Assembly (NCBI GenBank): GCA_003153435.1
Contig: PLYR01000075.1
Coordinates: 9,708-56,247, forward strand
Reading direction: 5' to 3'
Origin: Bacteroidota bacterium
GTDB taxonomy: Bacteria; Bacteroidota; Bacteroidia; Palsa-965
Length of the DNA stretch: 46,540 bases
The stretch's first letter is position 1. Each line of letters starts with the position of its first letter. Below are positions 1-46,540 of this stretch, piece by piece. The notes under the pieces were generated by a model, which saw only the letters and a list, made by a program, of their open reading frames with translations, searched no databases and had not been told where the DNA came from. The position numbers and the translations under genes were made by a program.

Positions 1-404
1 GCATCGATTAAGCCTACTTTGGCTCCCTGTTTGGCTAATGCCACTGCAAGGTTTGCTGCAACCGTTGATTTGCCAACTCCGCCTTTACCGGATGCCACGG
101 CAACGATGTTCTTTACCTGTGAGAGAGTGCTTGTATCAGCCTTTCGTTGAGTGGTCACGTTGGCTGTCATATTCACCTTGACGATCGCTTCTTTATCTAT
201 ATAATAAAGAATCGCATTGACGCAGGCCTTATGAATCATGTCCTTCATCGGACAAGCCGGGGTGGTTAGAACAACCGTGAAAGAAACATTCTTCCCTTCG
301 GTAAAGACATCCTTTACCATTCCCAGGGTCACAATGTCTTTATGTAAATCCGGATCATCGACATTTCGTAACGCATCCAGCACTTGTTCTTTGGTAATAC
401 TCAT
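1..404 (-). CDS. Mrp/NBP35 (ApbC) family Fe-S carrier ATPase, 3' part beyond window
   Basis: The reading frame runs from an ATG at 404 to the window edge without a stop, so only the N-terminal ~134 residues are present. Residues 1-75 form a MIP18/DUF59-type domain, with the conserved T-x-P-A-C-P-M segment near residue 50. A deviant Walker A motif, [11 protein letters not shown], follows near residue 108. This order (DUF59 then P-loop ATPase) is the usual architecture of bacterial Mrp proteins, which are thought to carry or transfer iron-sulfur clusters in the cytoplasm. A TAnnTTTG -7 element lies 20 bases upstream of the start, so the gene probably has its own promoter after the alkyltransferase-like gene. 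Family identification is firm; the precise client proteins are unknown. Confidence 0.93.
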
Positions 405-423
405 AGCACTATGTTTTGAGAAA

Positions 424-431
424 CAAAGATA
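424..431 (-). promoter_or_regulatory. TAnnTTTG -7 promoter element for the Mrp gene
   Basis: Read on the minus strand this is TATCTTTG, an exact match to the Bacteroidota -7 consensus TAnnTTTG. It ends 19 bases before the start codon at 404. Assignment is by motif and position only. Confidence 0.6.
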
Positions 432-446
432 GGTGAAAAAAACGGC

Positions 447-785
447 TTAAAGACGGAGCTCCACACCCGGATCCCAGTAGTGTTTTTTAAAATCGAGAAT
501 CTGATCCTTTTTAATTTTCAGTCCTTCTTTTTCAAGTAATTTTTGCATCAGAGAAGGAGGAGTAAAGTGCATTTTTCCGGTCAACAATCCATCCCTGTTT
601 ACGACCCGATGTGCAGGCACCGGTTTTTTCTGACTATGGGAGGTGTTCATCGCCCAGCCTACCATACGGGAGGAGCGGCCTGTTCCAAGATATCTGGCGA
701 TGGCTCCATAGGAGGTAACTCTTCCTTTTGGAATTAACCGGACGACATCGAACACGTCTTTGAAAAAATCTTTGTGCTTTTCCAT
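447..785 (-). CDS. Alkyltransferase-like protein (MGMT-family DNA-binding domain, Cys replaced by Ala)
   Basis: This 112-residue protein matches the C-terminal DNA-binding domain of O6-alkylguanine-DNA alkyltransferases. It includes the helix-turn-helix region (G-R-V-T-S-Y-G-A-I-A, residues 21-30) and the active-site segment. In true alkyltransferases that segment is P-C-H-R-V; here it reads P-A-H-R-V, with Ala58 in place of the acceptor cysteine. Family members lacking the cysteine (ATL proteins) are known to bind alkylated guanine and hand the lesion to nucleotide excision repair rather than repair it themselves; that role is inferred here. It lies 12 bases downstream of trmB on the same strand and is probably co-transcribed with it. 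Confidence 0.9.
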   Translation of the reverse strand: MEKHKDFFKDVFDVVRLIPKGRVTSYGAIARYLGTGRSSRMVGWAMNTSHSQKKPVPAHRVVNRDGLLTGKMHFTPPSLMQKLLEKEGLKIKKDQILDFKKHYWDPGVELRL

Positions 786-797
786 TTGAAGTCTAGA

Positions 798-1466
798 CTA
801 AAAACTGAATTTAATATAACAGATGCTGAATCCTTTGGCAGCAAACAATCCTTCATAATAAGTCTTGATCTCCGTCAGTTCAGAAGGCCGGGACGCCGGA
901 TCAGCGTATAGATCATCGGTGTGGTCTAATAGTTTATAACCATTTTCTGCAATGACCTCCTTAGTATATTCATAAAACGGTTTGGAATCTGTTTTTAGGT
1001 GGATAATGCCACCAGGCTTGAGAAATTTTCTGTATCGATCCAGAAAACGCATGCCGGTTAAGCGTTTGCGTTCTCTGGTCTTTTGAAGCTGAGGGTCAGG
1101 AAAGGTGATCCATATTTCGCTGACTTCGCCTGGGGAGAAGCAATGATCGATAAAGTCTACACGTGTACGGAGGAATGCAACGTTTTTCATTCCTGAATCT
1201 AAGGAGCTTTTGGCCCCAACCCAGAGGCGGTTTCCTTTCAGATCCACCCCGATAAAATTTTTATCAGGCGACCGGCCTGCAAGACCAACGGTATACTCCC
1301 CTTTGCCACAGCCGAGTTCGAGCACAATCGGATGGTTATTACCAAAATGATTTTCATTCCACTTCCCACGCAACTCAAATCCTTCCGGGATCGCGTGAAA
1401 ATTGAATTCAAAGACATGAGGAAAGCGTTTTATCTCGACGAACCGCTCCAGCTTTTTCTTGGCCAT
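798..1466 (-). CDS. trmB: tRNA (guanine-N7-)-methyltransferase
   Basis: This SAM-dependent enzyme methylates G46 in the variable loop of tRNA. The SAM-binding motif is E-L-G-C-G-K-G-E, and the family signature region reads F-P-D-P-Q-L-Q-K-T-R. The C-terminal T-D motif needed for guanine binding is present in H-L-K-T-D-S. The start is set at the ATG at 1466, giving 222 residues. A longer frame from 1508 would begin upstream of the likely -7 promoter element at 1484-1491 and adds residues not expected for the family. It is the first gene of a minus-strand group with the alkyltransferase-like gene and possibly mrp, and is divergent from the glycosyltransferase. Confidence 0.95.
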   Translation of the reverse strand: MAKKKLERFVEIKRFPHVFEFNFHAIPEGFELRGKWNENHFGNNHPIVLELGCGKGEYTVGLAGRSPDKNFIGVDLKGNRLWVGAKSSLDSGMKNVAFLRTRVDFIDHCFSPGEVSEIWITFPDPQLQKTRERKRLTGMRFLDRYRKFLKPGGIIHLKTDSKPFYEYTKEVIAENGYKLLDHTDDLYADPASRPSELTEIKTYYEGLFAAKGFSICYIKFSF

Positions 1467-1483
1467 GGGAATATTGAAGAACG

Positions 1484-1491
1484 CAAATTTA
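1484..1491 (-). promoter_or_regulatory. TAnnTTTG -7 promoter element for trmB
   Basis: The minus-strand reading is TAAATTTG, an exact -7 consensus match 17 bases upstream of the ATG at 1466. Its position supports the shorter start for trmB. Confidence 0.6.
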
Positions 1492-1552
1492 CAAATTATG
1501 TCGCACAAGGTCAGGCGAGTGGATTCTTCGTAAATTCGTCAAAACGCATCCT

Positions 1553-2611
1553 CTGAAACGAATACTCTTATCACCGCTGGATTGGGGCCTAGGCCATGCA
1601 ACCCGCTGCATTCCAATCATCCGCTTGCTCAAAGATGCAGGAGCAACCGTGGTGCTTGGAGGAAGTGGGCGATCCCTCGAACTGCTAAGCCTTGAATTTC
1701 CGGAGCTGGAAAAAGTAGACATCCCGGGCTATGAAATCAGTTACCCTCTGGAGCGTGGGATGATTTTAAATATGCTCTTGTCGATTCCACGAATTTTAAA
1801 AGGGATCCGTAACGAGCATAAAGTGGTGCAGAGGATCGTCCGGGAAAAGCAAATTGATCTCATCATCTCCGACAATCGTTATGGGTTATACAGCGAAACA
1901 GTTCCTTCTGTTTTTATCACCCATCAGGTTTTTATACAAACGCCTATCGGGCAAAAAGCTTTGCAACGGATAACGAGGGATTATATGAATCGTTTTTCGG
2001 AGTGTTGGATTCCCGATGTCACAGGTAACGGAAATCTCTCGGGAAATTTATCTCACCTTTCCGCATCTACAAACAATACTCATTTTATAGGCCCCCTATC
2101 AAGGTTTTCCAACATGTTGCCTGAGCCCGCAGAGGGATATGATCTAGTTTTTCTCCTCTCTGGACCAGAGCCTCAACGAACCTCTTTTGAAGCAAGCATT
2201 CTCCGTCAGCTGCAAGGCAGACATGAAAAAATGCTGCTGCTGAGGGGCATCCCGGGCAAAGAGGAAACAAAAAAGGAAGGGTCGTTGGTGATTCAGTCGC
2301 ATATGGGCTCCGATGCACTTGGCAGGATCCTTTCAAATTCTGAATTGCTCATCGGGCGTTCCGGGTATTCAAGCTTGATGGATGCAGCGGTATTGGGAAA
2401 GCGTTGCATTTTTATTCCCACTCCAGGTCAGACGGAACAAGAATATCTGGGACAATATCATGCGGAAAAGGGTCATTGTGTTTTGCAGAAGCAATCGGAG
2501 ATGAATATTGATGAAGCCATAAGACAAGCTGCTTCCATCAGGGGATTTGAAAAAACAAGTTATTCGGATCAGGTATTAAAGGAAAGGATCGCTTTCTGGA
2601 TGAGAAAGTAA
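1553..2611 (+). CDS. GT28/MurG-like glycosyltransferase, non-ATG start
   Basis: The N-terminal segment contains D-W-G-L-G-H-A-T-R, the glycine-rich GxGH loop typical of GT28/MurG-like nucleotide-sugar glycosyltransferases. The C-terminal half contains R-S-G-Y-S-S-L-M-D followed by P-T-P-G-Q-T-E-Q-E-Y, matching the donor-binding region of this fold. No in-frame ATG exists between the upstream stop at 1475-1477 and the conserved N-terminus, so the start must be non-ATG. CTG at 1553 gives a natural N-terminus (LKRILLSPLDWGLGH), whereas TTG at 1625 would delete the glycine loop. A TAAATTCG at 1531-1538 resembles a -7 element. The acceptor and sugar are unknown. It is convergent with the kinase gene, with only 2 bases between the stops. 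Confidence 0.78.
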   Translation: MKRILLSPLDWGLGHATRCIPIIRLLKDAGATVVLGGSGRSLELLSLEFPELEKVDIPGYEISYPLERGMILNMLLSIPRILKGIRNEHKVVQRIVREKQIDLIISDNRYGLYSETVPSVFITHQVFIQTPIGQKALQRITRDYMNRFSECWIPDVTGNGNLSGNLSHLSASTNNTHFIGPLSRFSNMLPEPAEGYDLVFLLSGPEPQRTSFEASILRQLQGRHEKMLLLRGIPGKEETKKEGSLVIQSHMGSDALGRILSNSELLIGRSGYSSLMDAAVLGKRCIFIPTPGQTEQEYLGQYHAEKGHCVLQKQSEMNIDEAIRQAASIRGFEKTSYSDQVLKERIAFWMRK

Positions 2612-2613
2612 GA

Positions 2614-3645
2614 TCAGGATTTTTTAAGAGTAAAAGAAAAGGTAGAACCTACCCCTTCGGTACTCATGACCTCTATCGTTTGCTTATGAGCCTCGATGAT
2701 GTGTTTCACAATGGCTAGTCCTAAACCGGTGCCTCCTTGTGCTCTGGATCGGCTTTTATCCACCCTGTAGAATCGTTCAAATACCCGGGGAAGATGAACT
2801 TTCGAGATTCCTATTCCATTATCCACGACTTCCACAATAATTTTATCGCCTACATCGTGAATCTTGAGTTTGGTTTCTCCATTCTCTTTTCCATAACGAA
2901 CAGAGTTAACGATGAGATTAACCAATACCTGGCGGATCCGGAAGCGGTCGCCCATCACATAAACAGGTTGCCCGGTATCATTGACCATTGAAAAATGAAT
3001 TTTATTGGCGGTGGCCCTGATTTCTTCGGCATCAATTACATCCTGAGCCAAGGCAACCAGTTCAAAGCGTTCGATATCCAGCTCCAGTTCTCCGGTCTCA
3101 AGTGAAGTAATGGCTTGTAAATCTTCCACAATGGCAATCATCCGGTCAACACTCCGCTCCGCCCTCTGCAGGTAATCTCTATTAATTCCCGGATCATCAA
3201 TTCCTCCTTCAAGAAGTGTGAGGATATAACCCTGTATACTAAAGATTGGAGTTTTAAGTTCGTGAGATACATTCCCGAGATATTCTTTTCGGTAAAGCTC
3301 GAGCCTGTTGAGATGATCGATCTCTTCTTTCCTTTCTACTGCCCACTCCTGTACTTCATTGTTCAGGGTTTCGAGAAGATCGGAAGATTTTTCGTTTTTC
3401 TTTTTTTTAGTCAGGGGATCTTTAAGCGTTCGAAGTTTTTGCAAAACGGAATAGATGCGTCTGAATATGATCCATTCAATAAAGAATAAGGAAAATAAGA
3501 AAGTAAGCAGGAAGACGGGAAGAAAGACCCTGAAAAAATCATGGATAATTCCGATCTGGATGTTCTGCTGAAAGGAAAAGATAAGAGCCAGAATCGTTGT
3601 TACAAACAGGGAAATAATGAGCGCAACAATTCGGGGTCTGGTCAT
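2614..3645 (-). CDS. phoR: PhoR-like membrane sensor histidine kinase
   Basis: This 343-residue kinase has two membrane segments (about residues 5-25 and 38-60) separated by only about a dozen residues, so it has no sizeable periplasmic sensor. A charged linker follows, then HisKA with the phosphoacceptor in N-V-S-H-E-L-K-T-P (His128). The HATPase domain has an N box (N-L-I-V-N-S-V-R-Y), G1 (D-N-G-I-G-I) and G2 (G-G-T-G-L-G-L-A). No PAS domain was recognised. It begins 3 bases after the stop of the PhoB-like regulator, so the two form an operon. Assignment as PhoR rests on this pairing, the nearby pst/PiT genes and the Pho-box-like site upstream of the pair; the kinase domain alone does not prove phosphate specificity. 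Confidence 0.82.
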   Translation of the reverse strand: MTRPRIVALIISLFVTTILALIFSFQQNIQIGIIHDFFRVFLPVFLLTFLFSLFFIEWIIFRRIYSVLQKLRTLKDPLTKKKKNEKSSDLLETLNNEVQEWAVERKEEIDHLNRLELYRKEYLGNVSHELKTPIFSIQGYILTLLEGGIDDPGINRDYLQRAERSVDRMIAIVEDLQAITSLETGELELDIERFELVALAQDVIDAEEIRATANKIHFSMVNDTGQPVYVMGDRFRIRQVLVNLIVNSVRYGKENGETKLKIHDVGDKIIVEVVDNGIGISKVHLPRVFERFYRVDKSRSRAQGGTGLGLAIVKHIIEAHKQTIEVMSTEGVGSTFSFTLKKS

Positions 3646-3648
3646 GAA

Positions 3649-4332
3649 TTAGAATTCGAATTTGTATCCAACACCTTTAACGGTGCGGATAAAATCATCA
3701 CCGATTTTTTCTCTGAGCTTGCGGATATGCACATCAATGGTACGATCCCCAACAACTACATCTCCTCCCCAAACCTTATCCAAAATCTCATCTCTTCCGA
3801 ATACTTTGCCCGGACGGGAAGCCAGGAGAGAAAGCAATTCAAATTCTTTGCGTGGGAGGCTTAGTTCATTTCCATTGTGGATGACCAGATAACTTTCACG
3901 ATCAATGCGAAGTCCTCCAAGCTCCATTTTATCATCCGGTAGATTACCTGCAGGGGTCCTGCGAAGAAGGGCTTTAATTCTGCTGATGAGGACGCGGGGT
4001 TTAATGGGTTTATTGATATAATCATCAGCTCCGGCTTCAAAACCGGCAATATGGGAATAGTCTTCACTTCGGGCGGTAAGAAAGGCAATCACGGTATTTT
4101 CCATCCCTTTCGACTGACGAAGTTCACGACAAACCTCTATACCGTCGAGTTCTGGCATCATCACGTCAAGCAGAATAAGCTGAGGCTGTTCCTTTTTGGC
4201 AAGGACAATCGCATCTTTTCCATTGAGTGCGGTGAAAACTTGATAACCCTCTTTTTTGAGGTTATAGCTCAAAAATTCAATAATATCCGGCTCGTCATCG
4301 ACCAATAGGATTTTCAAATCTGTATTTTCCAT
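3649..4332 (-). CDS. phoB: PhoB-like OmpR-family response regulator
   Basis: This 227-residue regulator has an N-terminal receiver domain with the acidic pair Asp12-Asp13, phosphoacceptor Asp56 (L-I-L-L-D-V-M-M-P-E), conserved Thr in F-L-T-A-R and Lys in N-K-P. A winged-helix Trans_reg_C domain follows (D-V-H-I-R-K-L-R-E-K-I-G, then V-K-G-V-G-Y-K-F). It is the first gene of the regulator-kinase operon. Three 11-bp-spaced TTAAnnnn repeats lie 43-72 bases upstream of its start, suggesting autoregulation as in other Pho systems. The phosphate role is inferred from context. Confidence 0.85.
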   Translation of the reverse strand: MENTDLKILLVDDEPDIIEFLSYNLKKEGYQVFTALNGKDAIVLAKKEQPQLILLDVMMPELDGIEVCRELRQSKGMENTVIAFLTARSEDYSHIAGFEAGADDYINKPIKPRVLISRIKALLRRTPAGNLPDDKMELGGLRIDRESYLVIHNGNELSLPRKEFELLSLLASRPGKVFGRDEILDKVWGGDVVVGDRTIDVHIRKLREKIGDDFIRTVKGVGYKFEF

Positions 4333-4348
4333 ATCCTGACTTTTTGTG

Positions 4349-4356
4349 CAAATGTA
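4349..4356 (-). promoter_or_regulatory. -7 promoter element of the phoB-phoR operon
   Basis: The minus-strand reading is TACATTTG, an exact TAnnTTTG match. It lies 16 bases upstream of the phoB start and 29 bases downstream of the second repeat of the Pho-box-like array. Confidence 0.65.
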
Positions 4357-4374
4357 CCCGCTAGCCGTGCGAAG

Positions 4375-4404
4375 GCAATTAATAGGAAGTTAAGTTAATA
4401 TTAA
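4375..4404 (-). promoter_or_regulatory. Pho-box-like array upstream of phoB (three 11-bp repeats)
   Basis: On the minus strand the site reads TTAATATT-AAC, TTAACTTC-CTA, TTAATTGC: three TTAAnnnn units exactly 11 bp apart. The first unit starts 48 bp upstream of the -7 element. Direct repeats with 11-bp period are the hallmark of PhoB/PhoP binding sites: B. subtilis PhoP uses TTAACA-type repeats and cyanobacterial boxes use CTTAACCT-type repeats. Binding by the local regulator is inferred. Confidence 0.68.
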
Positions 4405-4538
4405 TGATTTCACATCTTCTTAATCATTTCGTAATGTATGCTGGCAAACATCAGGAGTTGAAAACCAGTTCCTTTCCTAGGATTATAGCAAATTTAAGGA
4501 TATTTCCTTGCAAAGGGAAGACTAAATAATGGCTGGAT

Positions 4539-5216
4539 TCAATTTTCGAACCGGTATCCAATTCCTTTAACGGTCTTGATATGATTCTCTCCTATCTTCT
4601 CCCTTAGTTTACGGATATGCACATCAATAGTTCGGTTGCTCACCTCCATATCGCCTCCCCATACTTCATTATAGATTTCTTTCCGGGTAAAGACCTTTCT
4701 GGGAGAATAAAACAATAAGGACATCAATTCAAATTCTTTGCGGGGAAGGAGAATTTCCTGGCTTCCTTTTTTAATCAGGTAGCGTTCGCGGTCGATTACA
4801 ATACCATGAATGGAAGTACGGACCGGTGTCCTCACATGGAATCTGCGAAGGAGGGCTTTAATTCGGGAGAGAAAAATCTGAGGCCGGCAGGGTTTAAGTA
4901 TATAGTCATCCGCTCCGGCATTGAATCCGGCAATCTGTGAATAGTCTTCATTCCGGGTCGTAAAAAAAGCAATGAGCGTATCTTTGAGCCGGGTTATACT
5001 TCTGAACTCCGAGCAAACTTCAACACCATCCATTTCTGGGTTCAGAATGTCCATGATTATCAGGTTAGGAGTATGGAGCTTAGCGCCTTCCAGTCCCGCT
5101 CTGGGAGATGTAAAAAAATGGAGTTCGGCTTGAAGGAGAGAAAGGCTTCGGCTGATGAACTCATGTATCATGATATCGCTATCGATGACGAAGACTTTTA
5201 TTTTATCGCTTGACAT
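4539..5216 (-). CDS. Second PhoB-like OmpR-family response regulator, orphan
   Basis: This regulator parallels the adjacent PhoB-like protein along its whole length. The receiver has phosphoacceptor Asp56 (L-I-I-M-D-I-L-N-P-E), a Thr in F-F-T-T-R and Lys in L-K-P. The C-terminal winged helix has the same D-V-H-I-R-K-L-R-E-K-I-G signature. One of the paired acidic residues is changed: V-D-D-E in the paralogue is I-D-S-D here, so Asp13 is Ser13. The ATG at 5216 is preferred over a TTG at 5249 because it places the phosphoacceptor at residue 56, as in the paralogue, and lies just after the promoter. No kinase gene is adjacent. Its promoter carries three Pho-box-like repeats. Its target genes are unknown. 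Confidence 0.85.
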   Translation of the reverse strand: MSSDKIKVFVIDSDIMIHEFISRSLSLLQAELHFFTSPRAGLEGAKLHTPNLIIMDILNPEMDGVEVCSEFRSITRLKDTLIAFFTTRNEDYSQIAGFNAGADDYILKPCRPQIFLSRIKALLRRFHVRTPVRTSIHGIVIDRERYLIKKGSQEILLPRKEFELMSLLFYSPRKVFTRKEIYNEVWGGDMEVSNRTIDVHIRKLREKIGENHIKTVKGIGYRFEN

Positions 5217-5233
5217 GGGTTCTAATTTTGCTG

Positions 5234-5241
5234 CAAAATAA
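5234..5241 (-). promoter_or_regulatory. Probable -7 element of the orphan regulator
   Basis: The minus-strand reading is TTATTTTG, one mismatch from TAnnTTTG. It sits 29 bases downstream of the second repeat, the same spacing as at phoB and the porin. An alternative, CACATTTG (5254-5247), is also one mismatch away but does not fit the shared spacing. Confidence 0.45.
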
Positions 5242-5259
5242 CGCGGCAAATGTGGCCCA

Positions 5260-5289
5260 TGTGTTAAATCGGATTTAACATTGAATTAA
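5260..5289 (-). promoter_or_regulatory. Pho-box-like array upstream of the orphan regulator (three 11-bp repeats)
   Basis: On the minus strand the site reads TTAATTCA-ATG, TTAAATCC-GAT, TTAACACA. All three units begin with TTAA and are exactly 11 bp apart. The first unit begins 48 bp upstream of the probable -7 element, matching the phoB site. The array fills most of the 93-base gap between this gene and the efflux adaptor gene. Confidence 0.66.
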
Positions 5290-5309
5290 TAAAATTGTTT
5301 GAGACCTTA

Positions 5310-6392
5310 CTAAAGCTTATCTCCATTTCTGATCTGGTCAGATGCTTGTTCGAGTATTTCATCTTTGTCGTTCAACGATCCGAATACTTCTACCTTGCCT
5401 GAACTCTGATTGCCTTTGGTAACCGGCACCCATTCTGCAATTCCTTTCATAACTCTAATAAGGAATACTCCTTCTGTATTTGTAAATACGGCAGTGGAAG
5501 GTACTACAAACGCGGTGGCGTTCCGTTTCATTCCCAGTTCCACTTCTGCATACATTCCGGGAAGAAGACGTCCGTCTTTATTTTCCACATCCATCTCCAC
5601 CATCTCTGAGCGGGTTCTAAGATCCAGTCTCCCGGAAACTCGTTTTATCCTAGCCTGAAAGCTATCATTCGGAAAGGCTTTCACTTGAAATTTCACCAGT
5701 TGATCAGCCGAAAGGCTCCCGGTATGAATTTCAGGCACGGCTACCACGAGTCTCAACATCCCTTCCTGATCTAGGCGTAGCATCGGTAAGTCCGATCCTT
5801 TTCCGGATGGACCGGCAGTCGCTCCGGGATGAACATTCCGTTCACTGATAATACCATCAAAAGGTGCCCTGACGATCAGGTAAGCTTTGAGGTCACTCAC
5901 CGCCTGAAATGCCGAACGTGCAGCACTCACTTCTGAACTGTCGGAAAGCATTTTCGATTGTGCCTGTTCGAGATCATTAGCCGATACGGTTCCGGGAGTA
6001 TGGCTGGTGATAAGAAGCCTTTGGTAGTAAGAGGTACTGGACCCAAGCAACGCTTCCTTACTTCTGAGTTTCCCCTTGGCTTCGTTATATTGAGCATCCA
6101 GTTCCGGGGCATCGAGCAGAATAAGCTCCTGGTCTCGTTTAACTTTACTTCCCCGGTCAACCAGGACTTCCCTGACATAGCTGTTTACTTTCGCATAAAT
6201 ATCCACCTCCTGAAATGCTTTCAACTCGCCCGGTAAACGAATGCCCTGGTTGAGTTCATCTCTTCCAATTAAAATGGTTTTTCGCACCGGTTTGGTGCTT
6301 TCTTGTTTAGGGGTTTCCTTTGGACCTCCGCAGGATGAAAACACTGCCAGGCAAAGAGCAAGACTGATTGAATAGATGATCTTATTTTTCAT
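5310..6392 (-). CDS. RND efflux periplasmic adaptor (membrane fusion) lipoprotein
   Basis: This HlyD/AcrA-type adaptor has a lipoprotein signal (S-I-S-L-A-L-C-L-A-V-F-S-S-C), with the lipidated Cys near residue 21. The order is a barrel-sandwich hybrid half, an alpha-hairpin (about residues 100-170), then the second half with the conserved V-R-A-P-F-D-G-I-I-S segment, and a beta-barrel region. It should bridge the inner-membrane RND pump and the TolC-like channel in the periplasm. The ATG at 6392 is chosen over a TTG at 6407. It is the last gene of the tolC-RND-adaptor operon, starting 24 bases after the pump gene. The substrate cannot be told from sequence. Confidence 0.92.
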   Translation of the reverse strand: MKNKIIYSISLALCLAVFSSCGGPKETPKQESTKPVRKTILIGRDELNQGIRLPGELKAFQEVDIYAKVNSYVREVLVDRGSKVKRDQELILLDAPELDAQYNEAKGKLRSKEALLGSSTSYYQRLLITSHTPGTVSANDLEQAQSKMLSDSSEVSAARSAFQAVSDLKAYLIVRAPFDGIISERNVHPGATAGPSGKGSDLPMLRLDQEGMLRLVVAVPEIHTGSLSADQLVKFQVKAFPNDSFQARIKRVSGRLDLRTRSEMVEMDVENKDGRLLPGMYAEVELGMKRNATAFVVPSTAVFTNTEGVFLIRVMKGIAEWVPVTKGNQSSGKVEVFGSLNDKDEILEQASDQIRNGDKL

Positions 6393-6416
6393 ACGAGTAT
6401 TTTTCAAAATGAGTAT

Positions 6417-9400
6417 TTACGAATTGACCTGTTCAAAGAGGGGGCTCTCCGGATCTTCCGGATCAAGCGAAGCTGACTGAATGGTGTCTTTTGCCCGCAT
6501 AGCCGCAAAAATAACTGGCAAAACCAGCAAGGCTGCAAATGTGGATGCAAACAAACCTCCTATGACCGCACGGCCCAGAGGGGCAGTTTGTTCTCCGGCT
6601 TCTCCCATTCCTGCCGCCATTGGAACCATTCCGGCAATCATAGCAAGACTGGTCATCAGAATAGGCCGTATCCGGGAAGAGGCGCTATTCCGCGCCGCCA
6701 GGCTTGCATTGCCGTCTTTCTTTCTCAGATTCTCTGCATTGGTGACCAGCAGGATGGCATTTGCCACCGACACTCCCACAGACATAATGATGCCCATGTA
6801 GGATTGCAGATTTAAGGTGGACCCTGTCAGAAGCAATGCAATCAGGGCTCCTGCCAGGACAGCTGGAATTGTAGAGAGTACAATGAAGGAAACTTTGAAA
6901 GATTGGAAATTTGCAGTGAGGAGCAAAAAGATGACAATAATCGCTAAAAGCAAACCGGATTGAAGGCTGCTCAGAGTTTCAATCAACAGGTTTACCAGTC
7001 CTTTGATTTCCACATTCAAACCCCTTGGCGGTGTTCCGGCAGCATCAATGGCTTTTTGAACATCTTTGGCGGCAGAGGCCAGGTCCTTTCCCTGAATATT
7101 AGCGGTCACCGTCAACACCCGTCTTGGACCGTTTCGGTCATATTCTCCGATAACGGTATCCACTTTCAGTGTAGCTACATCTCCCAGCATGGGTCTTGGT
7201 TTCCCTTTCATCAAAGGGATTTCGAGCAGGTCGTTCATATCCTTCATCTGGTATTCAGGTACCTGTACTTGTACCTGATAAGCATATCCGTTGGAAGGAT
7301 CCAGCCAGAAATTCTTCTCCGTGAAACGGCTTGAAGAAGTTGCAGCAGTCAGAGATCTGGAAATTTCAGTGGCATTGAGTCCAAGCTGTGCGGCCCGCTC
7401 CCGGTCAATTTTGATGTTGATTACCGGATAACGGATGGGTTGTGCTATCTGAACATCACGGAGGTAATCGATTTTTTTCATTTGGGCCAGCACCTTTTCA
7501 GCAAATGCTCTTCCCTGTTTCAGGTCTTTCCCGGCAACCACTACTTCGATAGGAGTTGGAGATCCCTGACTCATGATTTTGTCGGTCAGGTCTATCGGTT
7601 CGAAAGATAATCTGAGATCCGGCATCGCTATTCCAATTTTTGCCCTCAGTTGTTCTTTCAGTGCGTCCATGTTAACGCTTACATCTTCTCTCAGGTTTAC
7701 CTGAAGAACTGCTTCATGAGGCCCGCTGTTAAACACCAGAATATTGCTGGTGGCATAGGAGGAAGGCTGCAATCCAACATATGCCGAGCTGACCTCTACA
7801 TTTTCTTTTCCACCAACCTGTTCATTCAGGATGTCTAAAACCCGGATGAGCATTTGTTCCGTACGCTCAATACGGGTTCCGTCAGGGGCTCTTAATCTCA
7901 GCTGAAATTGATGCGAGTTCACACGGGGAAGAATGTCCTTTCCGATGATTACAAAACAAACTCCGATCAGGCCGAAAGAAACCACCAGATAAATAGCAAC
8001 CACTTTTTTTCGCGCTTGCATGAGTTTATCCAAACGAGATAGATACAATAGCTTGAAGCGTTCAAATCGAGGGAGCTTTTCAGGATGCCGGATTTCATTT
8101 TCCTCATCACGCAGCAGTTGACGTTCCTCTTCTGGGTCAAGCGCCAGGGTGGGGTGATGATAGGATTGTTTAGCGGGATCGTGAGTATCTTTCAGAAACC
8201 AGTTAGCCAGAATGGGTACCAGAGTCTGAGCAACCACAAATGCGGTGATCATGGAAAAACCCACAGAAAGGGAGAGAGGCAGAAACATGGATTTTGGAAT
8301 TCCGCTCATCATAAAAGAAGGAGCGAAAACGGCGAGGATACAAAATAAGATGAGCAGTTCTGGGAATGCAATTTCCTTACAGGCATCCAGAATGGCTTGT
8401 GACTTACGTTTGCCCATTTCCAGATGCTGGTGAATGTTTTCAATAGTCACCGTGGCCATATCCACCAGGATTCCGATGGCGAGTGCCAGTCCACTTAAAG
8501 TCATGATGTTGATGGTTTGTCCTGCCGCAGACAGAAGGAGCAGGCCGATCAGGATGGAGATGGGAATAGTGATGATCACAATCAATGCGCTTCGCCTGTC
8601 ACCAAGAAAGAGGAGTACCATCAAACCGGTAAGAATAGCACCGATGGTACCTTCGGAGATCAGACTTTTGACAGCATTGATTACATAAACAGACTGGTCA
8701 AATTCATAAGATATCTGAACATCTTCAGGCAGCAAGCTTTGCATTTTGGGCAGGGCGGCCTTCACCCCTTTTACCACATCCCAGGTGGAAGCTTCAGCCC
8801 TTTTCGTAACAGGAATGTATACGGCCCTCTTTCCATTGACGAGCGCATATCCGGAAGTGACATCGGCTCCGTCTTCTACTGTTGCTACATCCCGGAAAAA
8901 AACGGTAGGTCCGTCACCCTTCAGTACCGGTATGTCCGCAAACTCACTTACCTTCTCCAGTACGGAGTTGGAAGGGGTGATATACATCAGGTCGCCTATT
9001 CTCACATTCCCTGCAGGGGCGATGGAATTGTTTTCTGCAAGGGCTTTGACCAGTTCATCGGGTGTAACATTATGACTACGCATAAGATCGGGGTCGGCCT
9101 TGATGACTATGGTCCGTGCATTTCCACCGAAGGGAGGAGGGGAGGAGACTCCCGGAATGGAAGCAAACATTGGCCGTATTTTGGTGGAGGCCAGATCCTG
9201 CATCTCATTCAGACTCCGTCCTGGGCTCTTGAATACAAGCTGACCTACCGGAAGAGAGGATGCGTCGAAACGAACCACAATAGGAGGAAGGGTAGTGGAA
9301 GGCATCTGAGCCCTTGCACGGCTTACCTGTGTAGAGACCTCTGCTGCGGCCTGGGCCATATCCGTTCCGGGATAAAAAGAGAGGCGCAGCAGGGCAAGCC

Positions 9401-9659
9401 CCTGAATGTTTTTGACCTCAATGTTTTTGATTCCTGAAACATATAAGAACTGGTCCTGATAACGGGTGGCAATAAAACCTTCCATCTGCTGGGGAGACAT
9501 GCCTCCATAGGGCTGTGCGACATAGATTACAGGCAGATCCAGACTTGGAAAAATGTCTATCGGAATCTTTGTCACGGCCATAACAGCAAAAAAGACCAGA
9601 CCGAGCACCAGTACAATCACTGTGATGGGTCTTCGTAAAGCGGTTATTAAGAGTTTCAT
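6417..9659 (-). CDS. RND-family efflux pump, inner-membrane permease
   Basis: This 1080-residue AcrB-like HAE1/HAE-type transporter has the two-fold repeat of membrane segments and large periplasmic loops. N-terminal features (R-R-P-I-T-V-I-V, then K-I-P-I-D-I-F-P) are typical. In TM4 the usual V-D-D is V-D-M (G-I-L-V-D-M-A-T-V-T-I-E-N), so the second proton-relay Asp (AcrB D408) is Met. In TM10 the AcrB K940 position is Ala (S-V-A-N-A-I-L-L). The R-P-I-L-M-T-S-L-A segment of TM11 is kept. The adaptor and TolC-like genes flank it in one operon. It is likely a drug or organic-molecule exporter; it lacks the metal-pump features I would expect of CusA. Confidence 0.94.
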   Translation of the reverse strand: MKLLITALRRPITVIVLVLGLVFFAVMAVTKIPIDIFPSLDLPVIYVAQPYGGMSPQQMEGFIATRYQDQFLYVSGIKNIEVKNIQGLALLRLSFYPGTDMAQAAAEVSTQVSRARAQMPSTTLPPIVVRFDASSLPVGQLVFKSPGRSLNEMQDLASTKIRPMFASIPGVSSPPPFGGNARTIVIKADPDLMRSHNVTPDELVKALAENNSIAPAGNVRIGDLMYITPSNSVLEKVSEFADIPVLKGDGPTVFFRDVATVEDGADVTSGYALVNGKRAVYIPVTKRAEASTWDVVKGVKAALPKMQSLLPEDVQISYEFDQSVYVINAVKSLISEGTIGAILTGLMVLLFLGDRRSALIVIITIPISILIGLLLLSAAGQTINIMTLSGLALAIGILVDMATVTIENIHQHLEMGKRKSQAILDACKEIAFPELLILFCILAVFAPSFMMSGIPKSMFLPLSLSVGFSMITAFVVAQTLVPILANWFLKDTHDPAKQSYHHPTLALDPEEERQLLRDEENEIRHPEKLPRFERFKLLYLSRLDKLMQARKKVVAIYLVVSFGLIGVCFVIIGKDILPRVNSHQFQLRLRAPDGTRIERTEQMLIRVLDILNEQVGGKENVEVSSAYVGLQPSSYATSNILVFNSGPHEAVLQVNLREDVSVNMDALKEQLRAKIGIAMPDLRLSFEPIDLTDKIMSQGSPTPIEVVVAGKDLKQGRAFAEKVLAQMKKIDYLRDVQIAQPIRYPVINIKIDRERAAQLGLNATEISRSLTAATSSSRFTEKNFWLDPSNGYAYQVQVQVPEYQMKDMNDLLEIPLMKGKPRPMLGDVATLKVDTVIGEYDRNGPRRVLTVTANIQGKDLASAAKDVQKAIDAAGTPPRGLNVEIKGLVNLLIETLSSLQSGLLLAIIVIFLLLTANFQSFKVSFIVLSTIPAVLAGALIALLLTGSTLNLQSYMGIIMSVGVSVANAILLVTNAENLRKKDGNASLAARNSASSRIRPILMTSLAMIAGMVPMAAGMGEAGEQTAPLGRAVIGGLFASTFAALLVLPVIFAAMRAKDTIQSASLDPEDPESPLFEQVNS

Positions 9660-9662
9660 TTA

Positions 9663-11081
9663 TTATTTCGTTTTAATACTGTTCATAAAGGAATTGAAGT
9701 CCCCGCTCACAGAAGATTTCAGGAGCAGCGCTTTCCATACCGCATCACGGGAAATGGCATTGTCTGCTTCGGCGCGATTGAGGTTGTAAAGCGACTGGCT
9801 CACATCAATGATGTTTGTCAGACCACTCTTATACATAGTCAGCTTTTGGTTATAGAAATCAAGAGCGGATTGGTACTGAACAGGAACTTGCTTCATCTCC
9901 TCCAGTGCTATCCGGAGTTTTTCATTTGCAAGCGTCAGGTCATTCTTCAGGTCCAGGGTTTGAGCTTCGAGCTCAGTCCTTGCGGCATCCGTTCTGAATT
10001 TTTGTGTTCCAAGTTCAGCCCTCATTCTCGGATAATCCAGGATATTGAAAGTGCAGGCAAGTCCAACAGCATAATTTAAACGCCTGAGTGCCGTCCCTCC
10101 TCCGAAGCTTTCGTCATAAGTTCCGTTAGGCATAATTCCGGAACCCCTGCCTTCGGTCACTCCAAGCACCGTAATTTTCGGAAAATAGTTTCTGGATATT
10201 TCCTTTTCCTTGATCTCACTTAAACCTTGTCTGGCTGCATACACTTTCAGAAGGGGATTGGCACTTACATCTGTTACCGGTGCAAGAGTGGTTGCCGGAG
10301 TGGAGAGCAAAAAGGTAGTGGTGTCGAGTTGGAAATCGCTGCTGGCAACCCCCATCAATCCTGCCAGCTTGTTGCGTTGTTCTGCCTCATTTTTCTCCGC
10401 ATCCAATACACTCAGCCTGGCCCTGGCTACTTCTGAGTTGGCAAAAGAGGTATCCACTCCAGGGCGGAGCCCGTTTTTCGCATTAATCGCCACTACATTC
10501 TGGAAGATCAACATTCGGTTCAGATTGTTGAGCTGAAGCTGTCTTAGCTTGGTGGCTATCAGGGCGTCCAGGTATGCCTGCGTGACATAGATGGAATTGT
10601 AAAACTTTTCCTGCTCTGCGTCAGCGCCAACCAACTGAAGCTGGATGTCAGATTCCTTTACCCTGGCTGCATATTGACCAAAGCTGAAAGGTACCCATTG
10701 AATGGCCCCCATTCCGGCTGCTCCATAAACAGGCGTGAAGTTGTTTGCCGCATCAATGGATCCGGAAGTGGAAAAACCATATGAAAAATAACTGCCGGCA
10801 ACTGAATTGGCGGTTGCATAATCAACTTGCCCATGCAATAAGAGAGCTGGCAGGTATTGACGTTTTACCTGTTTCACATTTTCTTCCTGGGCCTTTGTAT
10901 ACAGGTCTTTTGCTTTTATGATCCCATAATTGGCTGCGGCTGTTTCTAGGGCTTTTGATAATGACAAAGTCGTGCCCGATATCTGAGCCTGGGCATTTTC
11001 CATGTTTGAGGCGAAGGGAATAACAAGCATTACGAATATTTTTCGGATGCAGGTTTTCCTGTTGAATTTCTTAAAATTCAT
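9663..11081 (-). CDS. TolC-family outer-membrane efflux channel
   Basis: This 472-residue protein has an N-terminal signal region ending near A-Q-A-Q. It has the tandem TolC-type repeats of long amphipathic helices: A-L-E-T-A-A-A-N-Y-G near residue 45, and a second half with L-K-N-D-L-T-L-A and a late Y-K-S-G-L-T-N-I-I-D-V motif. It forms the outer-membrane exit duct of the tripartite pump encoded by the next two genes, with 3 bases between its stop and the pump start. The ATG at 11081 is the natural start. About 124 bases separate it from a possible small exported protein gene upstream. Confidence 0.93.
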   Translation of the reverse strand: MNFKKFNRKTCIRKIFVMLVIPFASNMENAQAQISGTTLSLSKALETAAANYGIIKAKDLYTKAQEENVKQVKRQYLPALLLHGQVDYATANSVAGSYFSYGFSTSGSIDAANNFTPVYGAAGMGAIQWVPFSFGQYAARVKESDIQLQLVGADAEQEKFYNSIYVTQAYLDALIATKLRQLQLNNLNRMLIFQNVVAINAKNGLRPGVDTSFANSEVARARLSVLDAEKNEAEQRNKLAGLMGVASSDFQLDTTTFLLSTPATTLAPVTDVSANPLLKVYAARQGLSEIKEKEISRNYFPKITVLGVTEGRGSGIMPNGTYDESFGGGTALRRLNYAVGLACTFNILDYPRMRAELGTQKFRTDAARTELEAQTLDLKNDLTLANEKLRIALEEMKQVPVQYQSALDFYNQKLTMYKSGLTNIIDVSQSLYNLNRAEADNAISRDAVWKALLLKSSVSGDFNSFMNSIKTK

Positions 11082-11205
11082 GTGAACGGAATTATTAATA
11101 ATTAGGACCTTGGGAAAGTATCAAATCCATTAGATGCTTTAACATGCTTCCTCAGATTCTTTCAACAGAAGGAACGGAGTAATCTGCTTAAATAATAAGG
11201 AAGGA

Positions 11206-11604
11206 TCAGTTAAGGAATGGAGGACCCCTGATCGGGTCAGAAGATTCTACCTGGCAAGGGGTAGAGCGTATGCGGAGAAAAAACAGACGCACGTTGCTTG
11301 AAAAACAAGAAAAATCGAGCGTAGAACAGGTAAGTTCGGGAGATCCTTCGAGGTTTTTCGGGATCTTGCGCTCCAGTTTATATCTGGAACCTGAATAGCT
11401 TACTTTTTGGCCGGTGTTGAAGGCTTTTGTAGCTCCGGGGTGGTAATTATCCGACTGGGAGGATGGTGCAGATAAAGAAGGAAGTGTATAGGAGTATAAA
11501 TGCCTGAATTCAGATGCCGAAGAAGCTTTGGTCCCGTTATATAATAGAATAAACAGGAGAAGTATGAAAGAATGCCTTAAAAAGCGACTGATGTTGCTAA
11601 GCAT
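11206..11604 (-). CDS. Possible small exported protein upstream of the efflux operon
   Basis: This 132-residue frame begins M-L-S-N-I-S-R-F-L-R-H-S-F-I-L-L-L-F-I, a plausible signal peptide, and has three Cys residues in its C-terminal half. It ends P-I-R-G-P-P-F-L-N. No domain was recognised. A CATCTTTG at 11616-11609, one base from the -7 consensus, lies only 4 bases before the ATG, which would give a near-leaderless transcript. If the frame is not real, 11082-11788 would be a 700-base non-coding divergent promoter region. The hydrophobic start, the promoter-like site and the shared strand with the efflux operon favour a real gene, but weakly. Confidence 0.42.
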   Translation of the reverse strand: MLSNISRFLRHSFILLLFILLYNGTKASSASEFRHLYSYTLPSLSAPSSQSDNYHPGATKAFNTGQKVSYSGSRYKLERKIPKNLEGSPELTCSTLDFSCFSSNVRLFFLRIRSTPCQVESSDPIRGPPFLN

Positions 11605-11685
11605 ACTGCAAAGATGCGAAATCTTTAGGAATCTGCAGTTTATTAACAGTTATTGGGACTGACCTGTGAATAAACCAATGCCTTC

Positions 11686-11726
11686 TTAATGTTAACTTAA
11701 TATTGAAGACTCTCATCCTTAACACC
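11686..11726 (+). promoter_or_regulatory. Pho-box-like site upstream of the porin-pst operon
   Basis: TTAATGTT (11686) and TTAATATT (11697) are separated by AAC and form a direct repeat with an 11-bp period. A third unit, TTAACACC at 11719, is on the same 11-bp grid, 33 bp from the first; the position at 11708 does not match. The first unit begins 48 bp upstream of the -7-like element, as at phoB. Confidence 0.68.
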
Positions 11727-11733
11727 GTTCTTT

Positions 11734-11741
11734 CACCTTTG
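11734..11741 (+). promoter_or_regulatory. -7-like element of the porin-pst operon
   Basis: CACCTTTG differs from TAnnTTTG by one base (T to C at the first position). It lies 29 bases after the second Pho-box-like unit and 47 bases before the porin start. Confidence 0.5.
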
Positions 11742-11788
11742 CGCCGCACAAAACAAAGTATCAACCCAACTATCAAAACTTTACCAAA

Positions 11789-13147
11789 ATGAAAAGAATG
11801 CTTACTACTAAGCTTATGATTGCCGGCGCTGCTTTAATTTTAGCCGGTGGAGTAAAGGCTCAGACAGCCGCCTCGGATGATACCAGCACATTTAAACCTT
11901 CGGGAAGTGTTTGGGGTTATGTCTTTGGTGACTATGCCTACAAAACACAGAACGATTCTCTCGGAAGAGGGGGAGGAAATGTTCAGTATAAAGGAGCTGC
12001 CTCTTTGAACTCCGGAAACATTGTTTCTGCTTCTAATCCGGTTCCTGCAAACGTTCAAACCAATGCTTTCCAAATCCGTCGGATGTATCTGGGTTATGAC
12101 TATCAGTTTGCACGTAACTTTTCAGCTTCTGCAGTATTGGCTAACGAACAGACCTTGCTCGGGAATAACCAGAATACTGTTTATCTGAAATATGCATTTG
12201 TAAAGTGGTCTAATATCTGGAAGAATAGTGATCTGATCATTGGTCAGTACCAGACCGCTTCTTTCGCAACCGGAAACGGAACAGAGCCACTCTGGGGATA
12301 CCGCGCAGTTGAAAGAACGCTTATGGATATGCATAATATCGATGGGTCTACCGACCTGGGTGCCTCCCTTCAGGGAAAAATCTGGGAAGCTAAGAATGTA
12401 ACTGCAGAAGGTAAAAAACCTTGTTATGTAGGTTACTACTTACAAGTTGGAAATGGTAATAGCGCTACTCCTGCAACTGCACAGTTCAGAAAAGTAAGAG
12501 CTAACCTTTATGTGTCTATGTTAAATCAGAAACTCGTATTAGGAGCATATTATGATTACGTCACCCAGCAGCTCTCTCCTTACAAAACGTCAAATACTAC
12601 CTACAAAGGGTACCTTTCTTTCAGGAATGAGTCTATTCACCTGGGTGCTGAGTTTTTCCAGCAGACGAACCAGAATTCGGACGTCTATAAGGTATTGGAG
12701 GACAAAACGAAGAACACCTTATCTGTGAACGATACAGCCTCTGGAGTTCAATTTGGAATGTCTGTTTTCGGGTCTGTTAAGATTGTGAAGAACAAACTGA
12801 ATTTCTTTGCCCGTTATGATATGTACAATCCTAATACCAAATGGAGCAACAGTAATGTGTATTCCAAAGCTTATTCAGGAATTACCGGAAGCAACTTGAC
12901 TTCCACAACTTTCTACACACAGACTTTCCTGACAGCCGGATTTGACTGGACACCAGACAAACGTTTTCACATCATGCCAAACGTATGGTACAACGCTTAC
13001 AATTCTATGATGAGTTCTTCTTACGCGGACTTCGTTGGGAAACCATTCAGTTCCCGTATGGTGAAGGATGAAGATATTGTTTACCGTGTTACTTTCTATT
13101 GGCTCTTTAATCCATCCAAAAAAGTTAACAATAATGGATTCTATTAA
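11789..13147 (+). CDS. Outer-membrane porin of the phosphate operon
   Basis: This 452-residue protein has a signal peptide (M-K-R-M-L-T-T-K-L-M-I-A-G-A-A-L) cleaved near V-K-A-Q. It then shows alternating aromatic-rich beta strands, for example F-Q-I-R-R-M-Y-L-G-Y-D-Y, and a C-terminal strand region Y-R-V-T-F-Y-W-L-F, as in OprO/OprP-like porins of Bacteroidota. Position directly before pstS, and a Pho-box-like site upstream, suggest that it admits phosphate or phosphorylated compounds across the outer membrane under starvation. Anion selectivity cannot be shown from sequence. A hairpin separates it from pstS. Confidence 0.83.
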   Translation: MKRMLTTKLMIAGAALILAGGVKAQTAASDDTSTFKPSGSVWGYVFGDYAYKTQNDSLGRGGGNVQYKGAASLNSGNIVSASNPVPANVQTNAFQIRRMYLGYDYQFARNFSASAVLANEQTLLGNNQNTVYLKYAFVKWSNIWKNSDLIIGQYQTASFATGNGTEPLWGYRAVERTLMDMHNIDGSTDLGASLQGKIWEAKNVTAEGKKPCYVGYYLQVGNGNSATPATAQFRKVRANLYVSMLNQKLVLGAYYDYVTQQLSPYKTSNTTYKGYLSFRNESIHLGAEFFQQTNQNSDVYKVLEDKTKNTLSVNDTASGVQFGMSVFGSVKIVKNKLNFFARYDMYNPNTKWSNSNVYSKAYSGITGSNLTSTTFYTQTFLTAGFDWTPDKRFHIMPNVWYNAYNSMMSSSYADFVGKPFSSRMVKDEDIVYRVTFYWLFNPSKKVNNNGFY

Positions 13148-13181
13148 ACGAAACAGTATTCAATATTAATGGCACATAAAT

Positions 13182-13212
13182 TGCTTCCGGAGAAGAAATT
13201 GCTCCGGAAGCA
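13182..13212 (+). terminator. Perfect hairpin between the porin gene and pstS
   Basis: TGCTTCCGGAG (13182-13192) pairs with CTCCGGAAGCA (13202-13212) in an 11-bp perfect stem with a 9-base loop, followed by TTTTAATTT. It resembles an intrinsic terminator or a 3'-end stabilising stem. Located within a co-directional operon, it would allow more porin than transporter to be made. Read-through is expected because pstS has no clear promoter of its own. Confidence 0.7.
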
Positions 13213-13236
13213 GTTTTAATTTAAAACAAACCCCAA

Positions 13237-14052
13237 ATGAAAAAAACACTATTACTAGTACCAGCAGCAGTACTGCTTCTCGCATTCGTGAAGCCAGGAA
13301 ACGACATCACCGTGAAGGGAAGTGATACCGTGCTGCCACTTTCTCAGAAAGAGGCGGAAGTATTTATGAAAAAAACACCAGCTGCATCTATTACTGTAGT
13401 AGGTGGAGGTTCAGGGGTAGGAATTACTGCTCTGATTGATGGCAATACAGATATCTGTATGTCATCGAGGGATCTTAAGATGGAAGAAAAATTGAAGCTG
13501 AAAGACAAGAACATTGTTCAAAAAGTAGTAGGTGTGGATGCACTTGCAATCATTGTCCACCCCTCCAACAAAGTAAATCAGCTTACCCGTGAGCAACTTG
13601 AAGGAATCTTTACTGGAAGTATCACAAACTGGAAAGATGTTGGAGGAGCGGATCTTAAAATTGTTGTTTATTCCAGGGAATCCAGTTCAGGTACTTATGA
13701 GTTCATGAAGGAGCACGTGATGGCCAAGAAGAACTATGCTTCTACTGTGCTAAGCATGCCTGCTACCGGTGCAATCGTACAAAGCGTTGAACAAACAGCC
13801 GGTGCCATTGGATATGTGGGCCTTGCCTACATGGACAAAAAGGTAAAAGCCCTTGCGGTTTCATTTGATGGCAAAACTTTTGTAAAACCAAGTATAGCAG
13901 CGGCAAAGGATAAAACCTACCCTGTAGCCAGGCCTTTGTATTACATCTATGCAGCCGCTTCAGAATCCAAGGTAAAGTCTTTTGTTGATTTTATTCTTTC
14001 TGCAGAAGGTCAAAAAGTTGTTCAGGACGTTGGATATGTGCCTGTAAAATAA
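13237..14052 (+). CDS. pstS: Phosphate ABC transporter substrate-binding protein
   Basis: This 271-residue periplasmic binding protein has a signal peptide (K-K-T-L-L-L-V-P-A-A-V-L-L-L-A-F). Phosphate-site motifs are recognisable: G-S-D-T-V-L-P-L-S near residue 28, G-G-G-S-G-V-G near 56, and R-E-S-S-S-G-T-Y-E near 147. No lipobox Cys is present, so it is probably soluble in the periplasm. It is somewhat shorter than E. coli PstS but of usual size for Bacteroidota. It lies downstream of the porin and upstream of pstC and delivers phosphate to PstCA. Confidence 0.94.
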   Translation: MKKTLLLVPAAVLLLAFVKPGNDITVKGSDTVLPLSQKEAEVFMKKTPAASITVVGGGSGVGITALIDGNTDICMSSRDLKMEEKLKLKDKNIVQKVVGVDALAIIVHPSNKVNQLTREQLEGIFTGSITNWKDVGGADLKIVVYSRESSSGTYEFMKEHVMAKKNYASTVLSMPATGAIVQSVEQTAGAIGYVGLAYMDKKVKALAVSFDGKTFVKPSIAAAKDKTYPVARPLYYIYAAASESKVKSFVDFILSAEGQKVVQDVGYVPVK

Positions 14053-14097
14053 ATAGGGTCATGTCCTTTTGCTTCGGGTAATTCAGCATTTTTATTC

Positions 14098-15309
14098 ATG
14101 AGAAGAAGCATAACGAAATTTTTTGAACGCGTAATTGAAGCGGCGTTAATGGTCAGCGGTACATTCACCAGTGTGATTGTGCTGCTGATCATTTTGTTTT
14201 TATTTAAAGAAGGAGCCGGGCTCTTCAATCAGACCCCGATGGAGAAAGGTTATGTAGTAGCAGTTAATTCTTCGAATCCGGTCAGTGAACTCTCTCCCGC
14301 TCAATTTAAAGACGTTTACGATGGGAAAATTATAACCTGGAAATCTCTTGGAGGGAATTCCGACAGTATCAAACTCTTTCGGGTGGATGACATAACCTCC
14401 TATTATACTGAGGAGCAAATCGGTTCGAATTTTGAACACCTGGGTGAATGTATCAGCAAGCTGGTTCAGAAGACTCCGAATATCATTGCTTTTTTCCCAA
14501 AAGAATATGCCGATTCTTCTTTTAAAGGGAAAACAATCAATCTTAAAAAAATCACTGCCTGGTCTTTTGTATCCGAAAAGGAATGGTTCCCGACTGCTCA
14601 GCCGGTTGCTCAATTTGGTGTCCTCTCTCTAATTCTGGGGACTCTATGGGTGAGCCTGGCAGCTATTCTCTTTGCATTACCTCTTGGTCTGGCAACAGCA
14701 ATATACCTTGCTGAAATAGCCGATTCTCGTGTTAGGAACATTCTTAAACCCCTTATTGAACTTCTTGCAGGTATTCCATCTGTGGTTTATGGCTTCTTCG
14801 GCTTGATTGTGATCGTACCGATGATCAAAAATATTTTCCATCTCGATGTGGGTGAGACCGCTTTGGCAGGCAGTATTATTCTCGGGATCATGGCTCTGCC
14901 TACCATCATTACTGTTTCAGAAGATGCTTTACGTAATACACCACGTGCCATGAAAGAAGCGAGCCTCGCGCTTGGAGCTTCCAAATGGCAGACTATTTAC
15001 AAAGTTTCAATTCCGTACTCCGCTTCTGGAATTACCGCCGGTGCAATTTTAGGAATCGGAAGAGCTATAGGTGAAACAATGGCTGTGCTGATGTGTACCG
15101 GAAATTCCGCCATCATACCACATACACTCCTCCAACCTGTGAGAACGATTCCGGCAACGATTGCAGCGGAATTAGGAGAAGCCGCACAAGGCGGAATGCA
15201 TTATAAAGCGCTCTTTGCACTCGGATGCATTTTGTTTATCATTACATTCTTTATAAACCTGTCTGTTGAACTCATCTCATCCAGACGGAAAGGAGGCAAG
15301 AACGAATGA
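14098..15309 (+). CDS. pstC: Phosphate ABC transporter permease PstC with an embedded PstS-like lobe
   Basis: This 403-residue permease is longer than the usual ~300-residue PstC. TM1 is at about residues 16-38. Residues ~53-151 then form a periplasmic insert that resembles one lobe of the neighbouring PstS: V-N-S-S-N-P-V-S-E-L-S aligns with H-P-S-N-K-V-N-Q-L-T, G-K-I-I-T-W-K-S-L-G-G with G-S-I-T-N-W-K-D-V-G-G, and V-Q-K-T-P-N-I-I-A-F-F with V-E-Q-T-A-G-A-I-G-Y-V. The permease core starts at about residue 170 (G-V-L-S-L-I-L-G-T-L) and carries the BPD_transp_1 EAA-type segment [12 protein letters not shown]. Its stop overlaps the pstA start by 4 bases. Core function is firm; the role of the insert is unknown. 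Confidence 0.93.
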   Translation: MRRSITKFFERVIEAALMVSGTFTSVIVLLIILFLFKEGAGLFNQTPMEKGYVVAVNSSNPVSELSPAQFKDVYDGKIITWKSLGGNSDSIKLFRVDDITSYYTEEQIGSNFEHLGECISKLVQKTPNIIAFFPKEYADSSFKGKTINLKKITAWSFVSEKEWFPTAQPVAQFGVLSLILGTLWVSLAAILFALPLGLATAIYLAEIADSRVRNILKPLIELLAGIPSVVYGFFGLIVIVPMIKNIFHLDVGETALAGSIILGIMALPTIITVSEDALRNTPRAMKEASLALGASKWQTIYKVSIPYSASGITAGAILGIGRAIGETMAVLMCTGNSAIIPHTLLQPVRTIPATIAAELGEAAQGGMHYKALFALGCILFIITFFINLSVELISSRRKGGKNE

Positions 15310-16190
15310 AACATCCGGATCACGTAAAAGTCAGGAAAAAGAAGACCCGAAACCAGAACCTGGCATTCGTGTCCTTCGGCATAGTGAGTTTTGGTATTGT
15401 AGCCATTCTGATTGTTATTCTGTCTTTCATTGTATTCCACGGCTTCAAAGCCCTAAGCTGGGATTTTATAACAAAAATGCCGGAGGATGGAATGACCAAG
15501 GGTGGGATTTTCCCTGCAATCATCGGAACACTTTATCTGGTGACTGGCAGTATGTTGTTTGCCTTTCCAATTGGGGTCATGTCTGGAATCTATATAAATG
15601 AATACGCCAAAGACGGATATATCAAGCGGTTTATTCAAATGATGACGAATAACCTTGCCGGAGTTCCTTCCATTGTGTTCGGCCTTTTTGGAATGTCTCT
15701 GTTCGTTAATAAATTGAAATTCGGCGACTCTATTCTGGCCGGTTCTCTTACCCTTGGGTTATTGGCCCTGCCTGTGGTTATCCGAACTACCGAAGAAGCA
15801 TTGAAAGCAATTGATAATTCTTTCCGAATCGGAAGCCTTGCCCTGGGCGCATCCAAATGGCAGACAACCAAAAGAGTGGTCATGCCAATGGCATTTCCGA
15901 ATGTCATTACAGGACTCATATTGTCTATCGGACGTGTTTCCGGAGAGACAGCTCCAATTTTATTTACGGTTGCAGCCTATTTCCTCCCAAAATTGCCACA
16001 CAGTATTTTCGATCAAGTCATGGCACTCCCTTACCACTTGTATGTGATTTCAACCAGCGGAACAAATATCGAGGCCTCCAGAGGAATGGCTTATGGTACT
16101 GCACTGGTGCTGATTATCCTGGTCCTGATAGCCAATCTGCTTGCAAATGCATTGAGAAGATATTTTGGTAAAAAAGTGAAAATGAATTGA
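15306..16190 (+). CDS. pstA: Phosphate ABC transporter permease PstA
   Basis: This 294-residue inner-membrane permease has about six hydrophobic segments. It has the conserved [10 protein letters not shown] region near residue 63 and the ATPase-contact loop [11 protein letters not shown] near residue 178. It pairs with PstC as the second permease subunit. The start ATG overlaps the pstC stop (ATGA), indicating translational coupling, and pstB follows 4 bases after its stop. Confidence 0.95.
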
Positions 16191-16194
16191 GCTC

Positions 16195-16947
16195 ATGAAT
16201 AAGATCGAAACACAAAATGTAAACCTTCACTATGGTGATTTTCATGCCCTCAAAGGCATCACAATGTCCATCGTCGAGAATTCTGTTACTGCGCTCATCG
16301 GCCCTTCGGGCTGTGGTAAATCAACATATCTGAGGCTCTTTAATCGGATGAATGACCTGATCAGCAACGTTAAGATTGAAGGAGATGTGCTAGTTGAAGG
16401 TAAAGATATTTATGAACGGGGTGTGGATGTGGATGAACTGAGAAAGAAAGTAGGTATGGTATTCCAAAAACCTAATCCCTTTCCTAAAACAATTTTTGAA
16501 AATGTGGCGTATGGATTGAGAGTGAATGGCATTAACGATAAGGAATTTATTGCTGAAAGAGTGGAGCGGTCTCTTCAACAATCTGCCCTCTGGGGAGAAG
16601 TGAAAGACAAGCTGAAAAAGTCGGCTTTTGAGCTTTCCGGAGGACAGCAACAGCGCCTTTGCATTGCACGGGCACTCGCCATTGAACCCACTGTGTTGCT
16701 GATGGATGAGCCAGCTTCTGCTCTGGATCCGTTATCAACCGCTAAAATTGAAGAACTGATTTATGAGCTTAAAGATAAGTACACCATTATAATCGTGACG
16801 CACAATATGCAACAAGCCGGACGTGTAAGTGACCGGACTGCCTTTTTCTATATGGGAGAGCTTATTGAAGCTGACGAGACAAAAGTTATTTTTACAAATC
16901 CCAAGAATGTAAGAACGCAAAACTATATTACCGGAAGGTTCGGTTAA
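16195..16947 (+). CDS. pstB: Phosphate ABC transporter ATP-binding protein
   Basis: This 250-residue ATPase is of standard PstB length. Walker A is G-P-S-G-C-G-K-S-T (near residue 38), the Q-loop segment is V-F-Q-K-P-N-P-F-P, the ABC signature is L-S-G-G-Q-Q-Q-R, Walker B is [13 protein letters not shown], and the switch His is in I-V-T-H-N-M-Q-Q-A. The Q-K-P-N-P-F-P segment is characteristic of PstB among ABC ATPases. It powers PstCA and probably also takes part in PhoU/PhoR signalling. Confidence 0.97.
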
Positions 16948-16992
16948 CAGCAAACAGCATTATTCCAGATCAAAAAGAGAGTTATTAAGATA

Positions 16993-17000
16993 TAATTTTG
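16993..17000 (+). promoter_or_regulatory. Possible internal -7 element before phoU
   Basis: TAATTTTG matches TAnnTTTG and lies 18 bases upstream of the phoU start, within the 71-base pstB-phoU gap. No paired TTAA array accompanies it; only a single TTAACAGC half-site is seen at 16944. It may allow Pho-independent phoU expression. Confidence 0.4.
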
Positions 17001-17018
17001 AACATTTAATTAAGCAAC

Positions 17019-17684
17019 ATGTCACACCTTGAAAGTGAACTGAAATTTCTAAAGGATGAACTTTTGGCCATGCATAGCCTGGTAAGGTTGCAGGTGAATA
17101 AATGCAAGACAGCGTTGATCGAGTTTGATACAGATCTCGCGAAGGAAATTCTTGTTACTGAAAAACGGGTAAATGCGCTTGAGCTAAAGATTGACAGAGA
17201 TTGTGAAAATATCCTGGCCCTTTTTAACCCTGTAGCGGTTGATTTACGGTTCGTGCTCGCCGCATTGAAAATCAATTCAAACCTGGAAAGGATAGGAGAT
17301 AATGCAGAAGGAATTGCGCGGTATGTTATGGATGTTCATGAGCCTTTTCCCAAGGAATATATAAATGCTTTCGCCATCAATGAAATGGCTGATGTTGCAC
17401 TCTCCATGATGGATGATGCAATGCTGGCATTGGAGAACGAGGACACTGCTTCTGCCCGGAAAATATTCCTCAAAGATGATTCCCTCGATATCATCAACAG
17501 GAAGGCAACCAGAACTACCATTGAACTCATGCTTAGAAAAGACCCAATGCCATTGCATTTCCTCAATTTAATGTCTATCGTGAGAAAATTTGAAAGAATC
17601 GGGGATCAAACCAAGAACATTTCCGAAGAGATCATCTTCTACATAGAAGCCAAGGTACTCCGCCATGGTAAAATTATAGACTGA
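17019..17684 (+). CDS. phoU: PhoU, phosphate signalling regulator
   Basis: This 221-residue all-helical protein is built of two PhoU repeats. Each contains the family motif E-R-I-G-D: N-L-E-R-I-G-D-N-A-E-G-I-A near residue 88 and F-E-R-I-G-D-Q-T-K-N-I near residue 190. Length matches PhoU. In known systems PhoU links PstSCAB transport state to PhoR and keeps the regulon off when phosphate is plentiful. Its place at the end of the pst operon is the usual one. Confidence 0.95.
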   Translation: MSHLESELKFLKDELLAMHSLVRLQVNKCKTALIEFDTDLAKEILVTEKRVNALELKIDRDCENILALFNPVAVDLRFVLAALKINSNLERIGDNAEGIARYVMDVHEPFPKEYINAFAINEMADVALSMMDDAMLALENEDTASARKIFLKDDSLDIINRKATRTTIELMLRKDPMPLHFLNLMSIVRKFERIGDQTKNISEEIIFYIEAKVLRHGKIID

Positions 17685-17729
17685 TATTCAGTTAGATAGG
17701 AATTTGTGAAAGAATGAGCCTCCGTTATC

Positions 17730-17748
17730 TTAACATTATGTTAACATT
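17730..17748 (+). promoter_or_regulatory. Pho-box-like site upstream of the DUF47-PiT operon
   Basis: Two identical units TTAACATT (17730 and 17741) are separated by ATG, giving an exact 11-bp direct repeat. It starts 47 bp upstream of the -7 element TACTTTTG. The unit contains TTAACA, the B. subtilis PhoP-box consensus. Regulator binding is inferred. Confidence 0.7.
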
Positions 17749-17776
17749 GGGACGGCTTTAGTAACCCCCTTCATTA

Positions 17777-17784
17777 TACTTTTG
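17777..17784 (+). promoter_or_regulatory. -7 promoter element of the DUF47-PiT operon
   Basis: TACTTTTG is an exact TAnnTTTG match, 28 bases after the Pho-box-like repeat and 58 bases upstream of the DUF47 start. No TTTG-type -33 element is obvious; the repeat array lies just upstream of where one would be. Confidence 0.65.
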
Positions 17785-17842
17785 TGCACGTTTCCTTTTC
17801 AGGAACACCCCTTGTATTTTACTCAAATTAATTTAGACGGAA

Positions 17843-18490
17843 ATGAAACTGGACGGCATACTTCAATTCCTTATTCCTAAGGATAAAAAGTTCTTCCCCC
17901 TCTTTGAACAGGCCACGGCCAATATGGTCCAAACCGCAGAAACACTCTGCACCCTGGGGAACTCGAACACCAATGAAAAGAGAAAAGTAGCGATCAAGGA
18001 AATTGAAAGGCTTGAACATATCGGTGATAATATCACGCATATGATATTTAACGAATTGGGGACTAATTTCATCACTCCTTTCGATCGGGAAGATATCCAG
18101 TCACTCGCATCGGTGATTGACGATGTGGTGGATCTCATTCATGGCTCAGCTAAACGGATTGATCTGTACAAGATTGAAGAAATGTCAACTCCGATGATTA
18201 AGCTCGCTGAACTCATCTTGAAAGGTGCAATGGAAATACATGTTGCAGTAGTTAATCTGAAGAGCATGAAAAATATCAGTGCTATAAAGGAAGCTCTGGT
18301 AAAAGTACATAGCCTGGAAAACCATGCCGATGAGGTATTCAATAATGGAATCGCAAGATTATTTGAAGAAGAGAAGGATGCTATTCAGATTATTAAGATC
18401 AAAGAGATTCTGAGTGCCCTGGAAACTGCAACTGATAAATGTGAAGATGCTGCGGATGTGATCCACTCTATCCTGATAAAAACGACTTAA
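17843..18490 (+). CDS. DUF47 (PhoU-like) phosphate transport accessory protein
   Basis: This 215-residue helical protein matches the DUF47/TIGR00153 family, distantly related to PhoU. It has the motif L-E-H-I-G-D-N-I-T-H near residue 55 and D-D-V-V-D-L-I-H-G near residue 94. Members are typically encoded next to PiT transporters and are thought to modulate them. Here the PiT gene begins 8 bases after its stop, so they form one operon. A dedicated promoter with a Pho-box-like repeat precedes it. Confidence 0.92.
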   Translation: MKLDGILQFLIPKDKKFFPLFEQATANMVQTAETLCTLGNSNTNEKRKVAIKEIERLEHIGDNITHMIFNELGTNFITPFDREDIQSLASVIDDVVDLIHGSAKRIDLYKIEEMSTPMIKLAELILKGAMEIHVAVVNLKSMKNISAIKEALVKVHSLENHADEVFNNGIARLFEEEKDAIQIIKIKEILSALETATDKCEDAADVIHSILIKTT

Positions 18491-18498
18491 ATGCCACT

Positions 18499-19560
18499 AT
18501 GCTTGCCATTGTTTTCTTAACCATATTAGCCGCTCTTGTTTTCGACTTTGTAAACGGGATGAATGATGCTGCGAACTCTATCGCAACTATTGTGTCCACC
18601 CGGATTCTTTCTCCCCGAGTTGCAGTGATCTGGGCTGCATTCTTCAATTTTGCGGCTTTATTTATTTTCGACGGATCTAAAGTTGCAGGAACAGTCGGTA
18701 AAGGAATTGTGAGCAGTACGTTCATTGATGAATACCTGATTCTTTCGGCATTGTTGGGAGCTATTATCTGGGCCTGGTTTTTCTGTGCCCGGCTCGGTAT
18801 TCCGGTGAGCTCCTCCCATTCCCTTACCGGGGGCTTGATTGGAGCAGCTATAGCCAAAGCGCATGGGTTCTCAGCATTGGTTTTGACTACCGCTACCGGT
18901 GGTTTTTTTAGCACCAAGATTTTTATCACCCTGCTTTTTATTTTTCTGGCTCCAATGATCGGACTGATTTTAGGTTACCTCATCATGGTCATCACCATGT
19001 GGGTCGCTCGCAGGTTTAATCCATCCCGGATCGATAAATTCTTTCGAATGGGTCAGTTGCTCTCCTCAGCTGCATTTAGTATAGGACATGGAGGGAATGA
19101 TGCTCAAAAAACAATGGGAATCATTACCGTTTTGCTATACTCTACCCGGAATATCCCCTTCGTTCACCAATATCTTTATCCCTATGGCGATTTCCATGTG
19201 CCGACTTGGGTATCTATTCTTTCTCTTACTGTTATTTCTCTTGGCACAATGTCTGGTGGAATGCGGATTGTGAAAACCATGGGAATGAAGCTTACTCACC
19301 TCAAACCGATAGGAGGATTTAGTGCAGAGACTGCAGGTGCCATTACGCTCTATGCTGCCACCAGCATCGGTATTCCGGTGAGTACCACCCAAACTATTGC
19401 AGGTGCTATCATGGGAGTTGGTACTACCCGAAGATTTTCTGCAGTAAGATGGGGAATTGCCGGAAATATTATTACTACCTGGATTCTGACGATACCCCTT
19501 TCCGCATTGATCGGTGGAGTGATTTACTTTATCATGAGTTATTTTATCCCCGCTTCCTGA
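18499..19560 (+). CDS. PiT-family inorganic phosphate transporter
   Basis: This 353-residue membrane protein has about ten hydrophobic segments and the two PiT signature repeats: G-M-N-D-A-A-N-S-I-A in the first half (near residue 20) and G-G-N-D-A-Q-K-T-M-G in the second half (near residue 197). PiT carriers import phosphate as a metal-phosphate complex with protons or sodium. A second ATG at 18491 is out of frame. Co-transcription with the DUF47 protein is likely. Its Pho-box-like promoter suggests induction together with the pst operon, unlike the constitutive pitA of E. coli. Confidence 0.94.
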   Translation: MLAIVFLTILAALVFDFVNGMNDAANSIATIVSTRILSPRVAVIWAAFFNFAALFIFDGSKVAGTVGKGIVSSTFIDEYLILSALLGAIIWAWFFCARLGIPVSSSHSLTGGLIGAAIAKAHGFSALVLTTATGGFFSTKIFITLLFIFLAPMIGLILGYLIMVITMWVARRFNPSRIDKFFRMGQLLSSAAFSIGHGGNDAQKTMGIITVLLYSTRNIPFVHQYLYPYGDFHVPTWVSILSLTVISLGTMSGGMRIVKTMGMKLTHLKPIGGFSAETAGAITLYAATSIGIPVSTTQTIAGAIMGVGTTRRFSAVRWGIAGNIITTWILTIPLSALIGGVIYFIMSYFIPAS

Positions 19561-19687
19561 TTAGTTTATAAACGGTTCAGTATCCTCATAAAGAGGACCA
19601 ATATACTGGCTGATTCCTTCCTCATTTTGCGTAATTTTGCTGGATAGAATAACGATCGTGAGATACTGATCCTCTAATACAGCAATT

Positions 19688-20674
19688 GTGCCATCACCTT
19701 TAGATATAGCTGAAGAAATATTCATTATGCAGGATGGTTTTGATGCCTGCTGCCTGGAAGTGTTCCGTTTTCAAAGCGTTTATAACCCGATCTATAGTGC
19801 TTATCTGACAGGATTGAATATTGATTGTCTGGATGTTTTGAGTGTTGAGGACATTCCGTTTCTACCGGTGGAATTATTTAAAACACATAAAATTCTCTGT
19901 GAAGGCTTCAAACCGAAACAGGTTTTTTCCAGTAGCGGAACAACCGGTACCGTTCAAAGCAAGCATTACGTTGCATTGCCCTCCCTTTACGAAGAAAGTT
20001 TTCGAAGATGCTTTTCTCTGTTTTATGGAGATATAAAGGACTACTGTGTCTTAGCCCTCCTTCCCTCTTATCTCGAACGGGAAGGTTCATCGCTCGTTTT
20101 TATGGCTCAGGACCTGATTAATCGTTCTGGTCATCCCGAAAGTGGTTTTTATTTGCATAACCCGGAAGAGCTTCATAAGCAACTTCTTAAACTTGAAAAT
20201 GCCGGTCAGAAAACGTTGCTGCTTGGAGTTACTTATGCCTTGCTTGATTTTGCAGAGGCTAACCCCATGAAGCTTAATCACACTATTGTCATGGAAACCG
20301 GTGGCATGAAAGGCCGCAGAAAAGAACTTGTCAGGGAAGAACTACATGAAATCCTCTGCTCAAGACTTGGAGTGGATACTATTCATTCGGAATACGGGAT
20401 GACAGAATTACTCTCTCAAGCCTACTCGCAAGGAAACGGAATATTTCATTGTCCCCCATGGATGAAAATAAAAGCCAGAGAACCAAATGACCCTTTATCG
20501 GCTATCGGGATAGGAAAAACCGGTGGGATAAACATCATAGATCTTGCTAACCTGTTTTCATGCTCTTTCATTGCAACTGAGGACCTCGGCAAGGTTTATA
20601 AAGACGGTTCTTTTGAAATTATTGGAAGATTTGACAGCAGTGATGTTCGGGGATGTAATTTGATGGTACTTTAA
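19688..20674 (+). CDS. LuxE-like acyl-protein synthetase / acyltransferase
   Basis: This 328-residue protein resembles the LuxE acyl-protein synthetase branch of adenylate-forming enzymes. The nucleotide-binding loop is S-S-S-G-T-T-G-T-V-Q-S-K (about residues 78-89), and a later E-Y-G-M-T-E-L matches the motif that contacts the adenylate. It lacks the large C-terminal domain of acyl-CoA synthetases, as LuxE does. GTG at 19688 is the only sensible start after an in-frame TGA at 19667. No lux genes are present, so a light-emitting role is not suggested; the acyl substrate is unknown. The thioredoxin-like gene follows 13 bases later. Confidence 0.8.
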   Translation: MPSPLDIAEEIFIMQDGFDACCLEVFRFQSVYNPIYSAYLTGLNIDCLDVLSVEDIPFLPVELFKTHKILCEGFKPKQVFSSSGTTGTVQSKHYVALPSLYEESFRRCFSLFYGDIKDYCVLALLPSYLEREGSSLVFMAQDLINRSGHPESGFYLHNPEELHKQLLKLENAGQKTLLLGVTYALLDFAEANPMKLNHTIVMETGGMKGRRKELVREELHEILCSRLGVDTIHSEYGMTELLSQAYSQGNGIFHCPPWMKIKAREPNDPLSAIGIGKTGGINIIDLANLFSCSFIATEDLGKVYKDGSFEIIGRFDSSDVRGCNLMVL

Positions 20675-20687
20675 AAATGGAATCGGA

Positions 20688-21203
20688 ATGAAAACATTCA
20701 GTTGGCCAGTTCGATCTATGCTGCTCACCATTGCCTTGCAAATCAGTATTTGCTGCTTTGCTCAGGAAGCGAAGAAAAGCCATTGCGACTCTCTGGGCAT
20801 TGTGCCTGATTTTCGGTTCTATAATCTCAAAGGAGAATTATTCACCAAGGATAGCCTCCAAACAGGGAAGTCACGCACCGTTATTATTTATTTCAAAACG
20901 AGTTGTGAGTATTGTTTGTCGGAATTTAAGCTTATCAAACACAATATGAGCCAGTTTCCAAATGCTCAGTTTGTTCTTATATCCAGGGAGGAGATTCCCG
21001 AATTAAAGAAATATGATAGCGCCCGCCAGTTCAGTTATTATCCTCAGATTCATGTGGTGAGTGATAAAGAATTGCGCTATCGCACTTACTACGAAGCATA
21101 CTATACCCCTTCCATTCACATCTATGATGAGAAAATGAAACTAATCCGGTTTTCGGATGGGATGATAGGTAAAGAGGAACTGCTGAGACTACTGAAAGAG
21201 TAA
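20688..21203 (+). CDS. Exported thioredoxin-like (TlpA/AhpC-TSA type) protein
   Basis: This 171-residue protein has a signal peptide ending near C-C-F-A-Q (residue ~26). The thioredoxin fold begins with D-F-R-F-Y-N-L-K-G and has the redox motif C-E-Y-C (Cys73 and Cys76), preceded by Y-F-K-T-S. The region Y-Y-T-P-S-I-H-I-Y contains the conserved cis-Pro. It is likely a periplasmic thiol-disulfide oxidoreductase. It is probably co-transcribed with the LuxE-like gene and convergent with tyrS. Confidence 0.86.
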   Translation: MKTFSWPVRSMLLTIALQISICCFAQEAKKSHCDSLGIVPDFRFYNLKGELFTKDSLQTGKSRTVIIYFKTSCEYCLSEFKLIKHNMSQFPNAQFVLISREEIPELKKYDSARQFSYYPQIHVVSDKELRYRTYYEAYYTPSIHIYDEKMKLIRFSDGMIGKEELLRLLKE

Positions 21204-21214
21204 CGCAGGAATGC

Positions 21215-22492
21215 TTAGAGGACTTTGATCAGAAAATAGTTCTTTTTTCCCTTCTGAGCCAATATATACCGGTTATTCAATAAATCATTTGCCCCAATAA
21301 TGGATTCCGGACTTTCCATCTTCACTTTGTTGATGAATATTCCTCCTCCTTGAAGCATCTTTCGGGCTTCCCCTTTGGAAGGTAAGATTTTTGTTTTGTC
21401 GGCAAGAAACTCGATGATATTAATGCCAGCTTCCAGTTCAACCTTGCTCAATTCAAATGTAGGAACGCCGTCGAATATGGAAAGCAGCATTTCTTCGCTG
21501 AGGTTCTTCAGGGCCTCTGCGGTGCCTTTCCCGAACAGCAGTTCGGAAGCATCAAGTGCAGCCTGGTAATCAGCTTCCGAATGAACACGTGAAGTGATGT
21601 CTTTAGCCAGTTGTTTCTGAAGAATCCGATTGTGTGGTGCCAGCGCATGCTCAGCCTCCAGAGTTTCTATTTCTGATTTTCCGAGTAAGGTGAAAATCCG
21701 GATATAGTTCCGGGCATCCTCATCGCTGGCATTCAACCAGAACTGATAAAACTGATAAGGAGAGGTTTTGTTCCGGTCCAGCCAGATATTTCCACCTTCC
21801 GATTTTCCAAACTTGGTCCCGTCTGCTTTTTTGATGAGCGGAGTGGTTAAAGCAAAAGCTTCGCCGCTGTCTTTGCGCCGTATAAGTTCTGTGCCGGTTA
21901 CAATATTCCCCCACTGATCAGATCCACCCATCTGGAGCCGGATGTCATGATTTTTCCATAAATAAAAAAAATCATAACCCTGTACCAGCTGGTAGCTGAA
22001 CTCTGTAAAAGACATACCATTTTCAAGACGACTTTTTACGGAATCCTTAGCCAACATATAGTTCACAGAAATATGTTTACCCACATCCCTGATAAAGTCA
22101 AGGAAACTGAAATTTTTAAACCAGTCGTAATTATTTACAATCTCAGCAGATTGGGCTCCGCAGTTGAAATCAAGAAATCTTTCAAGTTGTTTTTTCTGAC
22201 AAGCGAGATTGTGGTTCAGGATATCTTCAGTCAACAAATTTCTTTCCTGTGACTTACCGGATGGATCTCCCACCATGCCCGTAGCACCTCCTATTAATGC
22301 AAACGGTTTGTGTCCTGCCTTCTGGAAATGAAGGAGTGTCATCATCTGGACCAGATTTCCTACTCCAAGGGAATCAGCTGTTGGGTCAAAACCGATATAT
22401 CCTTTAACCAAACCTTTGTTTAGCATTTCTTCAGTGCCTGGCATGATATCATGCAGCATGCCCCTCCATTTTAATTCGTCAACAAAGCCCAT
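21215..22492 (-). CDS. tyrS: Tyrosyl-tRNA synthetase
   Basis: This 425-residue class I synthetase attaches tyrosine to tRNA-Tyr. The N-terminal catalytic core carries [14 protein letters not shown] (the HIGH-equivalent), the tyrosine-binding [10 protein letters not shown], and K-F-G-K-S as the KMSKS motif. An S4 RNA-binding domain occupies the C-terminal ~70 residues. Length is normal for the bacterial type. A perfect TAnnTTTG element lies 15 bases upstream of the ATG. Confidence 0.97.
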
Positions 22493-22507
22493 TTATTTTT
22501 ATTTTAG

Positions 22508-22515
22508 CAAAGATA
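22508..22515 (-). promoter_or_regulatory. TAnnTTTG -7 promoter element for tyrS
   Basis: The minus-strand reading is TATCTTTG, an exact consensus match just upstream of the tyrS start. Confidence 0.6.
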
Positions 22516-22585
22516 GGATTATTAAAGAAAGTGGCAGGAAGCAGCGGCAAGAGGCAGTTAAAAATAAATCAAGTACTTTTATGGA

Positions 22586-23596
22586 ATGATACTAGTCACC
22601 GGGGGAACAGGTCTTGTGGGTTCCCATCTTCTTTATGATTTGCTCAAAACAGGAAATAGAGTTCGGGCCCTGAAGAGAGCCAGCAGCGATGTTCTTTCTG
22701 TAGCCAAAACCATCTCCTATTATTCAGATCATGCTCAGGATCTACTCAACCAAATCGAATGGGTGGATGGGGATATCCTGGATATGGCTTCGCTCGAGGA
22801 TGCGTTAGAGGGTATAAAGCAGGTTTATCATTGCGCCGCTATTGTTTCTTTCAACCCCTTGCATAAAGAGGAAATGCTTATGATAAATGTGGAGGGAACG
22901 GCCAATCTTGTGAATGCCTGTCTCGTGAAAGGCGTTGAAAAACTTTGTCATGTAAGCTCTATTGCCAGCCTGGGCAGAAACTCTACCGCCTCACTTGTTA
23001 CAGAGGAAACACATTGGAAGACATCCCCTCAGAATTCCTGGTATGCAATTAGCAAATACGGAGCCGAAAGGGAGGTATGGAGAGGTGCCGAAGAGGGGCT
23101 GCAGGTAGTGGTAGTCAATCCCTCTGTCATTATCGGACCCGGGAACTGGGATAAAGGGAGCATTGCCATGATACGTATGGCCGCCAAAGGCCTCCTCTAC
23201 TATTCGGGAGGGCGTACCGGATATGTGGATGTACGTGATGTTACAAGAGCAATGAAACAGCTTATGGAAAGTAAAATTAAAGGAGAACGGTATATTGTCA
23301 ACGGGGCAAACCTTACTTATCGGGCTTTCTTTGATAGACTCCACAAACAATTCGGGAAGCCTGATTCCAAAATTCCTATCGGAAAAGTGATGGGAGAGCT
23401 TGGATGGAGAATAGAGAAACTACGATCAGCATTCCGGAGAAAGGAACCTGTTATCACCAAAGAAACTGCACGAGCAGCGAATTATTCCTATGAATTCTCC
23501 TCCGATAAAATCCAACAAGCGCTTGACTTCCATTTCACACCAATAGATTCAACTATAAAAGAGGTATGTGAAATGTATAAAAAGGAAGGGTTATAA
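22586..23596 (+). CDS. NAD(P)-dependent sugar epimerase/dehydratase-like (extended SDR)
   Basis: This 336-residue extended SDR has the Rossmann motif T-G-G-T-G-L-V-G-S-H at the N-terminus. The catalytic triad is recognisable: the Ser of V-S-S-I-A-S-L-G and Y-A-I-S-K (Y-x-x-x-K) near residue 153. The N-P-S-V-I-I-G-P-G segment is typical of dihydroflavonol-reductase/NAD-epimerase relatives. The substrate is unknown. TACTTTTA, one base from the -7 consensus, sits a few bases before the ATG. Confidence 0.88.
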   Translation: MILVTGGTGLVGSHLLYDLLKTGNRVRALKRASSDVLSVAKTISYYSDHAQDLLNQIEWVDGDILDMASLEDALEGIKQVYHCAAIVSFNPLHKEEMLMINVEGTANLVNACLVKGVEKLCHVSSIASLGRNSTASLVTEETHWKTSPQNSWYAISKYGAEREVWRGAEEGLQVVVVNPSVIIGPGNWDKGSIAMIRMAAKGLLYYSGGRTGYVDVRDVTRAMKQLMESKIKGERYIVNGANLTYRAFFDRLHKQFGKPDSKIPIGKVMGELGWRIEKLRSAFRRKEPVITKETARAANYSYEFSSDKIQQALDFHFTPIDSTIKEVCEMYKKEGL

Positions 23597-23634
23597 GATG
23601 AGCTACTGCAGCTGATTCTACTCACTGGAAACGG

Positions 23635-24009
23635 CTATTTTTTTCTAGCCTCCACAGCCTGCATTCGGGTAAGGTCGCTGATCACCTCATCATAAATAGA
23701 TTCCAGCTCTTTTGGGGTACTTGCATAGTATTTATAATTCTCCTGAAACTCTGCATAATCGATATTGTATTTTTTGAAGATATCGTTGTATGCAAGGGAG
23801 TCTTTTTTGTTCAGACTTTGATTCTGTGCATTTTTTAGATTAACTGCTGCTTCGAGAAGATGAACCTGGGTAAGCAGTTCAGCCATTTGTGTTTTGTTGA
23901 GCAAGTGTTTGGGACGGGGCAGAGGAGAAAAATCCTTCTGTTTACCGGTACAAGAAAACAAGGTGAGCAGAAGGATACTGAAGGCGAGAAACTTCTTTAA
24001 GTTGTGCAT
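23635..24009 (-). CDS. DUF4296 family lipoprotein
   Basis: This 124-residue lipoprotein has a signal with lipobox L-L-T-L-F-S-C (Cys near residue 20). It continues with a helical domain of the DUF4296 type: K-T-Q-M-A-E-L-L-T-Q-V-H-L-L-E-A, then Y-N-D-I-F-K-K-Y-N-I-D-Y-A-E-F. The family is widespread in Bacteroidota and has no established function. It is a single gene, convergent with the epimerase and with its own promoter-like site. Confidence 0.85.
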   Translation of the reverse strand: MHNLKKFLAFSILLLTLFSCTGKQKDFSPLPRPKHLLNKTQMAELLTQVHLLEAAVNLKNAQNQSLNKKDSLAYNDIFKKYNIDYAEFQENYKYYASTPKELESIYDEVISDLTRMQAVEARKK

Positions 24010-24037
24010 GGAGTAGGGAGGTCCTTCGTTTATCCCA

Positions 24038-24045
24038 CAAATTTA
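24038..24045 (-). promoter_or_regulatory. TAnnTTTG -7 promoter element for the DUF4296 gene
   Basis: The minus-strand reading is TAAATTTG, an exact consensus match 28 bases upstream of the start codon. Confidence 0.55.
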
Positions 24046-24140
24046 ACCTAAATCCAGGTCCCTGATAGGAAGGATGAAAAAATCTCTAATTTTACCCTCT
24101 ACGGAGAATATTCTCAGGCAAAAAAATACGGATTAATACC

Positions 24141-24941
24141 ATGTCTTATTTTACAGGCAAAACAATCTGGATTACCGGAGCTTCTTCCGGAATAGGGGAG
24201 GCGCTTACCACGCTCCTTGCAAAGGAAGGGGCCAAGCTGGTTCTATCATCCAGAAGGGAAACAGAATTACGGAGGGTGCAGCAGGCCTGCGGACTAAGTG
24301 ATGATCATTGCATGATCCTTCCTCTGGACCTGGAGCATTTGGATGCTGTTGAAACTCTTGCCAAATCTGTTGAAAACCGCTTCGGAGGGATTGATATCCT
24401 CATTAATAACGGAGGAATAAGCCAGCGCTCGTTTGCAAAAGATACGCCTGTGGAGATAGACCGGAGGTTGATGGAAGTGAATTTTCTGGGCCCTGTTGCG
24501 CTTACCAAAGCTGTTCTTCCGGGTATGATCACCCGGAAAAAAGGACAGATCGTTGTGATTAGCAGTGTTTCGGGAAAATTTGGATTCTACCTCCGTTCAA
24601 CGTATGCGGCAACGAAGCATGCTCTGCATGGTTTTTTTGAATCGCTGAGGATGGAAGTTTATAATGATCAGGTGAAAGTACTGCTGGTATGCCCGGGAAG
24701 AATATCAACAAATATCGGGGTTAACGCACTGACAGGGGAAGACAAGCAATACAAAGAAGCGGATTCATACCATGCCATTGGCATGGCCGCGGAAGAATGT
24801 GCAAAGCAGATTCTGGAAGCCATTAAAGAAATGAAAGACGAAGTGATTATCGGAAGCACAGTGGAGAGAAGGGCAGTTTTTATGAAACGAATCTTTCCAG
24901 GCCTTTTTTCCAGGATGATCAGAAAACAAAAAATAGCATAA
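24141..24941 (+). CDS. Short-chain dehydrogenase/reductase
   Basis: This 266-residue classical SDR has the cofactor motif T-G-A-S-S-G-I-G-E-A (residues 11-20), N-N-G-G near residue 90, the catalytic Ser in I-S-S-V-S-G-K-F-G and the Y-A-A-T-K active site (about residues 156-160). A basic C-terminus, F-S-R-M-I-R-K-Q-K, may associate with the membrane. It resembles DltE/Sdh-type oxidoreductases of unknown substrate. The VOC gene begins 10 bases after its stop, so the two may be functionally linked. Confidence 0.9.
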   Translation: MSYFTGKTIWITGASSGIGEALTTLLAKEGAKLVLSSRRETELRRVQQACGLSDDHCMILPLDLEHLDAVETLAKSVENRFGGIDILINNGGISQRSFAKDTPVEIDRRLMEVNFLGPVALTKAVLPGMITRKKGQIVVISSVSGKFGFYLRSTYAATKHALHGFFESLRMEVYNDQVKVLLVCPGRISTNIGVNALTGEDKQYKEADSYHAIGMAAEECAKQILEAIKEMKDEVIIGSTVERRAVFMKRIFPGLFSRMIRKQKIA

Positions 24942-24951
24942 CTACGCAAGA

Positions 24952-26022
24952 ATGAAATATTCAATCGCAGGGATTCAGCAAATCGGAATTGGCATTCCAA
25001 AGGTACAGGAGGCGTTTGTCTGGTACAATCAAAATTTTGGTATGGATATTCCCATCTTTGAAGAGGCCGCTGAAGCTAATCTCATGCTTCCTTATACCGG
25101 AGGAATGCCCCACAAACGCCATGCAATCCTTGCCATCAATATGAAAGGTGGTGGAGGTTTTGAAATATGGCAATACACCAGCCGGATCCCACAGCCTGCT
25201 GCTTTTAAGCTTATGCTCGGAGATCTGGGAATCTTCTGCACGAAGATGAAATCGTCGGATGTGGGCGGGTCTTATGAATTCCTGAAATCAAAAAAGGTAA
25301 ATCTACTTACTCCTTTGGTGAAGGGCCCAGATGGTAATGACACTTTCTTTCTGAGCGATCCTTATGGGAATATTTTTCAGATTGTAAAAGGTTCTGACTG
25401 GTTTGGAAACGGGAAGCAGCTAACAGGAGGACCGTCGGGCTGTATAATGGGAGTAACGGATATGGACAAATCTAAAAAGTTCTATTCCGAGATCCTGGGA
25501 TACGATACAGTGGTTTACGACCAGTCAGGTGTTTTCAATGACCTACAAGGAATTCCAGGTGCAGAAAAAGAAATGCGCCGTGTCCTGCTTCGTCATTCTC
25601 AGCCTCGTTCAGGTGCCTTCAGCAGGTTACTAGGAAGCAGTGAAATTGAATTGGTTCAAGTGCCCGATAAAGCTCCGAGAAAAATACTGGAGAACCGTTT
25701 TTGGGGGGATCTGGGGTTCATCCACCTCTGCTTTGATATCAATAACATGAAGGCTCTGCAGGAAAAATGCAATGCCACAGGTCATCCCTTCACAGTCGAT
25801 AGCTCTAATAGTTTTGATATGGGTGAAGCGGCAGGACACTTTAGCTACATCGAAGATCCGGATGGAGCATTGATTGAATTTGTGGAGACCCATAAAATCC
25901 CGGTCCTGAAAAAGATCGGTTGGTATCTTGATCTTACCAAAAGGGATGCTTCAAAGGCTTTACCCGACTGGATGCTGAAGACCTTGAAGTTGAATCGGGT
26001 GAAGCCACCCTCTGCTGCGTAG
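24952..26022 (+). CDS. Two-domain VOC (glyoxalase/dioxygenase superfamily) protein
   Basis: This 356-residue protein contains two vicinal-oxygen-chelate halves (about residues 5-150 and 160-320). Each has the superfamily pattern of a short domain-opening strand, F-Y-x-x-x-L-G or W-Y-x-x-x-F-G, and a closing D-P-x-G segment: S-D-P-Y-G-N and E-D-P-D-G-A. The usual metal-binding His at the start of each half is replaced (G-I-Q-Q-I-G and C-I-M-G-V-T), so it may not be a standard metal enzyme, although the later His of G-F-I-H-L and Glu of L-I-E-F-V are kept. The substrate is unknown. Confidence 0.8.
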   Translation: MKYSIAGIQQIGIGIPKVQEAFVWYNQNFGMDIPIFEEAAEANLMLPYTGGMPHKRHAILAINMKGGGGFEIWQYTSRIPQPAAFKLMLGDLGIFCTKMKSSDVGGSYEFLKSKKVNLLTPLVKGPDGNDTFFLSDPYGNIFQIVKGSDWFGNGKQLTGGPSGCIMGVTDMDKSKKFYSEILGYDTVVYDQSGVFNDLQGIPGAEKEMRRVLLRHSQPRSGAFSRLLGSSEIELVQVPDKAPRKILENRFWGDLGFIHLCFDINNMKALQEKCNATGHPFTVDSSNSFDMGEAAGHFSYIEDPDGALIEFVETHKIPVLKKIGWYLDLTKRDASKALPDWMLKTLKLNRVKPPSAA

Positions 26023-26058
26023 CAGCAGTCTTCATTCTCATTCTCGAACGGACTCTGA

Positions 26059-27387
26059 TTAAAGTTCCAGACTCCTTATTATCCCCACAATCTCCTCACG
26101 TTCATAAATCAGCCGCTCCGCTTCTTTCTTATTCTTCTTTACCAGCCCCAGCAGCTTCCATCTTCCGAATGCTTTTTTCATCACCGGATAAAAACCAAGT
26201 ACAAACCAACCGGTGGCTGGAACCAGCATGGCCCAGATAAGAGTGATCCACCAGGTATGGCTGAATCGTTGGGCTAGAACCAATTGAAAAACGTAGTAAG
26301 GTAGCCAGAGCAACATAGAGAGATTTGCAAAGATAGATGCGTAAAATTCTTTCATCTTCGCTTTGTCATCGGCCATTTTTCGTGCAAGCTTGAAGGGGGG
26401 ATAATTGAGGGCAAGACCGATCCAGTATAGTGGTAAGCCGAACCAAAGTAGCAGAAAATCAATTAAAATAGATTTTAGATTCATTCGTGTGAGACGATCC
26501 TGGCGAAGGAGGTTGTCGCGGAGCTTATATTTCTTCAGATCTTGCATATACAATGCAATCTTTGAGTTCAATGCTTTGGCTTGTTCTGGATTTCGATGGT
26601 CAAGCGCATTGATTTTTGCAGCGAGGATCCTGTTCTTTTCGTATTCCAATTCAAGATTATAGGGGTCCTTCCCTTCTTCTTCGAGTGATTGCCTCGAATA
26701 AATTTCAACAAAGTTGTCGTACAACTCATCAAGATCCGGATTATCGATGAGGACGATCTGCTTCTTCATCTCCGCTTCCATTTGTCTCGTGCATTCGTTG
26801 ATGGCTTTCACCTTATCTTCTTCATAACGGGAGCGGAAGAGACTCAGTGGGACGGGCTCTCCGAAGTTGATGAAGAGGCGGCTCCGAAACCTGGAAGGAG
26901 CAGAATAATTCAAACCAACGGGAATGATCAGTATATCTTCACTTCCCTTCAATTCCTGTTCCACGCTGAGGATAATCCTGGCAAGTCCTTTTTTTAGTTT
27001 TTTAACTCTCCTGTCTTGTCTGCAGATCCCTTCTGGGAAGATGAGAATTGCCTTTCGCCCGGTAAGCAGACGACGGCATTCTTCAAAGGTCTTGTCGTTT
27101 TTTTTAAGCTCACTATATCCTTCTGAAAGGCGGTACATGGGACTCACATTCAGATCGTTCAGAAGCCATTTAACAAACCGGCCTTTGAAGACATCTCCTC
27201 TTGCAAAGAATCGGATTTTACGTGGGGAGAAAAGACCGGTTATGACAGGGTCAATAAATCCATTGACATGATTCGGGACTAACACGAATGCCTTTTCTTT
27301 GGGAAGATTTTCAGTACCCTTTACCTGGAGCTGATAAAAGATCCGGTAGAAAATGAAGACAAGGGGCTTGATGATATGATATAACAC
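26059..27387 (-). CDS. PlsC-like 1-acyl-glycerol-3-phosphate acyltransferase
   Basis: This 442-residue protein has an N-terminal LPLAT domain with motif I N-H-V-N-G-F-I-D (NHxxxxD, near residue 38) and motif III F-P-E-G-I-C-R (near residue 117). The C-terminal third contains several hydrophobic segments (about residues 310-330 and 350-410), so the protein is membrane-embedded and longer than plain PlsC. It probably acylates a glycerophospholipid precursor at the inner membrane. The start is GTG at 27387, 17 bases after the dihydroorotase stop. Confidence 0.85.
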   Translation of the reverse strand: MLYHIIKPLVFIFYRIFYQLQVKGTENLPKEKAFVLVPNHVNGFIDPVITGLFSPRKIRFFARGDVFKGRFVKWLLNDLNVSPMYRLSEGYSELKKNDKTFEECRRLLTGRKAILIFPEGICRQDRRVKKLKKGLARIILSVEQELKGSEDILIIPVGLNYSAPSRFRSRLFINFGEPVPLSLFRSRYEEDKVKAINECTRQMEAEMKKQIVLIDNPDLDELYDNFVEIYSRQSLEEEGKDPYNLELEYEKNRILAAKINALDHRNPEQAKALNSKIALYMQDLKKYKLRDNLLRQDRLTRMNLKSILIDFLLLWFGLPLYWIGLALNYPPFKLARKMADDKAKMKEFYASIFANLSMLLWLPYYVFQLVLAQRFSHTWWITLIWAMLVPATGWFVLGFYPVMKKAFGRWKLLGLVKKNKKEAERLIYEREEIVGIIRSLEL

Positions 27388-27404
27388 GGGTTGTCTAAGA
27401 TAAA

Positions 27405-28742
27405 CTAAATGTCGAACAAGAGTCTTTCTCCCCTTACACTTTCATCAAACCGGCCTTCGTTATAAACCAGTTTTCCGTTTACAAAGGTGTGTGTGACTTT
27501 AGATGAAAAAGTAAACCCCTGAAATGGTGACCATCCGCATTTATAATAGATATTCTTTTGATCTACCTTCCACGGTGCGTTGAGATCAACTAAAACAAGG
27601 TCGGCATGATAATCTTTGCGTATGTACCCCCTTTTTTCTATTCTGAAACAGGTAGCAACCGCATGAGCCGTCTTCTCTGCAATCTGTTCGAGGCTGATCT
27701 TTCCTTGCTTGTGAAGTTCCAGAAGGGTCACGAGGGAATGCTGTACTAACGGACCACCGGAAGGAGCTTTGAAATAAGTCTGGGCTTTTTCTTCGAGGGT
27801 ATGAGGAGCATGATCTGTTGCAATCACATCTATATGATTGTCAAGCACAGCCCTTAGCACCGCATCGCGGTCTGCTTCCGTTTTCACAGCGGGGTTCCAT
27901 TTAATGAAATTACCTTTCTCCTTATAATCAGCATCCGTAAACCAGAGGTGATGGATGCAGGCTTCTGCCGTAATACGTTTGGAGGCTAATGGCTTGGTGT
28001 TATCAAACAACCCTATTTCTTTTGCGGTAGAAATGTGGAGAATGTGCAGGCGGGTATTGTGTTTCTTGGCCAATTCAACAGCAAGCGAAGAGGATTTATA
28101 ACAGGCTTCGGCGCTTCTGATCATGGGATGACAGGAAACAGGAACATCTTCTCCGTATTTCTCTCGGTAGATTTGCATATTGCTCCTGATGATAGCCTCG
28201 TCTTCACAATGTGTGGCGATGAGCATTCTGCATTTTGAGAAAATGGCTTCTAGGCTTGCGTGGTTGTCGACGAGCATATTGCCTGTTGAAGAACCCATAA
28301 AGATTTTCACACCGCAAACGCGCCGAGGATCGGTCTTCAGAACTTCTTCCAGGTTATTGTTGGAAGCTCCCATAAAAAAGGAGTAGTTGGCCAGGGAGCT
28401 TTCCGATGCAATAGTATACTTGGCTTCCAGTAATTCCTGCGTGAGGGCATTGGGAACAGTGTTGGGCATTTCCATATAGGAAGTAATGCCGCCTGCAACT
28501 GCTGCACGGGATTCGGAGTAGATATCTGCTTTATGAGTCAGGCCAGGTTCCCGAAAATGGACCTGGTCGTCAATCAGACCCGGGAAGAGATATTTTCCTT
28601 CCGCATCAATTGTATGGTGATAGTTGCCTGAAAGGGTCTGATGGGAAATCTCGGTGATGATGCCACCAGTAATCAGAATACTGCCATAGAAGATTTTACC
28701 TTCATTAACAATATTCGCATTGAAGATCAGGGTTGTTTCCAT
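27405..28742 (-). CDS. pyrC: Dihydroorotase
   Basis: This 445-residue amidohydrolase carries out ring closure of carbamoyl aspartate in pyrimidine synthesis. The N-terminal metal motif reads D-D-Q-V-H-F-R-E-P-G, with Gln in place of the first His of H-x-H, a variant I associate with Bacteroidota dihydroorotases. The likely carboxylated Lys (V-K-I-F-M-G-S-S), T-H-C-E-D-E, L-H-I-L-H-I-S-T and A-T-D-H-A-P-H are all present. The ATG at 28742 shares its A with the TGA of the upstream glycosyltransferase, so the two are translationally coupled; a TTG one codon upstream is less likely. Confidence 0.92.
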   Translation of the reverse strand: METTLIFNANIVNEGKIFYGSILITGGIITEISHQTLSGNYHHTIDAEGKYLFPGLIDDQVHFREPGLTHKADIYSESRAAVAGGITSYMEMPNTVPNALTQELLEAKYTIASESSLANYSFFMGASNNNLEEVLKTDPRRVCGVKIFMGSSTGNMLVDNHASLEAIFSKCRMLIATHCEDEAIIRSNMQIYREKYGEDVPVSCHPMIRSAEACYKSSSLAVELAKKHNTRLHILHISTAKEIGLFDNTKPLASKRITAEACIHHLWFTDADYKEKGNFIKWNPAVKTEADRDAVLRAVLDNHIDVIATDHAPHTLEEKAQTYFKAPSGGPLVQHSLVTLLELHKQGKISLEQIAEKTAHAVATCFRIEKRGYIRKDYHADLVLVDLNAPWKVDQKNIYYKCGWSPFQGFTFSSKVTHTFVNGKLVYNEGRFDESVRGERLLFDI

Positions 28743-29452
28743 CAACGGGTAAATCGCATCTGCAGTACGCCAAGGAAAGCTTCTTTAAATATATTCGAGC
28801 TCATCTTTGAGGTGCCCAGCTGGCGGTCGATAAAGGTAATAGGTACTTCTTTTATTTTAAAACCTTTCTTGATGGCTTTGTATTTCATTTCTATCTGGAA
28901 AGCATATCCAACAAATTTAATCGCATCCAGATCAATGCCCTGGAGTACTTTCTTACGATAGCATTTGAAACCGGAGGTGGTATCTCTGACACCCATCCAG
29001 AGAATGCAGTTTACATAGACAGAAGCAAAGTAGGACATAAGCACTCTTCCAACAGGCCAGTTACTGACTTTCCCTCCGGTGGTGTATCTTGATCCAACAG
29101 CCACATCTGCACCGCCTTTAGCACAGGCATCATATAATCTCAAAAGATCTTCCGGGTTATGGGAGAAGTCTGCATCCATTTCATAGACATATTCGTACTG
29201 TTTCGGAAACGTCCACTTAAATCCATGAATGTAGGCAGTGCCGAGGCCGAGTTTTCCTTTACGCTCTTCTATAAAGAGCCGGCCAGGAAATTCGAGCATG
29301 AGCTTTTTTACGATATTGGCAGTCCCATCGGGTGAGCCATCATCTACAATAAGGATATGAAATTCTTTAGGCAGGGAAAAGACTTTACGGATCATCTTTT
29401 CGATGTTCTCGCTTTCGTTATAGGTGGGTATAATTACAATACTATCTGACAC
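28742..29452 (-). CDS. Polyprenol-phosphate mannosyltransferase (GT2, DPM1-like)
   Basis: This 236-residue GT2 enzyme has I-P-T-Y-N-E-S-E-N-I at the N-terminus, nucleotide-binding V-D-D-G-S-P-D-G-T, the metal motif D-A-D-F-S-H-N-P, and R-Y-T-T-G-G followed by T-S-G-F-K-C-Y-R. This pattern matches polyprenol monophosphomannose synthases, which load mannose on a lipid carrier for membrane glycosyltransferases. The start is GTG at 29452. It is the first gene of a minus-strand operon with pyrC and the PlsC-like gene. Confidence 0.9.
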   Translation of the reverse strand: MSDSIVIIPTYNESENIEKMIRKVFSLPKEFHILIVDDGSPDGTANIVKKLMLEFPGRLFIEERKGKLGLGTAYIHGFKWTFPKQYEYVYEMDADFSHNPEDLLRLYDACAKGGADVAVGSRYTTGGKVSNWPVGRVLMSYFASVYVNCILWMGVRDTTSGFKCYRKKVLQGIDLDAIKFVGYAFQIEMKYKAIKKGFKIKEVPITFIDRQLGTSKMSSNIFKEAFLGVLQMRFTR

Positions 29453-29628
29453 GAGAATTTATTAAGAGACGAAGATACATTTCTCATGTTAATCAGACAA
29501 AAAAATGGGCGTTTTAGGCGATTTATGGTCGCTTATTAAGGATTGTTAACAAATAATGATTAAAACGGGATTAGAAAAGGCAACGTCTCTGAAACAATGC
29601 GTCTGTAGGTTTGCTATTTTATCATCCT

Positions 29629-31521
29629 TTAAAGACGACCAGACTTAATCTCTTCTACTACTAATGGATCTAATAAGGTTGAAGTGTCACCTAAATTGCT
29701 GACATCACCTTCTGCCACTTTTCTCAAGATTCTTCTCATTATTTTTCCTGATCTGGTCTTTGGAAGTCCTTTGACTACCTGAATCTTATCTGGCTTAGCA
29801 ATGGGTCCGATGATTTTCATCACTTCCGCAAGTATTTCTTTGCGGAGGAGTTCATGATCTTTTTTGTCATTCGTAGAGATTACATAAGCATAAATTCCCT
29901 GGCCTTTGATATCATGGGGATATCCAACTACGGCCGACTCGACCACATCTGCATGCATATTGATGGCATTCTCTACTTCGGCGGTTCCTATTCGGTGACC
30001 CGATACATTGATGACATCATCCACACGGCCAGTGATCCGGTAGTAGCCGTCTTCGTCCCGCCTGCATCCGTCGCCTGTGAAATACAGGTTATCATAAGTT
30101 GCAAAGTAAGCCAGCCGGCATCGTTCATGATCACCATATGTCGTTCGGATTATGGAAGGCCATGGAAAACGGATACAGAGATTTCCACTGACCCCGTTAC
30201 CGAGAATTTCTTTTCCTTTTTCATCCACCAGCATGGGTTGAATGCCAGGGAGAGGAAACGTAGCGAATCCGGGTTTGGTTGGGGTAATGCCTGCGAGAGG
30301 GGAGATCATAATTCCTCCCGTTTCTGTTTGCCACCAGGTATCGACAATGGGGCACCGACCTTTCCCGATATTCACATTATACCAGCTCCATGCTTCTTCA
30401 TTAATAGGTTCACCAACACTTCCGAGGATCCGGAGAGAATCCAGTTTGTACGGTTTAACGTATTCCAGTCCGGAAGCCTGCAAGGCCCTGATAGCGGTAG
30501 GTGCGGTATAAAGGATATTGACTTTGTGTTTATCCACGATCTGCCAGAAGCGTCCGGCATCAGGCCAGGTAGGTACACCTTCAAAGATGAGAGAGCTTGC
30601 TCCTGCTAGAAGAGGACCGTATACAATATAACTGTGACCTGTTACCCAGCCTACATCTGCCGTGCACCAGAAGAGGTCTTTTGGTTCGTACTGAAATACA
30701 TTCTCAAACGAATATCTGGTGAAGACCATATACCCTCCGCAAGAGTGAACCACCCCTTTAGGTTTTCCCGTCGAGCCGGATGTATAAAGAATGAAGAGCG
30801 GGTCTTCTGAATCCATCACCTCAGGGGGGCAGTGTTTATCGGCTGTCTTCATTTCTTCATGCCACCAGGTATCACGGCCCGGAATCATAGTTACTTTAGA
30901 TTTTGTTCTTTCAAAGACAATGACACTGGAAACACCAGGGCATACTTCGAGGGCTTCGTCAACCACTGCTTTGATCGGAATGTCTTTCATTCCTCTGTAG
31001 GCTCCATCGCTGGTCACCACAATTTTGCAATCGGAGTCTTGTATTCTTCCGGAAAGAGAGGCGGCGGAGAATCCGGCAAACACAACAGAATGAACCGCAC
31101 CGATTCTTGCGCATGCAAGCATTGCAATGACAGCTTGTGGAACCATCGGCATGTAAATGCAGACCCTGTCTCCCTTCACTACGCCATACTTCTTCAGAAC
31201 ATTGGCGAAGCAACACACTTCCTCATACAATTCTTTATAGGTAAGACGAATGTTTGCTTCCTTCGGATCGTTGCCTTCCCAGATATAAGCAATACGATCG
31301 GCATGTTTAGGGAGATGGGCATCCAAACAGTTTTCGGTGATGTTAAATTTACCGTTGAGAAACCATTTTACATCAGGACCTTTGAAGTTCCATTCGAGCA
31401 CCTTATCCCATTTCTTCTTCCAGACAAATTCCTGTGCAATATCCGACCAGAATAGCTCCGGGTTTTCTACACTTTTTTTGTATTCGCTGTGGTATTGTGC
31501 AAGAGAGGTTATGCGAGTCAT
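29629..31521 (-). CDS. acs: Acetyl-coenzyme A synthetase
   Basis: This 630-residue AMP-forming ligase converts acetate, ATP and CoA to acetyl-CoA. The phosphate loop is Y-T-S-G-S-T-G-K-P-K-G. The acetate-pocket motif D-T-W-W-Q-T-E-T-G-G and the hinge region T-G-D-G-C-R-R-D-E-D-G-Y are standard. The C-terminal P-K-T-R-S-G-K-I-M-R-R contains the Lys that is regulated by acetylation in other bacteria. Length is typical. A -7 element is close upstream. Confidence 0.97.
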   Translation of the reverse strand: MTRITSLAQYHSEYKKSVENPELFWSDIAQEFVWKKKWDKVLEWNFKGPDVKWFLNGKFNITENCLDAHLPKHADRIAYIWEGNDPKEANIRLTYKELYEEVCCFANVLKKYGVVKGDRVCIYMPMVPQAVIAMLACARIGAVHSVVFAGFSAASLSGRIQDSDCKIVVTSDGAYRGMKDIPIKAVVDEALEVCPGVSSVIVFERTKSKVTMIPGRDTWWHEEMKTADKHCPPEVMDSEDPLFILYTSGSTGKPKGVVHSCGGYMVFTRYSFENVFQYEPKDLFWCTADVGWVTGHSYIVYGPLLAGASSLIFEGVPTWPDAGRFWQIVDKHKVNILYTAPTAIRALQASGLEYVKPYKLDSLRILGSVGEPINEEAWSWYNVNIGKGRCPIVDTWWQTETGGIMISPLAGITPTKPGFATFPLPGIQPMLVDEKGKEILGNGVSGNLCIRFPWPSIIRTTYGDHERCRLAYFATYDNLYFTGDGCRRDEDGYYRITGRVDDVINVSGHRIGTAEVENAINMHADVVESAVVGYPHDIKGQGIYAYVISTNDKKDHELLRKEILAEVMKIIGPIAKPDKIQVVKGLPKTRSGKIMRRILRKVAEGDVSNLGDTSTLLDPLVVEEIKSGRL

Positions 31522-31550
31522 GAGATGGGGTATAAAGATCCTTGTGAAAC

Positions 31551-31558
31551 CAAAGTTA
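31551..31558 (-). promoter_or_regulatory. TAnnTTTG -7 promoter element for acs
   Basis: The minus-strand reading is TAACTTTG, an exact consensus match 29 bases upstream of the acs start. Confidence 0.55.
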
Positions 31559-31590
31559 TAGAAAAAAAGACTGAATTTTATAACAGCGTT

Positions 31591-31947
31591 TTAGCGGAAA
31601 AGATCCTTCAGCCTTTCTGCCGGCCTTGCAATAACTGCCTTGGTACCGCGAACTACGATAGGCCTTTCAATCAGAATCGGGTATTTGACCATTGCTTTAA
31701 TCCATTGCTCTTCGGTCATTTTTTTTCCTTCAAACTTCTCTTTGTAGATCGTTTCGTTTTTGCGGATTAATTCACTTGCTTTCATCCCGAGCTTTGTGAG
31801 AAGCCCTTCAATCTCTTCGTAAGAAGGAGGCGTAATAAGATATTCCACCACGTTGGCTTTGACTTTAAGCTCATCGAGGATGCACATCGCATCCCTGCTC
31901 TTGGAGCATTTGTTATTGTGATATATAGTAAGATCTGATTTGCTCAT
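31591..31947 (-). CDS. ArsC-family glutaredoxin-type arsenate reductase-like protein
   Basis: This 118-residue thioredoxin-fold protein has the ArsC active-site segment H-N-N-K-C-S-K-S-R (Cys14). It also has the family's conserved R-P-I-V-V-R-G-T-K-A-V-I-A-R-P near the C-terminus, where arsenate-binding arginines lie. No other arsenic gene is nearby, so a general redox role (as for YffB/Spx relatives) is also possible. It starts 8 bases after the prfB stop on the same strand. Confidence 0.88.
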   Translation of the reverse strand: MSKSDLTIYHNNKCSKSRDAMCILDELKVKANVVEYLITPPSYEEIEGLLTKLGMKASELIRKNETIYKEKFEGKKMTEEQWIKAMVKYPILIERPIVVRGTKAVIARPAERLKDLFR

Positions 31948-31955
31948 CTTTTTGA

Positions 31956-33048
31956 TTAGTAAGAATCCCCATACTCCATGAGGTATGACTTAATGAACGT
32001 GCCGAGGTCTCCATCCATGACTCCTTGTACATCAGAAGTCTCATAACCGGAACGAAGGTCTTTCACCAATTTATAGGGATGGAACACATAATTCCTGATT
32101 TGAGAACCCCACTCAATCTTTTTCTTGTTTCCTTCAATAGCTGCTATGCTTTCCATTCGTTTTCGCATTTCTGCTTCATAGAGCTGCGATTTCAGCAGGC
32201 GAATTGCATTTTCTTTATTCTGAAGCTGGGAACGGCTTTCCTGGTTCTTGATCACAATGCCCGATGGTTTGTGATAGAGCCTGACTGCTGTTTCCACCTT
32301 GTTTACGTTCTGGCCTCCCGCTCCTCCCGAGCGGAAGGTTTCAAACTCCACTTCCGACATATTGATGTCGATCTGGATGGTGTCATCAATAAGAGGATAG
32401 GCGTATACAGATGCAAAAGAGGTATGTCTTTTGGCATTGGAATCAAAAGGAGAAATCCTCACCAGCCGATGTACACCGTTCTCCCCTTTCAGGTATCCGA
32501 AAGCATATTCACCTTCAAATTCAAGGGTAACAGATTTGATTCCGGCCACATCTCCGTCTGAACGGTCAGTCTCTTTGATCTTGAACCCGTTTTTCTCCCC
32601 CCACATGATATACATTCGCATGAGCATGGCAGCCCAGTCGCAGCTCTCCGTACCACCAGCACCGGAATTAATTTGCAAGACACATCCCAGGTGGTCTTCT
32701 TTACCACTGAGCATGTTTTTGAATTCCAGATCCTCGAGTTGGGTGCGTGTATCCTCGTACTGAAGCTGAAGATCAGCCTCCGTAGCGTCCCCGCCTTTGA
32801 AGAATTCGAACATCGTCTTCAGATCTTCCATGCTTTTAAGCAGTTTGGAATATCCTTCGGTCCAGGCTTTTGTATTGCGAAGCTCTTTGAGAACAGCTTC
32901 TGCTTTTTTGGAATCATTCCAGAAATCAGGTGCCTGGGTCTTTACATCCAGGTCGGAGATTTCTGCATTCTTACGATCGATGTCAAAGATGCCTCCTCAA
33001 CGCGTCAGAGCGATCACCAAAGTCTTTAATTTGTTCTAATGTTATCAT
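31956..33048 (-). CDS. prfB: Peptide chain release factor 2, with programmed +1 frameshift
   Basis: RF2 releases peptides at UGA and UAA. Translation starts at ATG 33048, runs 21 codons to CTT (32988-32986) and meets an in-frame TGA (32985-32983). Skipping T32985 moves to the frame that continues with GAC and runs to 31956, giving 363 residues, the normal RF2 length. An AGGAGG sits 3 bases upstream of the CTT-TGA slip site, the same layout as in E. coli. The specificity tripeptide S-P-F (in R-I-S-P-F-D-S) and G-G-Q ([11 protein letters not shown]) are present. The frameshift lets RF2 sense its own level; it is not a pseudogene. Confidence 0.96.
32983..32997 (-). promoter_or_regulatory. prfB recoding site (AGGAGG-CAT-CTT-TGA)
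   Basis: The minus-strand sequence has an internal Shine-Dalgarno-like AGGAGG, a 3-base spacer and the slippery CTT-TGA followed by C. This is the canonical RF2 +1 frameshift signal, with TGA as the in-frame stop that RF2 itself recognises. Confidence 0.93.
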
Positions 33049-33054
33049 AGTGCG

Positions 33055-33062
33055 CAAATATA
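33055..33062 (-). promoter_or_regulatory. TAnnTTTG -7 element for prfB, 6 bases from the start codon
   Basis: The minus-strand reading is TATATTTG, an exact consensus match. Only CGCACT separates it from the ATG, so the transcript would have almost no 5' leader. Confidence 0.6.
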
Positions 33063-33099
33063 AGAGTTTTAATCCTTCCTTCGGATTGATGATAACCCC

Positions 33100-33107
33100 T
33101 ATCTTTG
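33100..33107 (+). promoter_or_regulatory. TAnnTTTG -7 element 3 bases from the start codon
   Basis: TATCTTTG ends at 33107 and the ATG begins at 33111. Transcription starting at the usual distance from -7 would make a leaderless mRNA, and it argues for the ATG over the TTG at 33105. Confidence 0.55.
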
Positions 33108-33110
33108 GAC

Positions 33111-33602
33111 ATGGATTTCCCCCAAACTGAGATGCCTGAAACTGACTATTTTATTACTGCTGATGCAGGTTACTGTCATATCCTGCCCGAGAAAATTGTG
33201 TTCAGTACCCATATCACAATAGGAGAGTTACCACCTTCCGTGGACAGGCGAAATATAGGAGCTTTGTTGCTTGGCGGATTAGGAGTGGCTTTTGGAACTT
33301 TTCTGATGGTCAATTTTTTCATTGTGGGCTTTACCATGATGGGGATTCTGTTCCTTATAGGAATGATTTATGCCACTAAAGTTCTTGCTGATGTGGCTCG
33401 TTATTCTACCATTCAGAATATAGAGAGGGAAAGCGTTGAAGCGGTGAAAGTATTTAAACCTAAAATTGGTTACCTGTTCGTGATTATCCAGTTTCGGAAT
33501 AAGGAAGGCAAAACCAGTCAGCGGAAAGTGAAGTTGTATGATTCCCGGCAGAATGAGTTGCAGGCGATGAAGCTCTTAAAAAGAGAAGGATTAATTGCCT
33601 AA
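33111..33602 (+). CDS. Small two-helix membrane protein of unknown function
   Basis: No family was recognised for this 163-residue protein. It has a short N-terminal soluble part, two adjacent hydrophobic segments (about residues 47-66 and 68-88: G-A-L-L-L-G-G-L-G-V and F-T-M-M-G-I-L-F-L-I) and a soluble C-terminal half with alternating beta-strand character (Y-L-F-V-I-I-Q-F-R-N-K-E-G). It ends in a lysine-rich helix. The layout resembles small bacterial PH-like membrane proteins. The last 12 bases overlap the 3' end of recX on the other strand. Confidence 0.72.
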   Translation: MDFPQTEMPETDYFITADAGYCHILPEKIVFSTHITIGELPPSVDRRNIGALLLGGLGVAFGTFLMVNFFIVGFTMMGILFLIGMIYATKVLADVARYSTIQNIERESVEAVKVFKPKIGYLFVIIQFRNKEGKTSQRKVKLYDSRQNELQAMKLLKREGLIA

Positions 33603-34076
33603 GGCTTCCCAGATCAGGTCCTGTTCAAATCCCCTGCTTAAAGCATAGTTGACAATGCGATATTTCCGCTTCAGGGGGTGTTTTTCCTTTACCTTTTTTG
33701 AATACTCGGTAATGACCTTCATCAAGGTAAGACGGTAATCATCTTCTTCGATCTCCTTCAGCCCTTTTTTGATGCAATAGTCCGAAATCTTTCTTTTCTT
33801 CAGTTCAAGCTTTATTTTCACCCGTCCCCATTTTTTAATCCGGAATTTCCCCCCGGCATAAGCTTTAGCAAAGCGCTCTTCATTCAGAAAGTTCTGGGTG
33901 ATCAGTTCGGAGATGATATTCTCTACTGCGTCGGGCCATAACCCCCATTCATAGAGCTTATCCCTCACTTCCTGCTGGCATCGCTCCTGATAGGCACACC
34001 AGGATGTGGCCTTTTCCAGGCCCAGTTTAGGGTCGGTGATTTTGATCTTCTTCGCGGCTTTATCGTTTTCTGTCAT
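33591..34076 (-). CDS. recX: RecX regulatory protein
   Basis: This 161-residue helical protein is of the RecX family, which modulates RecA filaments. It has the tandem three-helix pattern with C-A-Y-Q-E-R-C-Q-Q-E-V-R-D-K-L near the N-terminus, then L-I-T-Q-N-F-L-N-E-E-R-F-A-K-A-Y and K-W-G-R-V-K-I-K-L-E-L-K. The ATG at 34076 is chosen; a GTG at 34088 would add four residues. recA is not in this window. It is divergent from the MFS gene, whose -7 element overlaps the recX start codon. Confidence 0.88.
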   Translation of the reverse strand: MTENDKAAKKIKITDPKLGLEKATSWCAYQERCQQEVRDKLYEWGLWPDAVENIISELITQNFLNEERFAKAYAGGKFRIKKWGRVKIKLELKKRKISDYCIKKGLKEIEEDDYRLTLMKVITEYSKKVKEKHPLKRKYRIVNYALSRGFEQDLIWEALGN

Positions 34077-34083
34077 AGCTTTG
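34076..34083 (+). promoter_or_regulatory. TAnnTTTG -7 promoter element for the MFS gene
   Basis: TAGCTTTG is an exact consensus match 13 bases upstream of the MFS start, and overlaps the opposite-strand recX start region. Confidence 0.5.
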
Positions 34084-34096
34084 CGCACTCAAATCT

Positions 34097-35362
34097 ATGA
34101 AAAACATCCGGGCCTTTCGTCTCCTCCTTGCCTCCAACGCCATTTCAGGGTTTGCACAGGGTATTAGCATGCTGAGTATTCCCTGGTATTTCGGTTCTGT
34201 GCTGAACGAAAGTTCTGTGTTTAATATGGCTGCTGGTATTATTACACTGACTACCATAGTCTGGAGCTTGTATGCCGGAACGATCATTGATAAATATCCG
34301 AGAAAAAAAGTTTTTCTGGGGATCAACATTTGCGGTGGATTGGTATTAGGCTCTGTTGCAACCTATGGATGGTACCACGGATCACTCCCATCTTCTCTTG
34401 TATTACTGGTGTTCGGTGCTACCATGTTTGTCTACAGTATTTATTTCCCAGCCTTGTATGCTTTTAGCCAGGAGATCACAGAACGTGAGAACTATGGTAA
34501 AATGAATTCGAGGCTGGAGATCCAGAATCAATCGATCTCCATGCTGGCAGGTGCAGCAGGGGCAATACTTCTTTCCGGAACCAAAAATCAATGCATCAAT
34601 CTGCTCGGTGTCGAGATTCCGCTTGGATTTGATATCCATCGTTGGGAGCTTTGGCAAATCTTCAGATTGGATGCTTCGGCATATTTGGTTTCTATCGGTT
34701 TAATTATGCTGATCAGGTATATCCCTTCGGAGGAACAAATAAAAGAAGAAGGAACTGTACTGGAAAGGATGAAGAGTGGTTTCAGTTTTCTGAAAAAGAA
34801 TTCATTGCTTTTCTGGTTCGGGAATGCGTCTTATGCAATTTTTGTAGTATTGCTGGTAGAGGTCCACCTCTTGCTTTCACCTTATGTAAGCCGGCATTTG
34901 CATGCCGAGCCTTTTGTTTATACGTCTGCAGAAATCTGGTATGCAATAGGGGCATTGTTCGCAGGATTAGCGATCAGACATATCTTTAAGAATATACATA
35001 CAGTAAGAGCCATCATCATTCTCATGATCATTACCATTACGGGATTATTTGTAACAGCCTTTACTCAAAGCGTCGCGTGGTTCTTTGCGTTCAGTGTATT
35101 GATAGGGGTAACAAATGCAGGGACAAGGATTCTGAGGATTACCTATTTGTATAAACACATCCCTAATGCTATTATCGGAAGGGCTTCCAGTGTGTTTAAT
35201 GTCATTAATATTATGCTGCGTGCGGGGCTTTCATTCCTTTTCGCTGCCCCTTTCTTCACGACCGGGGATCATGTGGTATACGCTTATTTCTCCGGAGGGG
35301 TATTTATCCTGATATGGCTTATCCCGATATTATTAATGTATCGAAGATTGATTGCTCAGTAA
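34097..35362 (+). CDS. MFS transporter
   Basis: This 421-residue protein has about 12 hydrophobic segments and the MFS loop 2-3 motif in modified form (G-T-I-I-D-K-Y-P-R-K-K-V). It resembles MFS_3/enterobactin-exporter-like (EntS) carriers, which usually export small molecules. The substrate is unknown and no biosynthetic genes lie nearby. It is convergent with rng, with 7 bases between the stop codons. Confidence 0.87.
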   Translation: MKNIRAFRLLLASNAISGFAQGISMLSIPWYFGSVLNESSVFNMAAGIITLTTIVWSLYAGTIIDKYPRKKVFLGINICGGLVLGSVATYGWYHGSLPSSLVLLVFGATMFVYSIYFPALYAFSQEITERENYGKMNSRLEIQNQSISMLAGAAGAILLSGTKNQCINLLGVEIPLGFDIHRWELWQIFRLDASAYLVSIGLIMLIRYIPSEEQIKEEGTVLERMKSGFSFLKKNSLLFWFGNASYAIFVVLLVEVHLLLSPYVSRHLHAEPFVYTSAEIWYAIGALFAGLAIRHIFKNIHTVRAIIILMIITITGLFVTAFTQSVAWFFAFSVLIGVTNAGTRILRITYLYKHIPNAIIGRASSVFNVINIMLRAGLSFLFAAPFFTTGDHVVYAYFSGGVFILIWLIPILLMYRRLIAQ

Positions 35363-35369
35363 AGTCCGA

Positions 35370-36920
35370 TCAAACTTTTATTTCGTCCTCACTTTTATTA
35401 AGGAAGTGGTATTCCATAAAATGATAGGAAGAGACGGGTCTGACGTTGATTTTTCCACCAAACTTCATCGCAAGTCTGCGACGTATGGAGAAGAATCCGC
35501 GGGTAAGGTAGGCTTCAATAAAAGGATGAACGCAAAGGGTGATGTTTTTTTCATTCTGTTCCTTAATCAGATACCTGAGATTATTTTCAATCTGGTCCAT
35601 CATCAGGATAGCCGGTTGAATTTCACCTGTACCTCCACAGGAAGGACATTTTTCACTGGTCTGAACACTCATTTCAGGTCTGACACGCTCACGTGTGATC
35701 TGAATAAGACCGAACTTACTTGGAGGAAGAATTGTATGCTTAGCCCGGTCGAGACGCATCTCGTCGCGGAGCTTCTGAAAAAGAAGTTTTCTGTTTTCTG
35801 CAGAGTGTAGGTCTATAAAGTCAACCACAATGATTCCACCCATATCTCTCAGCCGGAGCTGACGGGCTACTTCAATAGCTGCTTCTATATTTACTTCGAG
35901 AGCGTTCGCTTCTTGTGTATTGGATGACTTGGCGCGGTTTCCACTGTTTACATCAATGACATGGAGTGCTTCCGTATGCTCCACGATGAGGTAAGCACCG
36001 CTCTTCATATTTACATTCTTTCCAAACAGCGCCTTGATCTGGCGGTCGATCCCGAAATGGTCGAAGATCGGAACGGTACCCTGTTTATAGAATTTAAGAA
36101 TCTTTTCCTTATCCGGGGCAATAGTCTGAAGGTATTCCTTGGTTTCGTTAAAGAGCGTCTGATCGTTAATGTGGATACTGTTGAATGAGTTATTCAAAAG
36201 ATCTCGCAAGATAGAAGAGGTACGATTCAATTCACCAAGCACCCTTTTCGGGGGCTGTGACTTTGTCAGTTCTTCAACACAGGTCTTCCATTTATTCATC
36301 AGGTCAGTCAGGTCTGCGTCAAGGTCAGCAACGCTTTTCCCTTCTGCAACCGTACGGACGATCACTCCAAAGTTTTTTTGTTTGATGCTTTGAATCAGTT
36401 TACGGAGTCGCTCACGCTCCTCTGTACTTTTGATTTTTTGGGATACGTTAACCTTGTCTGCAAAAGGAATGAGAACAATATACCGTCCGGCAAGAGAAAT
36501 TTCAGAAGTGATGCGGGGGCCTTTGGAAGAGATTGGTTCTTTGGCAATCTGGATAAGAATCTGTTGATCGCTTTTAACTACCTGAGAGATCTTTCCGTCT
36601 TTAGGGATTTCATTTTCGAGCTTAAACTGACTCAGCTCACTGGTCTTCTGCCTTCCAGCCTGGACCATACCGGTGAATTTATTCAGGGAGGCTACATTCG
36701 GGCCAAGATCGAAATAATGCAGGAAAGCATCTTTTTCATACCCCACATCCACAAATGCTGCGTTGAGGCCAGCCATTACCTTTTTTACTCTTCCCAGGTA
36801 GATATCTCCTACGGAGAAGTCGGTATTGCTTTTTTCGCGATGTAATTCAACGAGCCTCTTGTCATTCATCAGGGCTATGACCACCTCTGAATTGGAGACA
36901 TCTATTATTAAGTCGTTCAC
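35370..36920 (-). CDS. rng: Ribonuclease G/E family endoribonuclease
   Basis: This 516-residue protein has an N-terminal S1 domain (D-I-Y-L-G-R-V-K-K-V, near residue 43) followed by the RNase E/G catalytic region. Catalytic Asp residues are in H-V-I-D-V-N-S-G-N and I-I-V-V-D-F-I-D-L. The zinc-link motif C-P-S-C-G-G-T-G-E is present. It lacks the long C-terminal degradosome scaffold, which fits RNase G. It cuts single-stranded RNA in rRNA maturation and mRNA decay. It lies in a minus-strand group after HU, the TPR gene and the 29-residue gene. Confidence 0.95.
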   Translation of the reverse strand: MNDLIIDVSNSEVVIALMNDKRLVELHREKSNTDFSVGDIYLGRVKKVMAGLNAAFVDVGYEKDAFLHYFDLGPNVASLNKFTGMVQAGRQKTSELSQFKLENEIPKDGKISQVVKSDQQILIQIAKEPISSKGPRITSEISLAGRYIVLIPFADKVNVSQKIKSTEERERLRKLIQSIKQKNFGVIVRTVAEGKSVADLDADLTDLMNKWKTCVEELTKSQPPKRVLGELNRTSSILRDLLNNSFNSIHINDQTLFNETKEYLQTIAPDKEKILKFYKQGTVPIFDHFGIDRQIKALFGKNVNMKSGAYLIVEHTEALHVIDVNSGNRAKSSNTQEANALEVNIEAAIEVARQLRLRDMGGIIVVDFIDLHSAENRKLLFQKLRDEMRLDRAKHTILPPSKFGLIQITRERVRPEMSVQTSEKCPSCGGTGEIQPAILMMDQIENNLRYLIKEQNEKNITLCVHPFIEAYLTRGFFSIRRRLAMKFGGKINVRPVSSYHFMEYHFLNKSEDEIKV

Positions 36921-37138
36921 TCAAGTAATTTTAATCTTCTTCAGAGTTGACACCTGTCAGCCTGCTTAAAAGAAGGCCGTTACTGAAGAAAATGATTAAT
37001 TTTTCAGATAAAATAATCGTGCATATATCAGAACATCCACTATCTGCCGGAGGGCTGATGGTGATTTCTGATTTTCCGGGTTTCCGGATTCTGCTTGATT
37101 GGATCCCTGTCGGGTAACCAGAATAATCCATGAGGAGA

Positions 37139-37167
37139 AATTCATCCCGCCGCAGGCGGGATGAATT
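37139..37167. repeat. Perfect 13-bp palindrome with 3-base loop
   Basis: AATTCATCCCGCC (37139-37151) and GGCGGGATGAATT (37155-37167) are exact reverse complements around GCA. It lies 11 bases after the stop of the 29-residue gene on the minus strand, within the 258-base gap before rng. It is more GC-rich than its surroundings and lacks a U-run, so it may be a dispersed palindromic repeat or a processing site rather than a simple terminator. Confidence 0.75.
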
Positions 37168-37178
37168 CATGAATCCGA

Positions 37179-37268
37179 TTATTTCTTTTTATGCCTGTTC
37201 TTACGAAGACGTTTCTTACGCTTGTGAGTAGCCATTTTATGTCTCTTCCTTTTCTTTCCGCTTGGCAT
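37179..37268 (-). CDS. AURKAIP1/COX24-domain mini-protein (probable mS38/bS22-like 30S ribosomal protein)
   Basis: This 29-residue, very basic protein starts M-P-S-G-K-K-R-K-R-H-K-M and ends K-N-R-H-K-K-K. About 60 percent of residues are Lys, Arg or His. The K-R-x-K-M-x-x-H-K-x-K-K-x-x-K pattern is the AURKAIP1/COX24 motif shared with mitochondrial mS38 and mycobacterial bS22, which bind 16S-type rRNA at the decoding side. It lies between the TPR gene (12 bases upstream) and rng, a plausible location for a ribosome-linked gene. It is too short for most gene callers. Confidence 0.85.
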   Translation of the reverse strand: MPSGKKRKRHKMATHKRKKRLRKNRHKKK

Positions 37269-37280
37269 GATGATGAATTT

Positions 37281-38132
37281 TTATGAGTTTTTCAATTTAT
37301 TAATTTCATTCTGAATGGAGGTGCGAAGCATTACATCATCTTCTTTTCCAACATATTTTTCGAGATATTCAATGGTCTTCCCTTTGTTTCCCATTTTCTC
37401 GTAAGCTTCTGCAATCTTTACATAAAGCAGTATATAATCCGGCTTCAGCTTAAGTACTTTCTCAAACCGGCTGATTGCCTTGTCGTATTGTCCTGAGGTC
37501 ATTCCAAAATTCCCCAGGTTGAGCAGGGCATCCACATAATTGGAATCAATACTCAGTACTTCTTTCAGCAGACCTACTCCTTTCATCGGATCGGAGGTGC
37601 TTTCTACATAACAAACACCCAGGCCGGTTTTAGCACTGAGGTCGTTAGGATCAATCTGCAAAACATGAATAAATGCATGGATTGCAGAATCAACCAGGAC
37701 TCTGGCAGCAGGATAATATTTCCAACCCACATAATAGTGTTCGGCGGCTTTAGTCCAATCCTCCTTATTATGTGTACCCACAGCCTTCATCTGCAGATAA
37801 TAGGCAGAAGCTGCAGGTTTCTGAAAAGTATCCAGGACTGAAACCAAATGGTCAATCGCGTTATACTTTTCCTGGCCGGAAGCTTTGCTTTCCACGCTAA
37901 TAAGGTTCTTTACCCGGACACGTTCCTTCTCATTCAAAGAAAGAAGAGAAGAGTCCAGGTAATTGGCCGCGGAAGAGTGATCTGCAGACTGGTTGTTTCC
38001 CGCATGACCACTCATCATGCTTTTTACGTCATTGAGTTTGTCAGGTGTTCGCGGGGCAAAACATAAAAGAACGGTAATCAAAACCACCGCAGAGACCAGG
38101 CCTATCTGGGTCTTTGTCAGGGTCATATTCAT
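37281..38132 (-). CDS. Membrane-anchored TPR protein
   Basis: This 283-residue protein has an N-terminal membrane segment (G-L-V-S-A-V-V-L-I-T-V-L-L-C, residues 11-24), a low-complexity Ser/His/Asn linker, and C-terminal tetratricopeptide repeats at about residues 160-275. Examples are A-L-L-N-L-G-N-F-G-M-T-S-G-Q-Y-D-K-A-I and L-Y-V-K-I-A-E-A-Y-E-K-M-G-N. The TPRs face the periplasm if the anchor is N-in. Partners are unknown. It starts 3 bases after the HU stop and is in one operon with it. Confidence 0.88.
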   Translation of the reverse strand: MNMTLTKTQIGLVSAVVLITVLLCFAPRTPDKLNDVKSMMSGHAGNNQSADHSSAANYLDSSLLSLNEKERVRVKNLISVESKASGQEKYNAIDHLVSVLDTFQKPAASAYYLQMKAVGTHNKEDWTKAAEHYYVGWKYYPAARVLVDSAIHAFIHVLQIDPNDLSAKTGLGVCYVESTSDPMKGVGLLKEVLSIDSNYVDALLNLGNFGMTSGQYDKAISRFEKVLKLKPDYILLYVKIAEAYEKMGNKGKTIEYLEKYVGKEDDVMLRTSIQNEINKLKNS

Positions 38133-38135
38133 TGT

Positions 38136-38429
38136 TTATCCTTCGACTTTAACATTATTCTTAACCTTTTCAACAAAGGTCTTTGCCGGCTTGAAAGCGG
38201 GAATATTATGAGCAGGAATGATAACAACAGTGTTTTTAGAAATATTTCTTCCTGTTTTTTCAGCTCTTTTCTTCACGATAAAACTTCCGAATCCTCTCAG
38301 GTATACATTGTCACCTTTGGCTACGGCTGTCCGGATCGATTTCATGAACGCTTCAACAGTGGTTTGAACCGCAATTTTTTCAATTCCGGTTTTTTCCGCA
38401 ATTTCGTTGACTACATCAGCTTTGGTCAT
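38136..38429 (-). CDS. HU-family DNA-binding protein
   Basis: This 97-residue nucleoid protein has the HU/IHF pattern: T-K-A-D-V-V-N-E-I-A at the N-terminus, G-D-N-V-Y-L-R-G-F-G-S-F at the core turn, and the DNA-contacting arm with conserved Pro in I-P-A-H-N-I-P-A-F-K-P. HU and IHF subunits cannot be told apart with certainty. It leads the HU-TPR-29aa-rng group and has a perfect -7 element about 58 bases upstream. Confidence 0.95.
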   Translation of the reverse strand: MTKADVVNEIAEKTGIEKIAVQTTVEAFMKSIRTAVAKGDNVYLRGFGSFIVKKRAEKTGRNISKNTVVIIPAHNIPAFKPAKTFVEKVKNNVKVEG

Positions 38430-38486
38430 CTTTTAATGAATTTAGAATCAAATGATTAAACCTATTTTTTTTCCTTTATCGGGACG

Positions 38487-38494
38487 CAAAGATA
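38487..38494 (-). promoter_or_regulatory. TAnnTTTG -7 promoter element for the HU operon
   Basis: The minus-strand reading is TATCTTTG, an exact consensus match, 57 bases upstream of the HU start, leaving a leader of about 50 bases. Confidence 0.6.
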
Positions 38495-38668
38495 CAATTA
38501 TAATTACACCAGCCTAAAAAAAATCGGGAAATGCTTCAAAATGAAATCGTTTGGCGTAAGTTTACCTAACCAATCCTCTGAAAAGCAAGGGCTTAGCTTT
38601 AAGTTATATACTTATGTAAACATAAGAATATCAGTTAGATACATTCGTTCCATACAAAAAATCGTGCT

Positions 38669-39724
38669 ATGAACTTCTCCGGGACCCTTCTGAACTGGTA
38701 CCAACGGAATAAAAGAGATCTTCCCTGGAGAAAAACCAAGGATCCTTACTTTATCTGGCTGTCTGAGATTATTATGCAGCAAACCCGGGTAGAGCAGGGT
38801 ACACCTTATTATAAGGCCTTTATTAAGAATTACCCAAGTGTTAAGCACCTGGCAAATGCCCCGGGTGACGAAGTGTTGAAACTCTGGCAAGGCCTGGGTT
38901 ATTATTCCAGGGCTAGGAATCTGCATGAAGCCGCTAAATATATTGCAACGGAGCTGAGAGGAAAATTCCCTGAATCCTATCCGGATATCTTAAAACTTAA
39001 AGGCATCGGTGAATACACCGCCGCAGCGATTGCATCCTTTGCATTCCAACAACCATACGCAGTGATCGACGGTAATGTTTACCGGGTGCTTTCAAGAGTG
39101 TTCGGGATTACAACTCCTGTTGATAGTACAGAAGGGAAAAAAGTATTTAAAGAACTTGCGTATGAGTTGTTGGATAAAAAAGATCCTGCAACCTATAATC
39201 AGGCCATCATGGAATTTGGTGCCATGTATTGCAAACCGGTCAATCCCGATTGTGAGCAATGTATTTTTTCCCATACTTGCCTGGCAAAAGCCGGGAAATT
39301 AGTGAAAGAGCTTCCTGTAAAGCAATTAAAAACGAAAGTAAGGGAAAGACATTTTCAATACATTGTTCTGAGATATAAGTCATTAGTCTGGTTAAAGAAA
39401 AGAACGGAGAAAGATATCTGGCAGGGCCTCTTTGATTTTCCGATGATCGAAACCATCCAGGCTCTTTCTGAAACAGAATTGAAAAAAAGCGATTTTTGGA
39501 AAAAGCATCTCTCTAAACTGGACCCCAGCATTCGGAGTCATTCTGCTACTTATAAGCATGTCCTAAGCCATCAACGGATTTTCGCCACATTCTGGGAAAT
39601 AAAACTCAAAAAGAAAGCCCAGGAATCTGATTGGACAGAAACTGATATTTCCCGCATCTTCGAGTTTCCGGTGCCCAGACTCATAGACTTATATCTGGAG
39701 ACAGGCCCGGAGAGCCTGTCTTGA
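38669..39724 (+). CDS. mutY: A/G-specific adenine DNA glycosylase
   Basis: This 351-residue enzyme removes adenine mispaired with 8-oxoguanine. The catalytic Glu33 is in W-L-S-E-I-I-M-Q-Q-T and the helix-hairpin-helix is L-K-G-I-G-E-Y-T-A-A. The catalytic Asp134 is in V-I-D-G-N-V-Y-R-V. The 4Fe-4S loop C-x6-C-x2-C-x5-C is complete (Cys188, 195, 198, 204). A C-terminal NUDIX-like 8-oxoG recognition domain follows from about residue 230. It is divergent from HU and upstream of ssb. Confidence 0.96.
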   Translation: MNFSGTLLNWYQRNKRDLPWRKTKDPYFIWLSEIIMQQTRVEQGTPYYKAFIKNYPSVKHLANAPGDEVLKLWQGLGYYSRARNLHEAAKYIATELRGKFPESYPDILKLKGIGEYTAAAIASFAFQQPYAVIDGNVYRVLSRVFGITTPVDSTEGKKVFKELAYELLDKKDPATYNQAIMEFGAMYCKPVNPDCEQCIFSHTCLAKAGKLVKELPVKQLKTKVRERHFQYIVLRYKSLVWLKKRTEKDIWQGLFDFPMIETIQALSETELKKSDFWKKHLSKLDPSIRSHSATYKHVLSHQRIFATFWEIKLKKKAQESDWTETDISRIFEFPVPRLIDLYLETGPESLS

Positions 39725-39763
39725 CTTTGCCAGATAGGTCTGTTTACAGCTTCGTAATTTTCT

Positions 39764-39771
39764 TAAATTTG
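39764..39771 (+). promoter_or_regulatory. TAnnTTTG -7 promoter element for ssb-gldE-gldD
   Basis: TAAATTTG is an exact consensus match in the 96-base mutY-ssb gap, 49 bases before the ssb start. A TTTAC at 39743 may act as the -33 element. Confidence 0.55.
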
Positions 39772-39820
39772 TAAGAAGATCCTCTTTTTGAGAAAGAATA
39801 AATTCTAAATCAAACCTATT

Positions 39821-40240
39821 ATGGCTGGAGTGAATAAAGTGATACTGATTGGTAACCTGGGTCGTGATCCTGAGGTGAGGCATTTAGAGGGAGGAGTGAG
39901 CGTTGCTAACTTCCCCATTGCTACCACTGAATCTTATAAAGATAAGAGCGGCAACCGGGTTGAACAGACCGAATGGCATAATATCGTTATGTGGAGGGGA
40001 CTTGCAGAAGTTGCTGAGAAATATCTGAAAAAAGGGATGACCATATATGTAGAGGGCAAACTTCGGACACGTTCGTATGATAAAGACGGGCAAAAACATT
40101 ACCGCACGGAGGTTCTTTCTGATAACATGACTATACTATCCAGAAAGGATGATACTAGAAAGGATGCGGAGGGGACTTCGTCTGCTGAAGCACCGCCCTT
40201 GCGGAGTGAAGGTGGATCAAACGATGACTTGCCGTTCTGA
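39821..40240 (+). CDS. ssb: Single-stranded DNA-binding protein
   Basis: This 139-residue protein has an OB-fold N-terminal domain: V-I-L-I-G-N-L-G-R-D-P-E-V-R, then E-W-H-N-I-V-M-W-R and Y-V-E-G-K-L-R-T-R-S-Y. A flexible linker leads to the acidic tail D-D-L-P-F, which recruits repair and replication partners. Its TGA shares an A with the gldE start (TGATG), so ssb and gldE are translationally coupled. Confidence 0.97.
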   Translation: MAGVNKVILIGNLGRDPEVRHLEGGVSVANFPIATTESYKDKSGNRVEQTEWHNIVMWRGLAEVAEKYLKKGMTIYVEGKLRTRSYDKDGQKHYRTEVLSDNMTILSRKDDTRKDAEGTSSAEAPPLRSEGGSNDDLPF

Positions 40241-41550
40241 TGGATGACCCTCTGAGTATACCTCCTCTGTTTCTTCTTTTTGAGCTGCACTTGCCTGAAG
40301 CTCTGATTATTTTTATTTCATTTGTTTGCTACAGTATTTTGTCTGCTTTGAGCCGCTCGGTGCGGATTCTGAAGGAAGAGGAGATTGAAGCTCTTCAAAG
40401 CCGTTATGGGAGAAAAACCCTAGTCAGGTGCTTGAGAAGTGCGGTGAGAACAGAAGCAGCATTGCAGATCGGAAAATATATATCGATCCTTGCTCTTACT
40501 CTATTTACATTCCAATTCGTAAGTATCAAATTCGGAACAAACGGACCTTCGGCCGTATTCTGTTTCACCCTGCTCCTGAGTGGAATTCTCGCTTTCTTTT
40601 CATTTCTGGTTTCAAGGTCACTGATGTCCAGATTTCCTTTAAACCTGGTCCTGTACCTGGGTCCGGTCATTCTAACGGTTTACGTACTCTTTTTTCCTTT
40701 TTCCTGGCTCTTTTCAAAAGCAAACTCCTACTTCATGGAGAAAACGAATACCCAACACCCTGGTATTTCCATGGATGATTTATCCCGCGCCCTTGATCTC
40801 ACAGAGAATGAGCAGACGAATACTGAAGAGCACAAGCTCCTGAAAGGAATCGTAACCTTTGGAAGTATGGATATCTCACGCATCATGAAACCCAAGATGG
40901 ATATTGTAGCGTTTGACTTTAAGACGAACTATCATCAGCTCATAAAAAAAATCCTGGAGTCGGGTTATTCACGGATCCCGGTTTATCGCGACAACCTTGA
41001 TCATATTGTGGGAGTACTTCATATTAAAGATCTTCTTCCCCATCTGGATGAAGCAGATTCATATAATTGGCAGAGTTTACTCCGGCCTTGTTTCTTTATC
41101 CCGGAAAATATAAAGCCCGATGAATTGCTAAGGGAATTTCAGCGAAAAAAAACCCATCTGGCTATTATTGTAGATGAGTTCGGGCAAAGTGCCGGACTGG
41201 TCACCCTGGAGGATATCATTGAAGAAATAGTTGGGGAGATCAATGATGAATTTGACGATGATGAAATTGTTTACTCCAAACTGGATGAGCAAAATTATGT
41301 TTTCGAAGGAAAGACTTCCATGAACGATTTCCTGAGGATCATTGGCCGAAGTGAAGAAAGCATCAGCGAATTAAAATCAGATGCGGATACATTGAGCGGC
41401 TTTATTATTGAAAGGGCCGGAAAGTTTCTGAAGAAGAATGAAAAACTGAATTGGGAAAATTTTACCTTTAGTGTGGAATTGGCAGATTCCAGGCGTATCA
41501 AACGAGTTAAAGTAACCATCCAGCCAAAGCCTCCTCTCCATGAATCTTAA
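40240..41550 (+). CDS. gldE: Gliding-motility-associated protein GldE (CNNM/CorC-like)
   Basis: This 436-residue protein has a DUF21-like N-terminal membrane domain with about four hydrophobic segments (residues 10-160), a CBS pair (S-R-I-P-V-Y-R-D-N-L-D-H-I and L-A-I-I-V-D-E-F-G-Q-S-A-G) and a C-terminal CorC/HlyC domain. In F. johnsoniae gldE sits beside gldD and extra GldE can suppress some gldB mutants. The position between ssb and gldD matches the conserved locus, which is the main reason to call it GldE rather than a generic hemolysin-like protein. It overlaps gldD by 11 bases. Confidence 0.92.
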   Translation: MDDPLSIPPLFLLFELHLPEALIIFISFVCYSILSALSRSVRILKEEEIEALQSRYGRKTLVRCLRSAVRTEAALQIGKYISILALTLFTFQFVSIKFGTNGPSAVFCFTLLLSGILAFFSFLVSRSLMSRFPLNLVLYLGPVILTVYVLFFPFSWLFSKANSYFMEKTNTQHPGISMDDLSRALDLTENEQTNTEEHKLLKGIVTFGSMDISRIMKPKMDIVAFDFKTNYHQLIKKILESGYSRIPVYRDNLDHIVGVLHIKDLLPHLDEADSYNWQSLLRPCFFIPENIKPDELLREFQRKKTHLAIIVDEFGQSAGLVTLEDIIEEIVGEINDEFDDDEIVYSKLDEQNYVFEGKTSMNDFLRIIGRSEESISELKSDADTLSGFIIERAGKFLKKNEKLNWENFTFSVELADSRRIKRVKVTIQPKPPLHES

Positions 41551-42118
41551 ATATTTCCTGTTCCTTTTTAGTATCAGCTCACTTCTGCTTTCCTCCTGTG
41601 GAGAGGATGAGTTCAGTCCCAAGCCAAAAGGATATTTCAGAATTGATCTTCCGGCTAAAACCTATACAACCTATGATAAGGGATGCCCTTTCACGTTTGA
41701 ATATCCCAAATACTCCAGACTGGTTGCTGATCCGGAACGTACTGCGGAACCTTGTTGGTTAAATTGGGAGTTTCCCCGTTACGGTGCTACATTGCATATT
41801 AGTTATAAAGATCTTCATGACGATGCAATGAATTATATAAAAACTTCCTGGGACATGGTACAGAAGCATATCCCCAAGGCCTCTGCAATGAATAATGATG
41901 AGGTGCTGAACCGGGAAAATAAAGTTTATGGACTCGTATTCAATATCGGAGGAAATGCGGCATCCCCATTGCAATTTTATTTGACAGATAGCACCAGGCA
42001 TTTTGTGCGTGCAGCCTTATATTTCAGTGCCGTTCCCAATGAGGATTCTATTAAACCTGTTTTTGATTTTATTCATGCGGATATTCTGCATATGATTAAG
42101 ACATTTAAGTGGAAATAG
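41540..42118 (+). CDS. gldD: Gliding motility lipoprotein GldD
   Basis: This 192-residue lipoprotein has signal and lipobox S-S-L-L-L-S-S-C-G (Cys20). The conserved GldD start of the mature part is recognisable: P-K-P-K-G-Y-F-R-I-D-L-P, followed by C-P-F-T-F-E-Y-P. GldD is required for gliding in F. johnsoniae and is widespread in Bacteroidota, including non-gliders. It begins inside the last codons of gldE, indicating tight coupling. Confidence 0.95.
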   Translation: MNLKYFLFLFSISSLLLSSCGEDEFSPKPKGYFRIDLPAKTYTTYDKGCPFTFEYPKYSRLVADPERTAEPCWLNWEFPRYGATLHISYKDLHDDAMNYIKTSWDMVQKHIPKASAMNNDEVLNRENKVYGLVFNIGGNAASPLQFYLTDSTRHFVRAALYFSAVPNEDSIKPVFDFIHADILHMIKTFKWK

Positions 42119-42202
42119 AGTAGTGGATGTCCGCTGAGGGAATTTTGGATTCTCCCATGAAATCTTTACCTTGTAGCTTCTTGCCACTCAGCAATCTGCT
42201 CC

Positions 42203-44608
42203 ATGAATAAATTACCAGTCCTGCTTTTTCTCTTTATTCTTTTCCTTTTTCCTCACTCAGGGAACTCTCAAACCTTAAAATATTCCAGGATAAAGATATT
42301 TACAGATCAACAAGGCCTAGCCCGGTTGGCTGCAGCGGGTGTGACCGTTGATCATGGGGATAGAAAACCGGGGCAGTCATTCACGTCAGATTTCTCTGCC
42401 AGGGAAATATCATTGATTCAATCTATGGGCTTTAAAACTGAGGTAATCATTGATGATGTTTCTGCATTTTATGCGGAACGATGTAAAGAGAGAGCAGCTA
42501 TAGGTTCGAATTTAACACCACAAAACGCAGGGTGTGCAACCGGAAGGGTTTACCCTGTACCGGCCGGTTTTAAGTACGGTTCGATGGGAGGATATCCAAC
42601 CCTTGTTGAGATTCTAGCTACGCTGGATACGCTGGCAGCAAGATATCCAAACATAATCAGTGGAAAAGCCACAATCAATTCAACTACCTCCATCGAAGGC
42701 CGGCCTCTTTACTGGGTCCGAATTTCCAACAATCCCAATGTTTCTCAAAGCAAACCTCAGATCCTCTATACGGCCCTGCACCATGCCAGAGAGCCGGCAT
42801 CTGTGTCACAGATGCTTTACTATATGTTTTATCTCTGTGAGAATTATCCAAGCGATCCGGAGGTGAAATTTCTGGTGGACAATACCGAAATGTATTTTGT
42901 GCCTTGTATAAACCCCGACGGGTATGTCTACAATCAAACAACCAACCCCGGTGGAGGTGGCTTATGGAGAAAGAACAGAAGGAATAATATGGACGGAACT
43001 TACGGGGTTGACCTGAACCGGAATTATGGTTTTTGCTGGGGATATGACAATGTCGGTTCTTCCCCTATGACCAGTAGCGACACTTACAGAGGGACCGCAC
43101 AATTCTCTGAACCGGAGACGGCAATGATGAAGTACATGGATTCTACTCACCATTTCAGGGTGACTGTTAATTATCACACCTATGGAAATGACCTGATCTA
43201 CCCCTGGGGATATAACCTGAGTATTTACACACCCGATTCTGCCGTTTTTTCGCAGGTGAGCGGTTTGATGACCGGTGATAATCATTTCAATCGGGGAACA
43301 GGAAACCAAACAGTAGGATACACCGTGAATGGAGATTCAGATGACTGGGCTTATGGAGATACCATTACTAAACCTAAGGTTCTTGCGATGACTCCCGAAA
43401 TTGGAAGTACTTCCGACGGTTTCTGGCCCGCTCAAAGTTCGATTATACCGATTTGTCAGAATTCTCTGGTGCAGAATCTGAATGCTGCACTTTGCATTAC
43501 TAAATATGCCATCGTCGTTGATCAGTCTCCTTATTACCTTACTCAGAGTAATGGTTTTCTTGATTATAAAATAAAACGCATCGGCCTTGATAGCCCTGCA
43601 ACTTACTCCGTAAAGTTTGTACCCCTTAGCCCACAGATAACTTCCATGGGAGGTCCATACCTTTATACTGCTCTGGGTCTGATGCAGGAAATAAAGGATT
43701 CTGTTTCTTTTGTGGTGGCTGGGACAACACCTCCTTATACAAAGCTTAGTTATGTGATCTCCGTTAGTAACGGTTCGTATATTCATACCGATACCATAAC
43801 AAAAATCTATTGCCCGCCTTACACTCCTCAAATACCATTCTCAAGTGATGGAAGCACAATTGTCGGTTGGAGTTCTTCTGTTTGGGGTATTAGTAATGCT
43901 TATTATGTGTCTCCTTCATCTTCCATCACGGATAGCCCTTCAGGAAATTATCCGGATAATGCAGATGAAACTATTACCAGTACCAACCCGATTGACCTCA
44001 CCAATTACATATCAACGAGATTAAGTTTCTGGGCACGTTGGCAGTTGGAGCCGGGATATGATTATACAGAGTTTAAGATTTCGGTTGACAATGGAAGCAC
44101 TTGGATACCACAATGTGGAAAGTACACCATTCCGGGAAGCGGCAATCAGGATCAGGGAATGCCTTTGTATAATGGATTTCAGTTAGGATGGGTGAAAGAA
44201 GAGATAAGCCTGGATGATTATATCGGGAAGTCCATTTTATTGAGATTTGAACTTGTCAGTGATGGAGCCGTTAATTACGACGGGTTTTATTTTGATGACC
44301 TCCAGGTAACTGGACTTAACGGGTCTGAAGGAATTCAGGAACAAAAAAATAATCCAATAAGTATTTACCAGAACATCCCGAATCCGGCACGGGATCAGAC
44401 CTCTGTGCATTATCAAATAAAAAATGGAACAGGAGGGGTGTTTAAACTTTTCAATGCTCTGGGGCAGATCATCTATCAGCAACAACTCGGCACTTCAGAA
44501 GGCGAAGTTTTACTAGATACGAAAGCTTTTGATTCAGGAGTCTATTTTTACAGGATTGAGAATGAGAAGGGCTCGTCCCAACCTTTAAGAATGGTGCTTA
44601 CAAAATAA
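42203..44608 (+). CDS. Secreted M14 zinc carboxypeptidase with type IX sorting domain
   Basis: This 801-residue protein has a signal peptide ending near G-N-S-Q. A propeptide-like region (to ~115) precedes the M14 catalytic domain. Zinc ligands His194 and Glu197 lie in H-H-A-R-E, and V-D-L-N-R-N-Y is the arginine-containing substrate-binding motif. The third zinc His is in V-N-Y-H-T-Y and the catalytic Glu in M-T-P-E-I-G. A beta-rich region (about 545-710) of MAM/jelly-roll type follows. The last ~80 residues are a T9SS type A sorting domain (Y-Q-N-I-P-N-P-A-R-D through G-V-Y-F-Y-R-I). It is likely exported to the cell surface or medium for peptide degradation. Confidence 0.93.
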   Translation: MNKLPVLLFLFILFLFPHSGNSQTLKYSRIKIFTDQQGLARLAAAGVTVDHGDRKPGQSFTSDFSAREISLIQSMGFKTEVIIDDVSAFYAERCKERAAIGSNLTPQNAGCATGRVYPVPAGFKYGSMGGYPTLVEILATLDTLAARYPNIISGKATINSTTSIEGRPLYWVRISNNPNVSQSKPQILYTALHHAREPASVSQMLYYMFYLCENYPSDPEVKFLVDNTEMYFVPCINPDGYVYNQTTNPGGGGLWRKNRRNNMDGTYGVDLNRNYGFCWGYDNVGSSPMTSSDTYRGTAQFSEPETAMMKYMDSTHHFRVTVNYHTYGNDLIYPWGYNLSIYTPDSAVFSQVSGLMTGDNHFNRGTGNQTVGYTVNGDSDDWAYGDTITKPKVLAMTPEIGSTSDGFWPAQSSIIPICQNSLVQNLNAALCITKYAIVVDQSPYYLTQSNGFLDYKIKRIGLDSPATYSVKFVPLSPQITSMGGPYLYTALGLMQEIKDSVSFVVAGTTPPYTKLSYVISVSNGSYIHTDTITKIYCPPYTPQIPFSSDGSTIVGWSSSVWGISNAYYVSPSSSITDSPSGNYPDNADETITSTNPIDLTNYISTRLSFWARWQLEPGYDYTEFKISVDNGSTWIPQCGKYTIPGSGNQDQGMPLYNGFQLGWVKEEISLDDYIGKSILLRFELVSDGAVNYDGFYFDDLQVTGLNGSEGIQEQKNNPISIYQNIPNPARDQTSVHYQIKNGTGGVFKLFNALGQIIYQQQLGTSEGEVLLDTKAFDSGVYFYRIENEKGSSQPLRMVLTK

Positions 44609-44610
44609 GA

Positions 44611-45369
44611 CTATTCTTTCGTCCTGTCTATTTTTACAATGGTAAGCAGAGAGCTTCCCCACCATTGCCTTGGTAAGATCCAGTCGCTAAACCTAATCAT
44701 AGCCGCAGGAATCCTGTTTAGTGCTCTGCTTAAGCTACTTTGAGGCGCACCAACCTGTAGGTTACGTTTGCCTAGAAGCTTTACTGTCAGCCACCCTGGA
44801 AGATAGAGAAGCTTAAAGAAATAATGCATCGTTAAAACCCTTCCTCCAATCTCTGTCATTTCCTGACGAAGCATTTCCATAGTATAGCGTCTGAAATGCC
44901 CGAAAAACACATCGTAATTGGACCAGAGTTCTTTCCTGGCTGGAACTGCAATCACCAAGTATTCAAGATTGGGAAAGGAAATCTGAAGTTTTTTAAGAAA
45001 AGGAACCGGTTCTTCAATATGTTCTATGACATCCAGGATCAGGAGTGTCTTTACTTTTTTTCGATAACCTTCTTCCAGGTCATTTGCATCGGTTGCATGA
45101 AAAAGATAGGATTTTTTTTCCGCAGCCTGATCTGACAAGTCACAACCTTGGCAATCTAGTCCCTGCTTACGGAGAAATTCTACGACAATACCGCTTCCGC
45201 ATCCTACCTCAAGCATTGGACTTCCATCACTACAATATTTTTTGAGTTGACTATAAAGATGTTTGTTCCTGGCCAGATACCAATACCCATCTTCTGCCCC
45301 TGGAGGAAAGTCAAGCGCTGCCTGGTCGGCATTGTATGCAGTTTCCTTAACGGAAATTGGGGTTTTCAT
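44611..45369 (-). CDS. Class I SAM-dependent methyltransferase
   Basis: This protein of about 252 residues has the SAM motif L-E-V-G-C-G-S-G-I-V and motif L-L-I-L-D-V-I-E-H-I-E-E-P, typical of Methyltransf_11/23-type enzymes of lipid, sugar or quinone metabolism. A C-terminal hydrophobic/basic stretch (F-F-K-L-L-Y-L-P-G-W-L) suggests membrane association. The ATG at 45369 is preferred; one at 45393 would overlap the upstream gene by 47 bases. Because the overlapping upstream gene is a GT39-like membrane protein, a role with polyprenyl-linked sugars is possible but not shown. Confidence 0.82.
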   Translation of the reverse strand: MKTPISVKETAYNADQAALDFPPGAEDGYWYLARNKHLYSQLKKYCSDGSPMLEVGCGSGIVVEFLRKQGLDCQGCDLSDQAAEKKSYLFHATDANDLEEGYRKKVKTLLILDVIEHIEEPVPFLKKLQISFPNLEYLVIAVPARKELWSNYDVFFGHFRRYTMEMLRQEMTEIGGRVLTMHYFFKLLYLPGWLTVKLLGKRNLQVGAPQSSLSRALNRIPAAMIRFSDWILPRQWWGSSLLTIVKIDRTKE

Positions 45370-46540
45370 AGAGCGCGATATAAACTTGTCCATTGTGTAA
45401 TTCCTTTACCAGCTTCCAGGTTGGTTTGATAGCCTCTATCTGAGGAAGAAGATCCGTATTACAAACATTGGAATGAAGGTAATAATGAAATTTGCTTAAA
45501 GGGCCATCAGCTGCGTTCGTGTAATGCAGATCGGAGTTTTTGAGATTAGTGTAGCGCAATGGATCAATGAGGGGAAACTGAGTGGCAATTGTTTCAGGTT
45601 CGATCTTCTCCTTCCGGATAAAGTCAAGCATCTGATCTTTGAGTTCGAAGAATGGAAGGACTTTAAGAGAGGTATCCCAGTTATTGCTGAAACGTTCAGG
45701 ATAGATCCAGAAATTACCCGTGAATAATCCTGCTACAAGGATGAGAAGCAGAGGTATTCTCTTTCGGACTTCCAGATGCTGAAGCAAAGCACAAACCAGC
45801 AGACAAAGGCCGGGGAATACAGGAAGGAAGTACCGGTCGCCTGCCGGGTTAGATAGGGCAGCCAGCAACAAAAGAAAAACAATAGCTGGAATCAACGTGA
45901 TTGCAAAAAGGGTTCTTAAGGCAGGATCTTTTTTGCCGGAGCCGAGCAGACGGAAGCCTCCTCCAAGTGCTAAGAGCCAGAGAAAGATTCTGCCTGAATC
46001 AGCCAGCTTCCATTTCAGGAGCAGGTATTTTTTCCCCATTTCAGAAAGGCTCAGGATTTTTTCTCCCGCAAGTTTTGGCTCCGGATAAAAGAAATACCAG
46101 CCGGTGAGAAAATGATGGTATATAGCCCAAAGGAATAAGGCAAGAACAACGGGAATAAATAATAGTAATGTCTTCAACTGAAAGCGTTCCTTGGAAGATG
46201 AGAGAACGAGCTGGATCAGGAAAAGAGAAAAAACAGTAACGACTCCTCTCTTCGTACTGAAGGCAATCAGGACGAGAACCAGGCTATAGCGCACAAATCT
46301 TTTATCAAGCAGGGCATTAATAGCCAATAGAAAAAAGAAAAGGGCAGGAATATCATAGGCCATCAAGATGCCCTGGGTAACAAATGCAGGCTCCACACAG
46401 AGAAGAAGCATGGCCCAGGGCACGACGCTTTCATGGAGCAGTTTTTTAGCCAGACGGTGATAAGCCCATACGATGCCCAGTGTGAATGGTAAAACGAAGA
46501 GGTGTGAAACAGCCAGCGTTTTACCAAATAAGAGCCAGGC
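45347..46540 (-). CDS. GT39/ArnT-like membrane glycosyltransferase, 5' end beyond window
   Basis: This frame is open to the window edge, so the N-terminus is missing; about 397 residues are visible. Many hydrophobic helices are present, including L-A-V-S-H-L-F-V-L-P-F-T-L-G and A-L-F-F-F-L-L-A-I-N-A-L-L. This fits the later membrane part of polyprenyl-phosphate-sugar-dependent (GT39/PMT_2-type) transferases. The key N-terminal acidic motif cannot be checked. The C-terminal ~120 residues are soluble. The polyprenyl-phosphate mannose synthase at 28.7-29.5 kb could supply such an enzyme, but the two are 16 kb apart. Family assignment is moderate. Confidence 0.68.
   Translation of the reverse strand, partial: AWLLFGKTLAVSHLFVLPFTLGIVWAYHRLAKKLLHESVVPWAMLLLCVEPAFVTQGILMAYDIPALFFFLLAINALLDKRFVRYSLVLVLIAFSTKRGVVTVFSLFLIQLVLSSSKERFQLKTLLLFIPVVLALFLWAIYHHFLTGWYFFYPEPKLAGEKILSLSEMGKKYLLLKWKLADSGRIFLWLLALGGGFRLLGSGKKDPALRTLFAITLIPAIVFLLLLAALSNPAGDRYFLPVFPGLCLLVCALLQHLEVRKRIPLLLILVAGLFTGNFWIYPERFSNNWDTSLKVLPFFELKDQMLDFIRKEKIEPETIATQFPLIDPLRYTNLKNSDLHYTNAADGPLSKFHYYLHSNVCNTDLLPQIEAIKPTWKLVKELHNGQVYIALYENPNFR

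Follow-up and report, generated by a model that had tools for sequence, protein, structure and literature searches.

A PhoB paralogue with a non-canonical receiver and its own Pho-box-like promoter at the phosphate locus of a Bacteroidia genome

A second regulator beside PhoB1 and PhoR

What does a second PhoB contribute to a phosphate locus when it has no kinase of its own and a serine in its acidic pocket? The stretch of 46,540 nucleotides that raises this question (the window) lies on contig 121 of the draft genome G000 (Bacteroidia, 4.02 Mb). Its minus strand carries, in order, an efflux operon (tolC-RND-hlyD, 11081-5310), the orphan gene phoB2 (5216-4539), phoB1 (4332-3649) and phoR (3645-2614), and a glycosyltransferase-28-like gene of the pho cluster (PF04101; 1625-2611) lies on the plus strand. 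The plus strand also holds a porin-like outer-membrane gene followed by pstS, pstC, pstA, pstB and phoU (11789-17684; an HMM identified pstS, and the other genes were assigned from their translations and synteny), and then genes for a PhoU-like/DUF47 protein and a Pit phosphate permease (17843-19560, assigned by eye). The porin-like gene itself (11789-13147, plus strand) has a Pho-box-like site upstream and matched no Pfam or NCBIfam family. The TolC-like protein, RND pump and HlyD adaptor of the efflux operon are encoded directly upstream of phoB2, and an RND efflux operon lies near phoB2 in two same-genus relatives too. We searched for a terminator or structured RNA between phoB2 and phoB1 and found none.

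PhoB1 is a canonical PhoB (pocket D12 D13 D56 T86 K) paired with PhoR, its probable partner kinase. PhoR is short (343 aa), and Pfam recognised only HisKA and HATPase_c in it, with no sensor domain. The open reading frame listed for phoB2 begins at TTG 5249; comparison with relatives places the conserved start at ATG 5216, giving a protein of 225 aa and the residue numbering used here. A sequence-only reading of the window had described this protein as PhoB-like along its length, with Ser13 in the acidic pair, phosphoacceptor Asp56 and the Lys and Thr switch residues retained, and no adjacent kinase. This description held in each respect: PhoB2 is 50% identical to PhoB1, its next relative in the genome reaching at most 31%; its receiver has D12-S13 where the acidic pair would stand, with D56, T86 (followed by T87) and K108 intact; and it has no kinase of its own, though phoB1 and phoR lie downstream in the same orientation. 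Response_reg and Trans_reg_C both score above the Pfam gathering thresholds, the architecture of an OmpR/PhoB response regulator. The structural model (mean pLDDT 85) has a receiver and a winged helix of the usual kind, and the matches of a fold search were confined to OmpR/PhoB regulators, either ordinary or already known as atypical.

When the genome's other regulators serve as outgroup, trees place PhoB2 with PhoB and not with other OmpR-type proteins, so that the phylogeny which the earlier reading had proposed as a check left phoB2 inside PhoB. We nevertheless term it a PhoB paralogue rather than PhoB, because it misses the equivalog cut-offs of NCBIfam (models TIGR02154 and, for the Bacteroidota form, NF053854; 154.9 of 296.2 bits and 141.8 of 270 bits), a test that is not discriminating here since the window's canonical PhoB1 likewise falls below both.

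An orphan clade with a relaxed receiver

PhoB-like genes were gathered from relatives, and profile comparison split 33 PhoB2 from 111 PhoB1-type proteins, one borderline protein being excluded; most of the genomes are drafts, and the counts below come from related genomes. The orphan PhoB2 proteins form a monophyletic clade apart from PhoR-linked PhoB1 (UFBoot/SH-aLRT 100/99), with support of 98/88 when the pocket columns are removed. We rejected a long-branch artefact, since the clade survives removal of either the longest rows or the pocket columns and synteny agrees with it. The clade spans at least three Bacteroidia orders: it includes the window's own family, which is the whole of its order as sampled (12 genomes), and, from other orders, families f6 and f21; f31 and f34 contain less certain members. 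Own-family relatives, f6 and f21 share the arrangement phoB2-[secreted protein with a T9SS tail, TonB receptor]-phoB1-phoR, often with the glycosyltransferase, which supports a common origin of the clade. A close copy of the TonB receptor was not found in the window's own genome or in two genomes of the same genus (best partial match 9.5e-39, compared with 1e-128 or better in relatives; both same-genus drafts are incomplete). The adjacency of phoB2 and phoB1 in the window therefore probably arose by loss of this receptor.

Other receiver-like genes were encountered in the survey. Five further orphan PhoB-like paralogues (L163, L164, L167, L176 and L178) have intact pockets and fall outside the PhoB2 clade, and PhoB has therefore duplicated more than once in the class. 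An uncertain PhoB2 member, L162 (5348-6088, plus strand), combines an extremely degenerate receiver, with pocket K-S-P-S-S, with a DNA-binding domain that is still PhoB-like. A receiver-like fragment of about 109 aa lies between hlyD and phoB2 in one same-genus relative (L133, 3252-3578, minus strand), and in L054 small stand-alone receiver-like proteins (9724-10637, minus strand) are encoded between phoB2 and the TonB receptor gene pair.

Ser13 is no quirk of one gene. A canonical D-D-D pocket is present in all 109 readable PhoB1-type proteins, compared with 5 of the 33 PhoB2 proteins. The metal-binding position DD2, Ser13 in the window, is Ser, Thr, Asn, Pro or Ala in the non-canonical members; the phosphoacceptor Asp is replaced by Glu in ten of the 33; and most members carry a bulky or acidic residue at T+1. 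On the tree, these states require at least seven changes at the phosphoacceptor site and at least four in the acidity of DD2 within the clade. According to a 2025 review (PMC12632262), DD2 directly binds metal and is non-acidic in about 80% of pseudo-receivers, and Asp-to-Glu is a phosphomimetic change. By the definition given there, the serine at DD2 in the window and the 28 clade members without a canonical D-D-D pocket place PhoB2 among the pseudo-receivers.

The divergence extends to the kinase-docking surface. Across the nine genomes with both genes, helix α1 has a mean identity of 25% in PhoB2 versus 86% in PhoB1, and the receiver as a whole 52% versus 80%. Helix α1 has also diverged in the aligned PhoB2 members whose pocket is intact (L135, L136, L145 and L146), which suggests, as far as comparison of sequences can, that kinase docking was lost before the phosphorylation chemistry. 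For the same genome pair, dN is 0.23 for PhoB2 and 0.05 for PhoB1; dS is saturated, so that dN/dS, and with it the strength of purifying selection, is known only roughly.

Promoter arrays and the DNA-binding domain

Three TTAA units in perfect phase had been reported before phoB2, and they are indeed present, exactly 11 bp apart (5264-5267, 5275-5278 and 5286-5289, minus strand), 47 to 73 bp before ATG 5216. A second array of three units with the same spacing precedes phoB1 (4379-4404, minus strand). Pairs of the form TTAA-N7-TTAA occur in the window only upstream of these two genes, of the porin-pst operon (11686-11700, plus strand) and of the DUF47/PhoU-like and pit genes (17730-17744, plus strand). 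The 4.02-Mb genome contains five matches to the triple array, distributed over four loci: the phoB1 promoter, the phoB2 promoter, an AT-rich run and an intergenic stretch. We rejected chance as its origin, given four loci in 4 Mb of which two are phoB promoters. The intergenic copy (L235, 1501-1526, on contig 100 of the same genome) is surrounded by many short repeats and has no obvious gene beside it.

The three-unit array is kept in both same-genus relatives that have phoB2 (L052 and L133). Within 130 bp upstream, an N7 TTAA pair is found before 26 of the 33 phoB2 genes and 65 of the 111 PhoB1-type genes; the genomes being related, these counts are not independent of one another. Other spacings from 4 to 15 each occur in 0-5 of the 33 phoB2 upstreams. 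Control upstreams also show an excess of N7 pairs (135 versus about 33 of 1106), which probably reflects the many fetched loci that lie in pho regions. Two other assignments of the site were rejected. It does not belong to the upstream efflux operon, since in two same-genus relatives hlyD is 1.3-2.8 kb away and the array stays with phoB2. Nor is the palindrome GTTAAATC-G-GATTTAAC the operator of an unrelated regulator: L133 interrupts the palindrome (TTAAATGCCACTTAAC) but preserves the TTAA phase. Pho boxes generally take the form of 11-bp direct repeats (PMC4415409), and the phoB2 promoter carries such repeats, conserved in orthologues and rare genome-wide. This conserved Pho-box-like promoter makes membership of the Pho regulon the natural reading of phoB2 from its sequence.

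The output half of PhoB2 is better conserved than its receiver. Both paralogues share the recognition helix RTIDVHIRKLREK, and in the nine genomes with both genes the DNA-binding domain is 71% identical in PhoB2 versus 80% in PhoB1, and the dimer face 74% versus 91%. PhoB2 keeps the α4-β5-α5 dimer face and the recognition helix, together with the Tyr at K-3, the Thr and the Lys. The loop that contacts σ factor in Escherichia coli PhoB is different. Activation by that protein is lost in the mutants W184R, G185R, V190M and D192G, and its residues E177 and E191 point towards σ4 (PMC3973317). At position 177 (E. coli numbering throughout) 98 of 111 PhoB1 proteins are acidic, compared with 3 of 33 PhoB2 proteins, 18 of which have Lys; position 190 is Val or Ile in all 111 PhoB1 and in 3 of 33 PhoB2; and position 192 is Asp or Glu in 95 of 111 PhoB1, whereas 32 of 33 PhoB2 have Asn, a residue also found there in eight PhoB1-type proteins. 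The window's PhoB2 has K177, V190 and N192, two of the three loop changes, and retains W184 and G185. The primary σ factor and promoter of Bacteroidota differ from those of E. coli, so that the E. coli contact residues may not transfer.

A brake, a second activator or a second PhoR substrate?

The explanation that best accommodates these observations, which we hold with about even confidence from comparative sequence data, is that PhoB2 is a pseudo-receiver duplicate of PhoB inside the Pho regulon, whose amount rather than phosphorylation follows phosphate and which occupies the Pho boxes of PhoB1, with dampening a likelier effect than activation. Control through amount is a recognised model for pseudo-receivers (PMC12632262). 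phoB2 arose at the pho locus when a phoB gene was duplicated, and both its reading frame and its DNA-binding domain have been conserved. Because its promoter has a conserved Pho box, PhoR-PhoB1 most likely induces phoB2 when phosphate is short. Kinase docking and the metal and phosphate chemistry are lost or relaxed in the clade, and PhoB2 would on this ground probably work independently of phosphorylation, some members perhaps being locked toward the active form by the Asp-to-Glu change. Since the recognition helix and dimer face are kept, PhoB2 would occupy the Pho boxes of PhoB1, as a homodimer or as a heterodimer with PhoB1. In the weakest step, bound PhoB2 would most likely activate poorly, because the loop equivalent to the σ contact of E. 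coli PhoB is no longer conserved, and would dampen or cap the response, giving negative feedback by amount. The sequence-only reading had offered a second output or a dampener of the same regulon; the place of phoB2 at the Pho locus and its own conserved promoter keep this the natural reading, while the choice between activator and dampener is drawn, by analogy with E. coli, only from the diverged loop. Against our reading, the window's PhoB2 keeps D56, T86, K108, W184, G185 and V190, so that residual phosphorylation or activation is possible, and five members of the clade still have the D-D-D pocket intact. More tentatively, and with less than even confidence, we propose that the clade as a whole serves several Bacteroidota orders as a specialised brake on the Pho regulon. 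Docking and σ contact would have been lost early and the chemistry then shed repeatedly, including several independent Asp-to-Glu changes, and PhoB1 would induce the protein when needed, so that it fills the shared operators and limits the response.

The opposite direction of control, in which PhoB2 is induced by PhoB1, activates from the same boxes without phosphorylation and sustains or amplifies the response (positive feedback or memory), strikes us as possible but rather unlikely. The recurrent phosphomimetic Asp-to-Glu change (PMC12632262) and the retention of W184 and G185 favour it, as does the precedent of CmrT, proposed to act in this way under CmrR, in a pair with a DGD motif, Glu at the phosphorylation site and an auto-activating partner (PMC12548384). 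The loop, however, weighs against it, positions 177, 190 and 192 being relaxed or changed in charge across the PhoB2 clade and kept in most or all PhoB1 proteins.

Less favoured than either dampener or activator, and in our judgement improbable, is the suggestion of the sequence-only reading that PhoB2 shares PhoR or works by weak phosphorylation. In its favour, D56, T86 and K108 are intact, phoR is the second gene downstream in the same orientation, and the whole pocket survives in some orthologues. The comparison nevertheless tells against it: DD2, which binds the metal directly (PMC12632262), is Ser in the window and the metal pocket is lost in most members, α1 is unconserved even where the pocket is intact, most members have a bulky or acidic T+1, and ten orthologues have Glu in place of the phosphoacceptor Asp. 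Phosphorylation of PhoB2 by PhoR is thus disfavoured by its sequence.

That PhoB2 serves mainly as a heterodimer partner altering the affinity or target choice of PhoB1, as WhiI does with BldM, overlaps with our preferred explanation; as the main function we regard it as very unlikely, since the arrays are uniform direct repeats without sign of a composite operator, even though the dimer face is kept in both paralogues and precedents are known (PMC12632262). A decaying, functionless duplicate is scarcely credible: the faster evolution of PhoB2 and repeated loss of its pocket would fit, but its frames are intact across orders, dN is low relative to the saturated dS, and the DNA-binding domain and promoter box are conserved.

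Known counterparts and significance

PhoB2 shares with the PhoB of PhoR-PhoB systems the full-length OmpR/PhoB architecture, the recognition helix, the 11-bp direct-repeat type of Pho box and the location in a pho cluster, but differs in having no kinase of its own, Ser at DD2, and a diverged α1 and σ-contact loop. The nearest known design is CmrT of the Clostridioides difficile CmrRST system (PMC12548384), likewise an atypical regulator beside a normal kinase-regulator pair (CmrR-CmrS), its gene under the control of the normal partner, with DD2 replaced (DGD) and Glu at the phosphorylation site as in several PhoB2 members. CmrT is, however, probably no duplicate of CmrR, whereas PhoB2 shares the recognition helix of PhoB1 and has its own promoter; and the window's PhoB2 keeps Asp where CmrT has Glu. 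Pseudo-receiver regulators are a known kind, and ChxR, HP1043 and GlnR resemble PhoB2 in joining a pseudo-receiver to a conserved output domain, with phosphorylation-free dimers reported; none is described in the available text of the review (PMC12632262) as a paralogue within the regulon of a canonical sister. The phoBR cluster PUSIV of Flavobacterium johnsoniae, strongly induced on phosphate depletion, likewise combines phoB-phoR with a PF04101 glycosyltransferase, at a position matching that of the gene at 1625-2611 in the window, a TonB receptor and an outer-surface protein; the available text (PMC8115612) lists one PhoB (Fjoh_0544) and mentions no second. We found no description of a PhoB-derived pseudo-receiver inside a Pho regulon in the open-access literature searched.

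How pseudo-receivers are activated or inactivated is called a mystery in the same 2025 review (PMC12632262). PhoB2 pairs a pseudo-receiver with a canonical sister that has the same locus, operator type and recognition helix, a built-in control for the loss of phosphorylation, and its clade holds intact, metal-site-lost and Asp-to-Glu stages for comparison. If our reading is true, phosphate control in environmental Bacteroidota would gain a further layer of feedback through PhoB2, which may be a built-in brake or a second gear of the phosphate response.
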